Source: a virus
IMG/VR virus record: IMGVR_UViG_3300030202_003282
Span: 52,754-116,753 of that record
Strand: one strand, 5' to 3'
Length of the DNA stretch: 64,000 bases
In this document: positions 1-64,000 of the stretch, piece by piece
Layout: each line of letters opens with the position of its first letter
Position numbering within the stretch: position 1 is the stretch's first letter
Notes under the pieces: model-generated
What the model saw: only the letters and a program-made list of their open reading frames with translations
Told to the model about the DNA's origin: nothing
The model's database searches: none
Position numbers and translations under genes: made by a program

Positions 1-2868
1 GTTCCAATAAGAACATCAATTTTATTAATTAATAACCCAATGATAAAAAGATTTTATTGGGAAAATTCAAATAAAGAAAATCCAGAAGATGCTGGAATTT
101 TTAAAAGAGTTAAAGATATGTTAACTGGACCTGGCGGATTAGAAGACGTGTATTTAAGTTTATATGGAAAAGATCTTGCTACTGATGCTAAACTAGAAGT
201 AACTGATGCAAAGTTATCAGAAGCAATTAAAGAAATGAATGACTTTAATTCAGATGAAAGAAAGTCAGGTACTATGTTTAGTTCAAAAAACGCTGAATCA
301 AGAAGGTATAGTAAATCAATGTTTCAAAGAGATTATAAAATTTTAAAACAATGGCAAAGTGCTCATAGACTTAAAAAGTTTACAGGTGAGCTTCAAAGTG
401 TAGTTAATCTTGCAAAAACATTAGGTCAAAACTTTCAAAATGTTCAAGATAGAAATAATGCTGTTGAAAATTTAGGATTGTTTTATGAAGGACCGTATTC
501 TTCTTTAACAATGTCAAATATAACTAATGAACCAATTGGTTTACCATTAGAAAATGGATGGCAAAAAATATTTAAAGGTGATGATCAAACATTCCATGGA
601 AACAATCTTAATATGGATAGACAATTGCAAGATCTTTTACCTAAAATCTTTTTATCTAAAACTGAAAAATTCCAAGATATATTAAATGTTACACTTAGTA
701 ATATGAATCAAAGAGTTTTACAAGATAGATATAAGGGTTCAAAATTATATGATAAAATAAGTACAGATCTTATTTCATATGTAACAATTAAAGCTTATAT
801 CCAAGGACTAAGAAAAGCGGGTAAACCTGTAAGTTTATCATCATTGAATAATGGGCTTATCTATAAAGAGAATGGAAGCCCGGTTCAAATAGATGATGTA
901 ATAAATAGACTTAGAAAGGTATATGAAGGTAAAGAAAATTATTTTTTAAATAGATTTATTTTTAATGATTCACAATATAAACCTACAAATACTACTGGTA
1001 TTAATCAGTTAAAATCTACTACCTGGACAAAAGTATCACCAGCACAAGTAGAAAAAATTCAAAATGGATTTGCAGATATATTTAGTAATATAGATACTAG
1101 ATCAGATGCAATACATATAGCTCATTATTTAATGGTTAAAGATGGATTGCAGTTTAAAAGCGGAAGTATTTTATCAGCAATGGCTCCTTTTATTTATGAT
1201 CTTTATTTAGATTATGTTGATATAGCACATGAAGCATTTCAAACAGAAGAAGATAATAAAGCATTTGCAGATATATTTGGTATGAGCCATAAAGAAATGA
1301 TAGGAGACTTTACATTAGGTTATCTTAAAGCTAACCCAATAAACTGGATGTTAAATACTGTTGGTAATAGTGGAAGAAAAAATGGAAGAAATATAGGTGT
1401 ATATGCACCAGGTGAAAACAAATATCAAATTGGATCATTTAAAATTGAAAATGTTGAAGCAGATCAAGATAATGCATATGTATTTTCAGAATCTCAAGGT
1501 TATAAAGGGAATGCAAAAATTAAAGATCTTGATAATGCATTTGGTATTCAGTTTAAAAAAGATGCTGGAATAACTGAAGAAAGTTATTTTACTAATGATG
1601 ATTTAGCAGATTTTCAAGAATTGATTGATGCTCAAATTGATGCTATATTAGATGACGGAAGAAATGTTATTTTTCCTAGAACATTTTTAAGCAAAACTGA
1701 AAAAACAAATATTGCTAAATATGGTCCTGAAATTTTTAATTACATGCAACAAAGAATGCAAGATGTATTTAATTATAATATAAAAACTAATGATATAACA
1801 GCTGAAGGAAAAATAAGTGAAAAAGCTGCTGCTAATAGACCTGCATTAATATTAGAAACTGAAGAAGGAAATGGATTAATAGTAGATGTATATAATGGTG
1901 TAATAGCAAGACCTTCTGAAACAACATCAAAAAATGAAATTAATGAAAGATTTTATAGTAATGTAAGTAAAAAAGCTAATAAACAAGTAAGTATTAATCT
2001 ATCAACTTTAGAAAGAACTCATGGTTTTAAAACAGTTAGAGTAGACACTAAAGATGGATTAAGAACAGAAATAATTTTTCCTGCAGAGCTTAGAGTAAAA
2101 GAAATGATTGCAGAAAAAAATGAAAATGGAAGATTAATTAAAACACCTTTTATTAGAACGTTTGAATTAAAAAAGATTTGGAGTGGGACTAAAACAGGAT
2201 CAACAGAATTATTGACTACAAATCAACCAGTAGCTATTGGCAATAGAGCTGAATATATAGAAACTACTCCGGTTGGTTCAAATCAAGCAACTCCAATTGC
2301 ATTTTCATTTGATGGTGAAGTTCCAACATATGAAAACATTAGAAGAGGAGTGCTTGAAAGAGAAGAAGGAGATAATGATAATGAAGACAGCAATCCATTT
2401 AGTGCTGGTGTTATAGGCAATAAAAAATTTATAACTAAAGAAGATTTAGCTAAAGAACAAGCAGTACAAAATGGAAATATTAAAGCAGATGAAAATGAAA
2501 TACTTGTAAATGGTGAAAATATTGCAGGTATTAATAAACAAGAAGAAATTGAACCTACTATAGAAGATAATGGGTTAAATGAAACTACAGTTGTAGATCC
2601 TACAGATAGTGGACCTAGTATTGATATAGAAGCTTTAGGTTATACATTTCCTGGTTCTGTTGATGAATCTTTTGTATTAATAGATAACTTTATTGAAACT
2701 GAAATAAAATCTAAATCTAAAGCTGAACAAACAGAACTTTGGAAAAAGATGAAAGAAAATAGTGAAGGTATAATTAAAGATGAAGAATCAACTATAGAGG
2801 CATATCAAGACAGTGTGTTTGAAACTGAAGAAGAATTCATTGATTATCTAAAAAAATGTATAATTTAG
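1..2868 (+). CDS. Large late protein, 5' partial (probable virion/cargo protein)
   Basis: The frame is open from base 1 with no stop, so the true start is probably left of the window; the first ATG inside is at 40 and would give 942 residues. No family was recognised. The sequence is hydrophilic and helix-rich, with a strongly acidic C-terminal ~160 residues (Asp/Glu-rich runs around residues 790-930 counted from the ATG). It ends with TAG and is followed after 14 A-rich bases by an even larger gene on the same strand. Size and position suggest a virion-internal or tail-associated protein; that is inference. No DxDGD RNA polymerase motif was found in the visible part. Confidence 0.85.
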   Translation, partial: VPIRTSILLINNPMIKRFYWENSNKENPEDAGIFKRVKDMLTGPGGLEDVYLSLYGKDLATDAKLEVTDAKLSEAIKEMNDFNSDERKSGTMFSSKNAESRRYSKSMFQRDYKILKQWQSAHRLKKFTGELQSVVNLAKTLGQNFQNVQDRNNAVENLGLFYEGPYSSLTMSNITNEPIGLPLENGWQKIFKGDDQTFHGNNLNMDRQLQDLLPKIFLSKTEKFQDILNVTLSNMNQRVLQDRYKGSKLYDKISTDLISYVTIKAYIQGLRKAGKPVSLSSLNNGLIYKENGSPVQIDDVINRLRKVYEGKENYFLNRFIFNDSQYKPTNTTGINQLKSTTWTKVSPAQVEKIQNGFADIFSNIDTRSDAIHIAHYLMVKDGLQFKSGSILSAMAPFIYDLYLDYVDIAHEAFQTEEDNKAFADIFGMSHKEMIGDFTLGYLKANPINWMLNTVGNSGRKNGRNIGVYAPGENKYQIGSFKIENVEADQDNAYVFSESQGYKGNAKIKDLDNAFGIQFKKDAGITEESYFTNDDLADFQELIDAQIDAILDDGRNVIFPRTFLSKTEKTNIAKYGPEIFNYMQQRMQDVFNYNIKTNDITAEGKISEKAAANRPALILETEEGNGLIVDVYNGVIARPSETTSKNEINERFYSNVSKKANKQVSINLSTLERTHGFKTVRVDTKDGLRTEIIFPAELRVKEMIAEKNENGRLIKTPFIRTFELKKIWSGTKTGSTELLTTNQPVAIGNRAEYIETTPVGSNQATPIAFSFDGEVPTYENIRRGVLEREEGDNDNEDSNPFSAGVIGNKKFITKEDLAKEQAVQNGNIKADENEILVNGENIAGINKQEEIEPTIEDNGLNETTVVDPTDSGPSIDIEALGYTFPGSVDESFVLIDNFIETEIKSKSKAEQTELWKKMKENSEGIIKDEESTIEAYQDSVFETEEEFIDYLKKCII

Positions 2869-2882
2869 AATAAAAAAAAAAG

Positions 2883-5800
2883 ATGGCTAAATGTATAAAT
2901 AGAAGTGCTCCAGAATATGCTCCTTTATTAAAGAAGTATAAGTCTGTAATTACAGTAGATAGTATTATAAATAAATGGCAAGATTTTAATTTTGGTACAG
3001 ATTTATTTCCTACAGTAGCACAAGCGGAAGAATATCTTAATAATAAAAAAGCAGTATATTCATTAAAACAAAGAGAATTTGATGAAGCGTTAGTTGCTAA
3101 TTTAAGAAAATTAGGTTTAGTGCAAAGAAGAAATGTAAATGGTCAATTAACTATTTATGTGCAGAATACGCCTAAAGAAGGAGCCCCTTATATATTTAGA
3201 GCAGAAAAAGATCAGCTGTTAAATAATGAGCAATCTAAAAAAGTTGCAGATGAAAATTTTAATAAAGTTTTAAAATATCTGCAAGTTCACGGAATGCCTT
3301 TAGATTATTTTATTCCTACGTATACAAAAAGAACTATAAGATTAGATGTTAATCCTTCTGCAGTTAAACCAAAAGATATAATAGAAATAGCTAAAAAAGC
3401 TACTAGAAAAATTTCTCCTAATACTACTGCAATATTAGAGCATTTAGGACAAATGTTTCCTCAATTAAATATTAATGTAGTTAATAAAGAACAAGCACGT
3501 AGATATTGGGAATCATTACCACAAGCAATAAGAGGGTTAAATAAAAATAAATTTGACCAGGTAAACTCATTTTACTATAGAGGAAATGTAATATTAATTG
3601 AAGGAAGAATTAATAGTGAAACAGCAATAGAAGAAGTATTACACCCATTTATGGATGCAGTATATGCACAAAATAAAAGTTTATTTGAAGGTTTATTGTC
3701 AGAAGCTAAAGAAAACTTTCCTGAATTAGTTGTTAAAATTGAAAATGCATATAAAACTAGTGATGATGTATTTTTTGATCAAACTCAAATAGATAAAGAA
3801 ATAGTAACACAAGCTTTATCTAGACATTTTAATAGAGAATATGAAAATAATCCAACAGAAAGTTGGACAACAATGATAAAAGATTTGTTTGATTTTTTTA
3901 TGACAATTTTAAAAGATCTACATAAATATATAAGTGGTAAAAATTTAAAAGGAGTTAGAGTTGAATCTATAGTTGGCTTTGCAAAATTATCTGATATTGC
4001 TAAACTTTTAAATACTTCAAATATTTCATTTGATTTATCATTAGCAAATAAAGATAAAATAAATAAAGTTCAGTATTCTTTATCTCCAGGTAAAATGGCT
4101 ATTATAAATGCTGCAATAGCACAAGGAAATCCGCTTCAACAAAAAATTGTAGCACAATTATTTCATACACCTGGAAATGTACCTATGGATAAAGATAGTG
4201 CTTTTACAGATGAAGATGGTAATTATGATTTTTTAACTGCTACAGGAGTACAGGATGGTGAAACTATAATAGTATTAAATGCAAAAGATCATGTATACTA
4301 TAATGTAAAGACGGGAGAAGCATATACATCAGCTACTACTGTTATAAAAGGTACAATGCCTGAATCAGTGAGAAAAGATAAAAGAATAGCTCTTGAATTA
4401 GGAAATGATTTTGATGCAATTACAGACGGTATAGCTGCAGGATTAACTTTAGATCAAATTAAAGATAATATGACAATATTAGATCCTGAAGTAATTAGAG
4501 ATGCATATAATCAAATATTTGCAACAGTTAATAATATTGAAATGGAACCTACAATGGTGGGTAAACCAGAAAGAAATATTGTTTTACCACAAGTAATTTT
4601 ATATGATGAAAAGACAAAAACTGCTGGTACAGTAGATTTAATGGTTATTACACCAACAGGACAAATAAGAATTATAGATTTAAAAACTAGTAAAAATTCA
4701 ATTAACAAAATTGATAGATTTTCTAAAAGTCCTGCATATAGTACAAATAGTTTTCCTTTAGGAGAAGATTCTAAATTATTATATGAAACTGAAGATGGTC
4801 AATATTTATTAGATTCAAAAGGTAATAAAATTAGAAAAACAGAATTATCTGGAAAAAGAAAAGGTTTGCCTTTACGTATAGAAATGACTACAAAGCAACA
4901 ACATGATATGCAAGTTAATCTTTATAGAAGAATGGCTGAAAACATGGGGTTAGAAATTGAGCATGGTAGGTTAGGTACAATGACTTATCATATTCATGTT
5001 CCTTGGACTACAAAAGATTTTAATAAAGATGGTAAATATACAGGAACATTTAGATTAGAAGGTTTCCAAGTTCAACAAGATCAACAAAATGAACTTTATA
5101 TTGATCAATTAGTACCTGAAGATAGAAATAGTTGGAGTGCTGAAAAAATGCAAAGAACGGTTGAGCAAGATGAAAATTCTCCTTTAAAGGATAATTATTT
5201 AAATGATAACGAAGCATTGCCAGAAGATATTACTGATGCAAATGGGCTTACAGAATACAATACTATTTTTACTGCATTGCAAGATTTTAAACAAGGATTG
5301 TTAGATAGAAAAACTGCATTATTACAATTAAGATCAGCAATTACATTAGACAAAACAAGAGCTGAAGCTGTTGAAATGATTGATGATAAAATAGCTGCTA
5401 TTGAAGTTGCAACTTTAATAGGTGATGGTAAAAAAATGGCAGCTGAATATACTAGACTTATGACATCTTCTATTAAAGAAATGGATAAGTTTATAGAATA
5501 CATGAATAATCCTAAAAATTATAATTCTCAAAAGTATATTAATTATGCTTTAAATTTTGACAAGTTTATTGCAACATATTCTGGATTAAGAAATATAAAA
5601 AAATCTGGAGATTTGAATAATACTCAGATGAAATTATTATTGACTTTAGAAGATAAACTTAAAGAAATTGGTGGTTATCAAAAATCAGGTGGAGAAGTAG
5701 TAGAAGGACTTGTAGATAAAGCTATTTCAAATTATGTTAGAACATATGTTAAAGAAAATAGTAACAGAGAAGATTTAGATGATGCTACATTAGATAGTAT

Positions 5801-8768
5801 AATGAAGTTAGGTGAAGACATAGGCATGTTTGAATTTGGAACTTATGATATATCTACATCAAGAGATACCCTTCTTGCATTGATGGATAAGGTTTTTAAA
5901 GCTAAACAACAAGAAGTATTAGATAAAATTTCTAATAGAGAATATAGAATAAGACAATCTGCTTCAACTTTAGCTAAATTATCTTCAGGAAATGATCAAA
6001 ATGAATTCTATAATTATATGTTAGAATTTGATGAAGAAGGTGTTCCAACAGGAATGGTTGTTCAGAAAATTGGAAAGCAATATTGGAATAAAAAGAAAAC
6101 TTTTTATGATAAACTATCTGATGCTAGTGGTGTGCCATTACAATACAGACATATTGATAGTATAGAAGAAGCTAAAAAAACAAAACAAGGAAGAGAAGAT
6201 ATTGCATATAACATAGCATTACATAAAAGAAAAATGGAGTTTGCTGTTTTTATGAGAGCTGAATATACGCAAGATGGTACTTTAAGAGATGGTAGATATC
6301 ACAGGTATAATGATGAATTTATTAAAGCACGTTTAATACATGAAACTTATGTACAAGTAGGAGATAATCATGGTCATTGGGAACAAAAGAAAGGTATGAC
6401 TGATGCTGCATATCAAAAATATTTAGTTAAGTATTATGATCAAAAAGATAATGTAACTAAATCTGAATACATTGGTGGTGAATTTACCGGTAAAGTATAT
6501 GAAGTACCAACTAGATTTTATGTTAAAAAAGATTATGTAATTATAAATGAAACTGCAAAAAATGATAAGGGTGGATTAGAGTCTATGGTTAGTGAAAAAT
6601 GGGATAAAATAATGAATCCTACTGATGCACTAGGAGAAGCTCAAAAAGATTTTTATAACACTTACATGGAGATTTACAATGACATGTTGGAAAAATTACC
6701 TATGACAACTAGAGATAAGATGTTAGGTAAAATGCCTTTAATTAAAAATACATTTTTTGAAAGCTTAAAAGATAAACCAAATGCAGTGGCTAACTTATGG
6801 ACTAAAATGACCAGAGGTACTAAAGATTTCTTTACAAGTACTGCTCATAGTAAAAGAGTTGTTTTAGATGAACAAGGTAATCTTACAGATCAATTGCCAA
6901 TATTTTATGTTGGTTCTCCAAGAACAGAAGAACAATTGAAAAAAATTCTTGATGATATAGAAGCTTTAGAAATAAGATATAAAGAAGGAGGACCTAATGC
7001 AATAAGTTTTGAAGAGTATAAAAAACAGTTACAAGTTCTTAAAGGAGAAGAAGCTAAAATAAGACAAGTTCCTACAAGATCAGAAATAAGTAAAGATATG
7101 GCTGATAGTTTATTAAGATTTACTGCAATGGCTGAAAATTATGAAGTCATGGGACAAGCAGAAGATACTATAAATGCCATGTTAAAAATAATAGAAAAAA
7201 GAACTTATACAACATCTGAGAATGTTGTTACAGCATATATAAAAGGTAAAAAAGAACAAGTAGGAGAAGTTAAAGGTTCAGATTCAAATGTTTATAAAAG
7301 AGCTAAAAAATGGATGAACATGGTTTATTATAACAATGATTCAATGAGCAAATCTGTGGCAGATAAAATGGTATCTAAAGTAATAAGATATTCTTCTTTA
7401 TCTTATGTTGCTTGGAATCCATTTGGTAATATAAACAACTATGTAATAGCAAGATTAAATAATGGTATAGAAGTAGCAGGACAAAGATTTTTTTCTGCTA
7501 AATCATATGCAAGAGCAACGGCAGAATTTAATAAAAGAGTTATGCCAGACTTAGTAAGAAAAACAGCTTTTGCTGGTGGACAATTTGCATCAGGTCAATA
7601 TGATCAATATGAGGCACAATCAAAATATGAAGCTTTTGTTGAATTATTTAGAATGATGGATAATACTGCTGATATCCGTGAATCTGGTTATAATGGAAAA
7701 AAAGGTTTGTTTTCTAAATTTATGGATTTAGGTTATTTACTACAAGATGGTGCAGAATATAATGTTCAAACTAAAGTAGGAATGGCCATGATTATGGATG
7801 TTCAAGTTAGAAAAAGTAAAGAGGGCAATGGAGGAGAAACATTGAGTTTATGGGATGCTATGGAATTTAACTCAGTTACTCATAAATTAACTTTAAAAGA
7901 AGGTTTTGATGAAGTAGCAGAAAGAAATAGTGCTGATCCTAAAAGTGGAGAAAGAAATTGGACAAAATATGATGATCAGTGGAGATATCAATATAGAAAT
8001 AAAATACGTGAAGTAAACAAACAAATACACGGTAACTATGCTCATGAAGATAGAATGGTAATTCAATCACATTGGGGTGGTGAATTAATAGCTCAATTTC
8101 ACAAGTGGGTTGTCCCTGCTATTAAGGCAAGATATAGAAAAGAATATTTTGATGAAAATGTAGGTTACTTAGAAGGTAGATATAGAAGTTTATTTCAATT
8201 AACAAAATGGGCTTGGAAAAATAAAGCCAATATAAAAAATCTTAAAGAACAATTTAAACAAGATTTTGGTGAAGGAAATAGAGCTAAAATGAAAGTTTTA
8301 AATCTTTATAGAGCAGCTGGTGAAACAGCTATAATGTTTACTACACTTGCAGTAGCAAGTTTATTAAAAGGTTTATTTGAAGATGATGATGATGACTCAC
8401 CAGGAATGAGAAGGCTTAAAAATGCTATGGTGTATCAAGCAGATAGAGCATATAAAGAATTAATACAATTTGCTTGGTTTACACCAGATGGAGTAAAACA
8501 AATATGGCAGATGGTAGGATCTCCTATAGCTTCTACAAGAACATTAGGAGAATTAACAGAAGCTTTTGTTGCAACTGCAGATTATGCATATTATGGATTA
8601 ACTCAACCACCAGAAGAATTTTATAAAAATTCAGATATTTATTATCAAAGAAGGCCACGTAAAGGTCAGCTTAAATTAGCAAAGGAATGGAAAGATGTAG
8701 TTCCAATAATATATGGTATTCAAAGATGGGCTGATTTTGAAAATCAAAAAGATTTTTATATTAAATAA
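2883..8768 (+). CDS. Giant 1961-aa probable virion protein with embedded PD-(D/E)XK nuclease domain
   Basis: A multidomain giant protein. Around residues 500-700 it carries a RecB-type nuclease signature: Asp585 in a GTVDL segment, Asp599-Leu-Lys601 in IIDLKTSK, and a downstream Gln677-x3-Tyr681 helix motif. Near residues 240-330 there is an EEVLH motif (His254) followed by a KEIVTQAL helix, resembling a zincin protease whose first His is lost. The C-terminal third is basic and Trp/Tyr-rich, with a hydrophobic segment near 1815-1832 followed by a poly-Asp run. The gene lies 14 bases after the previous late gene. A virion-associated, possibly DNA-injected role is likely but inferred. Confidence 0.85.
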   Translation: MAKCINRSAPEYAPLLKKYKSVITVDSIINKWQDFNFGTDLFPTVAQAEEYLNNKKAVYSLKQREFDEALVANLRKLGLVQRRNVNGQLTIYVQNTPKEGAPYIFRAEKDQLLNNEQSKKVADENFNKVLKYLQVHGMPLDYFIPTYTKRTIRLDVNPSAVKPKDIIEIAKKATRKISPNTTAILEHLGQMFPQLNINVVNKEQARRYWESLPQAIRGLNKNKFDQVNSFYYRGNVILIEGRINSETAIEEVLHPFMDAVYAQNKSLFEGLLSEAKENFPELVVKIENAYKTSDDVFFDQTQIDKEIVTQALSRHFNREYENNPTESWTTMIKDLFDFFMTILKDLHKYISGKNLKGVRVESIVGFAKLSDIAKLLNTSNISFDLSLANKDKINKVQYSLSPGKMAIINAAIAQGNPLQQKIVAQLFHTPGNVPMDKDSAFTDEDGNYDFLTATGVQDGETIIVLNAKDHVYYNVKTGEAYTSATTVIKGTMPESVRKDKRIALELGNDFDAITDGIAAGLTLDQIKDNMTILDPEVIRDAYNQIFATVNNIEMEPTMVGKPERNIVLPQVILYDEKTKTAGTVDLMVITPTGQIRIIDLKTSKNSINKIDRFSKSPAYSTNSFPLGEDSKLLYETEDGQYLLDSKGNKIRKTELSGKRKGLPLRIEMTTKQQHDMQVNLYRRMAENMGLEIEHGRLGTMTYHIHVPWTTKDFNKDGKYTGTFRLEGFQVQQDQQNELYIDQLVPEDRNSWSAEKMQRTVEQDENSPLKDNYLNDNEALPEDITDANGLTEYNTIFTALQDFKQGLLDRKTALLQLRSAITLDKTRAEAVEMIDDKIAAIEVATLIGDGKKMAAEYTRLMTSSIKEMDKFIEYMNNPKNYNSQKYINYALNFDKFIATYSGLRNIKKSGDLNNTQMKLLLTLEDKLKEIGGYQKSGGEVVEGLVDKAISNYVRTYVKENSNREDLDDATLDSIMKLGEDIGMFEFGTYDISTSRDTLLALMDKVFKAKQQEVLDKISNREYRIRQSASTLAKLSSGNDQNEFYNYMLEFDEEGVPTGMVVQKIGKQYWNKKKTFYDKLSDASGVPLQYRHIDSIEEAKKTKQGREDIAYNIALHKRKMEFAVFMRAEYTQDGTLRDGRYHRYNDEFIKARLIHETYVQVGDNHGHWEQKKGMTDAAYQKYLVKYYDQKDNVTKSEYIGGEFTGKVYEVPTRFYVKKDYVIINETAKNDKGGLESMVSEKWDKIMNPTDALGEAQKDFYNTYMEIYNDMLEKLPMTTRDKMLGKMPLIKNTFFESLKDKPNAVANLWTKMTRGTKDFFTSTAHSKRVVLDEQGNLTDQLPIFYVGSPRTEEQLKKILDDIEALEIRYKEGGPNAISFEEYKKQLQVLKGEEAKIRQVPTRSEISKDMADSLLRFTAMAENYEVMGQAEDTINAMLKIIEKRTYTTSENVVTAYIKGKKEQVGEVKGSDSNVYKRAKKWMNMVYYNNDSMSKSVADKMVSKVIRYSSLSYVAWNPFGNINNYVIARLNNGIEVAGQRFFSAKSYARATAEFNKRVMPDLVRKTAFAGGQFASGQYDQYEAQSKYEAFVELFRMMDNTADIRESGYNGKKGLFSKFMDLGYLLQDGAEYNVQTKVGMAMIMDVQVRKSKEGNGGETLSLWDAMEFNSVTHKLTLKEGFDEVAERNSADPKSGERNWTKYDDQWRYQYRNKIREVNKQIHGNYAHEDRMVIQSHWGGELIAQFHKWVVPAIKARYRKEYFDENVGYLEGRYRSLFQLTKWAWKNKANIKNLKEQFKQDFGEGNRAKMKVLNLYRAAGETAIMFTTLAVASLLKGLFEDDDDDSPGMRRLKNAMVYQADRAYKELIQFAWFTPDGVKQIWQMVGSPIASTRTLGELTEAFVATADYAYYGLTQPPEEFYKNSDIYYQRRPRKGQLKLAKEWKDVVPIIYGIQRWADFENQKDFYIK

Positions 8769-8821
8769 TATTCTTATAAATTTTTTGCTAGCAATAAGAT
8801 TTTTGTTAGATTATAAGAGTA

Positions 8822-9061
8822 ATGAATTGGACAAACATAATCAACAGAAAAAGAAAGCTAACTCCAACAGAAAGAATAGCTAGTAGAATAGGGTATTTAG
8901 GTGCTGGACTTTTAATAGCTGGACAATGGACGTTAGAACCAATTTTATTTATAATTGGATTTATATTTGTTATTGTACAAGTTGTTGTACGTAAACAATG
9001 GAATTTGGTAGCACTAAATATAAATGGTTTATTAGCTTGGTTAAAGCATTTGCTTTTATAA
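8822..9061 (+). CDS. Small membrane protein, two predicted helices
   Basis: A 79-residue protein with a basic N-terminus and two adjacent hydrophobic segments (about residues 24-41 and 42-60), then an amphipathic tail. It follows the giant gene by 53 bases on the same strand and ends shortly before the convergent ribonucleotide reductase gene. An overlapping frame on the other strand is less plausible because this frame continues the late operon and has a clean membrane topology. Function unknown. Confidence 0.6.
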   Translation: MNWTNIINRKRKLTPTERIASRIGYLGAGLLIAGQWTLEPILFIIGFIFVIVQVVVRKQWNLVALNINGLLAWLKHLLL

Positions 9062-9163
9062 ATAAAGGGCAGTATCTCTACCACCCTCTATTTAACCTTT
9101 ATATAAATATGAACGAAACTTATAAAGGTATTCCATAATATAATTTTTCAATCCAACACATAA

Positions 9164-11023
9164 CTATTGAATTTCACAAGCTCCACCAGCACAAGCCAGT
9201 TCACCTGTTAGATTTGTTTCATCTTTTTCTTCAATTACTTTAGAAAGATCTATTTCTTGTAAATGTATTAACATTTTTTCATATTCTTTTTTAGTAATAT
9301 CTTGAAAAGGTGCTTGTTTGTATGTACCTCCATTATAAGGTAGTACAGATAATCCATTATAATATTTACGATTATCCCACATCCATTCACCTGCAGCTTC
9401 CCACTCATGTTCTTTTAAGCTAATTGTTGCAGAAACATTGTGTGTATTAGATCCAGTTCTATGACCTGGTTTAATCCACTCTTGTGCTATACGCTTAACT
9501 CTATCTAACAATTGAAATGGAGATTCAGTTCTCATTATAGCTCCAGAAGGAGCTTTTTGAGGAATACTGATTACAGCTGTAGTATGAGGACTAAAATACT
9601 CATCTTCAACTAGTTCAGGGATATTCTTAGAGAGATACTCATAAATAGCTTCATTTTTACCTACACGTAAAGTACGTATATAATAATCATTATGCCAAGC
9701 ATGAATACCAGAAGAAGTACCTAAAGTAAGAGATGTAGTTCCAGCAGGTTTTACAGTTGTTGTTCTAGCTGACTTGTTAATATCAATTAACTTTGCAATT
9801 CTAGAGTTTTCTCTCTTTACAAGATCTGCAGCTTTAGTCATGTCATAACCTAATACAGCTCCGGATCCAATTCCTGTCATTGATACACCAATAAGTGCAT
9901 CTTTTTCAGTTGTTTCTCTCCAGATATCTCTTAAATAATGAAAGTCAGTGTAACCAGCTTGCAATGTTCCAATAAAAGCTGCAGCTTTAACTCTTTCATT
10001 AAGATCTTCTTGAGATGTAATATTAGATACATTAACTTCACAAAGATTACAGAATTGATATGGACGCAATGCAATTTCACAACAAGGATTAGTTCCCCAA
10101 TCTTTATCATTATTAAAGTAAATACCAGGTTCACCAGCACCACTCTTTTCTACACGCTCCCAAAGTTTCATAAAAAATTCTTTAGTAATTTTATGTCTCA
10201 TCAGGACAGCAGAATTATTAGCACGGCCACGTTGTGGATTTAATTCCCACCAATCACCAGATTTAGATGCAATCATATCATTATCATCAGCAGAAAATAA
10301 ACTAATAAGTGCAGCTCTACGTATACCACCTGCTAATACAGCATCAGCAATATGACAAACAATATCATGAACTTCTAATGTTGTTAATTGATCACCATCC
10401 TCTTTACTTTCTAAAATACCTGTTAATTTAACAATGCATTCTTTAAGTGGTTGAGGTCCAGGTGCTTTACCACCAGATGTTACAAGTCTTGCACCTTTAG
10501 CACGAATATCTGAATAATCAAATTCAATACGAGATCCTTTACCATTAAGATAAGACTTCATAAGTACTTTAATAGAATCAGCCCAACCTTCAATTGAATC
10601 ACCAATTAAAAATCTTCTGCTTCTTTTTACATAAGGTTTATTTATAGGAGGTAATTTAGCTACATGATGTTTTTGTACAGAATAACCTACACCAGTTCCT
10701 CCCAATAATAAGAACATAATCTCACTAAATGAGTCAATATGATCTAATGGTAAATATGCACAGTTATAAATTCTATTAGGAGATATTTCAATTGGTTTAC
10801 CACCAAATTGCATACTTCTCATAGAAGGAAGAACTTTTTTATCATATACCATTTTATAAACTTCTTTAATTTCAGAAGAAAGTTTAGGATACTTTTTAAT
10901 ATGCATGTTTTTATTTCTAGTAACTAATTCATGCCAGGTTTCCCTGCGGTTTAGTTCTGGAACAAATCTTGCATATTTCATATAGACAGTGATTTCACTT
11001 AGAATTTGATTGCTTAATTCCAT
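9164..11023 (-). CDS. nrdJ: Adenosylcobalamin-dependent (class II) ribonucleotide reductase, monomeric type
   Basis: Reduces ribonucleotides to deoxyribonucleotides for phage DNA synthesis, using vitamin B12 coenzyme instead of oxygen. The catalytic layout matches the Lactobacillus leichmannii-type monomeric enzyme: Cys88 in NCAY; Asn312, Cys314 and Glu316 in the NPCCE active-site loop; Cys325 eleven residues after the radical Cys314; and a C-terminal Cys611/Cys616 pair five residues apart that re-reduces the active site. A GGTGVGYS loop lies near 108-115. At 619 residues it is shorter than the ~740-residue Lactobacillus enzyme. It is isolated on the - strand between + strand genes, with its own AT-rich upstream region, so it may be transcribed alone. 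Confidence 0.93.
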   Translation of the reverse strand: MELSNQILSEITVYMKYARFVPELNRRETWHELVTRNKNMHIKKYPKLSSEIKEVYKMVYDKKVLPSMRSMQFGGKPIEISPNRIYNCAYLPLDHIDSFSEIMFLLLGGTGVGYSVQKHHVAKLPPINKPYVKRSRRFLIGDSIEGWADSIKVLMKSYLNGKGSRIEFDYSDIRAKGARLVTSGGKAPGPQPLKECIVKLTGILESKEDGDQLTTLEVHDIVCHIADAVLAGGIRRAALISLFSADDNDMIASKSGDWWELNPQRGRANNSAVLMRHKITKEFFMKLWERVEKSGAGEPGIYFNNDKDWGTNPCCEIALRPYQFCNLCEVNVSNITSQEDLNERVKAAAFIGTLQAGYTDFHYLRDIWRETTEKDALIGVSMTGIGSGAVLGYDMTKAADLVKRENSRIAKLIDINKSARTTTVKPAGTTSLTLGTSSGIHAWHNDYYIRTLRVGKNEAIYEYLSKNIPELVEDEYFSPHTTAVISIPQKAPSGAIMRTESPFQLLDRVKRIAQEWIKPGHRTGSNTHNVSATISLKEHEWEAAGEWMWDNRKYYNGLSVLPYNGGTYKQAPFQDITKKEYEKMLIHLQEIDLSKVIEEKDETNLTGELACAGGACEIQ

Positions 11024-11126
11024 ATTGATTGTTTTAAAATGTTAATAATTAATACATAATTGATTACTTCATCAATTATTTGGTTTTTGTTGTGATGTGT
11101 ATTATAAGATATAAAAATTTAATTTA

Positions 11127-11333
11127 TTAAACAACACGTTCATATCTAAAAGTAATAAAAAAAATACCTAAATGTATTCCAGTACAACTTTTAAAATTTT
11201 CTTTATCATTGCTTACTTCACAATTTTTGATTTTTATTCCTATCAATGCTTCAGAAGGTAAAAAATCAATATTAAAATTATTTTTTTTATTTAAACCCTT
11301 ATAATTTTGGGCATTTGTATGTCTTTCTTCCAT
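11127..11333 (-). CDS. Small hypothetical protein
   Basis: A 68-residue frame upstream of, and on the same strand as, the ribonucleotide reductase, separated from it by about 100 AT-rich bases. It is hydrophilic at the N-terminus with a hydrophobic GIHLGIFF segment near the end. No family recognised. It could be cotranscribed with the reductase, but coding potential is only moderate. Confidence 0.4.
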   Translation of the reverse strand: MEERHTNAQNYKGLNKKNNFNIDFLPSEALIGIKIKNCEVSNDKENFKSCTGIHLGIFFITFRYERVV

Positions 11334-11430
11334 ATATATTTAGTTTAAATTAAGGAAATTAGATAATTTCTTTGTATATTATATTATATGCATTAAATAT
11401 TAATGCTAAGTAAAATGTTTATATTTTGTA

Positions 11431-11811
11431 ATGTTAAATAAATTAGGTCATATATTAAAATATTATGACTCAGAACCTACTGAGATTATGCAAGGTTTAA
11501 TATGGTTTTTATTATTCCCTATTATTTACATATTAGAAGTAGGTTTAAACTTATGGATTCTTATCCCAAGTATTTTAATTGGTTATGGCACATTGAGAGC
11601 AGTGTGCTTTTTCTCTTTACGTAAAAGAAAAACTTTTGCTTATGCATGTTTTATATTATCCTTAGTAGTCTGTGCGTTATTTTTATGTGATGGCTGTCTT
11701 TTAAAAGATGCAACACATCTGGGTTGGATATTTGTAGCTTTTAGTGCTTTAACAAGTTTAAAAAGAGTTACAGCAAGATATTATGCTAAAGAATCATGTG
11801 TAAAAAAATAA
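11431..11811 (+). CDS. Membrane protein, about four predicted helices
   Basis: A 126-residue protein with hydrophobic stretches near residues 20-37, 40-55, 68-88 and 90-108 and a Lys-rich C-terminus. It opens a run of closely spaced + strand genes (next start 4 bases after its stop) that leads to the collagen-like protein and holin. Function unknown; a cell-envelope or lysis-accessory role is possible from location. Confidence 0.65.
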   Translation: MLNKLGHILKYYDSEPTEIMQGLIWFLLFPIIYILEVGLNLWILIPSILIGYGTLRAVCFFSLRKRKTFAYACFILSLVVCALFLCDGCLLKDATHLGWIFVAFSALTSLKRVTARYYAKESCVKK

Positions 11812-11815
11812 TATA

Positions 11816-12130
11816 ATGGAAAATTTAGATAGTTTAACTACAGTACTTGTATCCCTGATGACAGTTTTATTTTCAGCGGGTGCTTGGAAATTTTATGAAA
11901 AAAGAATGGCACTAAAACATGAAGAGACTTCAGATGAAAAATCAGAAAAGAATATGTACAGAGATGATTTACGAGAAAGAGTAAGAAAACTAGAGTCTTT
12001 ATTAGAAGAAAGTTCTAAAGAAAAAGATGAAATGAGAGAGCAAATTCTTTCTTTAACAAGTGAGGTATCAGCCCTTCAAGTTAAAGTTGATCACCTTGAA
12101 AAAGAGAATCAACGTTTGAAAAATATATAA
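11816..12130 (+). CDS. Single-pass membrane protein with coiled coil
   Basis: This 104-residue protein has one N-terminal hydrophobic helix (about residues 5-25) followed by a long charged coiled coil (about 45-102, regular Leu spacing, Glu/Lys-rich). The architecture resembles inner-membrane spanins and other lysis-accessory proteins, but no specific motif identifies it. Four bases separate it from the preceding membrane-protein gene. Confidence 0.7.
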   Translation: MENLDSLTTVLVSLMTVLFSAGAWKFYEKRMALKHEETSDEKSEKNMYRDDLRERVRKLESLLEESSKEKDEMREQILSLTSEVSALQVKVDHLEKENQRLKNI

Positions 12131-12164
12131 ATTTTTTGTATATTGATAATATAAACTAATAATC

Positions 12165-12437
12165 ATGATTAAAACAATTTTAAACGGTATATGGACATTC
12201 AGTCTTAAAAAAGGTTGGAACTGGGTTTGGGATCAAACTACTATAGACGAAAAAGCTATAGAGGTAGCAAAAGAAACTAAACGAAGAGTAAAAGCAGTTG
12301 GTGAAGAACTCAAAGATGTGGGTGAAGCAATTGCTGAAGTTGCCGATCAAGCTGGTGATGTAGCAAAAGCAGCAGCTGGTAAAAAACGTCCAGGAAGAAA
12401 AAAAGGTTCAACTAATAAAAAGAAAAAAGATGCCTAA
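12165..12437 (+). CDS. Small basic-tailed protein
   Basis: A 90-residue protein with a Trp-rich N-terminus (residues 10-25), an amphipathic helix rich in Val/Glu/Ala, and a strongly basic Lys/Arg tail (residues 72-90) of the kind seen in nucleic-acid or envelope-associated proteins. Its last bases overlap the start of the next tiny gene (ATGCCTAA overlap), indicating translational coupling. Confidence 0.65.
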   Translation: MIKTILNGIWTFSLKKGWNWVWDQTTIDEKAIEVAKETKRRVKAVGEELKDVGEAIAEVADQAGDVAKAAAGKKRPGRKKGSTNKKKKDA

Positions 12438-12588
12438 TTTAAACGGAAAAAAATACTCTTATGATGCAGCTGGAATGGCTCAGTATAAGGAGGATCTTAA
12501 AGCTATGAAAATGGCAAGATCAGGAAAAGAAGTAAAAATGCCTAAGTATAGAAAAGGTGGTTGTACACCAATGAAACTTAAAAAATAA
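12430..12588 (+). CDS. Tiny basic hypothetical protein (52 aa)
   Basis: The start ATG at 12430 overlaps the end of the previous gene and the frame runs 52 residues to TAA. It begins MPNLNGKKYSYD and ends KGGCTPMKLKK. It is Lys-rich with a single Cys near the end. The tight overlap and the next gene starting 4 bases later support it as a real member of the string of tiny genes before the collagen-like protein. Function unknown. Confidence 0.6.
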   Translation: MPNLNGKKYSYDAAGMAQYKEDLKAMKMARSGKEVKMPKYRKGGCTPMKLKK

Positions 12589-12592
12589 CATT

Positions 12593-12739
12593 ATGGGCTG
12601 CGGCTGTAGTAATAAAAGAAGAACTGTTAAATCAACAAAAAAAATAAAAAATACTACTTTATTACAAAGTGGTAGAGTAACTTCTGTGTATGATCAAAAA
12701 AATGCACAAGGAAGAAAATCACATAAATACGGTACATAA
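12593..12739 (+). CDS. Tiny basic protein with N-terminal Cys pair (48 aa)
   Basis: Encodes 48 residues beginning [10 protein letters not shown]. The N-terminal GCGC could bind metal or be lipid-modified, but there is no hydrophobic signal peptide. The stop overlaps the ATG of the collagen-like gene (TAATG), so the two are probably translationally coupled. Confidence 0.55.
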
Positions 12740-15213
12740 TGGGCACAAAAAAAGTAGCAGGTAAAGCATTAGGCGTTGTAAGATTTAAAGATCTGCATGC
12801 TCAAGTAAAAAATATTGATACTAGTATTCAAGGCAATTTAGCTCTTGGTACTCCAGGTCCACAGGGTCCACAAGGCCCTACAGGTCCGCAAGGCTCTACC
12901 GGCCCAGCAGGTACAGCATCAATTGTTCCTGGACCTCAAGGGCCAACAGGTTCTGCAGGTGCTACAGGAGCAATTGGCCCTCAAGGTCCTCAAGGAGATC
13001 CTGGTACAAATGGTACAAATGGATCTACAGGTGCAACTGGTTCTCAAGGCCCAGCAGGTCCAGCAGGTCCAATAGGTCCAATAGGCCCGGCAGGAACTAA
13101 TGGTACAGATGGTACAGATGGAGTAACAGGTCCTATAGGCCCAACTGGATTGCAAGGTCCAACTGGTACAACGGGTGCAACTGGTGCAATAGGTCCACAA
13201 GGATCAACGGGTCCAACCGGCCCACAAGGAGCACAAGGTGGTGTTGGCCCTGGAATTACATTTAAAGGTAGTGTAGCTGATCAAGCAGCATTGAATGCTT
13301 TAAGTAGCCCATCTGTTGGAGATGCTTATATAAGACAAGATGATGATTCTTTTCATGTTTATGATGGATCAGCATTTGTTAACGGTGGTTCAATACAAGG
13401 TGATGAAGGACCAATTGGTTCAACTGGTCCAACTGGACCTCAAGGTGCTACGGGAGCAGCAGGAAGTAATGGTTCTGATGGATCAACCGGTCCACAAGGT
13501 CCTTCTGGAGCAGCCGGTGCCATAGGACCACAGGGGCCAGCCGGACTTCAAGGACCTACAGGTTCTACTGGATCTAATGGTGCTACAGGTGCTACAGGTG
13601 CAGCATGTGAAATAGAAACTCAAAACTATAATGCAAGTACTGGTATTTTAACTTTAGAATTTTCTGATGCAACTGAAGTTATAACAGGAGATTTAAGAGG
13701 AGCAACAGGAAATGACGGTGTTTTAGGTGGGATGTTTGAATTAGACTATGAATATTATGTAAGTAGTGGAAATGGTAATACAGGTGGAGGTGGACCTCCT
13801 GGCACTCCTCCAGGACCTCAAGCATCAAGTGGTGCTACAAAGTTTAGAACTGCAAATGCAAATGGAGACGCTTTTTCAAATATTACACAGATCTTGTTAA
13901 ATGGGGCATTTGCTCATTTAGATTTATTAAATCTTATAAAAAGAAGTTTTAATGGTATAAATCAGTTTCATACAGATTGTGAGATTTTATTAAAAATGAC
14001 AAAGAAGGATGATCCTTTAACATATAAATTATTTAAAGTTGAAGGTATTTATCATGTATTTACTTTGGGTTTTACCGTATCAGAATTAGAATCTGAAATA
14101 AATTCAAATGATAGTGATCCAGCTAATTGGACAAATGATACTTTTGTATTTACATTCCATGCTATACCAACTCCTACTAAAGTAATTGCAAGAGTATTAG
14201 ATAGTGCTGCTACAATGACTTTACCTTCAGATACATTAGGTCAACAACTAGCATCGGAAGTATTAGCAAGTCATGCATGGATATTAAGAAAAGGAAGTAC
14301 ATCAGGGACTATAATTGCTTCTAATGTTAATCCTGATGATGGATCTCCTTATGGATCTGTACTTTTTAATGATGATGATTGGGAACAATCAACGTCTTTT
14401 ACTTTAACAGCTGCTGATTTTGCAAGTGGTTCACCAACTTTATATTTAACTACTGATAATCCAGGAATTGATGCAAATGAGGCATGGGTTTGTATAAGTA
14501 AAGGTGCAGCATTAAATGATGGTAATACTACTATTAATTCATTATCTGGTTATAGTTCTACTGCAGGAGCTGACGGTTCTGTAGCATGGGCACAAGGTCA
14601 TGGTAATCTTCCATTAGGATCTGATAGTGTTGGAGCTGGTAAAGGAGCTATAACAAATGTAGCTATAAATATTCCTGTAGCTAATGCAGGATGGGGTCCT
14701 GGAACATATTATGTAAACTGTTATGATGAATATGAAGATGGTTGGGGTTCTACTGGATTAGGAATTACACAATCAGCTCAATTTCAACCAGGTACTACAC
14801 CTGATTTTGAAATATTAAACTTAAATTCTGATGGTACAAATAGAACACTAGGTACAGCATTTAATGCTTTAACTACAACATATAGAATATATTATAGATT
14901 TCAATTAGAAAATACTGAATCATCAGCAGTTACTGTAGCGTTTCAACCAGTTGATGGTACAACAGGTATTACAGCAGTAACAGGTACTGAAGGTATTAAT
15001 CATAGAATTGTATCACTTCCAGCATCAAGTACAACAATATTAGAAGGTTATTTAGATGTAGAAGGATTAACACTAGGTAATGGAGCAGCACCAGCTGATT
15101 CAAGAGTTAATATGCAAGCTAAGTGTACAACTTCTGAAAAAACAGTTAAATTAACTGCCGGATTTCCACATGAGTTATGGTGGGAACCATTACAAGTAGT
15201 ATTAAATCCTTAA
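12739..15213 (+). CDS. Collagen-like fibre/adhesin protein
   Basis: An 824-residue protein with long Gly-X-Y collagen repeats in about residues 37-170 and again about 225-295, rich in GPQ, GPT and GAT triplets that would form a trimeric triple helix. Between the collagen blocks is a compact domain (about 172-222, [10 protein letters not shown]... region) of the kind found in phage and bacterial collagen-like fibres. From about 300 on, the sequence is Thr/Ser/Gly-rich beta structure with a [20 protein letters not shown] segment near 652, probably the receptor- or surface-binding tip. Repetitive DNA in the collagen part is a coding repeat, not a CRISPR. Confidence 0.88.
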
Positions 15214-15221
15214 TTTTTATC

Positions 15222-15422
15222 ATGGCAAGTAAAAAAAAATGGATTAAAGGAGCTATAAAAAATCCTGGCTCATTAAATGCGGCAGCAAAACGTGCTGGTA
15301 AAAGTAAATCAGAGTTTTGTAAAACTGCAAAAGGTAAAAATAAAAAACGTTGTACATTATGGAAAACTTTAAATAGAGTTAGACCATCTAAAAAAGCAGC
15401 GTATGGTTTTGAAATTCAATAA
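15222..15422 (+). CDS. Small basic phage protein (66 aa)
   Basis: The start at 15222 (MASKKKW) was preferred over an upstream ATG at 15177, which would overlap the collagen-like gene by 37 bases. The protein is very Lys/Arg-rich with a KKWIKGAIKNPGSLNAAAKR opening similar to small basic proteins encoded near tail and lysis genes of many phages. Two cysteines lie near residues 32 and 43. Function not established. Confidence 0.65.
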   Translation: MASKKKWIKGAIKNPGSLNAAAKRAGKSKSEFCKTAKGKNKKRCTLWKTLNRVRPSKKAAYGFEIQ

Positions 15423-15433
15423 AAAAAGAAATT

Positions 15434-15838
15434 ATGGCAGTCCCAGCTTTTGTAACTAAAATATTTGGTGGCTTATTTGGTAAAGCAGATAAGATCATAG
15501 ATGAGATTGTAACTTCTAAAGAGGAAAAAATGACTCTTAAGAATGCATTACAACAAATGCTTATTGACAGTGAGGCAGAGCTTCAAAAAAATGTAACAGA
15601 AAGATGGAAAGCTGATATGTCTTCTGATTCTTGGTTAAGTAAAAATGTTAGACCTATGGTTTTAATATTTTTAGTTCTTTCTACAGTAATAATGATTTTT
15701 ATTGATGCTGGTTGGATTGAATTTGATGTTGAGCAAAAATGGACAAGCTTATTAGAATTAGTCCTTATTACAGTTATTGGTGCCTATTTTGGTGGCAGAT
15801 CTGTTGAAAAAGTAAAAAATACTAATAGAAAAAAATAA
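15434..15838 (+). CDS. Holin of the three-helix superfamily (HOL_3TMs-like)
   Basis: A 134-residue protein that would form lesions in the host inner membrane to trigger lysis. It shows the family pattern clearly: an N-terminal amphipathic part with KADKIIDEIVTSKEEK, a charged helix containing VTERWKADMSSDSWLSKNVRP (about 53-76), then hydrophobic helices near 76-93 and 103-121, and a terminal GGRSVEK basic tail. Its stop overlaps the next ATG (TAATG). The matching endolysin is far away at 49854, so lysis genes are split between two places. Confidence 0.85.
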   Translation: MAVPAFVTKIFGGLFGKADKIIDEIVTSKEEKMTLKNALQQMLIDSEAELQKNVTERWKADMSSDSWLSKNVRPMVLIFLVLSTVIMIFIDAGWIEFDVEQKWTSLLELVLITVIGAYFGGRSVEKVKNTNRKK

Positions 15839-16002
15839 TGAGTTCAGAAACTTCAGGTTGGGATGCTTCATTAGTATTACATTGGCCTCATGATAGATTT
15901 GCTTTAGGTTGGGAATATATTGGACCAACAAGACAGTTTCCTGCTACAACAATTAGTATTTTTTTGTTTGTAGCAACAATCAATATAAATATTTATAAGT
16001 AA
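15838..16002 (+). CDS. Tiny hypothetical protein (54 aa)
   Basis: Starts in the TAATG overlap at the holin stop and encodes 54 residues, aromatic-rich (GWDASLVLHWPHDRFALGW) with a short hydrophobic C-terminal segment. Coupling to the holin supports reality; function unknown. Confidence 0.5.
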   Translation: MSSETSGWDASLVLHWPHDRFALGWEYIGPTRQFPATTISIFLFVATININIYK

Positions 16003-16011
16003 CTTACAATC

Positions 16012-16104
16012 ATGAATGAAAAAGAACAATGGGTTTTCATCTATTGGGATGATTGGCGTCCAAAAGATAATGACACTGAGGAAAAACCTCAAGAACATAA
16101 ATAA
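16012..16104 (+). CDS. Micro-ORF (30 aa), last gene of the + strand string
   Basis: A 30-residue acidic and Trp-rich frame starting at 16012, ten bases after the preceding stop. It lies at the convergence with the - strand genes. Plausible by spacing only. Confidence 0.35.
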   Translation: MNEKEQWVFIYWDDWRPKDNDTEEKPQEHK

Positions 16105-16174
16105 AAGAAGTATGTGGTCCTGGCTTTAACAGTCTTGGCTTTTCACTCCCACACACTTTCTTTCACTCAACCAT

Positions 16175-16432
16175 CTATAGTTTACCCAACCTTTTCAGTT
16201 TACGATAAATTGAGATTGGTTGATATATTATACCAATTAAGAAACCATATATTGCTATATAAGCTCCTATTAAAGGCCATATGGGCATATATCCATAATA
16301 CCATTCATCCCATACAATTGGGGTGGCATAAATAACTTGTATTATTCCGTAGATAGTTGCTGGGATTTTCATCATTTGTGACCATCCTTGCTTTACGTGT
16401 TTAGTAAAAAACCATGTTAAGTATTCTTTCAT
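16175..16432 (-). CDS. Small membrane protein
   Basis: This 85-residue protein has hydrophobic segments about 25-37 and 49-69 and a basic C-terminus (YRKLKRLGKL). It is the last gene of the leftward accessory operon that contains two lipoproteins. A host-envelope role, for example in superinfection immunity, is a guess from context. The opposing + frame over this DNA has no supporting features. Confidence 0.6.
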   Translation of the reverse strand: MKEYLTWFFTKHVKQGWSQMMKIPATIYGIIQVIYATPIVWDEWYYGYMPIWPLIGAYIAIYGFLIGIIYQPISIYRKLKRLGKL

Positions 16433-16448
16433 GTTTGTTGATTTTGAT

Positions 16449-16997
16449 TTATAATCTTTTCAGTCTTATTTTAATATCATGAGGAGCTGTCTCATCTCCA
16501 CCAAAATAAGGCCATAAAATATATTTATTATAATTAGTTCTAATTCCACAATTACGAGGAACCATCTCACATGTATTGTTTACGCATAATACATAATACT
16601 CTGATTGTATATCAATACTACATATATAATTAACATTTGGTTTTATATATGTTATAAACCCATATGTAAAAGCTTCATTTTCATGTTTAAACCATAAAAG
16701 TTGTAAACGATCATTATAATATCTCCATCCAAACCTTATAGAGTTATCCATATGGTGTGATTTGCAATCACTAACTCCAAAAAGTTTATTTATATCAGCT
16801 TGATTTTCTTCAATTGTTGTTTTATAAATTGCAGAACTGTCAAACTTGACTTTAAATTCTAAATAGGTTGAGTTTGTTGATCTATATTTAAAAGTAGATC
16901 TGTGGGTGCCTTGATAAATGGTAAATATTTCCATACCTTCTTGGTCAATTTTTTTACAACCAAAAAAAAGTAATAGAAATATAAACAGTTTTCTCAT
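16449..16997 (-). CDS. Phage-encoded lipoprotein with beta-rich domain
   Basis: Encodes 182 residues with a short hydrophobic signal (residues 4-12) and lipobox LFFGC, placing the lipidated Cys at residue 14. The mature part is aromatic and beta-rich with several cysteines, and resembles small jelly-roll/LamG-like domains of Bacteroidota surface proteins (a tentative match, seen in the C-terminal APHDIKIRL strand). It overlaps the start of the upstream lipoprotein by 4 bases. Phage lipoproteins often block receptors against superinfection; that role is inferred. Confidence 0.7.
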   Translation of the reverse strand: MRKLFIFLLLFFGCKKIDQEGMEIFTIYQGTHRSTFKYRSTNSTYLEFKVKFDSSAIYKTTIEENQADINKLFGVSDCKSHHMDNSIRFGWRYYNDRLQLLWFKHENEAFTYGFITYIKPNVNYICSIDIQSEYYVLCVNNTCEMVPRNCGIRTNYNKYILWPYFGGDETAPHDIKIRLKRL

Positions 16998-17188
16998 TTA
17001 TTAATATCAATTGCTTTAATTTCACCTAATCTATACCATTCTCCTAATTCTAAATCATCATGTGTTATAATTATTTCAATACCGTGTTTAGGGCTTTGTA
17101 GGTGATACATATTTACACGGACTTCTTGTATTACTTGATATTTCTTACATCCAAAGAAAAAAAATGGTATTAAAAGTAAAAGCCTCAT
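16994..17188 (-). CDS. Small lipoprotein
   Basis: A 64-residue protein with signal peptide MRLLLLIPFFFFGC and the lipidated Cys at residue 14, followed by a short hydrophilic beta-rich domain. It directly precedes and overlaps the larger lipoprotein gene, so the two are probably made together and act in the envelope. Function unknown. Confidence 0.65.
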   Translation of the reverse strand: MRLLLLIPFFFFGCKKYQVIQEVRVNMYHLQSPKHGIEIIITHDDLELGEWYRLGEIKAIDINK

Positions 17189-17205
17189 ATTATAAAGATA
17201 ATAAA

Positions 17206-17284
17206 AAAATTGACATTTAACAGAGGAAGGCAGGCCAGAAATGCAAAACTAGCCTGATTGGTTCCTTCCGTTAAGATCAATTTT
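17206..17284 (-). terminator. Long interrupted stem-loop, terminator or structured leader
   Basis: Four nested helices can be paired by eye: 17206-17213 with 17277-17284, 17217-17221 with 17270-17274, 17225-17230 with 17264-17269, and 17231-17235 with 17252-17256, about 24 base pairs in total. Read leftward, the stem is followed by a T-rich run, as in a Rho-independent terminator after the upstream operon. It is longer and more interrupted than the other terminators here, so it may also act as a leader for the lipoprotein genes. Confidence 0.6.
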
Positions 17285-17359
17285 TGTCAAATGGATCTTT
17301 TCTGTTTATAATTAAATATAATACAGTAGATAAAATAAGTATCTTTAATATTATAATTA

Positions 17360-17647
17360 TCATCTATGATAGAATATATTTTCTTTAAAATATACTCTTG
17401 GATAAAAATGCCTATCATCATCCCATTCTCTTTCTCCATCTTCAATTTCTTTTAAAGTAAGATAAACTGTTGCATGTTTTTGTTCATAAACAACAGCAGG
17501 AAAAAAAGAATTAATTTTATCATAATCTTCTGAATCTAAATACTGAGTATTTAATTGAAATGAAGTCTCATTAATTTGAGAAACTGAAAGATCATGACAT
17601 TCTAATAAACTTTCTAAATTAGACAATTTAGTTTTAGCATTCATCAT
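17360..17647 (-). CDS. Hypothetical protein
   Basis: A 95-residue acidic protein, no recognised family. Its start overlaps the end of the upstream DUF932 gene by 4 bases (ATGA), so it is the last gene of that operon. Beta/alpha mixture with His/Tyr-rich C-terminus. Confidence 0.6.
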   Translation of the reverse strand: MMNAKTKLSNLESLLECHDLSVSQINETSFQLNTQYLDSEDYDKINSFFPAVVYEQKHATVYLTLKEIEDGEREWDDDRHFYPRVYFKENIFYHR

Positions 17648-18498
17648 ATTTTATAATTACCCATTGTAAAAAAATCTTGTGCTTCAATATCTGCTGCTGC
17701 ATTTGTTGCTTCTTCAGGTATACTGCTAGGACTATCTGTGGGGTTAATTCCCATACTTGATAATACATTAGATGTATAAAATTCATGAAACTTTTGCAAA
17801 TCACTTAACCAACTAGTAGGATGAGATTTTTTTAAAGCATGTGTTACATGGTTATAAAATACCCATGCATTTTCTTGATCACATTGATAATCATAAGAAG
17901 GATCAGTCATTTCTTTTTTAACTGTAGAAAGATGACTTGTTTCAAGAATATTTTCCTCAGCATACAAACGTCCTAATAATTCAGATTGTGTTTGCTTATC
18001 TAAAGTAATATTTTTCATATTTCTTTTATCATCCACAAGCCTCTTATAGAATTTTTCAGCACTTTTGATTTGATTACTTATTTGCATTTTAGCATCAAAA
18101 TTTGCACTTCCTGTATGTTTTCTTGCATATGACATCATATCTCCTGCACACATGCCATTATTACATACTAAAACATATCCTCCAATTGCACATTGAAATC
18201 TTATTCTTTTATTGTAACTGTTTAGCCAAGCAAACATCATTCCCAATTCAGTTTCTGAATTTAAATTAGGATCTAAATAATTATTCTTTGGTTTTATATA
18301 ATAGATGCCTTGAGCAATTTGTGCTTCATCAGTACATCTATATTGCTCATCTGTAATTACAAACCCAGAAGCATTTAATAAATTTACGGTGTTATCTATA
18401 ACTTCTCTATGAGGAATTACAGTATAACTTTTTTTATGATTTGGTGTTGCAGCATTAATAATATCATATTTATCTGCAAATTGAATTTTTTTTGGCAT
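17644..18498 (-). CDS. DUF932-like phage/plasmid protein
   Basis: This 284-residue protein resembles the DUF932 (TIGR03299-type) family common on phages and plasmids. The diagnostic part is the central region about residues 97-130, with GYVLVCNNGMCAGD followed by a helical domain. These proteins are often near replication and recombination genes, but their biochemical role is unclear. It is followed by an overlapping small gene and preceded by a 74-residue gene. Confidence 0.7.
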   Translation of the reverse strand: MPKKIQFADKYDIINAATPNHKKSYTVIPHREVIDNTVNLLNASGFVITDEQYRCTDEAQIAQGIYYIKPKNNYLDPNLNSETELGMMFAWLNSYNKRIRFQCAIGGYVLVCNNGMCAGDMMSYARKHTGSANFDAKMQISNQIKSAEKFYKRLVDDKRNMKNITLDKQTQSELLGRLYAEENILETSHLSTVKKEMTDPSYDYQCDQENAWVFYNHVTHALKKSHPTSWLSDLQKFHEFYTSNVLSSMGINPTDSPSSIPEEATNAAADIEAQDFFTMGNYKI

Positions 18499-18500
18499 AA

Positions 18501-18725
18501 TTAATCAATTAATTTATTAGTTAAAGGAATATCAGCTTTTCTTCTTTTAAGTTTAGCTTCTCTTGTTTTTTGTATAATGTATTCCCTAAAAGTTCTTTCA
18601 TTAAACTTAGGGTTAACCTTTTTTAGCATTTTAGATAAGTTTGCTAATAACTCATTTCTACATCCATCATTAACGACAGATATAGAAATGGCATCAGCAA
18701 TTAAAATGAAATCTTTTTTAGTCAT
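18501..18725 (-). CDS. Small basic hypothetical protein
   Basis: Encodes 74 residues, helical and Lys/Arg-rich toward the C-terminus. Its start overlaps the stop of the MazG-like gene by 4 bases and its stop is 2 bases before the DUF932 gene, so it is firmly within the operon. No family recognised. Confidence 0.6.
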   Translation of the reverse strand: MTKKDFILIADAISISVVNDGCRNELLANLSKMLKKVNPKFNERTFREYIIQKTREAKLKRRKADIPLTNKLID

Positions 18726-19087
18726 TTTTTGTTAAGAATTTGTTTTTCTTCTTTAGAAATTTCATCCCAATTATATTTAGGAAGACTTTCTTCTTTAACA
18801 AATTGACCGTTGATCATTTTTCCTTTTCTTTTTGCTATTACTTTATATGCTGATTCAAGACATTCTTCAAGAGATACTTTTTGCATTTTAGCTTGAATAA
18901 TAAGAGTGACCATAATGTCACCCATAGCATCTATAATCTCTGCACGGTCATCACTATTGATAGCCGTGCAAAGCTCTGTTGTTTCTTCCAATGTTTTTAA
19001 TGCTTGGGCCATTGGTGTAGCTTTTTCAAAGATACCTTTATCTTCTGCCCATTTTTCTACGGCACATTCTAATTCAAAATAATCCAT
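18722..19087 (-). CDS. MazG-like nucleotide pyrophosphohydrolase
   Basis: A 121-residue all-alpha NTP pyrophosphohydrolase fold. The metal-binding motifs are visible: EETTE (Glu34, Glu35, Glu38) and EIIDAMGD (Glu50, Asp53, Asp57). Phage MazG proteins hydrolyse nucleoside triphosphates or alarmone-like nucleotides and may keep the host metabolically active. It lies just downstream of the DNA polymerase gene (9-base gap), which suits a nucleotide-pool role. Confidence 0.8.
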   Translation of the reverse strand: MDYFELECAVEKWAEDKGIFEKATPMAQALKTLEETTELCTAINSDDRAEIIDAMGDIMVTLIIQAKMQKVSLEECLESAYKVIAKRKGKMINGQFVKEESLPKYNWDEISKEEKQILNKK

Positions 19088-19096
19088 TTTTTTAAT

Positions 19097-21088
19097 TTAA
19101 AATAATTGTAATTGATTTGCTGAAACTTGCAATATATTATTGATTTCTTTTTCTATAGCTTGTAAATAATAGCCATTATCAATATTATAATTTTCCCACT
19201 TGGGTTCAAGTTTCATATCATTATAGATATGTTGTAACCATTTTCCAGCTTCTAATTGTATTTCTCTTTTATCTTCTTTATTTACTTTAATAATTTTTAC
19301 GCCAGATTTGGTGATATAATATCTATTGATTTTTTGCAATTCTTCTTCATTAAATTCACCATTTTTAATATACCTGGATACTTGTTTCCAATTACCTTTT
19401 GATTTACCTCCTATACAATAGTCAAGAATATTTTTATTTTTATTTAAATATTCTTCTGGAAGTATATCATGAATAAAGTAATTGTAAATAGCTTTAGGTA
19501 TAATTAATTTTGATTTATTTTTATGAAGAGCTAAATCATGAAAATCAAATCTACCTTTCATTTTAGCAGGTGCATAAAGAAATTTATTATTTACTATTTT
19601 AAATAAATAATGCGGGTTAGATTGTTTGATTTTTCTCCAAGTTGTAATGTCCACCTCTTTAAAATTATTTAGACCAATGTAATTATTTACATCACCTAAA
19701 ACTAATTTTTGGTATTCATCATGTTCTAAGTTCAAATCAGTTATATCTTCCCATTCTTTACATATTTCCATATACTGATCATAATATTCTCTAGGTATTC
19801 TAGTTTCAATACCATCAGTATTTTGTAATAACGCCACAGCTCCAGGTATTCTTTCCATTATCATTTCATATAACATCATCAAACTAAGTTGACCATTTAC
19901 AGTTATACGCATACATAATTCAGGATCATAAAAAAAGCTGTTTTCATCATTACTTAAACCAAAAGTTGAATTAAGTATAATTTTATAAACATAATTCATA
20001 GGATTGCTCTTAGGAATTTTCTTTCTTTCTTTAAAGAACCATTCATACTGATCACAAAATTCTTCTTTTGGAAAATGTGCTGGGGACCATTTATTTTTAA
20101 TAGCTAGGTTTGGATAAAAACTAGTAACATCTGAAGACATAATCATATGTTCATCATCAGATACATAAACCCCTTTTTTTCTAGCTCCATGAACACCACC
20201 TAAACCAAAATGTGTAGAAACATTTTTATAATCAATGTGATATTTAAATTGACCTTTTAGTCTCATAGCATCTAATTCAACAGCTTTAAACCGGCTTAAT
20301 AGATTCTGAAACTCCAAAGACTCAAACTTTATATAAGGAAGTATAATATCATTTAACTTAATAGTATCACGATAAGTTCTCATCTTTTTAATTTCACCTT
20401 TATAAATATTAAGTTTTTTACTTAAATAATAAGCAAATAACTCTTTACTAATTCTAGGTTCAGATGCTGAGAATAAATTAATATTATACTGCTGCGTAAG
20501 ATCTTTACGTAGTCCTATTTGTGATTTTGATCTATTATAGATTTCTTTAGTTGATTTTACGTCATTAATGCAATATCTAATTATAAGATCAATCTCCTCT
20601 TTAGAAGAAATATTAGTAGTATGCTCAATGGGCATGTCAATAATATTTTCCCAATCCATACTATATTGGATCCATTTAAGACTAGATCTTTTAGCGGGAT
20701 TATCCCAATGATGCATTTTAAAAATATCAATTTGACCAATAGTTAAATGCCATTGTGGATATACCTGCCATTGTTTACTTTTAGATCTATTGATACAATC
20801 TTGAGCCATTTGATAAATCCAGGCAGCTATTTCTTCTGGAGTTTGAGTTAATAAAAAATCTTTATTATTTAATATATGCTGAGTGATCTGTGCATCAAAT
20901 GCTAATCCATTATAAGATATATGCCACTCTCTATTTTCAACGTTATTTTCTAAAAAACTTATGAATTCTTCTAAATCATTCTGTAAAGCATGTATAACAA
21001 AGATTTTTACCTCTTCTTTTTTATAATGTTCAAACACGCCTACAAAACAATTAGATAAAGTTTCATAGTCCATTACATAGTGATTCAT
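19097..21088 (-). CDS. Family B DNA polymerase with 3'-5' exonuclease and C-terminal clamp-binding motif
   Basis: The phage replicative polymerase, 663 residues. Exonuclease motifs: Asp7/Glu9 (DYE), Asn60...Phe64-Asp65, Tyr172-x3-Asp176. Polymerase motif A is Asp320 in DVTSFYPN; motif B is Lys369...Asn373...Gly377; motif C is NTDG (Asp425), where the usual DTDS has Asn in place of the first Asp. Only about 49 residues separate motifs A and B, so the long TPR2 insertion of protein-primed polymerases is absent. The last five residues, QLQLF, match the beta-sliding-clamp binding consensus, suggesting use of the host clamp. Its start overlaps the upstream small gene by 4 bases. Confidence 0.9.
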   Translation of the reverse strand: MNHYVMDYETLSNCFVGVFEHYKKEEVKIFVIHALQNDLEEFISFLENNVENREWHISYNGLAFDAQITQHILNNKDFLLTQTPEEIAAWIYQMAQDCINRSKSKQWQVYPQWHLTIGQIDIFKMHHWDNPAKRSSLKWIQYSMDWENIIDMPIEHTTNISSKEEIDLIIRYCINDVKSTKEIYNRSKSQIGLRKDLTQQYNINLFSASEPRISKELFAYYLSKKLNIYKGEIKKMRTYRDTIKLNDIILPYIKFESLEFQNLLSRFKAVELDAMRLKGQFKYHIDYKNVSTHFGLGGVHGARKKGVYVSDDEHMIMSSDVTSFYPNLAIKNKWSPAHFPKEEFCDQYEWFFKERKKIPKSNPMNYVYKIILNSTFGLSNDENSFFYDPELCMRITVNGQLSLMMLYEMIMERIPGAVALLQNTDGIETRIPREYYDQYMEICKEWEDITDLNLEHDEYQKLVLGDVNNYIGLNNFKEVDITTWRKIKQSNPHYLFKIVNNKFLYAPAKMKGRFDFHDLALHKNKSKLIIPKAIYNYFIHDILPEEYLNKNKNILDYCIGGKSKGNWKQVSRYIKNGEFNEEELQKINRYYITKSGVKIIKVNKEDKREIQLEAGKWLQHIYNDMKLEPKWENYNIDNGYYLQAIEKEINNILQVSANQLQLF

Positions 21089-21429
21089 ATATTTTTAGAG
21101 TTTTTAATATCTGTTATTCTTTTTCTTAGTGCATGTTTAAACTGTGCATTTAATTGCGGCAATTTAACATACCATTCTAAATAAGGTAGGTCCTTACATT
21201 CTTGTATAAGCTGATTTTTATATTTACCAAAAGTAAACTTTTTTACTTCAAATGTTCTAGTTTCAGTAATAGTAGAATATTTAAATTGAAATTTTCTTTT
21301 TCCTTTCATTACTAGTCTACTCTCATCAGCACTTTCTTTAATTTTTGTTACGGGAATTCCCAACATTTCACCGGCCAACTTCATTGATTCAAAATTTTGA
21401 CGTGTGAAAATATCCATTACTGGTTTCAT
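21085..21429 (-). CDS. Small protein with ExoX-type C-terminal domain
   Basis: Encodes 114 residues. The segment about 66-92 (FTFGKYKNQLIQECKDLPYLEW) matches the short domain found at the C-terminus of exodeoxyribonuclease X-like exonucleases and in stand-alone DUF3820-type proteins. It overlaps the polymerase start and could be a polymerase accessory or DNA-binding factor. A terminator-like hairpin lies immediately upstream, so it probably begins a separate transcription unit or is read through. Confidence 0.6.
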   Translation of the reverse strand: MKPVMDIFTRQNFESMKLAGEMLGIPVTKIKESADESRLVMKGKRKFQFKYSTITETRTFEVKKFTFGKYKNQLIQECKDLPYLEWYVKLPQLNAQFKHALRKRITDIKNSKNI

Positions 21430-21444
21430 AATTTAAAAATAAAA

Positions 21445-21472
21445 AAAGGGATACAAATTAATGCATCCCTTT
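21445..21472 (-). terminator. Rho-independent terminator
   Basis: A perfect 8-bp stem (21445-21452 with 21465-21472) followed leftward by a run of seven T on the - strand. It lies between the 143-residue gene and the polymerase operon. Confidence 0.8.
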
Positions 21473-21501
21473 AATGATAAACATAAAAAGAACTTAACAA
21501 T

Positions 21502-21933
21502 TTAAGCGTTAGGTCCTAGAATAAGATTTGAAGGCTTTACATCTTTTGTTTCTACAAAATATTCATCAGTATCAAATTCTTTATAGTTAATAGCAAATAA
21601 TGCTAAAAATGTTTGAATATCCTCTTTTTCAGTTAAATAAAATTCAGAAAAAGTATCTACAGATACTCTTTGCTCTTTAACTGTTTTTCCGGCTTCTTTG
21701 TTAGGTACTTTAAGCCTTTGAGGTTGTCCTTCTTCATTTAGTCTTGGGACCATATGAAAAGACTGTTTCATATTTTTTGTTATTACAGCAAGGATTGTTG
21801 TTGTAGGATCAAACATTGCTTCAACATATGGGCAGTCTAAAGTGACTGGTACTAGATTAAAAGTTTTGACATTTCTAAATGTCCCTGTAGTAAGGAGCAT
21901 GTTAGCTCCAACGGTTGGTTTTGTATTTGCCAT
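21502..21933 (-). CDS. Hypothetical protein of the recombination/replication block
   Basis: A 143-residue, beta-rich protein, no family recognised. It starts at the stop of the upstream 195-residue gene (1-base overlap) and is followed by a strong terminator, so it ends the operon that starts with the nuclease genes. Having its own terminator suggests it may be strongly expressed. Confidence 0.65.
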   Translation of the reverse strand: MANTKPTVGANMLLTTGTFRNVKTFNLVPVTLDCPYVEAMFDPTTTILAVITKNMKQSFHMVPRLNEEGQPQRLKVPNKEAGKTVKEQRVSVDTFSEFYLTEKEDIQTFLALFAINYKEFDTDEYFVETKDVKPSNLILGPNA

Positions 21934-22520
21934 TATTTATTTTTTTCCAAAGATACAGATTTATTTTTGATTTGCAAGTTTTCAGGTTCAGGATCTACTA
22001 AAGTTTCTTTATCTAAATCCGGTTTACTACACAGTTCATAAACATCTTGAATAGCTTCAATTTTTACACCTAAGTAATCAGCATATGTTCCGTGATATTC
22101 TTCTGGATTAATATAACTTTGTATATAATTAGATACTGTTCCAACTTCACCAAAAAAATTAGATATGATATCTTTAGTTTTTACACTAAATTTTGAATAT
22201 TTACCTTTTCTAAATACTTCAAGATCTCTTTTAAAAGGACTAAAATCAAAAACATAAAGATGTGTTTCTTCATCTAATTGATAATAAGCTTCAAATAACT
22301 TATGAGATTTTAAGAATTTAAATTCAAAGTTTTTAAACTTTTCTATTTCCTCTGGATCTACAGAGTATAAACAAAGAAATTTGTTTTCTAAAGCATCATA
22401 TACATTATTCCAAGCAATAAAAGTTTCAGAAGGGACATGTGTAATGCCTTTTCTAAGACTCAAAAGTGGATATAAAAACACTTTGCTTTTTTGAAAATAA
22501 TCTGTATATATACTCTTCAT
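21933..22520 (-). CDS. Hypothetical protein
   Basis: Encodes 195 residues; aromatic, alpha/beta, with a Lys/Glu-rich tail after about residue 170. No family recognised. It is directly adjacent to the PD-(D/E)XK nuclease gene upstream (no gap) and may act with it in recombination. Confidence 0.6.
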   Translation of the reverse strand: MKSIYTDYFQKSKVFLYPLLSLRKGITHVPSETFIAWNNVYDALENKFLCLYSVDPEEIEKFKNFEFKFLKSHKLFEAYYQLDEETHLYVFDFSPFKRDLEVFRKGKYSKFSVKTKDIISNFFGEVGTVSNYIQSYINPEEYHGTYADYLGVKIEAIQDVYELCSKPDLDKETLVDPEPENLQIKNKSVSLEKNK

Positions 22521-23504
22521 TTATAAAATAATTTTATTATTTAAAAACTCATACGGTAATTCATATTTTTTTTCCGTGTAATGATAATTAACTTTTTCAA
22601 GACAATGTTCCATTTTACTAGCCCATCTTCTTAATGTTTCACCAGACACATCAAAAACATATACCTGGTTATATTTATCAATCACTACAAATTTAAATAA
22701 TATTTTATAATCTGAGGCAGCCTCATCTAAATTATCTATCACTAGTTTAGTATAAACCGCTGCTTGTAAATCATAATTCCAATAATCTATTGCATCTGTA
22801 AAATCAGTAATAGTTTTACCAGTAGTTTTTAAATCAACTATGGTTATTGTTTTTTGATCATGATTGATTTGATAATAATCAATTATGCCTTTTAAACCAA
22901 ACTTATATGATTGTAATTCACTGGTTAATTTATTTTCTGCATATGCTTCAATAGGATCTAATTCAAAATCAGTTTGTGCTAAGTTAAATAAAGACATTAC
23001 TTCTTCATTTGATTTAATAATCTCTACTCTTTCTTGACATCTAACCAATGTATCTTGATCTATAACATCTTTTCCAGTAGTGCACATAAACTTATAATAA
23101 TCCTCAGCATCAGTAGTTTTTACTTTAGCAACTCTTGATTGATCTGTTTTTAATGACTGATAAAGATTTGCTTCTTTTAATGAATCTAAAATCACAAAAT
23201 CTTCTACGTCAGCTAAAACAGGAACATCTGTATGTAAAGTAACACTTTTAAGAACTTTTTTTATATTATCAGAAGGAACTTTACCTGGAACCATTGAAAA
23301 TATATTATTTAAATTATTTGGTTCAAATAAAAGACAGTGAATTACACGGCCTTCAATTAGATGTTTATCTGTTCTCTCCTCTCTATCTAAAAGAACATAC
23401 TCCTTATAGAATAATTTAGGAGAAAATAACATTTTATTTATAGAAGAATAACTAAAGCTAAACTTCTTGTTGTAAAAACTATTTTCTTTTTCTTTATTTA
23501 TCAT
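22521..23504 (-). CDS. RecB/RecE-type PD-(D/E)XK nuclease
   Basis: A 327-residue nuclease of the Cas4/RecE superfamily. Motifs: His56 (GRVIH), Asp209 (GIIDYY), Asp224-Leu-Lys226 in IVDLKTTGK, and Gln247-x3-Tyr251. Such phage proteins resect double-strand ends for recombination. It sits with RusA, NinB-like and ssDNA-binding-like genes in the same block. Its start overlaps the stop of a tiny zinc-ribbon gene by 11 bases. Confidence 0.85.
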   Translation of the reverse strand: MINKEKENSFYNKKFSFSYSSINKMLFSPKLFYKEYVLLDREERTDKHLIEGRVIHCLLFEPNNLNNIFSMVPGKVPSDNIKKVLKSVTLHTDVPVLADVEDFVILDSLKEANLYQSLKTDQSRVAKVKTTDAEDYYKFMCTTGKDVIDQDTLVRCQERVEIIKSNEEVMSLFNLAQTDFELDPIEAYAENKLTSELQSYKFGLKGIIDYYQINHDQKTITIVDLKTTGKTITDFTDAIDYWNYDLQAAVYTKLVIDNLDEAASDYKILFKFVVIDKYNQVYVFDVSGETLRRWASKMEHCLEKVNYHYTEKKYELPYEFLNNKIIL

Positions 23505-23670
23505 TTTTCTTTTTTTCAGGTTTATAATTATATACTGCAGCTAATCTAGCAGGAATTACTTTTGTTGTATTACAATTTGTACAACATTTTCCGTCTGCAA
23601 CTGGTGCTGCATTATGAGGATAAAGATCTTTTATCTCTTTCTCACATATAATACAAATTTCTTTACTCAT
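23494..23670 (-). CDS. Tiny zinc-ribbon protein (58 aa)
   Basis: The frame begins MSKEICIICEKE and contains two Cys pairs, C6-x2-C9 and C29/C30...C33 (CCTNC), forming a zinc ribbon, then a basic tail ending KKKNDK. It overlaps the nuclease gene at one end and the upstream gene at the other, so it is an integral operon member. It may bind DNA or a protein partner. Confidence 0.7.
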   Translation of the reverse strand: MSKEICIICEKEIKDLYPHNAAPVADGKCCTNCNTTKVIPARLAAVYNYKPEKKKNDK

Positions 23671-24004
23671 CTTTTTTATTTTTTAATGAATCAAAAGCAG
23701 CATCATCAATTTCCCATCTAGTTAATTTAAAACTATACCCTACATTGGACAAAGCTTTATTAACCCAATAGCATATATGACCAGGTGGTTCACTATCAAG
23801 GATTTCTCCATACTTTTTATTTAATGAAGCTTTCATAACTTTTTTACCTATATAATTATAAAGTTCTTTTTCAGATATTCTTTTTTTAGAATATACTTTT
23901 TTTACTGATGCTTTAATAATACTTCTTACTTTATTATCTCCTTCAACAGTAAACATTTCAAACCCTTTTTTATCTAATCTTTCTAATAAATTTTCTTTAC
24001 TCAT
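23663..24004 (-). CDS. Hypothetical protein
   Basis: The start at 24004 (MSKENLLERL) was chosen because the longer frame to 24058 runs through a structured RNA element. The protein has 113 residues, Lys-rich, with no recognised domain; a PPGHICYWVN segment lies near residue 73. It overlaps the zinc-ribbon gene by 8 bases. Confidence 0.6.
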   Translation of the reverse strand: MSKENLLERLDKKGFEMFTVEGDNKVRSIIKASVKKVYSKKRISEKELYNYIGKKVMKASLNKKYGEILDSEPPGHICYWVNKALSNVGYSFKLTRWEIDDAAFDSLKNKKDE

Positions 24005-24018
24005 ATTTTTTATATTAA

Positions 24019-24081
24019 AGAGGTGAGGGCTGTGCACTAAAAAGTACACAACCCACAATCAATTATGGCAATTGAACCTCT
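24019..24081 (-). ncRNA. Three-way-junction RNA element in operon
   Basis: Outer helix 24019-24024 with 24076-24081, enclosing two hairpins: 24027-24054 (GGG/CCC, TGTG/CACA, ACT/AGT pairs with single mismatches) and 24060-24064 with 24070-24074. It lies between the 417-residue gene and the next gene, on the transcribed - strand. The base pairing is seen by eye; whether it terminates, stabilises or regulates the transcript is unknown. Confidence 0.5.
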
Positions 24082-24084
24082 AAA

Positions 24085-25338
24085 TTAAAATGGTAAATCA
24101 TCAGCAGTATCAAATATTAAATTATCTTCTACATCTGTATACACGCTTACATTTTTTAATGACCATTTTCCATTTTGTGCTTCTAATTTTTCTTTCCATT
24201 CTGGTTTTAATTTAAAAGCACTTGTATCTAGATCAAAAATAGAATTTTTACCAAAACCTGCATTTCCACTTATAACATTAGAAAACATTCTAGTTACTGT
24301 TTCTTTAAATGCAAATTCAGTTAATGCTTCTTCTTGATCTAATTTCTTTATAAATGATTCAAAACCATGAGCATTTTGACCACCATAAAGACCATCTGCA
24401 AAAGATTTCATTCTTGTTCTTAATGATTTTACATTAACGGTATTCCAATTTTTAGCATATCTTAAATTATCATTATTATAATAAAATAATAACGCTAAAT
24501 ATGGAATTGATTTTTCAATGTTACAATTAGACATTAATTCTAAAGCTAATGTGCAGTTTTCTGCATCATCTGCTTCTATCATTTTTAAACATTGATAATA
24601 ATCATCTTCTGTAAGAACATGTGAATCTTCTGTTGTAAATTTATTTAAATGACTATCTAGCACTAATGTAGTGGAATTTAATAATGGTTCTAATGTAGAC
24701 CATTCTTCAGCTTTAACATACCAAGGAGTCTTTCTATTGATGTTTTTCCATTTTAAAGAATTAGTGTCTTTATAAGGACTTAATGAATTTTCTAATATAT
24801 CTTTATTTGAACTAGATTGATTATAAGAATATCCACATGTAATAGCAATTCTAGAATCATTTTCTAAAATATTAAACCATTCAACAATATTTTGCCATGT
24901 TGCTTCCATAAACCTATTACTTTTTTTAAAATCTTGAAATACACTTTTAAGTTCTTCTTTTGATAAAAGAGTGCCTTGGTATTGTTGATCTAATGTAGAG
25001 TCTAAATACTTATAAGATATTACTGAATAATCAGCTTTATCTTGATTTCTAGTAACAGATAAATTATATTTTTCTTTTAAAACATCTACCTTTTGTCTAG
25101 GTAAATCTAATTTAGGAAATCTATAAATAGTTGCATCCTGTAAATCATTTGAATCAATATCTTGTATTGAAAAATTATTTACTAATTGTTTTTTTTGTGA
25201 TTCTCTGATGCTATATCCTTCAGATGCAAATACTATCATACCAAGATATTCTGTTGTAATAGCTTCTGGATTTAATCTATTATTTACATTAAATTTAGGA
25301 TAAAAGTTAAAATTTAAATTATATAGTTTATGTCTCAT
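24085..25338 (-). CDS. Hypothetical replication-block protein with SSB-like C-terminal tip
   Basis: A 417-residue protein of unknown family. Its last residues, DTADDLPF, closely match the acidic, Phe-ending tip of bacterial SSB (E. coli ends DDDIPF), the peptide that recruits replication and repair enzymes. Near residues 68-115 there is a beta-alpha-beta segment (IYRFP...KADYSVI) faintly like BRCT or Toprim-like small folds, also seen in the neighbouring 358-residue protein. The gene overlaps that neighbour by 11 bases, suggesting a two-component complex. Confidence 0.6.
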   Translation of the reverse strand: MRHKLYNLNFNFYPKFNVNNRLNPEAITTEYLGMIVFASEGYSIRESQKKQLVNNFSIQDIDSNDLQDATIYRFPKLDLPRQKVDVLKEKYNLSVTRNQDKADYSVISYKYLDSTLDQQYQGTLLSKEELKSVFQDFKKSNRFMEATWQNIVEWFNILENDSRIAITCGYSYNQSSSNKDILENSLSPYKDTNSLKWKNINRKTPWYVKAEEWSTLEPLLNSTTLVLDSHLNKFTTEDSHVLTEDDYYQCLKMIEADDAENCTLALELMSNCNIEKSIPYLALLFYYNNDNLRYAKNWNTVNVKSLRTRMKSFADGLYGGQNAHGFESFIKKLDQEEALTEFAFKETVTRMFSNVISGNAGFGKNSIFDLDTSAFKLKPEWKEKLEAQNGKWSLKNVSVYTDVEDNLIFDTADDLPF

Positions 25339-26404
25339 TTTTAATTGTTTTTTTTAAATATTTACGATACTCTGGTTTAACACTCACTTTAAATACATAA
25401 AGTTCTCTATTACAAATAGATATTTCTTTTCTTACTAAAGGTTCAAGATGGCAAAAACTTTCATGAGTTAATTGTTCTTTTTCTTCTAAGTACACAATCA
25501 TGTCTTCTGCACTTTTATATCTAAGATTATCCCAATCAACATTTTCTAACCAATATTGCACATCTTTATTTCTATTAAATTTGTGCATATAGTTATCCAT
25601 TTTAGAAATAAATTCCCAAAATAAATGAGGAACTCCTGTTGGATCAATGGTTGGAATTAATTTACCAGCTAATTCAATGTCTTCATTATTATAATTATTA
25701 CATTGACTATAAATTAAATCTCCAAGCTCTTCAGTAAATGGAGTTCTAGTAGCAGAAGATAATAGTAAATCATCCATTGCTATTGGAGTAATTAAACCTG
25801 TGTCAATTTTGTATGCAAGATTTATTGCCATTCCAGTAAGACACCAAACATCATAACAACTCTCTCCTGCTGTATGATCATGACGTCTACCAAATTCTTC
25901 TAGTTTTTCATCCCAAATTACAGAACCATTATCTAAAATCCATTTATTAGCTTGATTTATAAAACTATAATTATTAGAATTATCAAATTCATTAACAGAT
26001 TCATAATTCCATAATTTAAAACTCATATGGCTATTTAATATTCTTTCACCATTATTTAAAGTATGACTAGTATTATCATCATGAACAATAACCATATCAG
26101 CTAAAGTATAGTCATTTGTTATAGTTATTTTATGCTCTTTACATGCAGCTTTTACTCTATCTAAAGAGACAGGAGACTTGCTGTAAACAAAAGCTTTTTT
26201 ACATGAACTAAAGTTTTTTGTTGGAGCTGCAGTTAATATATTATTTATTTTATCATATGTTGTTTCAGATTCTGATACTAACACTTTACCAAACTCATAT
26301 CCTCCGGATAAAGGAACTCCCATAAAAGAGAGCTCCTCATCTGTTCCAAAGAAATGGTCCAGTGCATCTTGATCAAAATCTTGATATACTGTTTTTTTTG
26401 CCAT
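25328..26404 (-). CDS. Hypothetical protein next to MoxR ATPase, BRCT-like segment
   Basis: Encodes 358 residues. A segment at about 62-112 (KKAFVYSKSP...LADMVIVHDD) has the alternating strand-helix-strand pattern of a BRCT-type domain; this is only a visual resemblance. The rest is helical with scattered His/Trp. It starts 2 bases after the MoxR ATPase stop and overlaps the 417-residue gene, so the three genes are expressed together. Confidence 0.55.
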   Translation of the reverse strand: MAKKTVYQDFDQDALDHFFGTDEELSFMGVPLSGGYEFGKVLVSESETTYDKINNILTAAPTKNFSSCKKAFVYSKSPVSLDRVKAACKEHKITITNDYTLADMVIVHDDNTSHTLNNGERILNSHMSFKLWNYESVNEFDNSNNYSFINQANKWILDNGSVIWDEKLEEFGRRHDHTAGESCYDVWCLTGMAINLAYKIDTGLITPIAMDDLLLSSATRTPFTEELGDLIYSQCNNYNNEDIELAGKLIPTIDPTGVPHLFWEFISKMDNYMHKFNRNKDVQYWLENVDWDNLRYKSAEDMIVYLEEKEQLTHESFCHLEPLVRKEISICNRELYVFKVSVKPEYRKYLKKTIKNET

Positions 26405-26405
26405 T

Positions 26406-27671
26406 TTATTTCATTGTCATTTTAATAATCTCAGGCTTCATCATAAGTTTATTAAACTTTTGTTTGTTACCATTGAATATTGTTCTTACTACTAAATACT
26501 TAAGATCATCAGTAAAATAATCTTTAGTACATAAGGTTTCAAGTCTATCTGTTATCTTCTGACTAATAGTATTTTCTTTAGAATATACCACTGAGAAGTT
26601 AGCAAGTCTTGTTGCCAATGTTGATGCAATATCTGCACGATAAGCATCATCTTTTCCAATACAACCAGTTAACTCACCAAGAATATATTGCTCATTATCA
26701 TGAGTTAATAAATCTTTAGGTGTTACTAGTTTATCTAGTTTATTGTTAATAAAAGTTGTAAACATAGATGCAAATTCATCACCTACAGAACCTTCACCAA
26801 TCATTTGAATTAGTGGTAACTCATCTTCAAATTTTTCAATAGAACTTATAGAGTTAAAAAAGCTTGTAATAGATCTTGCATTTGTTTCTTGAGTTACAAG
26901 TTCAGGGTGTAATAACAAAAAGTTAATACATCTTGAATCAATACCTGATTCTTCTGCCCAACGAGCCCATACTTCAACATCAAATTTAAGATTTGCAGAA
27001 ATAAATCTAGTTTTTTGTGCAGAATCTATTGAGTTAACCATATAATCTCCATTGTCTGGATTTGCAGTTAAAACAATATGCCAATCTTGAGGTAAAGACC
27101 AAGAAATATAAGTTTGTCTGTCCACTAATTCCATAACGGCTTGAACAAATCTCATATCTGCACGGTTCCAATCATCTAAGATTAACATGCCACCTTTTTT
27201 TACATCAGCAATCCAGTTAGGAGCACAATAAGACATTCTATTCTTACCTGTTACTTTCCAACCTTGTTTTAAATATTCTTCAACAGCAAGTTCATCAACC
27301 CACTGACCAACTTTTTTAGTTATAGTTGCAGTTGCAACTTGAGCAGAAGCTGCTGCTTTTTGTGCTGCAGTATAATTAAGATCATCTATCTTTTTAGATG
27401 GAACTTTCTTTTCTTTATACATTTGAAATTGTCTAACAGGAAATCCTACAAGATCTCCTAACTCTTCAATTTGAGCTAAATTTAATTTTACACAATCTAG
27501 ATTGTTTTCTTTTGCAATTTCCATTACAGTAGATGTTTTACCAATTCCTGATTCACCTACTACTTCAATAGCTACAGGAAGTTTATTTTCTTCTTGTAAA
27601 AATCTATTATTAGTTATTATGTGGTTAATAAACCCTTTTAATTCATCAATGTTTAAATTTACTTGTGCCAT
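26406..27671 (-). CDS. MoxR-type AAA+ ATPase
   Basis: A 421-residue AAA+ ATPase. Walker A is GESGIGKT (39-46), Walker B is LILDDWNRAD (about 164-172, Asp166/Asp167) and sensor 1 is Asn204 in LTANPD. MoxR ATPases act as chaperones that insert cofactors or remodel complexes together with a von Willebrand A partner. That partner is encoded immediately upstream (8-base gap) in the same operon, the classic RavA/ViaA-like pairing. Confidence 0.85.
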   Translation of the reverse strand: MAQVNLNIDELKGFINHIITNNRFLQEENKLPVAIEVVGESGIGKTSTVMEIAKENNLDCVKLNLAQIEELGDLVGFPVRQFQMYKEKKVPSKKIDDLNYTAAQKAAASAQVATATITKKVGQWVDELAVEEYLKQGWKVTGKNRMSYCAPNWIADVKKGGMLILDDWNRADMRFVQAVMELVDRQTYISWSLPQDWHIVLTANPDNGDYMVNSIDSAQKTRFISANLKFDVEVWARWAEESGIDSRCINFLLLHPELVTQETNARSITSFFNSISSIEKFEDELPLIQMIGEGSVGDEFASMFTTFINNKLDKLVTPKDLLTHDNEQYILGELTGCIGKDDAYRADIASTLATRLANFSVVYSKENTISQKITDRLETLCTKDYFTDDLKYLVVRTIFNGNKQKFNKLMMKPEIIKMTMK

Positions 27672-27679
27672 AATTTTTA

Positions 27680-28846
27680 TTAGTTTAATTGTATTTTAAA
27701 TCCGGGTAATTCTTCATTTATTCCACAGTCAGAACTATGAACCCATAACGTATTATTTGGACAGTTGTTAGGACTTGGAGCCTCTCCATCTGTAAAATAT
27801 ATAAGTGCAGTATATGCACGTTTATTATCATTATAATGATCTATAACAGGTTGAAATGATGTACCACCTCTACCGTGTATTTCCCAATCTTGTTTTGGAT
27901 TAAATTCTTTTATTCCTCTAAAAGTAGAATCACATTGTGCAACAGTAATCTTATGACCTGTTTTATGCATATGTGTTAATTCACTCCAAAATTCTTCTAG
28001 TTCTTTAGAACTAACTGATCCAGATGTATCTACACCTACAAGAATATGATTTTTAAATTTAACTTTAAGACCAGGATTTTCACTGTATCTTTTATTAAAT
28101 TTTCTACGCATTTTTCTTGTATAGCTTACTGTAGAATTTCCAACAAATCTTCTAAGATATCCTCTCCAATCAAATTTTGGAGGTTCAACATGTCTTAGTC
28201 TTTGAATTAAATCTGCAAGTTCACCTGGAATGTTACCACATCTTTTTTCAGTTGTTTCAGCAGTCTCTTTAATTTGATGTTCAATTTGTTTTTCAACTAA
28301 CTTTTTATCTGCTTCATTTAATTCATCAAATTCAGCCCAAGTTTTATGATCATATTGACTATCACCATCCATTTGTCCTAACAAAGATTCTAATGAAGGA
28401 CAATTTCCACTTTGTTTAGCTTGTTCCAGCAATTCATAATACTTTTTAGTACCAGCTTTAACAGGAAGATTTAATTCAGGAAATGTATCTAAAGTTAATC
28501 CACCATCAGGTAAATCATTTTTATTTATATATTGATTTATTTCTAAATCAGCAGCTATATTAAATAATTTATGATCAGAATATAAATCTCTTAACGTTAA
28601 ATGACCAAATGAAACATGAAGTAATTCATGCTTTAAAAGACCAACTTGTTGTCTTATATTTAATTCTTGAAAAAAATCTGGATTAATAGCTAATTGAATA
28701 CCTATTCCTTTTTTACTCACACCTGCAGTAGGTATGTCTTTTCTATAACTTTTATTTAATCCAATAAGAAAAAGTCCGTAAAAGGGCTCTTCTAAGATTA
28801 AAGTTTTAACGGTTTTTGCAACCTTTTCACTTATTATTATACTCAT
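27680..28846 (-). CDS. VWA domain protein with HExxH metallopeptidase motif (DUF2201-like)
   Basis: Encodes 388 residues. The N-terminal half has HELLH (73-77) followed by His82, a zinc-metallopeptidase motif; the C-terminal half has a VWA MIDAS, DTSGS at 273-277 with Thr329 and FTDGE near 351-355. This arrangement matches the DUF2201/VWA-like metallopeptidase proteins paired with MoxR ATPases. The partner ATPase follows directly. The pair may process or remodel a host or phage protein complex; the target is unknown. Confidence 0.85.
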   Translation of the reverse strand: MSIIISEKVAKTVKTLILEEPFYGLFLIGLNKSYRKDIPTAGVSKKGIGIQLAINPDFFQELNIRQQVGLLKHELLHVSFGHLTLRDLYSDHKLFNIAADLEINQYINKNDLPDGGLTLDTFPELNLPVKAGTKKYYELLEQAKQSGNCPSLESLLGQMDGDSQYDHKTWAEFDELNEADKKLVEKQIEHQIKETAETTEKRCGNIPGELADLIQRLRHVEPPKFDWRGYLRRFVGNSTVSYTRKMRRKFNKRYSENPGLKVKFKNHILVGVDTSGSVSSKELEEFWSELTHMHKTGHKITVAQCDSTFRGIKEFNPKQDWEIHGRGGTSFQPVIDHYNDNKRAYTALIYFTDGEAPSPNNCPNNTLWVHSSDCGINEELPGFKIQLN

Positions 28847-29279
28847 GATTATAAATTGATTTAAATTTTGAAAAATAACGTTCTATTGCTTGTTTTTCAG
28901 GAGTAATTTTATTCATTTGATATACAATAATATCCATAATAGAAGATTTAAACTCTTCATTTTTTCTTTTAAATAAAAATTTTGTAATGGATAATATATC
29001 TTCCCAAGTATAACTACCATGACGGTAATTCCAAGGCCTTGGGATATTATGACCTGTATCATGGAGTAAACTAAACTCTTTCATAAGTTTATTATACTCA
29101 GGAAATTTTTTCATATATACAGCTCTACGCTTATAAAATAATGTTTTAATAAATAACATATGATACGTAACATCTAATTTAAAATTTTTAATATTAGAAA
29201 AAGCTACTTCCATATCTTCATCAGTTCCATTTAACATTTTTTCTAATACTATAAACTCTTCTAAACTTAATATTTTCAT
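28827..29279 (-). CDS. Hypothetical helical protein
   Basis: A 150-residue Lys-rich helical protein, no family recognised. Overlaps the start of the VWA-metallopeptidase by 20 bases and starts 1 base after the next gene's stop, so it belongs to the MoxR/VWA operon. Confidence 0.6.
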   Translation of the reverse strand: MKILSLEEFIVLEKMLNGTDEDMEVAFSNIKNFKLDVTYHMLFIKTLFYKRRAVYMKKFPEYNKLMKEFSLLHDTGHNIPRPWNYRHGSYTWEDILSITKFLFKRKNEEFKSSIMDIIVYQMNKITPEKQAIERYFSKFKSIYNHEYNNK

Positions 29280-29280
29280 A

Positions 29281-29748
29281 TTAATCCCAGTTTATGTTTG
29301 ATTTTACATTAAGAAACGGAAACATATTATTAATATCACCTATAAGATTTTTTTGGACAACATAATTAAAAAATTCTATTAAAAGAGGATCTTTATTTTC
29401 TTTAATCCATTCATATAATTGATCATATTCATATCCTGCTCTATTATCCCAAGTACTTATTTTTAAACGGTTTACAAAACTTTGATAAGCAGCCGGATTA
29501 CAATTTGATATTAATTGCATTGTTAATATAGTATAGGGAGTTAAATAAGTTTCTGTTCCCCAATCATAAAAATGTAAAGATGTGTCTTCTATTATTTTAT
29601 AAGCTATTTCTTTATCATCTCTATTTGGAGAATTAATTAATTTTATTAATCCTTTTATATCAGACAAAGTTTTAATAGACTCTACAAAAGATTCTTCATT
29701 TATTGATTTTAAAACTTTCATTCCGTTATTAGTTAATATTTGATTCAT
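29281..29748 (-). CDS. Hypothetical helical protein
   Basis: Encodes 155 residues, mostly helical, with no recognised domain. Its start shares one base with the stop of the DUF6915-like gene upstream. Probably part of the same functional module because there is no intergenic space. Confidence 0.6.
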   Translation of the reverse strand: MNQILTNNGMKVLKSINEESFVESIKTLSDIKGLIKLINSPNRDDKEIAYKIIEDTSLHFYDWGTETYLTPYTILTMQLISNCNPAAYQSFVNRLKISTWDNRAGYEYDQLYEWIKENKDPLLIEFFNYVVQKNLIGDINNMFPFLNVKSNINWD

Positions 29749-30095
29749 TAGTCTTCAATTTTTAAAGTTCTAAGCATCCACGTTGGATGTTTTTTTTCAG
29801 TCATATTAATAATCCATTCTTTTGCAGAAGGTATATAATTATTACAATCTTCTTTTACATGTTGTTCACCAACATACCGTGTATACACAGTTTTACCATC
29901 AGAATTAGTAAAATGTTCTCCAAATGTTTTTTCACATTCAAAAATTCCTTCACTATGATGTCTATACATTCTATGATAAGAATTACCAATCCAAGATTTA
30001 GTTTCATCAAACCAATTATGAATATGAATATAATCTGTTTCCAAACCACCCCATTTTCTTACAGATGATTTAGCATGTTTTAAAGGATGAGCCAT
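29748..30095 (-). CDS. DUF6915-like protein
   Basis: A 115-residue protein with a characteristic His-rich pattern: AKSSVRKWGG, HIHNWFDETK, YRHHSEGIFECE and GEQHVKEDCN. This matches, from memory, a DUF6915-type family found in phages and bacteria. The conserved His, Asp and Glu residues suggest a metal site. Function not known. Confidence 0.65.
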   Translation of the reverse strand: MAHPLKHAKSSVRKWGGLETDYIHIHNWFDETKSWIGNSYHRMYRHHSEGIFECEKTFGEHFTNSDGKTVYTRYVGEQHVKEDCNNYIPSAKEWIINMTEKKHPTWMLRTLKIED

Positions 30096-30472
30096 TAAAT
30101 ATTATTTAATAAAGTTCCGGCATCATCATATTCTTCATATGTTCTTTGATTATAATTAATTATATAAGATAAATTACTTAATTGTATATCAATTGATCCC
30201 CAACCACCTTCATTGTTAACCCAATCACCTATTCTATTTACATAGTTTTCAAAAAAATGATATGCTAATTCTTCAATGTCATCAGTTCTAATAAAAGGTT
30301 CACAACCTTTATAGTCAGATATATAATTACCGTTAGGATCTAAATATTCTATTTCATGAATAGAACCGTCATCCCCTCCTCCATCAAAATGAGCTCTAAT
30401 TGTATGTACTCCTTTATTTAATAGGGCTAGTTTTGTTTTTAATATTAATTGTTTTCTTTTTCCTTTTTGCAT
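30095..30472 (-). CDS. DUF6878-like protein
   Basis: Encodes 125 residues with a FDGGGDDGSIHEIEY motif (about residues 29-43) and a C-terminal GGWGSIDIQLSN segment, resembling DUF6878-type proteins (tentative). It overlaps the RusA gene end by 59 bases and is followed by the DUF6915-like gene with a shared base. Acidic; biochemical role unknown. Confidence 0.6.
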   Translation of the reverse strand: MQKGKRKQLILKTKLALLNKGVHTIRAHFDGGGDDGSIHEIEYLDPNGNYISDYKGCEPFIRTDDIEELAYHFFENYVNRIGDWVNNEGGWGSIDIQLSNLSYIINYNQRTYEEYDDAGTLLNNI

Positions 30473-30842
30473 TTTTTTTAGTTATAATTTCAATAATTAC
30501 ACCAGGCTTTTCTTTATCATATAAATATGCTTCAAATTTTGGAATTATAAATTCACAATTATCATCTTCTATCCAACCGTGTGTAACCATATCATCTTGT
30601 ACAGTTTGTGCTGGATTTATATAATCAAATTTATGCCGTGTGCCTCTAATAAAAGTAAATGAAATTACAGCAGGTAGTTTATGCTTCTTTAGTTCTTTTT
30701 GAAACTGAGGAGCATATTTTTGATAGAAAGATTTAGTATCTTTTCTATATTTCATAACTGTTTTACTAGCTATAAAGTACTTGCCTGTCCAACGTCTTCC
30801 ATTTTTGCTTGAGGGTACATTACCCGGTATAAACCATTTCAT
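30414..30842 (-). CDS. rusA: RusA-like Holliday junction resolvase
   Basis: A 142-residue endonuclease that resolves four-way DNA junctions during phage recombination and before packaging. The RusA pattern is visible: N-terminal PGNVPSSKNGR, then Asp73 and Asn76 in DYINPAQ, Asp83/Asp84 and Asp93/Asp94 in WIEDDN, which supply the acidic catalytic residues. It overlaps the primase-like gene by 4 bases upstream. The Lys-rich C-terminal tail overlaps the next gene and may be a DNA-binding extension. Confidence 0.85.
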   Translation of the reverse strand: MKWFIPGNVPSSKNGRRWTGKYFIASKTVMKYRKDTKSFYQKYAPQFQKELKKHKLPAVISFTFIRGTRHKFDYINPAQTVQDDMVTHGWIEDDNCEFIIPKFEAYLYDKEKPGVIIEIITKKNAKRKKKTINIKNKTSPIK

Positions 30843-31819
30843 AAGCTTAGTGTTTGTTTTAACAATGGCTTTAATTTTTTATGCAATAGATCTAATCCGT
30901 GTAAATGCAAAGCATCTGCAGGATCATTTTCTAATGGACAAACAAAACCATTTATATTATATACTTCTTTATATCTATCTACAGCTTTTTTACCAGCAGT
31001 ATCATTATCAAAAAGAGTTATAATTTTTTTATACTTGTTTTTTAAATTCTCAATAAGAATTGGTTTTAACATTGTGTTTTCACTATCAGGAGCTATTAAT
31101 TCAACATTGTAACCTATTCCAGCTAAAGACATTACATCTTTTAAACCTGAAGTAATTACTAAATAAGGTTGGGTATATGTTAATTGATCTAATCCTTGAG
31201 TATGCATGCATACCTTTATGAATTTATGCTTTTTTTGTGCAGGTTGATATATTTTATAAATAGAACCATCCTGTTTAAAATAACCATAAAGTTTAGATCC
31301 TTTAATTTTAATAAGATCAGTAGATCCGTCCTCTCCTTTTTTAACCATATTATAATATTCCAGTGGCTTAACATTATATGTATTAAGTATTGTAGCACCA
31401 ATCCTAAACCTTAACCAAAAGTTTTTATCTTCTTCTGTCCACTCTCTTGGTTTAACATAATCCACTTTATATTTTTCTTGAGCTTTAAAATTGCTATTTA
31501 AAAACTCATTATTTTTTATAAATGAATTAAAGTCTTCAATAATTTTTTCTACAGCACCGGGATAACCAACATGAAATAGTTCTTTTACTAAATCAATTTT
31601 ACTACCAAATTTTCCACTTGAAAAATCTTTGTATTTATATTGTGCATTAATTTGATCTACAAAAATACACATACTAGGTGTTCTTTCATTTGGGTTAAAT
31701 ATTGATTTTATTTTAACATCCTGACCAGTTAATTTTTCTGGTAGATCTAAATAGTATTCAAATACCCAATTACTTGGAACATCTTTTTCAGTAAAAACTA
31801 ATTGTTTTGTATTAAACAT
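30839..31819 (-). CDS. DNA primase-like protein with TOPRIM domain and degenerate zinc domain
   Basis: The start at 31819 (MFNTKQ) avoids reading through a terminator hairpin; 326 residues. The N-terminal segment FNPNERTPS...YKYKDFSSGKFG (about 41-73) keeps the shape of the DnaG CHC2 zinc domain but has lost its Cys/His ligands. The TOPRIM domain (about 217-295) has the DxD motif LFDNDTAGKKA (Asp271, Asp273), but the usual Glu of the EGxxD motif appears as Ser224 in TSGLKDVMS. It could prime phage DNA synthesis or be a modified nucleotidyl enzyme. Confidence 0.75.
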   Translation of the reverse strand: MFNTKQLVFTEKDVPSNWVFEYYLDLPEKLTGQDVKIKSIFNPNERTPSMCIFVDQINAQYKYKDFSSGKFGSKIDLVKELFHVGYPGAVEKIIEDFNSFIKNNEFLNSNFKAQEKYKVDYVKPREWTEEDKNFWLRFRIGATILNTYNVKPLEYYNMVKKGEDGSTDLIKIKGSKLYGYFKQDGSIYKIYQPAQKKHKFIKVCMHTQGLDQLTYTQPYLVITSGLKDVMSLAGIGYNVELIAPDSENTMLKPILIENLKNKYKKIITLFDNDTAGKKAVDRYKEVYNINGFVCPLENDPADALHLHGLDLLHKKLKPLLKQTLSL

Positions 31820-31852
31820 TTTCCAAATATAATAAATTAAAAAAAAAGATGC

Positions 31853-31882
31853 GGCAGGGGATGAGTCCTGAGCCACCCTGCC
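31853..31882 (-). terminator. Rho-independent terminator
   Basis: A perfect GC-rich 7-bp stem, GGCAGGG/CCCTGCC (31853-31859 with 31876-31882), followed leftward by GCATC and nine T on the - strand. It separates the ssDNA-binding-like gene group from the primase operon. Confidence 0.8.
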
Positions 31883-32014
31883 TTAAGAAATAGTATCATC
31901 ATTTAAAGGACTGCCTTATCTTACATCTTATTAAAGAAAAAGTAAAAGTTTTTCTGTTTGCCACATTTCATAGCTCCGAATTTCACGGTATACAATTACT
32001 TTTCCTATGTTTTT

Positions 32015-32692
32015 TTATAAATCAAAGTCAGATGCACTACCATTTTGACTTACTGGTTCAAAATTAGTAGCTGCAGGTGCTGAAGCTTTCTTTTTTAAAG
32101 GAATAATGTGATTATCTTTATCAAAAGTTAAAAGTCTAGAGTTTTCAATATCTAATGCTTCCATTGGAATACCATCTTTAGACATTCTAGGTAAAAATAA
32201 ATCTTGGTTAGTATAACCTTCTTTATTTTCCCATTCTTTTCCACCAACACACATATTAAACCATCCACTAGCAGAAAAAAGATCATTACAAGATGTCATA
32301 AACTCTTCAATAGTATTTGCTTGTACTTTATCAAGTTCATCTCTTTTACCTAAAACTTCAGAAAGATATACCATACCTTTCATCACTTCATTATCTCTAC
32401 TAATTTCTCTTCCAGATGGAAGTGTAGCATCTTTATATGGATAAGGAGAAAATCTCACTCTTCCTACTTGACCTTGGTATCTTGGACCATTTGGCTCATT
32501 TACATTCAATAAAAATCCTTCAAACTCTCCACCTACAGGCTTTGTTTCAACATTTAATAAAATATTATAAGCTTCTGCATCATATGGTGTTTGATCAAAA
32601 CTAACTGAATTGATTCTTACAACGTGATTTCCAGCACTAATTACTGGTTTAGTTTTTCCGCTTCCAACGGACATGTCTTTAGTGTTTAACAT
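32015..32692 (-). CDS. Probable ssDNA-binding protein (DUF669-like) with acidic tip
   Basis: A 225-residue protein with an OB-fold-like N-terminal part (GNHVVRINSVSFD..., residues 21-60) resembling DUF669-type phage ssDNA-binding proteins. It ends SASDFDL, an acidic hydrophobic tip nearly identical to that of the 201-residue protein at 41951. It is followed by a strong terminator, consistent with high expression. It lies downstream of a RecA-fold ATPase in the same operon, which suits a recombination or replication role. Confidence 0.7.
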   Translation of the reverse strand: MLNTKDMSVGSGKTKPVISAGNHVVRINSVSFDQTPYDAEAYNILLNVETKPVGGEFEGFLLNVNEPNGPRYQGQVGRVRFSPYPYKDATLPSGREISRDNEVMKGMVYLSEVLGKRDELDKVQANTIEEFMTSCNDLFSASGWFNMCVGGKEWENKEGYTNQDLFLPRMSKDGIPMEALDIENSRLLTFDKDNHIIPLKKKASAPAATNFEPVSQNGSASDFDL

Positions 32693-32715
32693 AGTTACTT
32701 TTTTTGATTAATTAT

Positions 32716-33399
32716 TTATTTATTGTATTCTTCTATATGTTCTTTTACATATTGAAGGTCATTTGGAATGAATTGATCCTCAAACATCCCCATTGGTGAT
32801 TTACATGTATTCTCTCCATTAGTTTGTGTTTCAAAACCATAGTCAAGAGTACCATCATCATTTTTACGTACTTTGCCAAAAAGTACCATTGAAAAAAGGC
32901 CTTCTAAAGTTAAAGCATTATCTATCATTTTACCAACAGTTTTAGCTTTAACTCTTCTGTGACCATTAACATCCGTTGATTCTTCTGAATGAGTTAAAAA
33001 AAATATACATAAATCATCTCTCAAATCTTTTGGATATTTTGCAACCTGTGCCAGGTTAGTAGCTATTTGAGTAAATTTATCATATCCTTTTTCATTGGCT
33101 CTATCAAAATATTCAAAGCTGGACATATATTGCCAATCATCTACAACTAAAGTTTTAATATGTGTCATTTTTTCATTTACATGACGCATTGCTTTTATAA
33201 TGCCTTGTGCAGTAGATGCTGCTGTCATATTACCTTCAGGATTTTCTTTAGAAATTAATGTATAATTCTTTTTCCATCCTTTAAAAGGTAGAGGCTTGTT
33301 TGCAATATTTATAATAAATGTTTCTTCAGGATTTAAATTCCTGATAGAAGTAGATTTTCCACTTCCTGATTCTGCAATTACTAATGTACTTTCTGCCAT
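32716..33399 (-). CDS. RecA-fold phage ATPase (AAA_24-like)
   Basis: A 227-residue nucleotide-binding protein. Walker A is AESGSGKS (9-16) and the Walker B strand is KTLVVDDW (about 84-91), followed by a FFLTHSEES sensor segment near 133-141. Related phage proteins work with ssDNA-binding proteins in recombination-dependent replication. It overlaps the upstream 185-residue gene by one base and precedes the ssDNA-binding-like gene. Confidence 0.8.
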   Translation of the reverse strand: MAESTLVIAESGSGKSTSIRNLNPEETFIINIANKPLPFKGWKKNYTLISKENPEGNMTAASTAQGIIKAMRHVNEKMTHIKTLVVDDWQYMSSFEYFDRANEKGYDKFTQIATNLAQVAKYPKDLRDDLCIFFLTHSEESTDVNGHRRVKAKTVGKMIDNALTLEGLFSMVLFGKVRKNDDGTLDYGFETQTNGENTCKSPMGMFEDQFIPNDLQYVKEHIEEYNK

Positions 33400-33956
33400 T
33401 ATTTTAAATTATTTATTGTTAATATATCAGCTATTCTATCTAATGAATTTGTAATGTTATCTAATCTTTCAATTAATTCACCACCTGCTTTTGGAGCATC
33501 TGGATTTGGAAGTTTAGCAAATTCTTTATCTATTATGTTTTTGATAATTTTACTTGCTGTTTTTTGCTTTCTAGAATTAACATCATTAATTATGTTTAAT
33601 TCAGATACTGGAACAATGTGTCTTTCAAATCCTGAATTGCTTACAATTGCTTCATATTCTTCTTTCCAGTGTAAATTTTTATGTAAAAGATAAAGAGTTC
33701 TTTTAGGATCTTCAGTATCATAATTAATACTTACAAATTCTGTATAAATATCTTCTTCTTTTTGAAATTCACTTGGAAAAAAACTTACATGTAATTCATC
33801 TTTTCCTGGCGGCCTATAAGCCATCTTAGGTATATATAGAGCATCTGAAATATTATTTTTATCAAAATAATCTTGATGTTCTTTTCTTAAGTTTTTAACT
33901 TTCTCTTTACGTTCTGTTGGAGTCATGTTTTTAGTTTTTGTACTTATCATAATCAT
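33399..33956 (-). CDS. Hypothetical protein
   Basis: Encodes 185 residues, charged, with a helical C-terminus (ELIERLDNITNSLDRIADIL) that could form a short coiled coil. It overlaps the helicase end by 4 bases. A replication accessory role is likely from position only. Confidence 0.55.
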   Translation of the reverse strand: MIMISTKTKNMTPTERKEKVKNLRKEHQDYFDKNNISDALYIPKMAYRPPGKDELHVSFFPSEFQKEEDIYTEFVSINYDTEDPKRTLYLLHKNLHWKEEYEAIVSNSGFERHIVPVSELNIINDVNSRKQKTASKIIKNIIDKEFAKLPNPDAPKAGGELIERLDNITNSLDRIADILTINNLK

Positions 33957-34909
33957 CTTCTTTGCTGTTGTCCTGGTGTAATCATCTCTGCAATTTCCAT
34001 TTGTTCAAAATGTGCTTTGAAAAAACTCATTCTAGTGTCTCCATTTCTAGCTTTTAAAAAATGAAGAACTAATGTTCTATCATCTTCTATAATATATCTA
34101 TCAGGACCATAAAATCTAATTTTTTGTTTAGCAGGACGATTAATACCAATTAATGTATCTGCATGTTGTAACATTGCATCTGAACCAAATATATCTGATT
34201 CAAGAATATAATTTCCATACTTACCATCTATTGCTCTTTCTGGGTTATCAATATTCCTATTGAGCTGAGATAAAGCAATAAATAAACAAGGATAATCACG
34301 CTTACATTGTGTAAAGAATTCACCTAATTCAAATAACATATCTAATCTATTATTTTGATAAGGTGCTCTTTTTACAAGAATAGTATGATCTAATGTTATT
34401 ATAGTTTTTTGACCTTGATGTTCATTCATATACATGTCAATTTGATCACGCATTTGATTCACTGTCATAGGAGTTCCTATAATATCAACTGGATATTTTA
34501 CTCTTTCTTTTGCATATTGATGACAAACATTCAAAACATCTGTTGTTAATGTGCTTCCTGCACTACATAATTCTTTATAGGTTTTACCAGTTATAGAACT
34601 AAATTCTCTAATGGCTGAAGTTCTTCCAACCATTTCAAACTGAAATTCTAAAACTCTAAAATTATCATCTGGATTTAATGTAAATGATTCTCTTATAATT
34701 TGATCTTTAATTAATGTTTTACCTGATCCAGGTCTTCCACCAATTACAGTAAGAGTATTCCATTCTAATCCATCTGTAGTAGCATCATTAAATTTAGGCC
34801 AAGGAGTATATATTGATTTTTCTTCTCCACTTTGCCTATTAAGCATATACTTTAATGCTTCATTAAATGCACTAAATTGACCAACCCACGCTTCTTTTTT
34901 TTTACTCAT
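33953..34909 (-). CDS. DnaB-like replicative helicase
   Basis: A 318-residue RecA-fold helicase domain without the DnaB N-terminal domain. Walker A GGRPGSGKT (57-65), Walker B IITLDHT (Asp174), and the motif SQLNR (214-218) typical of DnaB-family motor domains. It would unwind the phage replication fork. It overlaps by 4 bases the upstream gene, which may be its loader. Confidence 0.85.
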   Translation of the reverse strand: MSKKKEAWVGQFSAFNEALKYMLNRQSGEEKSIYTPWPKFNDATTDGLEWNTLTVIGGRPGSGKTLIKDQIIRESFTLNPDDNFRVLEFQFEMVGRTSAIREFSSITGKTYKELCSAGSTLTTDVLNVCHQYAKERVKYPVDIIGTPMTVNQMRDQIDMYMNEHQGQKTIITLDHTILVKRAPYQNNRLDMLFELGEFFTQCKRDYPCLFIALSQLNRNIDNPERAIDGKYGNYILESDIFGSDAMLQHADTLIGINRPAKQKIRFYGPDRYIIEDDRTLVLHFLKARNGDTRMSFFKAHFEQMEIAEMITPGQQQRR

Positions 34910-35499
34910 ACTACTTTTTCTTTAAAATGATCTTCTATTGTATCAACACCTTCTTTAATCAAATCACAATAATCAGCAAGTAATGAAACTTTTACTCTAT
35001 GCTTATCTTGTTTTGAGACAAAATATTGACTTGTTACCATATAAAGATATTCAGCATCTCTATATTCATTAACATACATTTTTGTTGCTTTAATAACATC
35101 ATCCCATGTATAGTCATAGTTTTCAAAAAACCATCTAAATGAATCAGTTAACGCTTTTACATTTTGCCTTGCAGGTTTACCACTAGGTAATTTTTTAGCA
35201 GGAAAGATTTCTCTATACTGTTTAATTTTCTCATTAAAATCTTTTCCCATTAGCTGCAAATTTGTTTTCTTTTTTGCTTTTAAAAAATAATTATCTAAAT
35301 GAGCCATTAAAATTTTTCCTTCAACAGTAATATTATAACCTCCTTCTAATAAAGGTTCTATATAATTATTGTTTTTAAGATCTTCTATATCTTGATTGGT
35401 TATTATAGGCATTGAAACTTTATTCTTCAGGGAAAAAAGCGTGAATGCTTGGTTTGGTGTTATCTTGTGTTTTAATATTATTTTCAGAAATTCCCACAT
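34906..35499 (-). CDS. Replication-associated hypothetical protein, possible helicase loader
   Basis: Encodes 197 residues. The first ~70 residues read like a winged helix (LFSLKNK...LEGGYNITVEGK), and the remainder is helical with aromatic residues (FRWFFENYDYTWDDV). Located between a DnaA-like protein and the DnaB-like helicase, overlapping both, so a loader or initiator role is a reasonable inference. Confidence 0.55.
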   Translation of the reverse strand: MWEFLKIILKHKITPNQAFTLFSLKNKVSMPIITNQDIEDLKNNNYIEPLLEGGYNITVEGKILMAHLDNYFLKAKKKTNLQLMGKDFNEKIKQYREIFPAKKLPSGKPARQNVKALTDSFRWFFENYDYTWDDVIKATKMYVNEYRDAEYLYMVTSQYFVSKQDKHRVKVSLLADYCDLIKEGVDTIEDHFKEKVV

Positions 35500-35926
35500 A
35501 ATTTTTTATTTCTTTTAAGATTTTAGTATGTACTTTTAAAAAAGTGCTTGATTTACAAAAAATATAATTTTCTGCAGACCTAATAGCATTTATAACACTG
35601 GCATGATTTCTATGTATATGTCTGGCCACCATACTTTTATTATGTCCATAAATATATGATATTAAACAAAATGCTTGTAAATGCATTTGATAATTGATTT
35701 CTCTAGTTCTATATGAAAGGAATTTAACCTGATCATATTGAGGATAATCCTCTTTTAAGATATTTAATGTAATTTTTTCAATTACTGATAATGATATTTT
35801 TGCGTCTCCAGAAATATCTGTTTCTCCAATAATTACAGTAACTTTTTCACTAAAATTATTTTCAAATGAAACTTTAAATTCTTCAATAGCATTATGCATG
35901 CTATGAAGCTCTTCTTTTATAGACAT
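35420..35926 (-). CDS. DnaA-like helix-turn-helix protein, first gene of leftward replication operon
   Basis: A 168-residue protein. Residues about 67-125 resemble the DNA-binding domain IV of DnaA: RTREINYQMH, then a helix ending YIYGHNKSMVARHIHRNHASVINAIRSAE, with the HxxV/HASV signature helix. There is no AAA+ domain. It is the first gene after the divergent promoter region and could bind a phage origin or act as a regulator. It overlaps the next gene by 80 bases. Confidence 0.75.
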   Translation of the reverse strand: MSIKEELHSMHNAIEEFKVSFENNFSEKVTVIIGETDISGDAKISLSVIEKITLNILKEDYPQYDQVKFLSYRTREINYQMHLQAFCLISYIYGHNKSMVARHIHRNHASVINAIRSAENYIFCKSSTFLKVHTKILKEIKNYVGISENNIKTQDNTKPSIHAFFPEE

Positions 35927-35945
35927 ATGTTAGTTTATTTAAGAA

Positions 35946-35953
35946 CAAATATA
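35946..35953 (-). promoter_or_regulatory. Bacteroidota-type -7 box for the replication operon
   Basis: On the - strand the sequence reads TATATTTG, matching the TAnnTTTG -7 element of Bacteroidota promoters, 20 bases upstream of the DnaA-like gene start. No clear -33 TTTG was seen. Confidence 0.55.
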
Positions 35954-36021
35954 CGGATTTTTAATGATATTTTAGTGCAAAATAAGATATAATACACTTT
36001 TTTAGTTTAAAATATTTTTAT

Positions 36022-36029
36022 TATATTTG
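36022..36029 (+). promoter_or_regulatory. Bacteroidota-type -7 box for the 36135 gene
   Basis: TATATTTG on the + strand, matching TAnnTTTG, about 105 bases upstream of the lone + strand gene at 36135. It faces away from the replication-operon promoter, making this gap a divergent control region. Confidence 0.5.
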
Positions 36030-36089
36030 TCCAATGTTATACAATTTAAAATTACTGCGTGATCTTGAATTATTAAATAATTTACCTAG

Positions 36090-36106
36090 CCACAAACAAT
36101 TTGTGG
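36090..36106 (+). promoter_or_regulatory. Inverted repeat in the divergent control region
   Basis: CCACAAA-CAA-TTTGTGG forms a perfect 7-bp inverted repeat within the expected leader of the 36135 gene. It could be an operator for a dimeric regulator or a leader hairpin. Confidence 0.45.
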
Positions 36107-36134
36107 TCTATAACAACTCATTAAATACAAAGAA

Positions 36135-36605
36135 ATGTCAGAAAATAAAACCTCAGAAGCAAATGCTCCTAAAAGAGAAAAAAGAAAAATAATTGATAGA
36201 ACTAAAGTAATAACAGGACTTACATTAAATGCGTCTATTGTTCCAGTATTTCAAAATATTTTAATGACTCTTATTGCTCAAATGAAAAACCCAGAAGATA
36301 TTTCTGGTATTTATAAAAAAATTAATGAAATTGAAAAACATATTCAAGAAGAAACAAAAATTCCTATGGAACTTGTTTTAAATCAATTTGAGCAAATGAT
36401 TTATACCTGCACTTATTTGGTTCAATATTGCCAAGTAGAAGCAGAAAAACAGGGGTGTATGGTTGAAGTAGAATCAAATCCTCTTGATCCTGAACAGACC
36501 AAGAAGATGTTTGATTTGATTCTTAATGATAAAAATAAAACTGATAATGAACAATCAGAAATTATGAAAGATTTAATAAAATCTTTAGATGTTAAAAAAG
36601 TCTAA
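36135..36605 (+). CDS. Hypothetical protein, lone + strand gene inside the replication block
   Basis: Encodes 156 residues; Lys/Arg-rich N-terminus (residues 12-20), then helical segments (LNASIVPVFQNILMTLIAQ...; EEETKIPMELVLNQFEQM...) and an acidic tail. No family recognised. It is the only + strand gene between 16.2 and 48.5 kb with convincing upstream signals, and its 3' end overlaps the opposing NinB-like gene by 4 bases. Being alone at a divergent promoter suggests a regulatory role. Confidence 0.65.
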   Translation: MSENKTSEANAPKREKRKIIDRTKVITGLTLNASIVPVFQNILMTLIAQMKNPEDISGIYKKINEIEKHIQEETKIPMELVLNQFEQMIYTCTYLVQYCQVEAEKQGCMVEVESNPLDPEQTKKMFDLILNDKNKTDNEQSEIMKDLIKSLDVKKV

Positions 36606-36991
36606 GTTCTTAATTGACTTCCATTAAAATCACCTATTCTTATCAATTCTTGAATTACTAAATTTAATTCAGATTTATCACAATCTGCAAATGATTTACA
36701 ATACTCTTGATTATCTTTATTAAAACAAAGACCTGTATGTCTTTTAGACATCATTTTAACTTCTTCAAAAGTATAGCCAATATCATTAGCTAATTGTCTT
36801 ATCATAGCATGTACTCTTGCCAGTTGGGCATTAGACCCTTTACTGGTTGTAGATATGCTAATAAATATTTCTATATTGGCCCCATCAGGGATATCTTCTA
36901 TAAACTTTTTATATCTTGTACCTTGAGCCTTAATTGGATACTTGACTTCACCATCTTGTTTAATGGCTTTTACAAATAGATTATTTTTCAT
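36602..36991 (-). CDS. NinB-like recombination protein
   Basis: A 129-residue protein resembling the phage lambda NinB/Orf family, which binds ssDNA and helps recombination. The signature region is AQLARVHAMIRQLANDIGYT (about 56-75) followed by a basic helix. It lies with small genes that overlap by 11 bases upstream and converges with the + strand gene. Confidence 0.65.
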   Translation of the reverse strand: MKNNLFVKAIKQDGEVKYPIKAQGTRYKKFIEDIPDGANIEIFISISTTSKGSNAQLARVHAMIRQLANDIGYTFEEVKMMSKRHTGLCFNKDNQEYCKSFADCDKSELNLVIQELIRIGDFNGSQLRT

Positions 36992-37244
36992 GTGATATAT
37001 AATACATCTCTTTTCCTTTTTTATGACCTTTAGTCCATTTTTGGATTCTGTATTTATCTCTGCATTGACCTAATAAATTTTCAGCTTCAGCTTTAGAAGA
37101 AATATTTTTAAAAGATAAAGTATTATATGTAATAAGAATTTCTTGAGTTATTTTTTCTACTTCATTTGTCTTAGAATTTAATAATTTTCTTTTTCTTTCT
37201 TCTCTTTTTTGTTCTGCGTTTTCTATATGTATTGTAAGTCTCAT
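36981..37244 (-). CDS. Small basic hypothetical protein
   Basis: An 87-residue, Lys/Arg-rich protein with a charged helix (residues 10-35). Overlaps the NinB-like gene by 11 bases. No family recognised. Confidence 0.55.
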   Translation of the reverse strand: MRLTIHIENAEQKREERKRKLLNSKTNEVEKITQEILITYNTLSFKNISSKAEAENLLGQCRDKYRIQKWTKGHKKGKEMYYISHEK

Positions 37245-37293
37245 ATTTTATTGATTTTTTGTAATTGAGCAACCCTCTTGTTCATCTCCAGGA

Positions 37294-37770
37294 TCACTGA
37301 TGTAAATTGTTGTCATTATATTCTTTAATAGTTTTAAATTTAGTTAGCAGTAATAAGTGAAATAAACTTATTCCTGTAATACATATTATTTCTCCAATTA
37401 GTAAACTAAAAGACATAGATATACCTCCAAGTATATATAAATAAAAGATGTAAACGTATCTTTTAGTTTTCCATAATGGAACTAAACATGTTAGAAAAAA
37501 TGCAATTGCAAATACGTTATGTAATTCTCCATATAAATCAACTGAAAAAACAGTTAACAAAATTAATAATAAACCAGGAATTTCCCAATTTTTCATTTGT
37601 AAGAAATAATAAGCTGTTGCAATATTTGCTAATATAAATACAGGTTGTAATGGTGTTTGCCAATAAGATGACAAAGATGGTTCATAACCATGTATTAATA
37701 AACAAAGGTATGGATACGTGGATGCCATTAAGATTGTTAGTAACCTCCAAGCATATCCATATGACTTCAT
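37294..37770 (-). CDS. Multi-pass membrane protein
   Basis: Encodes 158 residues with about five hydrophobic helices (near 10-28, 42-57, 66-80, 87-101 and 108-145). No family recognised. It is separated by ~50 to 70 bases from its neighbours and may be an accessory envelope protein, for example for superinfection exclusion, though nothing in it proves this. Confidence 0.65.
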   Translation of the reverse strand: MKSYGYAWRLLTILMASTYPYLCLLIHGYEPSLSSYWQTPLQPVFILANIATAYYFLQMKNWEIPGLLLILLTVFSVDLYGELHNVFAIAFFLTCLVPLWKTKRYVYIFYLYILGGISMSFSLLIGEIICITGISLFHLLLLTKFKTIKEYNDNNLHQ

Positions 37771-37837
37771 TTTAATTTAAAATATAATTGTTAGAAAATA
37801 GTTGATACATAATAATATACGAATTTTATTTCAATAA

Positions 37838-38068
37838 TCACTTGAATCTTACTGTATTCCTATCAATTAAAATAAAATCATACCCGCATGTGGCACAATT
37901 CATTTCATTGTTTTCTTTTTGTACCAATTTATCAGTTAGACAATTTGGACAAAGAATGTTTATAGGCTTAATTAAAGCCTCTTCTTTTTGTAAATTAATG
38001 AATTCTTCTAATGGACCGTTGAATTCAGCTTCACGCATTTGCATGAAGATTTCTTTCATTTTACCCAT
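37838..38068 (-). CDS. Zinc-ribbon protein (76 aa)
   Basis: A 76-residue protein with an acidic helical N-terminus and a C-terminal zinc ribbon: Cys-x2-Cys in LCPNC (about residues 39-42) and Cys-x2-Cys in CATCG (about 58-61). Such ribbons occur in transcription or translation factors. It shares one base with the stop of the HAD gene upstream. Confidence 0.65.
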   Translation of the reverse strand: MGKMKEIFMQMREAEFNGPLEEFINLQKEEALIKPINILCPNCLTDKLVQKENNEMNCATCGYDFILIDRNTVRFK

Positions 38069-38490
38069 TAGAAATTTCCTGGTGCTACTTGTAAAACTCT
38101 AAGCCCTAAAGATCTCCACATATCAACTACTTGATCACGGTCATCAATAACATACATAACATTATACTTAGGTCTAATATGATCCATATAGATCTCAGAC
38201 TTAATAATATTATCTTTTCTAAAGTCACCGGTTTTTCTAATATAAAAATCATCAAATCCTACTTTATATTTACGTAACCATGTTACAGTATCTTGTTCAC
38301 AAATACCATCTCTACCTGTAGTAATAATAATTTTATATTTATTAAGACTTGCTAAATCTTTAATAAGTTCAATAACATCCTGATGAGGTTTATCTTGTAA
38401 AACTTTATCCCATTCAAAAGGACTTCTTACACCTCTCATGTCTGCTAATGTACCATCTACATCAACAATAATTGCTTTTTCTTTTGCCAT
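38068..38490 (-). CDS. HAD-superfamily phosphatase (polynucleotide kinase 3'-phosphatase-like)
   Basis: A 140-residue HAD hydrolase. Motif I is DVDGT (Asp10, Asp12), motif II is TTGRDG (about 57-62), and the terminal VIDDRDQVVDMW segment (about 115-126) carries motif IV. The length and the FYIRKTGDFRKDN stretch match the phosphatase half of phage polynucleotide kinases, so it may remove 3' phosphates during nucleic acid repair. No kinase domain is fused. Confidence 0.75.
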   Translation of the reverse strand: MAKEKAIIVDVDGTLADMRGVRSPFEWDKVLQDKPHQDVIELIKDLASLNKYKIIITTGRDGICEQDTVTWLRKYKVGFDDFYIRKTGDFRKDNIIKSEIYMDHIRPKYNVMYVIDDRDQVVDMWRSLGLRVLQVAPGNF

Positions 38491-38500
38491 ATAATTATTT

Positions 38501-39334
38501 TTAAAAAATATATCTAATTGTATTTAAGTTAAAATATTGACTGTAAATCTGTCTAAATTGATTTAACAATGTAGTTTTATATTTTAATGGATATCTCATT
38601 ACTCCACCACCATTTTTAATTTCACTAGATAATCTCATTATTTCTCTAGCTTCTGGTGATGCACGTTGCATTTGTCTTTGATGATTAGTTAATGCAATTA
38701 CTTCACATTTATTTTCACCTGCTATATCATTTACTAAATTAAATAAACGATCATATTCAGTTTTCCATTGTCTATAGAATATTAAAGGACTATAATTTAA
38801 ATGAACTTCCCATCCTAATTTTTTTAATCTATTAATATCATGAACTCTTGATTCAATTTTTTGCATCTTAGGTTCTAAAACATTTGAATAACGTTGAGGC
38901 ATAAGACTTACACGTACCCTTGGAGCTTTGTTAAAGTGATTTACATCTAACTTTAATAATCCTGGATACTTAGTGGCCATAGTGCTATTAAGTTGCTCAT
39001 GATCATCATATCTTTTAAGATAATCAATCAATGGTTCTGGCATATGTTTTTGCATTAATACTAAATCTGAATTGCAAGCAATATCTACCATAGTATATAC
39101 TGGATCTTGTTGATTGGGAATTTTTTTATAAGTTTTTTCCCAATCAACTACAGATCCAAATATTTCATTTACATTTTCATTTACAAAAACTCTTTCACCA
39201 TTAAATCTGGCCATATAACAATATGTTTTAAGGCATCTACCTAAACATCCATAAATAATGTTTGGTGCAATGCAATCAGAACTATTGTTATTAGGTTTTG
39301 TAATTAAAGTTTTAGTTTTTTGTTTTTTTATCAT
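38501..39334 (-). CDS. Radical SAM-like protein (spore photoproduct lyase-like)
   Basis: Encodes 277 residues. Near the N-terminus there is a cysteine cluster Cys30-x3-Cys34-x4-Cys39-Tyr (YGCLGRCLKTYCY), like the iron-sulfur motif of radical SAM enzymes but with four instead of two residues before the last Cys. The rest has a plausible TIM-barrel alternation, with RVSLMPQRYS near 142 and VHLNYSPLIF near 177. If real, it may repair UV photoproducts or modify nucleotides. It overlaps the SF2 helicase by 4 bases. Confidence 0.55.
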   Translation of the reverse strand: MIKKQKTKTLITKPNNNSSDCIAPNIIYGCLGRCLKTYCYMARFNGERVFVNENVNEIFGSVVDWEKTYKKIPNQQDPVYTMVDIACNSDLVLMQKHMPEPLIDYLKRYDDHEQLNSTMATKYPGLLKLDVNHFNKAPRVRVSLMPQRYSNVLEPKMQKIESRVHDINRLKKLGWEVHLNYSPLIFYRQWKTEYDRLFNLVNDIAGENKCEVIALTNHQRQMQRASPEAREIMRLSSEIKNGGGVMRYPLKYKTTLLNQFRQIYSQYFNLNTIRYIF

Positions 39335-40443
39335 GTTAAAGGATTAAAATAAGTAATCTTATTACGATCAAAATTTTCCAAAGCTTTTTCTAACCATACT
39401 TCATCTACAGTGTTTTTATAACATAGTATATGACATATAGCTGTTTCATCTGGATTCAATCTTAACAATCTACCAATCCTTTGAGATGTTTTTCTTTCAT
39501 TACCATATGAATGCATAATAACACCTTGTTTTAAGTTAGGTATTGTAACACCTTCTGACAATTGTAACACACATGATAATTTATCAATTCTATTATCTTT
39601 AAAATATTCTAAATTGTCTTCTGATTGTTTATTTTTTGAATGATAACTATTTTTACACACTCTATCAGCCTGGGCTTGAGTATTTGCAAAGATTATACAC
39701 TTTTCATTTATATTTTTAAGAAGTCCCTTTAAATAGTCTTCTTTAGATGTGTAATCCATAATACCTCTCATTCTCAATATAGAGGAGAATTGTCTTTGCT
39801 TTGGAGTAACTGATTGTGCCAATCTTTCACATAAATAAGCATAATCTTTTTTTTCAGATGTATACCATTTACCACCATTTTTAGCTTTTTTCATTAATGT
39901 AGGTAGTCCTGATAATTCAAGATGATGAATAATAATCTTATAATCATTTAAAATATTACTATCAGCTGCTTGATCAACAGTAAAAGTGTAAACAATGGGA
40001 CAATATTTTTGCACCATTCTCCACTTTTCAGAACCCTTTCTTTTAGGAGGAGTTCCCGTTAACCCAAGAATTCTACCTTTAAATTGAGACAAAAATGGTT
40101 CATGACTTTCTAATAAACTATGACATTCATCTAAATAAACATAATCAAAATCATTAGGGTTATGTTTATTTATAGACAAATATGTAGTAAATGTTATATG
40201 AGGTATTAATTCTTCTGCATTAATTTCAGCAATTTCATCAATCCAAGATTTAAATATAGAGTGTTTTGGACCTACAATTAGATATCTTACAAAAGGATCA
40301 TAAAAATGTTGCATATGATTTAAACCTATTCTGGTTTTACCTATACCCATTGACATTCCTAATCCACATCTTTGATGTTTATATGCTTCTGTTAAAGCTT
40401 CTTTATTAACAACATCTCTATTCAAAGGTATTGTCTTCTCCAT
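39331..40443 (-). CDS. SF2 DNA helicase (DEAD/DEAH type)
   Basis: A 370-residue superfamily 2 helicase. Walker A is in GMSMGIGKTRIG (about 28-39), Walker B is DECH (near 103-106), motif III is LTGTPP (about 127-132), and the C-terminal motif VI is QRIGRLLRL (about 323-331). Phage enzymes of this type act in replication restart, recombination or branch migration. Genes downstream include radical SAM and HAD proteins. Confidence 0.85.
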   Translation of the reverse strand: MEKTIPLNRDVVNKEALTEAYKHQRCGLGMSMGIGKTRIGLNHMQHFYDPFVRYLIVGPKHSIFKSWIDEIAEINAEELIPHITFTTYLSINKHNPNDFDYVYLDECHSLLESHEPFLSQFKGRILGLTGTPPKRKGSEKWRMVQKYCPIVYTFTVDQAADSNILNDYKIIIHHLELSGLPTLMKKAKNGGKWYTSEKKDYAYLCERLAQSVTPKQRQFSSILRMRGIMDYTSKEDYLKGLLKNINEKCIIFANTQAQADRVCKNSYHSKNKQSEDNLEYFKDNRIDKLSCVLQLSEGVTIPNLKQGVIMHSYGNERKTSQRIGRLLRLNPDETAICHILCYKNTVDEVWLEKALENFDRNKITYFNPLT

Positions 40444-40756
40444 ATTTCATTTTTATAACATCTCTAATAAATGCAGCTTTTTTATAATCTTCTTTATTTA
40501 CTGCCATTTCTAAACTAAAAATTAAAAGCTCTTTTTGATCAAAATCACCAATTAAGCCTTCATAATTTTTTTCAACAGAATTATCTGTTTGTGCATTTCT
40601 AACTTCTTTTAATAAAGTAATAATGTTTTCTTCTAGATTACTTATAGTTTTTTGCAATGCATTATATAATTGAACTCTTTTATGTAAAGATCCAATATAA
40701 AATCCTAATAATCCTGCACATAAGCCTATGCTTATATTTAATATTATTTGTTCCAT
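40418..40756 (-). CDS. Membrane-anchored coiled-coil protein with UVR-like motif
   Basis: Encodes 112 residues: an N-terminal hydrophobic helix (residues 5-22), a coiled coil (about 25-55), and a C-terminal segment ELLIFSLEMAVNKEDYKKAA like the UvrB/UvrC interaction motif. The start of the helicase lies within its end (26-base overlap). Role unknown. Confidence 0.55.
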   Translation of the reverse strand: MEQIILNISIGLCAGLLGFYIGSLHKRVQLYNALQKTISNLEENIITLLKEVRNAQTDNSVEKNYEGLIGDFDQKELLIFSLEMAVNKEDYKKAAFIRDVIKMKYGEDNTFE

Positions 40757-40757
40757 A

Positions 40758-41033
40758 TTAATCAGTTTTTTTTAAATTTTTATATAAATCATTAAAAGCT
40801 TCTTCTGGATTTTTTCCTTTACCTATTTTATAAGTATTTCCATTAAAGTATTCTCTTTTATGATCAGAAGGAAAACAAAACCATTGTCCCCTATGATGAT
40901 TATAATGAAATAATACTCCGTAAAGTTTATTTCCAAATTTTTGAGTAAATGATGAATAAGTATTTCCTAAAGGTTGTACGTAACCAAATGTTTTTTCTTG
41001 CCTTATTTCATTTAATGTTCTTTTTTTTGTCAT
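40758..41033 (-). CDS. Small hypothetical protein
   Basis: The start at 41033 (MTKKRTLNEI) lies just after the HNH stop; the longer frame to 41105 would overlap the HNH gene. The 91-residue protein is aromatic and His-rich in the middle (LFHYNHHRGQWFCFPSDHKR), then basic. No family recognised; may be an HNH-associated or DNA-binding protein. Confidence 0.5.
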   Translation of the reverse strand: MTKKRTLNEIRQEKTFGYVQPLGNTYSSFTQKFGNKLYGVLFHYNHHRGQWFCFPSDHKREYFNGNTYKIGKGKNPEEAFNDLYKNLKKTD

Positions 41034-41038
41034 AATAT

Positions 41039-41299
41039 TTATTTTGACTGAGAAAATCCTAACTCTTTTGCATCTTTTGGATTTTCTTCTATCCACATGT
41101 GACAATTTCTACATACTGCTAGCCAGGTAGTTGTATCTAAATGATACTTTCCCCGGCCTTTCATATGATGCACATCTGTAGCTTTAAGCATACAATTGTG
41201 TATAACTGCTTCACAAAGTGGTTTATTTTTAAAAAATTCTTTTCTTAATTTAGAATAAGAATTATTTTGCTTTGCTAACTTCTTTGAGACTTTTCTCAT
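41039..41299 (-). CDS. HNH endonuclease
   Basis: An 86-residue HNH nuclease. Catalytic and zinc residues are visible: Cys29 and Cys36, HHMKGRGK (His43-His44), and CRNCHMWI with the final His. It could be a homing-type or accessory nuclease, or the nuclease that acts with terminase in some phages; here it lies in the early block. It overlaps the upstream gene by 38 bases. Confidence 0.75.
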   Translation of the reverse strand: MRKVSKKLAKQNNSYSKLRKEFFKNKPLCEAVIHNCMLKATDVHHMKGRGKYHLDTTTWLAVCRNCHMWIEENPKDAKELGFSQSK

Positions 41300-41831
41300 T
41301 TTTAATTGGTTTTAATGATAAAAAATCCTTTGGTAAAAGCCCTTTTGATATATAAAATAATATTAAATCATCATAGGTTAAACCTAAATCTTTTAAACTT
41401 ATTTTATTTTTATATGTAAGGTCTACATCATTAATAGATGCATTTACAAAGCCTTCAGCTAAAGAACTATTAGTAAATATACGGAATATTTCATTTGATC
41501 TTTTATTGCAAATGACTTGTTTCCACATATTTAACTCATTTTGACCTCTTTGCCAAACTTTTTTAATTCTTCTTTTTTTGTCCCAATGCATTTTCTGAAC
41601 TTCTTCAGGTTTATATACATTTAGACCGTGTAACACTCTTTTAAATAAAAAATGTTGATGCGGATTTAATTTAGTATAACATATAGTTTGTACTAAATTT
41701 TTTGGTTGAGTTTGATATTCAGATAATAAACCTAAATATGCATATCTCTCTTCTCTTTTTTTTAATTCCTCAATTGCTTGAGCTTTATTTACTTCTTTTT
41801 TAATTTTTTGTAATTGTTCTGGTTTAAACAT
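41262..41831 (-). CDS. Hypothetical protein
   Basis: Encodes 189 residues, basic and helical, no recognised domain. It is first after a strong terminator and has a TTAATAATCACTTAAAAT leader similar to other early genes. It overlaps the HNH gene, so the two are probably coexpressed. Confidence 0.6.
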   Translation of the reverse strand: MFKPEQLQKIKKEVNKAQAIEELKKREERYAYLGLLSEYQTQPKNLVQTICYTKLNPHQHFLFKRVLHGLNVYKPEEVQKMHWDKKRRIKKVWQRGQNELNMWKQVICNKRSNEIFRIFTNSSLAEGFVNASINDVDLTYKNKISLKDLGLTYDDLILFYISKGLLPKDFLSLKPIKNEKSLKEVSKAK

Positions 41832-41874
41832 AAGATTTATTTTAAGTGATTATTAAGATTGATATGAAAAAAAA

Positions 41875-41902
41875 AGAGAGACAGTGCTAATACTGCCTCT
41901 CT
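41875..41902 (-). terminator. Rho-independent terminator
   Basis: Stem AGAGAG (41875-41880) with CTCTCT (41897-41902), inner CAGT (41882-41885) with ACTG (41892-41895), followed leftward by nine T. Located after the 201-residue ssDNA-binding-like gene. Confidence 0.8.
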
Positions 41903-41950
41903 TATGAATTACTAGTTTCCCCGGCTTAACCCGTTGGCAATCTATTAATT

Positions 41951-42556
41951 TTATAGATCAAAGTCTTGAGAAGAATCTTCATCTTCTAATACTAAATCAT
42001 CACCTGCATCTTCCATTACTTCTTCAGTAACTTCAGCTGTTGGTTCTTGTTTAGCTTTCTTTGAGGATTTTTTTCCTTTTTCTACAGCTTTATCAAATTC
42101 ATCAGCTGCTATATCATTAGCACCTGAAGTACTTGAGTTAGCTTCTCTGATTGCTTGTCCATTTGCATGTGCAACTAATGTATCTTCTATAGATCCAGTT
42201 CCATCATACATAGTTTTTCTGTATATTGGTTCACCATCAGCATTACAGCAAATAATACCTGTTTCACCAGCTATTTTAAGATCTCTATCTGGATCTGATT
42301 CACTGAAAGGTGCAATTTGTTCTTGAATTACTATATTTCCGGATAATTCTTTTTCATTTTGAATACCCATAGCTTCTAAATCTTCTACTTTACCATGAAG
42401 TAATGTACTAAGATTTGTTTTTTTTACCCAGCCAGTAGCTGTAAATGTTACTTTTGTTTGTGTCAATCTAACATGTCCGAATTCTGGATTGTTTTTTGAC
42501 ACTCTGATTACTGCACCTAAATCATTAGGCACGATTTGAACTTTAGCTTTTTGCAT
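41951..42556 (-). CDS. Probable ssDNA-binding protein with acidic DFDL tip
   Basis: A 201-residue protein with a beta-rich N-terminal half (residues 1-110, OB-fold-like) and a long disordered acidic tail ending SSQDFDL. The tail matches the tip of the protein at 32015 and resembles the SSB C-terminal peptide in character. Flanked by a terminator downstream. The combination suggests an abundant ssDNA-binding protein of the early block; the fold is inferred. Confidence 0.6.
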   Translation of the reverse strand: MQKAKVQIVPNDLGAVIRVSKNNPEFGHVRLTQTKVTFTATGWVKKTNLSTLLHGKVEDLEAMGIQNEKELSGNIVIQEQIAPFSESDPDRDLKIAGETGIICCNADGEPIYRKTMYDGTGSIEDTLVAHANGQAIREANSSTSGANDIAADEFDKAVEKGKKSSKKAKQEPTAEVTEEVMEDAGDDLVLEDEDSSQDFDL

Positions 42557-42599
42557 TTTTTAAAGTTTAATAAAGGTTAATAAAATAATTGATTGATTG

Positions 42600-42872
42600 C
42601 TAATCTTGATCATAAAAATCAGCATCATTTAACTTGTCAGCTTCATCTAGTTCATCCAATCTAGGCTCATATTCATGTTTTTCTTCTTGAGCTTCAATTG
42701 TATCAGACTTAGTTGACGATCTTTTAGCAAAACTAAAAGCATTAGGATTGTGACAATCACTAGTATAAGCAGATCCCAAACCATTTAATTCATTTATCTC
42801 CTCTTCACTCATAGAGAGAAATTGTTCAAGAGATAATTCAATAATTCTTCCGTTTGGTAATTGATAAATCAT
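42600..42872 (-). CDS. Small acidic hypothetical protein
   Basis: A 90-residue strongly acidic protein (many Asp/Glu, C-terminal half DELDEADKLNDADF). No family recognised. Lies directly upstream of the ssDNA-binding-like gene and after a 105-base AT-rich gap that may contain its promoter. Confidence 0.6.
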   Translation of the reverse strand: MIYQLPNGRIIELSLEQFLSMSEEEINELNGLGSAYTSDCHNPNAFSFAKRSSTKSDTIEAQEEKHEYEPRLDELDEADKLNDADFYDQD

Positions 42873-42977
42873 TTGTTAAAAAATAATTTTAAAAATAATT
42901 AAATCTTTACACTTTATACGGATAAAAAATTTTAAATGTTTAGGATTTGTAAAAATAAATAGCATAACTATAGCTAT

Positions 42978-43226
42978 CTACACTAAAAAGATTTTTCCAT
43001 TTGATCTTTTAATGTATTTATGGTCTTTTAATTCAGCTATTTTTCTTGAAACAGTGCGTTGACTAACATCTGCTAAATCAGCAATAGTGCTGATAGATGG
43101 ATAACAACTCCTGTTTTTGTCTGCAAATAAACAAAGTATAGCATATATACCTTTTGCTTGCAATGTTATACTTGGATCAGACATGACTTTATAAGAAATT
43201 ATACCAAATCTAACTTTCTTCCCCAT
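42978..43226 (-). CDS. Winged helix-turn-helix DNA-binding protein
   Basis: An 82-residue protein matching the small helix-turn-helix domains of replication or transcription regulators: LQAKGIYAILCLFADKNRSC, then PSISTIADLADVSQRTVSRK (about 42-61) as the recognition helix. Overlaps the upstream gene by 17 bases. Probably a phage transcription regulator of the early region. Confidence 0.75.
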   Translation of the reverse strand: MGKKVRFGIISYKVMSDPSITLQAKGIYAILCLFADKNRSCYPSISTIADLADVSQRTVSRKIAELKDHKYIKRSNGKIFLV

Positions 43227-43716
43227 TAGTGAGAAATTTAAAAGGCACCTTATGTGTCTTTATTAGATCTTTTGTATAAACTGTTGTTGTATATACATGG
43301 AATTTTTTTTCTTTTACTCCATATAATTCAACTTTCATCTTCCAATAATAAGGATCAAACATCTCTATATCAGAGTTATAACTATCATCTCCTAGAATTT
43401 TACCATAGATAAAAGGTGTTGCATAGCCACCAAAATCAAATACTTTTAAAAGACTTAAATCTTCTAACTCATCAGTTGAATTACATATTTCTGTATAAGT
43501 ACTTAATGGTGTTCTAAACACATCTCCTATTTTAAATGGTTTATATTCTTTTGAAGTATGCATTAAAGTCATTATTAATTCTAATGAATTAGAATTTAAA
43601 GATCTTAATATAATGTCATTTATAACAGAACTATTTACATGATTACTTTGAAAAATAGGATCTATTATTTTACTGACGGTTTTTTTGTCAAGATTATATG
43701 ATTCAGTTTTTTTCAT
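43210..43716 (-). CDS. Hypothetical protein
   Basis: Encodes 168 residues, alpha/beta, with no recognised domain. Cotranscribed with the HTH regulator (17-base overlap). It begins just downstream of a 10-bp terminator-like stem. Confidence 0.55.
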   Translation of the reverse strand: MKKTESYNLDKKTVSKIIDPIFQSNHVNSSVINDIILRSLNSNSLELIMTLMHTSKEYKPFKIGDVFRTPLSTYTEICNSTDELEDLSLLKVFDFGGYATPFIYGKILGDDSYNSDIEMFDPYYWKMKVELYGVKEKKFHVYTTTVYTKDLIKTHKVPFKFLTNGEES

Positions 43717-43737
43717 AATTATAGTTTTAAAAAAGAT

Positions 43738-43774
43738 AAAGGGAAGGTGTAATTAAATACAAAGCCTTCCCTTT
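43738..43774 (-). terminator. Terminator-like stem-loop
   Basis: A perfect 10-bp stem AAAGGGAAGG (43738-43747) with CCTTCCCTTT (43765-43774), followed leftward by ATCTTTTTT. Lies between the 243-residue and 168-residue genes. Confidence 0.75.
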
Positions 43775-43862
43775 CCCACTTACTCAACCAAAACAAGTAA
43801 GATAAAATTCCTCTTCTTTTAATGTAGGTTTTAATACTGGTACTGTTAGTATGACACTGGTG

Positions 43863-44594
43863 TCACTCAAAAAACCTATCATCTAATTCAAGATTTAAAT
43901 TCTTAAATTGATTGTGGTAAATTTCATGTTGATCAGGTGCATACCGATACATGTTTATAGAATCTTCTACTTTTCCAGCATTAATTCTATTTTCTAACAG
44001 TTTTTTACTTAATTCTTCAATAGATAATTTTTCAAGATTATGTTTAAATACTTTATATCTATGATTTAAACGATTTAACATTTCAATACTAGCAAAATGG
44101 TTATGCAAATGTAAACCAGATTTTATTTCTTTGTATTCTATATTAATTTGTAAATCATTTAATGCTGCATGTTTTATTTCAAAATTCATTGATGTATGAA
44201 TATCATTTTTATCATCAGCATGTTTATATTTAAATCTTATTCCAGGAATATTACCTATACCTATAATTTCTTCATGCATATGTTCACTTAAAGATTCAAG
44301 TTTATTTTGAAGTTTATTGGTTAACTTAATTTGTTTAACATAACAACTGTATGTTTTATTTTTATTAATCCAATATTTTTGGCTTGTATATCCACCAAAA
44401 TATGTATTAGAAAAATCTAATATTTGATCATCATCATGGTTAAGCATACTAATTCTTCCTTGATGACCTTTAAATAGTTTATTACGATCAAATTTATATA
44501 TAGCAATACTATCCATAAAATTTGATTGTCTTGGTTGATTAGATTGTTTTTGTGATTTAAAGAGTTTATTAAAGTAATATTTTAAGTTTTTCAT
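43863..44594 (-). CDS. Hypothetical protein
   Basis: A 243-residue Lys/Asn-rich protein of unknown family, with several His and Tyr residues in the central part. It stands alone between two terminators with a TTTAAAACC leader just before its ATG, so it forms a one-gene unit. Confidence 0.6.
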   Translation of the reverse strand: MKNLKYYFNKLFKSQKQSNQPRQSNFMDSIAIYKFDRNKLFKGHQGRISMLNHDDDQILDFSNTYFGGYTSQKYWINKNKTYSCYVKQIKLTNKLQNKLESLSEHMHEEIIGIGNIPGIRFKYKHADDKNDIHTSMNFEIKHAALNDLQINIEYKEIKSGLHLHNHFASIEMLNRLNHRYKVFKHNLEKLSIEELSKKLLENRINAGKVEDSINMYRYAPDQHEIYHNQFKNLNLELDDRFFE

Positions 44595-44621
44595 TGTTTT
44601 GGTTTTAAATAAATAAAAAAA

Positions 44622-44647
44622 AGGATTACCAGTTTCCCAGTAATCCT
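44622..44647 (-). terminator. Rho-independent terminator
   Basis: A perfect 8-bp stem AGGATTAC (44622-44629) with GTAATCCT (44640-44647), followed leftward by eight T. After the small membrane protein genes. Confidence 0.82.
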
Positions 44648-44662
44648 AGCTATTGTATCACA

Positions 44663-44887
44663 TTATGCGTTAATGTGCTGACGTCTTTCTTTAGTGAAAG
44701 ATTTTCTTCTTTTGGCTATACGTTCATCTTCCTTTATAACTTCAAGGATTGCTGCGCCATAGCAAAGTGAAAATAAACATGTTGTTAATATAAGCATCTT
44801 AGCAATTATATTAGCTATAAAAACTAATGTTAATATTGCTACACAAATACTTAATGCAACAATAATGAAGTGAATATTTTTTTTCAT
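44663..44887 (-). CDS. Small membrane protein
   Basis: Encodes 74 residues with two adjacent hydrophobic helices (about 6-27 and 30-50) and a basic tail. Overlaps the next upstream membrane-protein gene by 4 bases. Confidence 0.6.
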   Translation of the reverse strand: MKKNIHFIIVALSICVAILTLVFIANIIAKMLILTTCLFSLCYGAAILEVIKEDERIAKRRKSFTKERRQHINA

Positions 44888-45234
44888 GATTTAAATTTTA
44901 GGGTTATAGTAAAATATACAAATGGTAATAATAGAATATAACTAGGTATACGATGACCTTCTTTTCCAAAGCCAAAAGCTATTCCTTTAAAACTATTAGT
45001 TTCAAATTTAATTCCAGGCAATTCTGGTAATATTCTTACATGACTTAGTTGAACTAACATAATAATTGCTACAGATATAGTAGCTATATTCATTGCAGAT
45101 ACAATGGTTATAATTAACCAATCCCATGATATGTTATTACTTAATCCTAATAATACATCAGTTATTATTACTATAACTGGTAATAATACAGTGTAAATTA
45201 ATTTAAAAATTCTCTGAGTTGTTTTCTTTTTCAT
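44884..45234 (-). CDS. Membrane protein
   Basis: A 116-residue protein with hydrophobic helices near 10-30, 35-62 and 92-112 and basic ends. Part of a string of overlapping small envelope-type genes from 45502 to 44663. Function unknown. Confidence 0.6.
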   Translation of the reverse strand: MKKKTTQRIFKLIYTVLLPVIVIITDVLLGLSNNISWDWLIITIVSAMNIATISVAIIMLVQLSHVRILPELPGIKFETNSFKGIAFGFGKEGHRIPSYILLLPFVYFTITLKFKS

Positions 45235-45353
45235 CTTTTTTTATGTTTGGTTTTACGTGAATATTTCTTTTTATTTTTTTGAATTGAAGGTTTCATTGCA
45301 TTATATATTTCCTGCATAGTAACCACAATTACTTTTAATGGTTTTTTATTCAT
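45231..45353 (-). CDS. Tiny basic protein (40 aa)
   Basis: Starts at 45353 and encodes 40 residues, MNKKPLKVIVVTMQEIYNAM followed by a very basic tail. Its stop overlaps the next start (ATGA), which supports it as a real gene. Function unknown. Confidence 0.55.
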   Translation of the reverse strand: MNKKPLKVIVVTMQEIYNAMKPSIQKNKKKYSRKTKHKKR

Positions 45354-45358
45354 GACAA

Positions 45359-45502
45359 TTATTTAAATGGACATACAGCTGGACATGCTTTTGTTTGATA
45401 ACAAGATTTACTTGTAGAACATGATGTCATAACTATACATGTGAGTATTATATAAGCTATTACTGTAAAATAACAAGCATTCATAAACTTTTCTTTTTTC
45501 AT
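45359..45502 (-). CDS. Tiny cysteine-rich lipoprotein (47 aa)
   Basis: Encodes 47 residues: a basic start, hydrophobic helix (about residues 11-20) and lipobox IVMTSC with the predicted lipidated Cys near residue 23, then a short tail with four more cysteines. A third phage lipoprotein besides those at 16449 and 16994. It heads the small envelope-gene string, right after the tRNA-like element. Confidence 0.6.
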   Translation of the reverse strand: MKKEKFMNACYFTVIAYIILTCIVMTSCSTSKSCYQTKACPAVCPFK

Positions 45503-45540
45503 GGTTGAAGTTTTAAGTGATTAATAAAAATTAAAGTGAG

Positions 45541-45612
45541 TGGCAGTAATAGGATTTGAACCTATCTGTACCAGATCCATCATAAGAGCTATCATTCTTA
45601 TGTGGTACTGCC
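45541..45612 (-). ncRNA. tRNA-like element with atypical middle
   Basis: On the - strand, a 7-bp acceptor stem (45606-45612 with 45542-45548), a canonical T arm (ATAGG-TTCAAAT-CCTAT, 45549-45565) and a discriminator A are clear. The 40 bases between do not form ordinary D and anticodon arms; instead they fold into a perfect 7-bp hairpin (45581-45587 with 45596-45602). It lies at the 3' side of the large structured RNA candidate. It may be a degenerate tRNA, a tRNA-like processing signal, or a decoy; no anticodon can be assigned with confidence. Confidence 0.6.
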
Positions 45613-46482
45613 ATATAAATAAAAGGCTGAGAATGTGACCTTTTTGTTCTAAGTTTATACTTGCCATTTCTGACTCAATTCACACGATGCATTACTGCAT
45701 GTACTTAGAATACACACGGATTAAGATGTCCGCCATCACTGCTATTGTAGATATAACTTCACTTTCAAACTAACTTCCCTGGAAGGATTAGGAGAGAACC
45801 ACCTCTCTTAGATAAATTTTACTAGATTCATTTACATTAGGCCTTGCGAGCTTTATCTGCACCTGTATATTACAACAGGATAAGTGTATTGTTGGGGTGT
45901 TTCCCACATACAATAGCCTTTACGTTAATTATGCTTTTAGTTATTGAACATTTTGGCGTTCTTTAAAAGGATTCAGGTTATTAGTAGAAGACACGTAAAG
46001 TTTATATAATCATGCCAGCTTTTGACCGGTTTAGACTATAACTTCTACTTACTTTCATGGGCCTCCCCATTAATCATTGTTTTAAATCTATTGTCACAGT
46101 ATTTCTACTAGCAACTAGATAAAATTCTAATAACAGCTTTTGATCCGGTGAGATCATACTACCATTACCTATCATAACGCTTATTGATGTTTCCATCTCA
46201 ACAACCAGCCTGTCTGATTGTCTATGCTACTGTATCACCTCAAGAGGATTTGATACACCATAACATAGATGTTACGATACCTTTCCGTGAAATGCATTGC
46301 TGCATCAGAGAGTTTATTCCATATTCAACTCTCTTTTATCCCATTGCTGGTTTATCCTTATGGCCACGAAGGCTGACCAATACTTTTTAATAACAATTTC
46401 TAGGCACAAATAATGCTATACTAAATGTCATAACGACTTATATCTTACTTGGCTATAGGCTCTTTTATTTAACTGCCTAGAA
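45613..46482 (-). ncRNA. Large structured noncoding RNA candidate (about 870 nt)
   Basis: No convincing gene occurs here, base composition is less AT-rich than neighbouring genes, and many perfect hairpins can be drawn: 45687-45691/45696-45700 and 46292-46296/46301-46305 (each ATGCA/TGCAT, with loops GTAA and GCAA on the - strand, both GNRA tetraloops), 45862-45866/45875-45879, 45887-45892/45910-45915 with inner 45893-45896/45903-45906, 46057-46061/46066-46070, 46231-46237/46251-46257 with inner pairs, 46307-46314/46327-46334, and long-range 45983-45990/46042-46049 and 46398-46406/46474-46482. GNRA loops favour the - strand. Size and tRNA proximity recall GOLLD and ROOL RNAs of phages; no family is assigned. 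Confidence 0.7.
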
Positions 46483-46488
46483 TTATTA

Positions 46489-46683
46489 TTATATTCCTTG
46501 TTCAAAATCATTAAGTTCATTGAACATATGATCCATTGCTGCTTCTTCAAAGCAAGTTTCTATATTACCCATCTTGGGTTTTGTTTCTATATCATCTTTG
46601 CATAGTTGTGTTAATGCTCTTTCAGGTGTGACATAACCTTCACTTACATCTTTCAGTAAGTTGTATGTTTGTTTTACAGTCAT
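46489..46683 (-). CDS. Small acidic hypothetical protein
   Basis: The start at 46683 (MTVKQTYNLL) was preferred to an upstream ATG that overlaps the next gene. The protein is 64 residues, acidic, helical, and ends 7 bases before the long-range stem of the large RNA candidate. No family recognised; it and the gene upstream are the only coding genes between the two structured regions. Confidence 0.5.
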   Translation of the reverse strand: MTVKQTYNLLKDVSEGYVTPERALTQLCKDDIETKPKMGNIETCFEEAAMDHMFNELNDFEQGI

Positions 46684-46693
46684 ATAATTGTTT

Positions 46694-46972
46694 TTAAATA
46701 TTAGTAAGTACGTATCTTTTACGCTTAGACACGCAATCAAATATGCATAGTATTTTTTTTACTATAACATTAGTTGCTGTTTTATTAGGTTCTGTGATTA
46801 ATAATATGATGTCTTCATTATTACTTTCATCTACATATCCAATCTTATGTTTATCTAACATATCTTTTACGATATCATAAACTGTTTCTGCATAGTTATA
46901 AGCAACGAAGTGATCATTATTTCCTCTTGTCATTAAACTGTGAGGATAAATTTTTAATTCAAATGTTTCCAT
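46694..46972 (-). CDS. Small hypothetical protein
   Basis: The start at 46972 (METFELKIY) follows an A-rich leader; 92 residues, mixed alpha/beta, with a basic C-terminus CVSKRKRYVLTNI. No family recognised. The structured element at 47011-47101 would lie in its 5' leader. Confidence 0.5.
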   Translation of the reverse strand: METFELKIYPHSLMTRGNNDHFVAYNYAETVYDIVKDMLDKHKIGYVDESNNEDIILLITEPNKTATNVIVKKILCIFDCVSKRKRYVLTNI

Positions 46973-47010
46973 TGTTTTAGTTTTTGGTTGAGTTAATAAA
47001 ATAATAAATC

Positions 47011-47470
47011 TAGCCAGGTTGTATAGGTTCTGCACTACAATTTAAGTGACTCACTGCTGAACTCATAACGTGTCGGTCCCACCACTATAGCAACCTGACT
47101 AATTAATAATGACAAGGCAAAATACGTTAAAATCCTTGTCTGTGCAATTTTATCCATTACCCTCAACATATCTCTATGTATCCTGGTCTGCAATTTGTGA
47201 GTCCGTTTATTAAACCAGTTATTATCTCACATTTGCTTATTAAACACTCTTAGGTGATAATAAGAAGCCGGCTCTGTAATATTTTGCAGGTCACATGGAG
47301 CTCAAGAATTAAGAGGAGCTACCTCAACTTGAATACAATCAGAATCCTGTCTTTATAATTTCTGGTGGACCCCATGTGATTAATATCTTAAGCAGTTTTG
47401 ATTCATGCTTAGGAACCCACTCAACCACAAGATTCCGGATACCAATATGCTTATCCTGTATATAGAGAAC
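47011..47470. ncRNA. Second structured noncoding region (about 460 nt)
   Basis: No plausible gene. A strong closing helix pairs 47015-47021 with 47091-47097, 47022-47026 with 47085-47089, and 47011-47013 with 47099-47101. Further perfect stems: 47111-47117/47134-47140, 47219-47226/47256-47263, 47291-47298/47372-47379 enclosing nested hairpins, and 47387-47394/47406-47413 (one wobble). The strand is not certain; flanking genes are leftward. It may be a separate RNA, a second domain of the 45.6-46.5 kb RNA, or a leader of the small genes. Positions 47471-47615 show nothing recognisable. Confidence 0.6.
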
Positions 47471-47615
47471 ATACATAGGAAGAACAAAAGGTATTAAGTC
47501 TGTTTGTTTTAATTATAGTATCAGTGATAGCTATATTAATTATTACTGTGGTTGTAGTAAATATGGTGGTGATTAGTGGAAGAATGTGGTGTATGTGACC
47601 TCACTCTTAAAGATA

Positions 47616-47643
47616 CACGCACAAATAAATAAAAATGTGCGTG
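47616..47643 (-). terminator. Stem-loop after small gene
   Basis: A perfect 8-bp stem CACGCACA (47616-47623) with TGTGCGTG (47636-47643). Read leftward it follows the gene ending at 47669, but the T-run after it is weak, so terminator function is uncertain. Confidence 0.45.
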
Positions 47644-47668
47644 CAATTAAAGAAGTTGGTGGTAAATA

Positions 47669-47866
47669 CTATGGTTTACCCTGACGTAACACTATTTTGT
47701 TAAGTCTTCTTGTCTCTTTAGTGTTGAGAAGTCTTTGAGACACTAGGTTTTGACCTATATAGTAGTTATAGTCAGTGTCCATGTCTTGTGCTATTTCTTT
47801 TACATATGCACTAATATCTCTTAATGCTATGTATTGTGCTGATCTGTATGTTTTCTTTTGTGCCAT
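47669..47866 (-). CDS. Small hypothetical protein
   Basis: The start at 47866 (MAQKKTYRSA) is preceded by a leader with TTATTAACCACT and TAAAACC, as for other early genes. Encodes 65 residues, basic, helical. An alternative start at 47962 would overlap the next gene. No family recognised. Confidence 0.5.
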   Translation of the reverse strand: MAQKKTYRSAQYIALRDISAYVKEIAQDMDTDYNYYIGQNLVSQRLLNTKETRRLNKIVLRQGKP

Positions 47867-47951
47867 TGTTGTGGTTTTAGAGTGGTTAATAAGAAGTGCA
47901 CTGCCACAATTAAGTAGCAATGCACAGTAAGAATCAGAAACCCATTGAAGC

Positions 47952-48323
47952 TTATGCTTCAACAGGTAGGGCTGGATATAATCCAGTCTCCTTGAGAGTC
48001 TCTCTATCTAAGATAGGGTTAGACTTGTCAAGGTAGAATCCTTGCACAGGCGTGCCTTGTGCTAAAGGTTTCTTTTGCATTTTGGCAAACTCCGTGCTTC
48101 TGCTAAGGATTTTCTTGCCGTTAATCTTTAGATTAAGGGTGCCATATACAAGCTCACGCTTGTTGTCCGTTTCAAAAGATATTCCTTGAAACTTTGTTTC
48201 TTGGACTTTTGCAGGACTTTCTGTAAGCATAATGGTTACAGGTACACCATCCGGATAGTTCTTTCTATCAGCATGGTTCTTCTTATCATAAGCATAAGAA
48301 TAAAAATAGAGTGTTTCAGTCAT
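47952..48323 (-). CDS. Hypothetical protein at the early/late boundary
   Basis: Encodes 123 residues, beta-rich and Lys-rich, no family recognised. The first gene of the leftward side of the early/late divergent gap; its DNA is less AT-rich than most of the window. A hairpin TTGAAGC/GCTTCAA covers its last codons. Confidence 0.55.
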   Translation of the reverse strand: MTETLYFYSYAYDKKNHADRKNYPDGVPVTIMLTESPAKVQETKFQGISFETDNKRELVYGTLNLKINGKKILSRSTEFAKMQKKPLAQGTPVQGFYLDKSNPILDRETLKETGLYPALPVEA

Positions 48324-48532
48324 TTTTTTTCATTTAAAGGTTAAACATTGGGGGCCAACAGTGGCCGGGTTTTAGCTGGGGAGCAGAACATTAGAACCTT
48401 ATTACAATGCCAAACACACAATTTTTTACTAGGGGGGATAAATTTTTTTAAATAATTGGTGGGGGAATAAGTTGAATGTGTGAGACAAATTCAGTATATT
48501 ATTGTATAGAGATATTCATTTAACATACACAC
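48324..48532. promoter_or_regulatory. Divergent intergenic control region between early and late blocks
   Basis: A 209-base gap with unusual G-rich runs (48350-48380 and near 48430 and 48462) and, just before the first late gene, ATTGTATA followed by GAGATA (48501-48514). A closely similar ATTGTATA..GAGATA block occurs before the scaffold-like gene at 61162-61176. This is a plausible late promoter element. No -7 box of the TAnnTTTG type was seen here. Confidence 0.45.
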
Positions 48533-48838
48533 ATGGAAGAACCTAATGAAGAAAATAGTGAGCTATCAAAGCTAACTGAAATGGAAATCTTATTGTTAGA
48601 ACAAGAGTTATTAGCCATGGCGTATGAGAACTCTTATCTCCTTATAACTGATAAGACTACCTTTGAGGATTTATTGGTTACTAAGCATAAGTCTGGTAAC
48701 TCAGCTATTCTAGCTCATGACCCTCATTTAGATCTTAACAAAGGTGAAGTGGAAAATATTATTGATCATTTTATTGATTTAGAAGAATATGAGAAATGCC
48801 AGGAATTAAAAGATGTAATAGATGTTGAGTGTAAATGA
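48533..48838 (+). CDS. Small acidic protein with UVR-like C-terminus
   Basis: First gene of the rightward late block, 101 residues, Glu-rich. The end (GEVENIIDHFIDLEEYEKCQ) resembles the UvrB/UvrC interaction motif, as in the protein at 40418. Overlaps the next gene by 17 bases. Function unknown. Confidence 0.55.
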   Translation: MEEPNEENSELSKLTEMEILLLEQELLAMAYENSYLLITDKTTFEDLLVTKHKSGNSAILAHDPHLDLNKGEVENIIDHFIDLEEYEKCQELKDVIDVECK

Positions 48839-49361
48839 AATCTGGTCAACAAAAGTTGAAGAAAAAATCTGGACTTCAGGAAAAAACTCTAATTCATTAT
48901 ATGGTGAAATCACCGAAATGGGAGCTATAGATATAATAGATTTTCTTAAACCCACAAAAGATGATGTAATATTAGATATTGGTTCTGGGACTGGTAGACT
49001 CTGTGCTCATCTTGCCGTAGAAACGGATGCAACCGTAATAGGCGTTGAGATGATAGAAGTAAGATATAAAGAAGCCATAAGAATGTTCGGTGAATATGGT
49101 TTAGATAATTTAAAATATAAGCTTGGATCTTACCCAATAAAATTAGAAAAGAATCCAACTATAGTAATTATACATGGTTGTGGCTTTGATAAAGAAAGCA
49201 TAAATAAAATTTGGAACGCATTGCCTTATGGCGTAAGAGTATTACACAATACTGCTAAAAGTAAAATCTTTGACAGGCTTGCAGAAAAGAAAAAAGTAGA
49301 AATAGACGTAAGTTATCTATCAAAATTTGGAGCTACGTTTATTTATGGTGTAAAAAAATAA
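48822..49361 (+). CDS. Class I SAM-dependent methyltransferase (DOT1-like)
   Basis: A 179-residue methyltransferase. Motif I is LDIGSGTGRL (about 47-56) with the acidic GVEM end of strand 2 (about 73-76). The preceding YGEITEMGAIDII and following EVRYKEAIR recall the DOT1 family of protein lysine methyltransferases, seen in some phages; this match is tentative. Substrate could be a phage or host protein. Confidence 0.65.
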   Translation: MLSVNEIWSTKVEEKIWTSGKNSNSLYGEITEMGAIDIIDFLKPTKDDVILDIGSGTGRLCAHLAVETDATVIGVEMIEVRYKEAIRMFGEYGLDNLKYKLGSYPIKLEKNPTIVIIHGCGFDKESINKIWNALPYGVRVLHNTAKSKIFDRLAEKKKVEIDVSYLSKFGATFIYGVKK

Positions 49362-49365
49362 TTTT

Positions 49366-49458
49366 ATGGAACATATACCAGACATAACAATAACATCTTG
49401 GGCATTAAGTATAATCGTAATGTTTTATATAGTTTACAAAAAAGGTAAACAAAATTAA
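49366..49458 (+). CDS. Micro membrane protein (30 aa)
   Basis: Starts 4 bases after the methyltransferase stop. Encodes 30 residues with one hydrophobic helix (about residues 8-24) and a basic tail YKKGKQN. Spacing and composition make it plausible. Confidence 0.45.
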   Translation: MEHIPDITITSWALSIIVMFYIVYKKGKQN

Positions 49459-49494
49459 ATCCAATAAACTTTTAGTATTTAAACTTATTTTATA

Positions 49495-49502
49495 TATATT
49501 TG
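49495..49502 (+). promoter_or_regulatory. Bacteroidota-type -7 box
   Basis: TATATTTG on the + strand, 38 bases before the ATG at 49540, matching TAnnTTTG. The leader that follows includes TTTAAAAACCAA, a pattern also seen before other genes here. Confidence 0.5.
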
Positions 49503-49539
49503 TGATAATAACAATTATATTAATTTAAAAACCAATATT

Positions 49540-49854
49540 ATGGAAAACGTTGTTGACAATGTAGAGAACACTACAAAAGAAGCTCCTGAACTAACACCAC
49601 AACAGTTAGAAGAAAAAAGAGCAGAGATTTCAAAATTTTACAAAGACAATATCAAACATTTAAAAGTGCAATTAGAGTATGAAACTCTATTATGTGATAT
49701 TGAAAAAAGAAGAGCAGAAAGAACGCAAGCTCAAATGTTTATGGTGCAGGCACAAGCTGCAGCTAATGGGCAACAAAACCCAAATGCAGAACAAATGTCT
49801 GAAGAATTTGAGCAAGCCATGAAAGAAGGAAGGACTCTCAAACGCACTAAGTAA
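49540..49854 (+). CDS. Acidic coiled-coil protein, possible structural component
   Basis: A 104-residue helical, Glu/Gln/Ala-rich protein with a coiled-coil pattern across residues 20-75. It has its own promoter-like element and starts the endolysin gene group (next ATG overlaps its stop). Could be a scaffold- or head-type protein; not identified. Confidence 0.6.
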   Translation: MENVVDNVENTTKEAPELTPQQLEEKRAEISKFYKDNIKHLKVQLEYETLLCDIEKRRAERTQAQMFMVQAQAAANGQQNPNAEQMSEEFEQAMKEGRTLKRTK

Positions 49855-50678
49855 TGAAAACTATAAGGCGTGGAGATCACGGAAGTGACGTGATAAAACT
49901 CCAAAGATTTCTGGGGATTGATAAAGACGGTGTCTTTGGTCCTAAAACTGAAAAGAAAGTCAAAGAGTTTCAATCTAAATATAAATTAACTGCTGATGGA
50001 ATAGTGGGTATAAAAACTTGGAGTATATTAGAAGCTACTGCTGTTAGATTAGGTCATGATTATTGTGATAGTGGTTACTGCCAGTATACCCGTCAACAAA
50101 TTGAAGATGCACTTAAAGCAAAAGGTTATACCTATTTTAAACAAGATTGGCTATTAAATATAGTAGGAATTAGAAACTCTGAAACAAAAAACAGGCTTAC
50201 TAATCAATATGATGATCTTATGACTGTCTCTTATCAAGATGGCAATCATATGAAGTATCATTGTTGGCCTATCACAACAGATCCTGGTGAATACTGGATT
50301 AATCATCCTATGAATACAGATGGGTGTGCAATTCTAGTACCAGGTCAATATATTAAAACATATAAAATTACTAAACACCTTGGAAAGTATGATGCTTTAT
50401 GCCAAAGAGGTGGGAGGGTAAGTGTGTATCGTGATGGGAACCGGGATGATATTTATGATCATGATCCTGAAAGTGTTGACGTAGGATACTTTGGTATAAA
50501 TATTCACCGTAGTTCAGCGTATAGAAAAGGAAGCTATATTAATAAATATTCAGCGGGATGTCAGGTATTTTCTGATCCGGATGACTTTGATGATTTTATG
50601 ACATTGGCCTATAAATCAAAAGAAGCTGGTTATCCGTGGTTTACTTACACCCTTATTGAATCTAAAGATATAATATAA
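49854..50678 (+). CDS. Endolysin: peptidoglycan-binding domain plus L,D-transpeptidase/carboxypeptidase-like domain
   Basis: Encodes 274 residues. Residues about 5-60 form a PG_binding_1 domain (RGDHGSDVIKLQRFLG... DGIVGIKTW). The C-terminal domain has His218 and the segment YSAGC (Ser233, Gly235, Cys236), like the catalytic H...SxGC motif of YkuD-type L,D-transpeptidases and related muramyl peptidases. It lacks a signal peptide, so it would reach the wall through the holin encoded at 15434. Confidence 0.75.
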   Translation: MKTIRRGDHGSDVIKLQRFLGIDKDGVFGPKTEKKVKEFQSKYKLTADGIVGIKTWSILEATAVRLGHDYCDSGYCQYTRQQIEDALKAKGYTYFKQDWLLNIVGIRNSETKNRLTNQYDDLMTVSYQDGNHMKYHCWPITTDPGEYWINHPMNTDGCAILVPGQYIKTYKITKHLGKYDALCQRGGRVSVYRDGNRDDIYDHDPESVDVGYFGINIHRSSAYRKGSYINKYSAGCQVFSDPDDFDDFMTLAYKSKEAGYPWFTYTLIESKDII

Positions 50679-51049
50679 TGGCACTTGTAAATAAAGTAGA
50701 TAAAAGAGTAAGAGTATCTGTTGATGAAGCAATCAAATATCAGATACTTACTCACTGCTTTTTTAACAATATTCAAATAAGTAATTCTGATCTCAAATGC
50801 TTGACCCAATTGGCAAAAGATGGTGAGACAGAATTAACTTTATTTTGCAAAAAAATATCAATTGTTGACATATTTAAAAGTCCACAATCTGCTAGAAATG
50901 CTATAACTAAAGCAGCAAAAAAGAATCTTATTGTTAAAAGAGGTAAAAATAAAAAAACTATATCCATTAGTAAAGAGCTTAATGTGCAAACAGATGGCAC
51001 AATATTATTGGATTTTAAAATATTAGGGTATGAACCCCAAGAAGCATAA
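50678..51049 (+). CDS. Hypothetical protein, winged-helix-like
   Basis: Encodes 123 residues, beginning in a TAATG overlap with the endolysin stop. The middle part (SPQSARNAITKAAKKNLIVK) resembles the helix-turn-helix-wing of DNA-binding proteins. It overlaps the HU-like gene by 20 bases. Function not known; DNA binding is inferred. Confidence 0.55.
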   Translation: MALVNKVDKRVRVSVDEAIKYQILTHCFFNNIQISNSDLKCLTQLAKDGETELTLFCKKISIVDIFKSPQSARNAITKAAKKNLIVKRGKNKKTISISKELNVQTDGTILLDFKILGYEPQEA

Positions 51050-51395
51050 TACCTTTAAAAAGGATATTGCAAAAGAAGTGGGAGTTCATCCTGATGTAGT
51101 AGATGCTTTTATTACTTTTTATTATGGAAAAGTAAGAAAAAATTTATCTGATCTAAATTGTTGCAATTTGCATTTAGATGGATTAGGCACTTTTTCTTTA
51201 AGAAAAAAAAGATTAAAAGACAAGATTAAAAGATATAAAAGCATATTAGGTAATTTAACAAAAATGACTTTTGGTGGATATGATAAACATGTTGCAGTAA
51301 AAGAAAAGTTAAATAATTTAGAAGATGCTTTAAAGTTGATTGAAGAAAATGAACAAAGAAAAAAAGATTGGTTAAAAGAAAATACTAAAAAATGA
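51030..51395 (+). CDS. HU/IHF-like DNA-binding protein
   Basis: A 121-residue protein with the HU/IHF pattern: KKDIAKEVGVHPDVVDAFI (helices 1-2, about 9-28), then LHLDGLGTFSLRKKRLK (about 46-62) where HU has its GFGTF strand. The C-terminal half is a charged helix. crAss-like phages carry IHF-like genes near the packaging genes, so the position fits. Likely bends or compacts DNA. Confidence 0.72.
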   Translation: MNPKKHNTFKKDIAKEVGVHPDVVDAFITFYYGKVRKNLSDLNCCNLHLDGLGTFSLRKKRLKDKIKRYKSILGNLTKMTFGGYDKHVAVKEKLNNLEDALKLIEENEQRKKDWLKENTKK

Positions 51396-51730
51396 AACTA
51401 GGAAAACTAATTAATGCTTTTAAAAATGTTGACCAAATTATGGAAGGTATTAAAAACAACATTTTTAAAAAAGAACATGTAGAAGCTGTAGCTCATTTAA
51501 GATGGCAACAATGCAAAACATGTGAAAAATTAGATAAAGAAGGCACTGAGTGTGCAGCTCCTGGTACTCAACCATGTTGTGGAGATTGTGGATGCAGCTT
51601 AAGTTTAAAATTAAGAGCCCTTTCTTCTGATTGTCCATTAGATAAATGGAGTGCATTAATGGAAGAAGATGTAGAAGATAAAGTAATAGAACAAATTAAA
51701 GGTAAAGAAAATGGCAACAAAGAAGAATGA
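51392..51730 (+). CDS. Cysteine-rich zinc-binding protein
   Basis: Encodes 112 residues with a dense Cys cluster at about 38-70: CKTCEK, then TECAAPGTQPCCGDCGCSL and SDCPLDKW. The arrangement suggests one or two zinc sites. The protein is conserved-looking and lies in the late operon; no function known. Overlaps both neighbours by 4 and 20 bases. Confidence 0.65.
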   Translation: MKLGKLINAFKNVDQIMEGIKNNIFKKEHVEAVAHLRWQQCKTCEKLDKEGTECAAPGTQPCCGDCGCSLSLKLRALSSDCPLDKWSALMEEDVEDKVIEQIKGKENGNKEE

Positions 51731-51893
51731 TATTAAAATTATATTAACTAAAAAAGACTTTGAAGATTTTCCCAATGATCAAGAATTAGGTAGAATGGCA
51801 AGACAAAAATACATAAGCATATTAAAAGTAATAACTCCACCACAAGAGTATAAAAATTATAACTGGGTTTATCCAGGCCCTACAAAACTATGA
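51711..51893 (+). CDS. Small hypothetical protein
   Basis: A 60-residue mixed protein (MATKKNDIKIILTKKDFEDF...) in the late operon, overlapping the Cys-rich gene by 20 bases and ending 3 bases before the nuclease gene. No family recognised. Confidence 0.5.
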   Translation: MATKKNDIKIILTKKDFEDFPNDQELGRMARQKYISILKVITPPQEYKNYNWVYPGPTKL

Positions 51894-51896
51894 GTT

Positions 51897-52724
51897 ATGG
51901 CAGTAATATTTAAAGAAGATGGTCATGTGTATGAAAGCTTAGATCCTAATCTAGATAAGGAGGATATTAAGTGGACTAGTGTAACATCATTTATTGGTAT
52001 GTTTAAACCAAAGTTTGATGCTAAAGCACAAGCAAAAAAATCATCTAAAAATAAAAGATCTAAATGGTATAAAATGTCTGAAAAAGATATTTTGGCTGCA
52101 TGGGATGGTGAATCACAAAGAGCTATTAAATTAGGAAATTGGTATCACCTTCAAAGAGAAAAAGATCTTTTAGAATTTGAAACTATTGAAAGAGAAGGTA
52201 CAGAAGTACCTATCATTCATCCTATAGAAGATGGGAATGGTATTAAAATAGCCCCAGAACAAAAGTTATCTGATGGTGTTTATCCAGAACATTTAGTTTA
52301 TTTAAAATCTGCAGGTTTATGTGGTCAAGCAGATTTGGTAGAAATAGTAAATGGAACCATTAACATTAATGACTATAAGACAAATAAAGAAATTAAAGAA
52401 AAAGGGTTTACTAATTGGGAAGGAATTACTAATAAAATGTTTAATCCAGTAAATCACTTAGATGATTGCAATCTTAATCATTATAGTTTGCAATTAAGTT
52501 TATATGCGTATATTATTAAAAAGCATAACCCTAAATTAAAAATAGGTAAACTTACTATTCAACATGTTAAATTTAAAGAATTAGGAAAAGATTCTAATGG
52601 CTATCCTATTAATGAGCATGTAGATGGAGAGCCTGTTATGGAAACAATAAAAATGTATGATTTACCATATTTAAAAAGTGAAATAAATTCTTTAATAAGA
52701 TGGTTAAAAACAAATAAAAAATAA
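51897..52724 (+). CDS. PD-(D/E)XK nuclease (RecB/Cas4-like)
   Basis: A 275-residue nuclease separate from the one at 22521. Motifs: His84 (NWYH), Asp146 (GQADLVE), Asp159-Tyr-Lys161 (INDYKTN), and Gln199-x3-Tyr203. Being in the late/packaging operon, it may trim or process DNA during packaging, unlike the early nuclease. The pairing of two such nucleases in one genome is notable. Confidence 0.8.
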   Translation: MAVIFKEDGHVYESLDPNLDKEDIKWTSVTSFIGMFKPKFDAKAQAKKSSKNKRSKWYKMSEKDILAAWDGESQRAIKLGNWYHLQREKDLLEFETIEREGTEVPIIHPIEDGNGIKIAPEQKLSDGVYPEHLVYLKSAGLCGQADLVEIVNGTININDYKTNKEIKEKGFTNWEGITNKMFNPVNHLDDCNLNHYSLQLSLYAYIIKKHNPKLKIGKLTIQHVKFKELGKDSNGYPINEHVDGEPVMETIKMYDLPYLKSEINSLIRWLKTNKK

Positions 52725-52729
52725 ATATT

Positions 52730-52996
52730 ATGCCAACACCAACAAATTTTATAGAAGTAGATATAGTTCAAGCAGTACTTGTATCTAATACAAATGTTAG
52801 TCCACCTGTTTTAACTACGGCATTTAAAGCCGGTAAAATAACTTTTAATCCAAATGAAATAATTTCTTATGGAGAGTATTGGGATCTAAATGCAACACAA
52901 TTTATAAGTGGAAAAACTCAAGTAACTCTTGGACTGACTGGATTTATTTATAATGGAACTCTATTAGATTTTGAAAAAGAATTACCTGCAATATAA
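52730..52996 (+). CDS. Small beta-rich protein, possible structural
   Basis: Encodes 88 residues, beta-rich with alternating hydrophobic residues and a TAATG overlap with the next methyltransferase gene. No family recognised; perhaps a small virion protein. Confidence 0.5.
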   Translation: MPTPTNFIEVDIVQAVLVSNTNVSPPVLTTAFKAGKITFNPNEIISYGEYWDLNATQFISGKTQVTLGLTGFIYNGTLLDFEKELPAI

Positions 52997-53517
52997 TGGA
53001 ATATACTAAACAAAGAAAGGATATTAATTACTATAAGATATGTAATGAACTTATAGAAAGAATAGCTATGGATAATCAATCTAAATCTATAATTGATGTA
53101 GGTGGTTGGAATGGATTTTTTGTAAAAAATACACCTGTTGAAAAAAAAGTTTGTTTAGATAAAAGAATTAGAAAAGATAAAAAACCAGTAAAAGGAGTGG
53201 ATTTTATAAATGAAGATTTTATAAAATGGAATGCAAAAGAAAAGTATGACATTGTATTATGCATGCAAGTACTAGAACACTTAGAAAATAATCAAATTCC
53301 CCTCTTTATAGAGAAATTATTTAGTTTAACTGATCATGTTATTATTTCTGTTCCTTATAAATGGAGAAAAGATTGGTGTAAATTTCATAAACAAGATCCA
53401 ATTGATCATGCTAAATTAAAATTATGGACTAATAAAAGACCTTTTGAATCCTTTTTAGTAAAGGATAATAAAACTGAAAGATTAATTTGTTATTACAAGA
53501 AAAGTTATGATAGTTAA
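52996..53517 (+). CDS. Class I SAM-dependent methyltransferase
   Basis: A 173-residue methyltransferase: motif I IIDVGGWNGFF (about 34-44), acidic loop VCLDKRI (about 54-60), and VLCMQVLEHLE (about 89-99) as motifs IV/V. It could modify DNA, lipopolysaccharide or glycan precursors; the glycosyltransferase gene nearby makes a sugar substrate possible. Overlaps the next gene by 11 bases. Confidence 0.75.
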   Translation: MEYTKQRKDINYYKICNELIERIAMDNQSKSIIDVGGWNGFFVKNTPVEKKVCLDKRIRKDKKPVKGVDFINEDFIKWNAKEKYDIVLCMQVLEHLENNQIPLFIEKLFSLTDHVIISVPYKWRKDWCKFHKQDPIDHAKLKLWTNKRPFESFLVKDNKTERLICYYKKSYDS

Positions 53518-54022
53518 ATTATTTGATATTCAAAATGAAAAAGTTGTATTAACAGAACATTGTTATACATTGGATTTTTTAAAAACAATCATGGATACGT
53601 ATCCTGATACACATATGTCAATATATCAATATTTGTTTTATATGACATGTCCAGATCCAGAAGCAAATCCTTTTTTTAATTTACCAGAAATAGAAAAAGA
53701 AGATATTGTAATAGAAGAAGTAAATTTAGAAGAATCTACAGAAGATCCTGCAATAAGACATGCGTTAGATAGATGCAGTGCAATGTATGAAACTCCTACA
53801 TTTAGAGCATATATGGGAATTAAAAGAGCTTTAGATAATATGGCAACATATATGGCTAATACTCCTATTACTGATGGTAGAGATGGTAATATATCTCAAA
53901 TACGTGCAGTTGCAAAAGATTTTGATGCTATTAGACAATCATTTAAAGGAGCATATAAAGATTTAAAAGATGAACAATCTACTTCTGTAAGGGGAGGGCA
54001 AGGATTAGCTTATGACCAGTAA
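53507..54022 (+). CDS. Hypothetical protein near terminase, possible packaging component
   Basis: Encodes 171 residues, acidic in the first half with a helical C-terminal half (about 88-155) containing regular heptads. No family recognised. Position upstream of the terminase large subunit and helix-rich character would suit a small terminase subunit, but there is no DNA-binding motif to prove it. Confidence 0.5.
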   Translation: MIVKLFDIQNEKVVLTEHCYTLDFLKTIMDTYPDTHMSIYQYLFYMTCPDPEANPFFNLPEIEKEDIVIEEVNLEESTEDPAIRHALDRCSAMYETPTFRAYMGIKRALDNMATYMANTPITDGRDGNISQIRAVAKDFDAIRQSFKGAYKDLKDEQSTSVRGGQGLAYDQ

Positions 54023-54039
54023 AAATTAAAATAAAAAAA

Positions 54040-54270
54040 ATGAAAGGACAATTTAAAAAATCAAGAGTAATGAATGCTTTATATGCTAAAGCTGTAGCAG
54101 ATAAAGAAAAAGCTTTAATGGCATTAGACTTATTAGAAAACCAGGCAGTTGGTATTGGTGATCATACAGCTAATGATTTTTTTGAAGATGCTGAAAAATC
54201 ATTACAGTTATTAATTGATGCAGAAGATAAAATAGAATGCTTAAAAAGACATTTTAGTATAGAAGTATGA
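54040..54270 (+). CDS. Small helical protein
   Basis: A 76-residue helical protein with two predicted long helices. It sits between the putative packaging protein and the glycosyltransferase, overlapping the latter by 4 bases. Function unknown. Confidence 0.55.
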   Translation: MKGQFKKSRVMNALYAKAVADKEKALMALDLLENQAVGIGDHTANDFFEDAEKSLQLLIDAEDKIECLKRHFSIEV

Positions 54271-55724
54271 ATAAGAATTTAGTATATACATCAGCAGGAG
54301 ATAATACCTTATTTTATAAATATTGGTGTGATGATATTAAAGATTATGATCTTTGGGTTACTTATTACGGAAATAATGAAAAAAACTTTAAAACATATTC
54401 TAAGCATGCTGATTACATTACCAAAAGAAAAGGGTTTAAGTTTCAAAATTTTTATGATTTATACAGCAAGAAAGATTTATCTCAATATGATAGAATTTTT
54501 ATTTTGGATGATGATATTATAATTAATACATCAGATATTAATAAAATGTTTAACATATCTGAAAAATATGATCTTAATATTTGCGGGCCAACTTTTACTC
54601 CAACATGTAAAATATCTCACAGAAAAACTATAAACAATCCTAAATGGTTTATGCGGTATACAAACTATGTTGAAGTTAATGTTCCATTATTTAAAAAAGA
54701 AGCTTTAAAAAAATTAATGGATGTTTTTGATCCTAAATTAGTTGGTTGGGGAATAGATAGATTAGCGTCATGGGCCAATGATTATAATAAAATTGCATTG
54801 GTAGATGCTGTTGTATGTATAAACCCACATGATAGAACTAAAGGAGGTGTAAGAGAATTAACAAAAGGAGATGAAAGTTGGGCTATTAGAGAAAAAATTT
54901 GGCATAATGTTGCAGACAAATATAAAATACCCTATAAAGTAAGAATTGCAAATAAATCATTTGTTAGTATAAAAGAAGGATTAAACAAATCAGATCCTGG
55001 ACATAATAGAACAATAAATTTTAAAAAAAATAATAAAGATAAAATTGCAATATTAATGTTAGCATATGAATCATTTGATTACCCAAATGTTTGGTTAGAT
55101 TTTTTTGAAGAAGGTTGTGATAAATCTAATTTTTACACGCATGTTAAAAATAAATGTAAAAGCAAGCTTTTAGAAAAAAATCATATTAAAAAACATATAT
55201 CTACAAAATGGGGAGATATTAGTTTAGTTAAAGCAACAAACAATATGTTAGAAGAAGCATATAAAGATGAAACAAATAAAATATTTATTTTAACATCAGC
55301 AGATACAGTTCCATTATATGGCTTTGATAAAATTTATAATGATATTATAAACAGTAAAAAAAGTTGGTTTAACATTTTAGAGCAAAAAGAAGCTCATACT
55401 GCATGTTCACAATTCTTTTTATTAACTAGAAAGCATGTTAAATTAATATTAGATAATAGAGATAAAGAAGACACCCATGACATTCCAAAAACAGTTCCTG
55501 ATGAAAGTTATTATTATAAAATATTATCAGAATTAGATAAAGATAATATTAAAAATAAAAAAATTATGAATTGTATAATTGATAATAAAACTCATAGGTG
55601 TATTTCTAGTCCTTTAAGTATAACTAGTTTAAGAGTTAAAAGAAGAAATGGTGGATATTTTTTTAGAAAGACAGAGCCATATTTAAAACATATAACATAT
55701 AATTATTTAAAACATACAAAATGA
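54267..55724 (+). CDS. Bifunctional glycosyltransferase: DUF707-like plus GT14 (core-2/I-branching)-like domain
   Basis: Encodes 485 residues with two catalytic-like halves. The N-terminal half (about 1-230) has LDDDIIINTS (the DxD metal site near 75-79) and DPKLVGWGIDRLASW, matching DUF707-type transferases. The C-terminal half (about 260-470) has HVKNK...STKWGDISLVKATNNML and ILTSADTVPLYG, the pattern of GT14 branching enzymes. It could glycosylate virion proteins, DNA or the host surface. Its stop overlaps the GroES-like gene (ATGA). Confidence 0.72.
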   Translation: MNKNLVYTSAGDNTLFYKYWCDDIKDYDLWVTYYGNNEKNFKTYSKHADYITKRKGFKFQNFYDLYSKKDLSQYDRIFILDDDIIINTSDINKMFNISEKYDLNICGPTFTPTCKISHRKTINNPKWFMRYTNYVEVNVPLFKKEALKKLMDVFDPKLVGWGIDRLASWANDYNKIALVDAVVCINPHDRTKGGVRELTKGDESWAIREKIWHNVADKYKIPYKVRIANKSFVSIKEGLNKSDPGHNRTINFKKNNKDKIAILMLAYESFDYPNVWLDFFEEGCDKSNFYTHVKNKCKSKLLEKNHIKKHISTKWGDISLVKATNNMLEEAYKDETNKIFILTSADTVPLYGFDKIYNDIINSKKSWFNILEQKEAHTACSQFFLLTRKHVKLILDNRDKEDTHDIPKTVPDESYYYKILSELDKDNIKNKKIMNCIIDNKTHRCISSPLSITSLRVKRRNGGYFFRKTEPYLKHITYNYLKHTK

Positions 55725-55999
55725 ACAATACAAAAATTATTCCTGTAGGAAACAAAGTATTAATTAAGCAAGATGAAGTTCCAGAATATTATGGAAATAC
55801 TAAAATTTTAATTTCTGGTACACAAGAAAAAGAAAATAAAGGGACTATTATTGCAGTAGGAGATTTAGTGCAAACAATGAAGGCGGGAGATCATATTCAA
55901 TTTGCTGATCATGCAGTTCCTGTAGTAATGACTCATGAAGGTGAAGAGCATTTATTAATAAATATTCAAGATATATTAGCTATTATTGTAAATGTATAA
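55721..55999 (+). CDS. groES: GroES-like co-chaperonin (Cpn10)
   Basis: A 92-residue protein aligning over its length to bacterial GroES: VLIKQDEV (like VIVKRKEV), a mobile loop with NTKILISGTQ, then KGTIIAVGD, KAGDHIQFAD and the terminal EHLLINIQDILAII. Phage co-chaperonins such as T4 gp31 adapt host GroEL to fold the capsid protein. Here it overlaps the terminase large subunit gene and lies just upstream of the capsid genes, which fits that job. Confidence 0.88.
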   Translation: MNNTKIIPVGNKVLIKQDEVPEYYGNTKILISGTQEKENKGTIIAVGDLVQTMKAGDHIQFADHAVPVVMTHEGEEHLLINIQDILAIIVNV

Positions 56000-58181
56000 A
56001 CAAGTACCTACATATGAAAATGGTAATTGGACTACTACAGATTTTTTTGATGAAGAAGAATTTATAAATTATTTATTATCAATATTTAAAGAACCTGGTG
56101 AATATGGTTTTGATAAAACAAGTTTTATATTTAATAAAGAAGCTAGAACATTTAATAAACAAGGATTTTATTGCAATGCACCTTTTAGATCTAAAGATTT
56201 TATTAAGTATTGGAATGCTGAAAAAGATAAATGCAGAAAAGGTGTAATATATAATAGTAATGGTAAATCATGGTATTTAACTAGAGATTACTATATGTGG
56301 TTAAACTTTCTTCCTATTTATGATAAAGAAGAAAAAGCTTATGGATTTGCTAAAGTAAGAGATGCTCAATATCATATGGCATTATATGAATTGCTTGCCG
56401 AATTACATAATAAACATTCTGCTATATTTAAAAAACGTCAAATAGCATCTTCTTATTTTCATATGGGTAAGATTATAAATACCTACTGGTTTGAAGAAGG
56501 TAGTGTTTGCAAGATTGGAGCAAGCCTTAAAGATTATATAAATGATAAAGGTTCTTGGAAATTTTTAGAAGAGTACAAAGACTTTCTTAATGAGCATACT
56601 GCTTGGTATAGACCCAGCAATCCAGAAAAAGTTTTGCTTTGGCAGCAGCAAATAGAAGTTAGAGTTGGTAATAGAAAAACAAGTAAGGGTTTAAAATCTA
56701 AAATACAAGGGGCATCATTTGAAAAAAATGCAACAACTGGAGTAGGTGGACCAACAACTTATTTCTTTCATGAAGAAGCTGGTATAGCACCTAAGATGAT
56801 GGATACATATGAATATCTTAGACCTGCAATGTCTTCAGGAATGATGACTACAGGTATGTTTATAGCTGCCGGATCTGTAGGTGACTTAGATCAATGCAAT
56901 CCTTTAAAAGAAATGATATTAAAACCAGTCAATAATGATATATATCCCGTTGAAACTAATCTTTTAGATAAAAATGGTACTATTGGATTATCCGGTTTAT
57001 TTATTCCAGAACAATGGTCTATGCCGCCATATATAGATGATTATGGAAATTCTAAAGTAGAAGAGGCTTTAGAAGCAATTATGATAGAAAGAGAAGACTG
57101 GAAAAATAAACTTAATCCTGAACAATATCAATTACGTATATCTCAAAAACCAACTAACATTGCAGAAGGATTTGCATATAGAAAAGAATCTGTATTTCCA
57201 CAAGGTATTACATCTAAACAATTAAAAAGAATTGAAGATAAAGAATACGGCTATGAATTTCTTGAATTAGAAAGAGATGAAACAGGAATTATAGCTAAAA
57301 AAAGTAATAAATTACCAATATCACAATTTCCAGTAGATAAAAAAATGCAAGATAAAAGCGGTTGTTTAATTGTTTGGGAAAGACCAATTGAAAATCCTGG
57401 TTTTGGAACTTATTATGGATCTATTGATCCCGTTTCTGAAGGTAAAACAACTACATCAGATTCTTTATGTTCAATATTTATTTATAAAAACCCTATAGAA
57501 ATTACAAGAGAAACACCTAATGGTTTAGAAACATTTGTAGAAAAAGATAAAATAGTTGCTTCATGGTGTGGGAGATTTGATGATATTAATAAAACCCATG
57601 AAAGATTAGAATTAATAATTGAATGGTATAATGCATGGACTATAGTAGAAAATAACATTTCTCTTTTTATACAATATATGATTTCTAGAAAAAGACAGAA
57701 ATATTTAGTTCCTAAAAATCAAATACTATTTTTAAAAGATCTTGGATCAAATAAATCAGTGTATCAAGAATATGGTTGGAAAAACACAGGAACTCTTTTT
57801 AAATCTCATTTAATATCATATGCAATTGAATACTTAAGAGAAGTTATTCATGAAGAAACAAATGAAAATGGAAATGTAATAGAACAAACTTTTGGGGTTG
57901 AAAGAATACCAGATCCAATGTTAATAAAAGAAATGATGGCATACTATCCAGGTTTAAACGTAGATAGGTTAGTAACTTTTTCTGCATTAGTTGCTTTTGC
58001 AAAAGTACAGCAATCTAATAGAGGCTATGTTAAACGTAAAGAAATTGATAAGGCTAATTCCTTGCATAATTCAGAAAATTTATATAAATTAAAGTATAGT
58101 CCGTTCAGTAATTTAGGACGTAAAAAGAATAAAGGATCTTATAGTAAAAAGGTAAGATCTGGATTTAAAAATTTTAAATAA
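55992..58181 (+). CDS. terL: Terminase large subunit
   Basis: A 729-residue packaging motor. The ATPase half has a KKRQIASS Walker-A-type segment (about 147-154) and TYFFHEEAG Walker B (Glu260/Glu261). The nuclease half begins at YYGSIDPVSE (Asp479). The pattern SWYLTRDYYMWLNFLPI near 93-109 is typical of large terminases in crAss-like phages. It overlaps the co-chaperonin gene by 8 bases. Confidence 0.9.
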   Translation: MYKQVPTYENGNWTTTDFFDEEEFINYLLSIFKEPGEYGFDKTSFIFNKEARTFNKQGFYCNAPFRSKDFIKYWNAEKDKCRKGVIYNSNGKSWYLTRDYYMWLNFLPIYDKEEKAYGFAKVRDAQYHMALYELLAELHNKHSAIFKKRQIASSYFHMGKIINTYWFEEGSVCKIGASLKDYINDKGSWKFLEEYKDFLNEHTAWYRPSNPEKVLLWQQQIEVRVGNRKTSKGLKSKIQGASFEKNATTGVGGPTTYFFHEEAGIAPKMMDTYEYLRPAMSSGMMTTGMFIAAGSVGDLDQCNPLKEMILKPVNNDIYPVETNLLDKNGTIGLSGLFIPEQWSMPPYIDDYGNSKVEEALEAIMIEREDWKNKLNPEQYQLRISQKPTNIAEGFAYRKESVFPQGITSKQLKRIEDKEYGYEFLELERDETGIIAKKSNKLPISQFPVDKKMQDKSGCLIVWERPIENPGFGTYYGSIDPVSEGKTTTSDSLCSIFIYKNPIEITRETPNGLETFVEKDKIVASWCGRFDDINKTHERLELIIEWYNAWTIVENNISLFIQYMISRKRQKYLVPKNQILFLKDLGSNKSVYQEYGWKNTGTLFKSHLISYAIEYLREVIHEETNENGNVIEQTFGVERIPDPMLIKEMMAYYPGLNVDRLVTFSALVAFAKVQQSNRGYVKRKEIDKANSLHNSENLYKLKYSPFSNLGRKKNKGSYSKKVRSGFKNFK

Positions 58182-58276
58182 TGGATTATTACATATCTTG
58201 TACACATAATTACACTCATATTACGTATATTATAGTAGATAGTATTATAACAACACCAACTAAATTTATCATATAA
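58181..58276 (+). CDS. Possible micro-ORF (31 aa) filling the terminase-portal gap
   Basis: A 31-residue frame beginning in a TAATG overlap at the terminase stop and ending just before the portal ATG. It fits the gap exactly, but length and composition give little support; the same DNA contains an AT-rich TATTATAGTAGATAG block resembling the putative late promoter motif. Confidence 0.25.
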   Translation: MDYYISCTHNYTHITYIIVDSIITTPTKFII

Positions 58277-58277
58277 A

Positions 58278-61064
58278 ATGAAGGTATTAAATGCAATGCA
58301 ATTAAAAGCTGGAGCAAAAGCTGAAGATGGGCCAACTACAGCTAGCTTAACTCAACCTATTCAATTCTTATCAAAGAAAAAAAAGGATGATGATTGGGCA
58401 GCCTGGAATTTAGATTGGTTAGAATTACAAGGTTTAGAGTTCTTAAGAGAAAATGCTAGAGGTTTATTAAAAAACTATAAACTTGCAAAAGGTATTATTA
58501 CTAAAAGTGATTATATAGTTGAAGAAGCCAATGAGATGGGTGATTTAATGGATATTTTAACTAAAGAAGATGAAACAGCTCTTGAATTAAAATTTTATCC
58601 AATAATTCCAAATGTAATTAATGTATTGGTAGGAGAATTTTGTAAAAGATTTAATAAAGTGCAGTTTAGAGCAGTTGATGATTTATCATACAATGAAATG
58701 CTTGAACAAAAAAGAATACTAGTTGAAGAAAATTTATTAGCTGATGCAGAACAAAAGCTTTTAGCACAAATGATAGAGCAAGGTTTAGACCCATCATCAG
58801 AAGAAGCTCAAGCACAACTTAATCCAGATGCTTTAAAATCATTACCAGAAATAGAAGATTTCTTTTCTAAAGACTATAGAAGTTTAGTTGAGGAATGGGC
58901 CTCTCATCAATTAAATGTAGATGAGGAAAGATTTAAAATGAAAGAATTAGAAGAAAGAGCTTTTCGTGATATGTTAATTGCAGACCGTGAGTTTTGGCAT
59001 TTCCGTATGTTAGAAGATGATTATGATGTAGAATTATGGAATCCTGTTTTAACTTTTTATCAAAAATCACCAGATGTAAGATATATATCTAATTCTAATT
59101 TTGCCGGTAAAATAGATTTAATGACTGTAGCTGATGTAATAGATAGATACGGTTATCTTATGAATGAAAAACAATTGCATTCATTACAAAATATTTATCC
59201 TGCAAAATCTGCAATGTATCAAGTTAATGGAATGCAAAATGATGGTTCATATTATGATCCTACTAAATCTCATGAATGGAATACAAATAGTCCAAGTTTA
59301 AATTATAGACAATTTGTAAGCAACTATGGTCCTGGAGGTGCAGGAAATGATGGAGATATTGTAAGTTGGATTTTAAATGAAGGTGATGATTTAATGCATT
59401 GGGGTGAAGGAGAGTTAATGCGTGTAACAACAGTTTATTGGAAAACTCAACGTAAAGTAGGTCATTTAACACATATTAAACCAGATGGAGAAATAATACA
59501 AGATGTTATTGATGAATCTTATAAAGTAACTGAAAAACCGGTTTATGACACAACATTATTTAAAAATAAAAATAAAGATAATTTATTAGAAGGTGAGCAC
59601 ATAGAGTGGATATGGATTAATGAAGTATGGGGTGGTGTAAAACTAGGACCAAATCTTCCAGCATTTTGGAAATCAAATATGTCTGACAATATTAATCCTA
59701 TTTATTTAGGTATTAATAGATCCAAACCTGGAAGAATACCATTCCAATTTAAAGGAGATACTACACTTTATGGATGTAAACTTCCAGTAGAAGGAAGAGT
59801 ATTTTCTGATAGAAATACAAAATCAACATCTTTAGTTGATTTAATGAAAGCTTATCAAATAGGCTTTAATATGGTTAATAATCAAATTGCAGATATTCTT
59901 GTAGATGAATTAGGAACTGTAATTATGTTTGATCAAAACGCATTACCAAGACATTCAATGGGTGAAGATTGGGGTAAAGCAAATTATGCAAAAGCTTATA
60001 CAGCAATGAAAGATTTTAGCATGCTTCCTTTAGATACATCTATTACTAATACAGAAAATGCAACAAATTTTAATCATTATCAAACACTTAATCTAGAACA
60101 AACAAATAGATTAATGTCTAGAATTCAATTAGCTAATTACTTTAAACAGCAAGCATTTGATGCTATTGGAGTTAATCCTCAAAGAATGGGGCAACCAATA
60201 GCACAAGAAACAGCAACAGGAGTAATTAATGCAATGAATCAATCATATGCACAAACAGAATCATATTTTGTACAGCATTCAGACCACTTAATGCCAAGAG
60301 TTCATCAAATGAGAACAGATCTTGCACAATTTTATTATAGTACAAATCCAAGTGTTAGATTAAGTTATATAAATTCAGAAGCAGAAAAAGTTAATTTCCA
60401 AATAAACGGCACTGATTTATTGCTTAGGGATTTTAATATTTTTTGTACAACACGTACTAATCATAGAGCTATTCTAGATGAATTAAAACAATTAGCTCTT
60501 ACTAATAATACAAGTGGAGCAAGTATTTATGAACTAGGTAATATTGTAAAAGCAGATTCTATAGCTGAAGTATCTGATATTCTTAAAGATTCAGAAATGA
60601 GAATGCAGAAACAAAGACAAGAAGAAATGCAACAGCAAGAAAAAATGCAACAAGATCAGATTGCTGCTAAACAGCAAGAAGAAAAAATGAAACTTGAATT
60701 TGAGCAACAAGAAAGTGAAAAAGAAAGACAAAAAGATATAACTGTTGCAGAAATTAGAGCTGCTGGATATGGTGCACAAGTAGATGTAAATCAAAATCAA
60801 GTAAGTGATTTTCAAGATGCAATGAAAGATATTAGAGAAACATCTCAGTATAGAGAGCAAATGAATTTTAAAAGAGAAGAAAATGTTATGAAAAACTCTT
60901 TGGCAAAACAAAAGCTAGATGTAGAAAGAGATAGAACAAATGCTCAAAGAGAAATAGCTGATAAAAATTTAGAAATAGCTAGAGAAAACAAAAATAAATA
61001 TGATATTGCTGCTGAAAAAGCTGAAAAAGCTAAATCCAAAAAAGATAAAAAAGATAAAAAATAG
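58278..61064 (+). CDS. Portal protein
   Basis: A 928-residue protein just downstream of the terminase, the expected place and size for the crAss-like portal. The part about 210-300 (WASHQLNVDEERFKMKELEE... FWHFRMLEDDYDVELWNP) is a portal-like stem/wing region, and the C-terminal ~170 residues form long Gln/Glu/Lys-rich helices (QKQRQEEMQQQEKMQQ), a likely internal barrel. It would form the twelve-fold ring through which DNA passes. A terminator-like hairpin follows. Confidence 0.82.
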   Translation: MKVLNAMQLKAGAKAEDGPTTASLTQPIQFLSKKKKDDDWAAWNLDWLELQGLEFLRENARGLLKNYKLAKGIITKSDYIVEEANEMGDLMDILTKEDETALELKFYPIIPNVINVLVGEFCKRFNKVQFRAVDDLSYNEMLEQKRILVEENLLADAEQKLLAQMIEQGLDPSSEEAQAQLNPDALKSLPEIEDFFSKDYRSLVEEWASHQLNVDEERFKMKELEERAFRDMLIADREFWHFRMLEDDYDVELWNPVLTFYQKSPDVRYISNSNFAGKIDLMTVADVIDRYGYLMNEKQLHSLQNIYPAKSAMYQVNGMQNDGSYYDPTKSHEWNTNSPSLNYRQFVSNYGPGGAGNDGDIVSWILNEGDDLMHWGEGELMRVTTVYWKTQRKVGHLTHIKPDGEIIQDVIDESYKVTEKPVYDTTLFKNKNKDNLLEGEHIEWIWINEVWGGVKLGPNLPAFWKSNMSDNINPIYLGINRSKPGRIPFQFKGDTTLYGCKLPVEGRVFSDRNTKSTSLVDLMKAYQIGFNMVNNQIADILVDELGTVIMFDQNALPRHSMGEDWGKANYAKAYTAMKDFSMLPLDTSITNTENATNFNHYQTLNLEQTNRLMSRIQLANYFKQQAFDAIGVNPQRMGQPIAQETATGVINAMNQSYAQTESYFVQHSDHLMPRVHQMRTDLAQFYYSTNPSVRLSYINSEAEKVNFQINGTDLLLRDFNIFCTTRTNHRAILDELKQLALTNNTSGASIYELGNIVKADSIAEVSDILKDSEMRMQKQRQEEMQQQEKMQQDQIAAKQQEEKMKLEFEQQESEKERQKDITVAEIRAAGYGAQVDVNQNQVSDFQDAMKDIRETSQYREQMNFKREENVMKNSLAKQKLDVERDRTNAQREIADKNLEIARENKNKYDIAAEKAEKAKSKKDKKDKK

Positions 61065-61082
61065 ATCTTTATAAATAAAGAT
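61065..61082 (+). terminator. Terminator-like hairpin after portal gene
   Basis: ATCTTTA (61065-61071) pairs with TAAAGAT (61076-61082) around a TAAA loop and is followed by four T. A weak AT-only stem. Confidence 0.5.
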
Positions 61083-61161
61083 TTTTAATGATAGCTATAT
61101 ACTACAAAAAATCACAATAATTTTTAAAATTTTTGAGGTTTATAAAACAAAAGTTTGTTAT

Positions 61162-61176
61162 ATTGTATATAGAGAT
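61162..61176 (+). promoter_or_regulatory. Putative late promoter motif before the scaffold-like gene
   Basis: ATTGTATATAGAGATA, 31 bases before the ATG at 61207. The same ATTGTATA..GAGATA pattern occurs upstream of the first late gene at 48501-48514. The leader that follows, TTTTAAAACCAA, matches other leaders. Two copies only, so this is tentative. Confidence 0.4.
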
Positions 61177-61206
61177 AGTTTATAAATTATTTTAAAACCA
61201 ACAATT

Positions 61207-62532
61207 ATGAGTAATGAAACAAAAACTGTGGAAACAAAAGTAACACAAGAAAATATTAATTTAGATGAAATCTTTGCTACAGAAGTAGGTGCAAATGCAG
61301 ATTCTGTAATATCAACGCCAGAAGATACAGCTAAGAAAAATTTCTTTAAAGTTAAAGAAAAAGTAGATATGGATTCTTTTACTGAACCAATTACTGAGTC
61401 AACCACTGAACCAGTTGCTGATACTACAACAGAAACAACTGAAGAAACAACAGAAACAATCACTAAACCAGTTGCTGAAACAAGTGAGGCAGAAAAAGCT
61501 GGTGATTCTCTTATTAATGAATTAGATGCAGAAACTTTTCAAACAGAAGACGCAGAACCTGCAATAGAAAAAAAAGAAACTAGAGGTAGAAAAGCTATAA
61601 CAGGAATGGCTGATGTATTTACTAAACTTATTAAAGATGATAAAATAGTACCATTTGATGATGATAAATCATTAGAAGACTATAGTGCAAAAGATTGGGA
61701 AGAATTAATTCAAGCTAATCTAGATGAAAAAGCCAATCAAGTTAGACGTGAAACCCCTCAGCAATTTTTTAATTCATTACCGCAAGAACTTCAAATAGCT
61801 GCACGTTATGTTGCAGATGGTGGAACAGATTTAAAAGGATTATTTGGAACATTAGCTCAAGTAGAAGAGCATAGATCTTTAGATACTAAAAAAGAAAAAG
61901 ATCAAGAATACATTATTAGAGAGTATTTAGGTGCTACCGGTTATGGTTCATCTGAAGAAATACAAGAAGAAATTGAGATATGGAAAGATCTTGGTAAGCT
62001 TGAACAACAAGCTTCTAAGTTTAAGCCCAAGCTTGATAAGATGCAAGAAGCAGTTGTTGCTAAAAAAATTCAAGAACAGGATTTAAAAAAGAAACAACAA
62101 GAACAAGCATCAAAACAATACATGTCAAATGTATATAATACACTTAAAGAAGGAACATTAGGGGATATGAAAGTAGATAAAAAAACTCAATCATTATTAT
62201 ATAATGGTTTGGTTGCACCTAATTATCCATCTGTAAGTGGAAAGAACACAAACTTATTAGGGCATTTGCTTGAAAAGTATCAATTTGTTGAGCCTAACTA
62301 TACATTAGTAACTGAAGCATTATGGTTACTTGCTGATCCTACAGGATATAAAAGTAAGATAATGGAAAAAGGTGCTCAAAAATCTGTTGAAAAAACAGTA
62401 AGAAAATTGAAAACTGAACAAGCAGGTAGTGGTGGAAATTCTTTAGGAACTGATAGAAGAGAAAAAGCAGTAGCTAAAAAATCTACTAAAAGAACTATAC
62501 CAAGATCTAATAATATTTTTAAAAGGATTTAA
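61207..62532 (+). CDS. Scaffold-like protein upstream of major capsid
   Basis: Encodes 441 residues. The N-terminal third contains a Thr/Glu-rich repetitive segment (about 60-98, TEPITESTTEP and TTTETTEETTET), then an acidic region and a charged helical C-terminal half with a basic tail. The low-complexity, highly charged, helical character and its place directly before the capsid gene fit a scaffolding protein. No protease motif seen. Confidence 0.6.
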   Translation: MSNETKTVETKVTQENINLDEIFATEVGANADSVISTPEDTAKKNFFKVKEKVDMDSFTEPITESTTEPVADTTTETTEETTETITKPVAETSEAEKAGDSLINELDAETFQTEDAEPAIEKKETRGRKAITGMADVFTKLIKDDKIVPFDDDKSLEDYSAKDWEELIQANLDEKANQVRRETPQQFFNSLPQELQIAARYVADGGTDLKGLFGTLAQVEEHRSLDTKKEKDQEYIIREYLGATGYGSSEEIQEEIEIWKDLGKLEQQASKFKPKLDKMQEAVVAKKIQEQDLKKKQQEQASKQYMSNVYNTLKEGTLGDMKVDKKTQSLLYNGLVAPNYPSVSGKNTNLLGHLLEKYQFVEPNYTLVTEALWLLADPTGYKSKIMEKGAQKSVEKTVRKLKTEQAGSGGNSLGTDRREKAVAKKSTKRTIPRSNNIFKRI

Positions 62533-62591
62533 TCAATCAATATATATAGTAACAATTAATAATTAATAACAAAAACAAAAAACAATCAATT

Positions 62592-64000
62592 ATGGCAACT
62601 CCAATGTTAAACAACGGAATTTTCCTAAGAGATACTCAGTATAATGCTAGTTCTCATGTTGATTCTTATCACCTAACTGCAATGTTAGGATCTTCAGAAC
62701 CTATGGATATGGGTCCTGTTGATTTGTGGGCTATGACACAAAAGGTAGAAATGCCTTTGTATCAAATGGCTTCTTTTGGTGGAAAGAATACAATCATGGT
62801 GGATAATGCAAGAGGTGAGTACAAATGGCAAACTCCAATCGCGCAAGATTTACCTTACATCACTGTAGATGTAGATCAAGGTAATTCAAAAAAAGGTATA
62901 GATGGAACTACCTTTAAAATTAAACTAAACAAAAGAACGTTTGGTCATGGTGACATTATCACTTATGATAAGTATAATGGTGCTGAACTTTATATTACTG
63001 CTGATGATATTTTACCAGCTGGTGACGGGTTCATTTACACTGTTCAACTTGTAAATAATGATAATACAGCATTTCTTGATGATGCTTATTTAGCTGCAGG
63101 AACTAAGTACTTTAGAAAAGGTTCTGCAAGAGGTGAGTATGGTGAAAGATTTTCTGATATTGAAACAGGATCTGGTTTCCGTGAATTCTACAACTTTGTA
63201 GGTGGAGCTGAAGCACATGTACATTATTCAATTTCTTCTAGAGCAGATTTAATGCTTAAAGGTGGATTGAATGCTGATGGTACTGTTCCAGTTACAGAAA
63301 TCTGGAGAAATTTTGATCAAGATGCTAATCCATCTGTTTCTTCTATTGAAGAATTAGTTGGTAATATGGGTAAAGCAGGTGCAAGAGATGCATTTGAAAG
63401 TGGTAAACTTTCTAGAACTTTTGTTACTAACCTAGAAGCAGCTCATCTTTCTAAAATTGCTAATGACATTGAGACTTACCTTATGTGGGGTCACGGTGGT
63501 AGAGTTAAGCAAGATGGTCCAGATGATATCAGAATGTCTGTTGGTCTTTGGAAGCAGTTGGATAACTCATTTAAAAGAGTATACAACAAATCTTCTTTTT
63601 CTTTGGATATGTTCAAAACTGAACTTTACAACTTCTACCAAGGTAAAGTTGAATTCAAAGGGCCAGACCCACAAAGAAAACTTGTTGTACAAACAGGTAT
63701 TGGTGGTATGCAAATGATCAATGCAGCTATTGCTAATGAAGTATTTGGTTCTGGATTAGTTCAGAATGCTTCTGATATAGGTGCAGTTACTGGATCAGGA
63801 ATGGATTTAGATTATGGTTTTGCTTATACAAGCTTTACTATTCCTTTCCTTGCTAATGTTAAGTTTGTACTTAACCCAGCATTTGATAACTTACACACTA
63901 ATGATATTGAGAATCCTCTAATTGATGGAAGACCGTTAAGCTCTTATAGCTTTATCATTTTTGATGTTACAGATGAAGGAAATGACAACATTTTCTTATT
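62592..64000 (+). CDS. Major capsid protein (3' partial)
   Basis: Starts at 62592 after an A-rich leader and runs open to the right edge, at least 469 residues. It begins MATPMLNNGIFLRDTQYNAS; the fold-rich middle (SRADLMLKGGLNADGTV) and the segment FEFKGPDPQRKLVVQTG-like region near 350-370 fit HK97-type capsid proteins of the crAss-like kind. Codon use is richer in G/C-ending codons than in flanking genes, as is usual for a highly expressed protein. The C-terminus is outside the window. Confidence 0.8.
   Translation, partial: MATPMLNNGIFLRDTQYNASSHVDSYHLTAMLGSSEPMDMGPVDLWAMTQKVEMPLYQMASFGGKNTIMVDNARGEYKWQTPIAQDLPYITVDVDQGNSKKGIDGTTFKIKLNKRTFGHGDIITYDKYNGAELYITADDILPAGDGFIYTVQLVNNDNTAFLDDAYLAAGTKYFRKGSARGEYGERFSDIETGSGFREFYNFVGGAEAHVHYSISSRADLMLKGGLNADGTVPVTEIWRNFDQDANPSVSSIEELVGNMGKAGARDAFESGKLSRTFVTNLEAAHLSKIANDIETYLMWGHGGRVKQDGPDDIRMSVGLWKQLDNSFKRVYNKSSFSLDMFKTELYNFYQGKVEFKGPDPQRKLVVQTGIGGMQMINAAIANEVFGSGLVQNASDIGAVTGSGMDLDYGFAYTSFTIPFLANVKFVLNPAFDNLHTNDIENPLIDGRPLSSYSFIIFDVTDEGNDNIFL

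Follow-up and report, generated by a model that had tools for sequence, protein, structure and literature searches.

A large RNA of a crAss-like phage as a probable divergent branch of the GOLLD family

What is encoded by the gene-free stretch of about 870 nt at positions 45613-46482 of the window, the 64-kb segment analysed here from an IMG/VR contig of 116.7 kb? An earlier note, made from the letters alone, took it for a large structured RNA, either GOLLD-like, ROOL-like or of a new class, transcribed leftward and ending near a tRNA-like element. Among open reading frames of at least 60 aa, this interval contains a single one, which starts with TTG, is 68 aa long and lies on the opposite (+) strand; apart from this frame the stretch is gene-free as claimed, and a protein-coding region was rejected. 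It is also less AT-rich than its surroundings, as the note had it, with a G+C content of 0.345-0.36 compared to 0.24-0.30 in the DNA to the left. We delimited the RNA to 45615..46488 on the minus strand. Both ends are approximate: the 5′ end was placed just past the stop codon that ends ORF 46489-46740 upstream, and the 3′ end past the last hairpin. For the neighbouring protein at 43863-44594, no relatives were found.

The large terminase and the portal protein of the window match phage head-and-packaging profiles. The terminase shares ~24-25% identity with its counterparts in crAssphage and relatives of that phage, and terminases closer to it than that of crAssphage occur in many other IMG/VR contigs. 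Judged from these proteins, the contig is that of a crAss-like phage, an environmental relative of the gut crAssphage. The window also carries a ribonucleotide reductase at 9164-11023 (-) (PHROG 367, E=2e-130). Some terminase frames from other records contain internal stops, three TAG in G078 (the record of L150) and one TAA each in G055, G069 and G073; stop-codon recoding or split genes are possible explanations.

The hairpins and helices listed in the earlier note, including 45983-45990/46042-46049 and both ATGCA/TGCAT hairpins with their GTAA and GCAA loops, are all present in the sequence. The predicted folding energy of the minus strand lies below that of shuffled sequences (z -2.2, 0 of 20 shuffles as good). 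Since the plus strand (z -1.8) nearly equals it, fold energy alone is little proof. That the observed structure is real is settled by comparative sequence data, not by folding.

Two close relatives carry the RNA at ~96% identity, compared to ~75% for the flanking coding DNA and only 57-62% for some neighbour proteins. This contrast could result from strong constraint or, alternatively, from recent exchange. By blastn against terminase relatives we obtained four divergent homologues at 63-66% identity, the alignment of which revealed a near-invariant motif in the 5′ half, GATAAACCAGYAATGGKATAAA (46337..46358, minus strand); an exact scan of IMG/VR with this motif returned 37 contigs. One further blastn match (G010, E=2e-4) falls within a portal gene and was dismissed as due to chance. 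No match was observed when the window RNA and that of L127 were compared by blastn to 50,697 phage records.

An alignment of 18 sequences was then used for covariation analysis. Across 181 consensus pairs, 93% of the cells are paired and 92% of the pairs are formed in the window copy. The covariation that the earlier note had proposed to look for in homologues is extensive: 100 of the 181 pairs change on both sides while remaining paired, against 6-8 in column shuffles, and the signal runs along the length of the RNA. With a null retaining the tree and the substitutions per branch (a custom script following the approach of R-scape), 34 pairs were significant, compared to 0-2 with slid partners. 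In addition, the minus strand has 514 G-U pairs for 58 A-C mismatches, whereas the ratio is 151:138 on the other strand, which identifies the minus strand as the RNA strand. The leftward orientation given in the earlier note thus stands.

These data bear directly on the idea that the locus acts not as RNA but as a conserved DNA region (an origin or a packaging site), or as a recently exchanged segment with chance hairpins. Recent exchange could indeed give high identity among three genomes, and the fold energy is only modestly unusual. However, strand-specific covariation and significance under the tree-aware null require selection on RNA pairing, and the GOLLD model matches described below point the same way. 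The DNA-level reading is thus already contradicted by the covariation; we rejected it as a candidate and consider it extremely improbable.

Several of the supported elements lie beyond a nested prediction: the 8-bp helix of the earlier note, the 3′-terminal hairpin and two loop pairings, PK1 and PK2, all strongly supported. The 8-bp helix, which opens the 3′ domain, spans 45985..46051 on the minus strand, one register wider than 45983-45990/46042-46049; it is kept in homologues with many different sequences: the 18 homologues show 13 versions, almost all of them paired. A second 8-bp helix (45995-46002 with 45920-45927, minus strand), with 14 versions among the 18 homologues, crosses the former as a pseudoknot and closes over the linker. 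The 3′-terminal hairpin (45624..45645, minus strand), which is followed by a U-rich stretch, appears in homologues as AAAGG/CCUUU, AAGAG/CUCUU, AACAG/CUGUU and AGUAAG/CUUAC. Pseudoknot PK1 joins the loop 46371-46374 to 46282-46285 (46282..46374, minus strand) and is found as CCUU/AAGG, CUCU/AGAG, CCAU/AUGG and CCCU/AGGG. PK2, a loop pairing of 46148-46152 with 46062-46066 (46062..46152, minus strand), occurs as UGUCG/UGACA, UGCCA/UGGCA and CACCA/UGGUG; it is weak in the window copy itself and is compatible with intra- or intermolecular pairing. Of the hairpins seen in the single sequence, GATGCA/TGCATT (46293-46308) is part of a helix in which 7 of 7 pairs change on both sides. The 9-bp helix 46398-46406/46474-46482 is identical in the two close relatives, and the 5′ end of the RNA is unalignable in the divergent homologues. 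At the level of sequence comparison, a conserved covarying structure with pseudoknots on the minus strand is thereby demonstrated.

To which family does this RNA belong? With default settings, Rfam gave no match at cut-off in the 64-kb window, GOLLD included, and a scan of 3.4 kb with E up to 5 missed GOLLD too, returning a weak tRNA and two chance-level families. When positions 45605-46100 were scanned alone by cmscan (these 496 bases run with laxer filters than longer scans), the full GOLLD model (RF02032, 1-416) aligned to minus-strand positions 45624-46049 (50.7 bits, E=2e-12). This model spans the 3′ domain only, and the match defines that domain in the window. The score is one third of the curated cut-off of 150 bits, so that annotation at the Rfam cut-off skips the window RNA. 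The gathering cut-off was reached neither in the window nor in any relative of its branch; this limit is set by curation and does not describe a structural property, and the family is backed by the E-value, by both domains and by covariation. Independently, the divergent homologues match as well: L112 scores 47 bits, G015, G048, G036 and G021 score 56, 64, 65 and 71 bits, and 14 of the 31 motif-bearing contigs searched score 46-101 bits, while the model gave no match in 14 control genomes. The covariance-model check proposed in the earlier note therefore singled out GOLLD, the first of its alternatives, and the sequence data demonstrate that the 3′ domain is a member. ROOL, in turn, was rejected, no covariance-model match to it being returned with E limits of 5 or 10; the window RNA resembles ROOL in being a large phage RNA of a kind often near tRNAs and known to form a cage (PMC12286853), but it is GOLLD and not ROOL that it matches.

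The 5′ domain (46050..46488, minus strand) lies beyond the Rfam model and is supported by its covarying helices. Its core (46277..46383, minus strand) was modelled separately: R1, a covariance model of this core built from the crAss-type RNAs alone, matches the window with 87.5 bits, and 22 of 29 pairs show changes on both sides. In a separate alignment the covariation score of the core was 0.644, compared to 0.207 in shuffles (0 of 500 reaching it) and 0.08-0.15 with slid partners. R1 was compared to six GOLLDs from phage records that score above the Rfam cut-off (160-287 bits), retrieved with the Rfam consensus as query. It matches L157 (E=1.3e-4), L161 (E=7.5e-4) and, weakly, L156 (Acinetobacter phage Herod, E=0.055); the matches end 240-340 nt before the 3′ domain, the distance in the window being 228 nt. 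In the three other GOLLDs nothing was reported, a silence that fits the published lower conservation of the GOLLD 5′ region (PMC12286853). As R1 finds the matching place in three GOLLDs above cut-off, both domains look homologous to GOLLD, and for the 5′ core this kinship with the GOLLD 5′ part is demonstrated as far as sequence models reach.

A new class, the last alternative of the earlier note, was dropped on this ground, both domains having counterparts in GOLLDs above the Rfam cut-off. A related proposal is that of a separate class of large phage RNA with another function, which would have acquired a GOLLD 3′ domain by domain swapping and whose 5′ domain would be unrelated. It could draw on the confinement of the Rfam match to the 3′ domain, on the lack of any exact match of GATAAACCAGYAATGGKATAAA in 84,980 bacterial and archaeal genomes, and on the failure of R1 to find anything in three of six GOLLDs. 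Against it, L157, L161 and, weakly, Herod are matched by R1 in their 5′ part and at the expected distance, and lower conservation is published for the GOLLD 5′ region in any case (PMC12286853); we regard domain swapping as improbable. The reading that we favour, with a probability of roughly 0.85, is that the whole RNA is a GOLLD of a divergent branch encoded on the minus strand of a crAss-like phage, the 5′ domain being its weakest link and the cage assembly proposed below being part of the same reading.

How is this branch distributed? A terminase of crAss-like type was present in 15 of 21 checked motif-bearing records. Conversely, of 26 terminase-related records, 7 were matched by the 5′ model, and several in which it found no match exceed 80 kb. 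GOLLD is patchy among crAss-like phages, so that related phages with and without the RNA can be compared. In the literature searched we found no report of GOLLD in crAss-like phages or Bacteroidetes, nor of ornate RNAs in crAss-like phages, which is weak evidence given the incomplete coverage of that search. Being a GOLLD, the RNA is ordinary in kind; what is new is a branch missed by the standard threshold, in a phage group for which this literature held no GOLLD report.

A tRNA-like element of 72 nt (45541..45612, minus strand) starts 11 nt past the end of the GOLLD match, in agreement with the end near such an element given in the earlier note. It scores 18.1 bits, the cut-off of the tRNA model being 29, and combines an acceptor stem of 7 bp with a T arm but lacks a clear anticodon arm; a single odd hairpin replaces the ordinary D and anticodon arms. 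Near-identical elements occur in ten contigs (the window, L129, L134, L147 and L162-L167), lying elsewhere in some and adjoining GOLLD in others: directly downstream in L147, ~250 nt downstream in L134, and upstream in L129. ARAGORN did not call the window copy; it called tRNA-His(ATG) in L134 and L147, the copies of which encode the CCA end, and an undetermined tRNA in L129. In the stretches fetched from six contigs carrying a copy, the 5′ core was not matched. The window's two closest relatives lack the element, which is thus dispensable for GOLLD. Other tRNA-like elements, seemingly unrelated, were seen in the same phage group, at L110:567-651 (+) and near the RNA in L119, L124 and L129, all with acceptor and T arms and unusual middles.

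Among GOLLDs above cut-off, a tRNA lies 9-10 nt past the match in Herod (L156), Javan636 (L159) and LR756502 (L161). Herod offers the closest parallel in layout: its GOLLD (225 bits) reads 5′ core, 3′ domain, then a tRNA 9 nt past the match. It differs in lying within a long tRNA array and in the weakness of its R1 match. The linker of the window RNA (45928..45984, minus strand) contains no tRNA on reading of the sequence. In L150, a tRNA-Asn (anticodon att) lies within the GOLLD linker at 10519-10594 (-); a tRNA inside the linker has been described for some GOLLDs (PMC12286853). The L128 linker holds a piece like a tRNA 3′ half (AGGGTTCGACTCCCTTATCACTGCCCA), for which no 5′ half is apparent.

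In vitro, GOLLD env-38 assembles as a hollow 14-mer, in which the 5′ domains make the caps, the 3′ domains make the rings and the linkers point inward; GOLLD expression goes up during phage lysis (PMC12286853). The window RNA shares with env-38 the organization in two domains joined by a linker, a similar length (~870 nt compared to 833 nt for env-38; PMC12286853), the full-length match of the 3′ domain, a 5′ core common to several GOLLDs, a phage origin and a tRNA or tRNA-like neighbour. It differs by its score far below the cut-off, by its occurrence in crAss-like phages, by an adjoining element that is no ordinary tRNA and by the aligned loop considered below. By analogy, the RNA would be transcribed leftward, presumably during infection, its 5′ and 3′ domains would fold on either side of the short linker, and the copies would self-assemble into a hollow RNA cage as env-38 does. 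Such assembly is, in our estimate, the most likely outcome. Phage tRNAs or ribosomal particles are among the conceivable contents of a GOLLD cage. Termination at the last hairpin and its U-rich tail could produce the 3′ end, as could tRNA-type processing at the adjacent element; this second route appears doubtful.

One contact of the env-38 cage, B8, is the self-pairing GC/CG dinucleotide of loop L21a (PMC12286853). The loop that aligns to L21a reads GUGGUU in the window and GGACA in L112, by a mapping to env-38 numbering that is indirect. As the dinucleotide is not seen in the aligned loop, assembly may differ from that of env-38, and the indirect mapping makes this a testable difference, not proof. 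The loop also bears on a different proposal, that the GOLLD fold is kept in this branch with no closed cage, the RNA working as single molecules or in smaller oligomers that might, for example, bind ribosomes or tRNA. Besides the apparently missing dinucleotide, it is in line with the binding of GOLLD to ribosomes in pull-downs, as PMC12286853 mentions, citing other work; on the other hand, most of the helices and loop pairings persist and covary, and other contacts could substitute for L21a. We consider the loss of the cage unlikely, though not far-fetched. More speculative is an assembly with subunit contacts unlike those of env-38 (a changed half-shell joint and a linker without tRNA), processed or loaded via the dedicated tRNA-like element devoid of a normal anticodon arm, to which we would give little weight.

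The interest of the window RNA lies in the fact that GOLLD is among the very few natural RNAs known to build cages without protein. The branch extends GOLLD to crAss-like phages and adds dozens of divergent full-length sequences skipped at the Rfam cut-off, a set large enough to ask on which helices and subunit contacts selection acts.

Two further elements of these genomes were noted. Upstream of the RNA, a second gene-free stretch (47036-47600) is 93-98% identical in relatives over 47383-47560, the remainder being absent there; its fold energy is not unusual (z -0.8), and no Rfam match was obtained in 46480-47980. Part of it belongs, together with a 113-aa GTG-start ORF, to an insertion relative to G001 and G002 (46684-47383). 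Finally, a Hatchet ribozyme with 82 bits, above the Rfam cut-off, was detected in contig IMGVR_UViG_3300027996_000082 (L175:464-597, +); it lies on the same strand as the GOLLD core of G021, ~0.85 kb upstream of that core.
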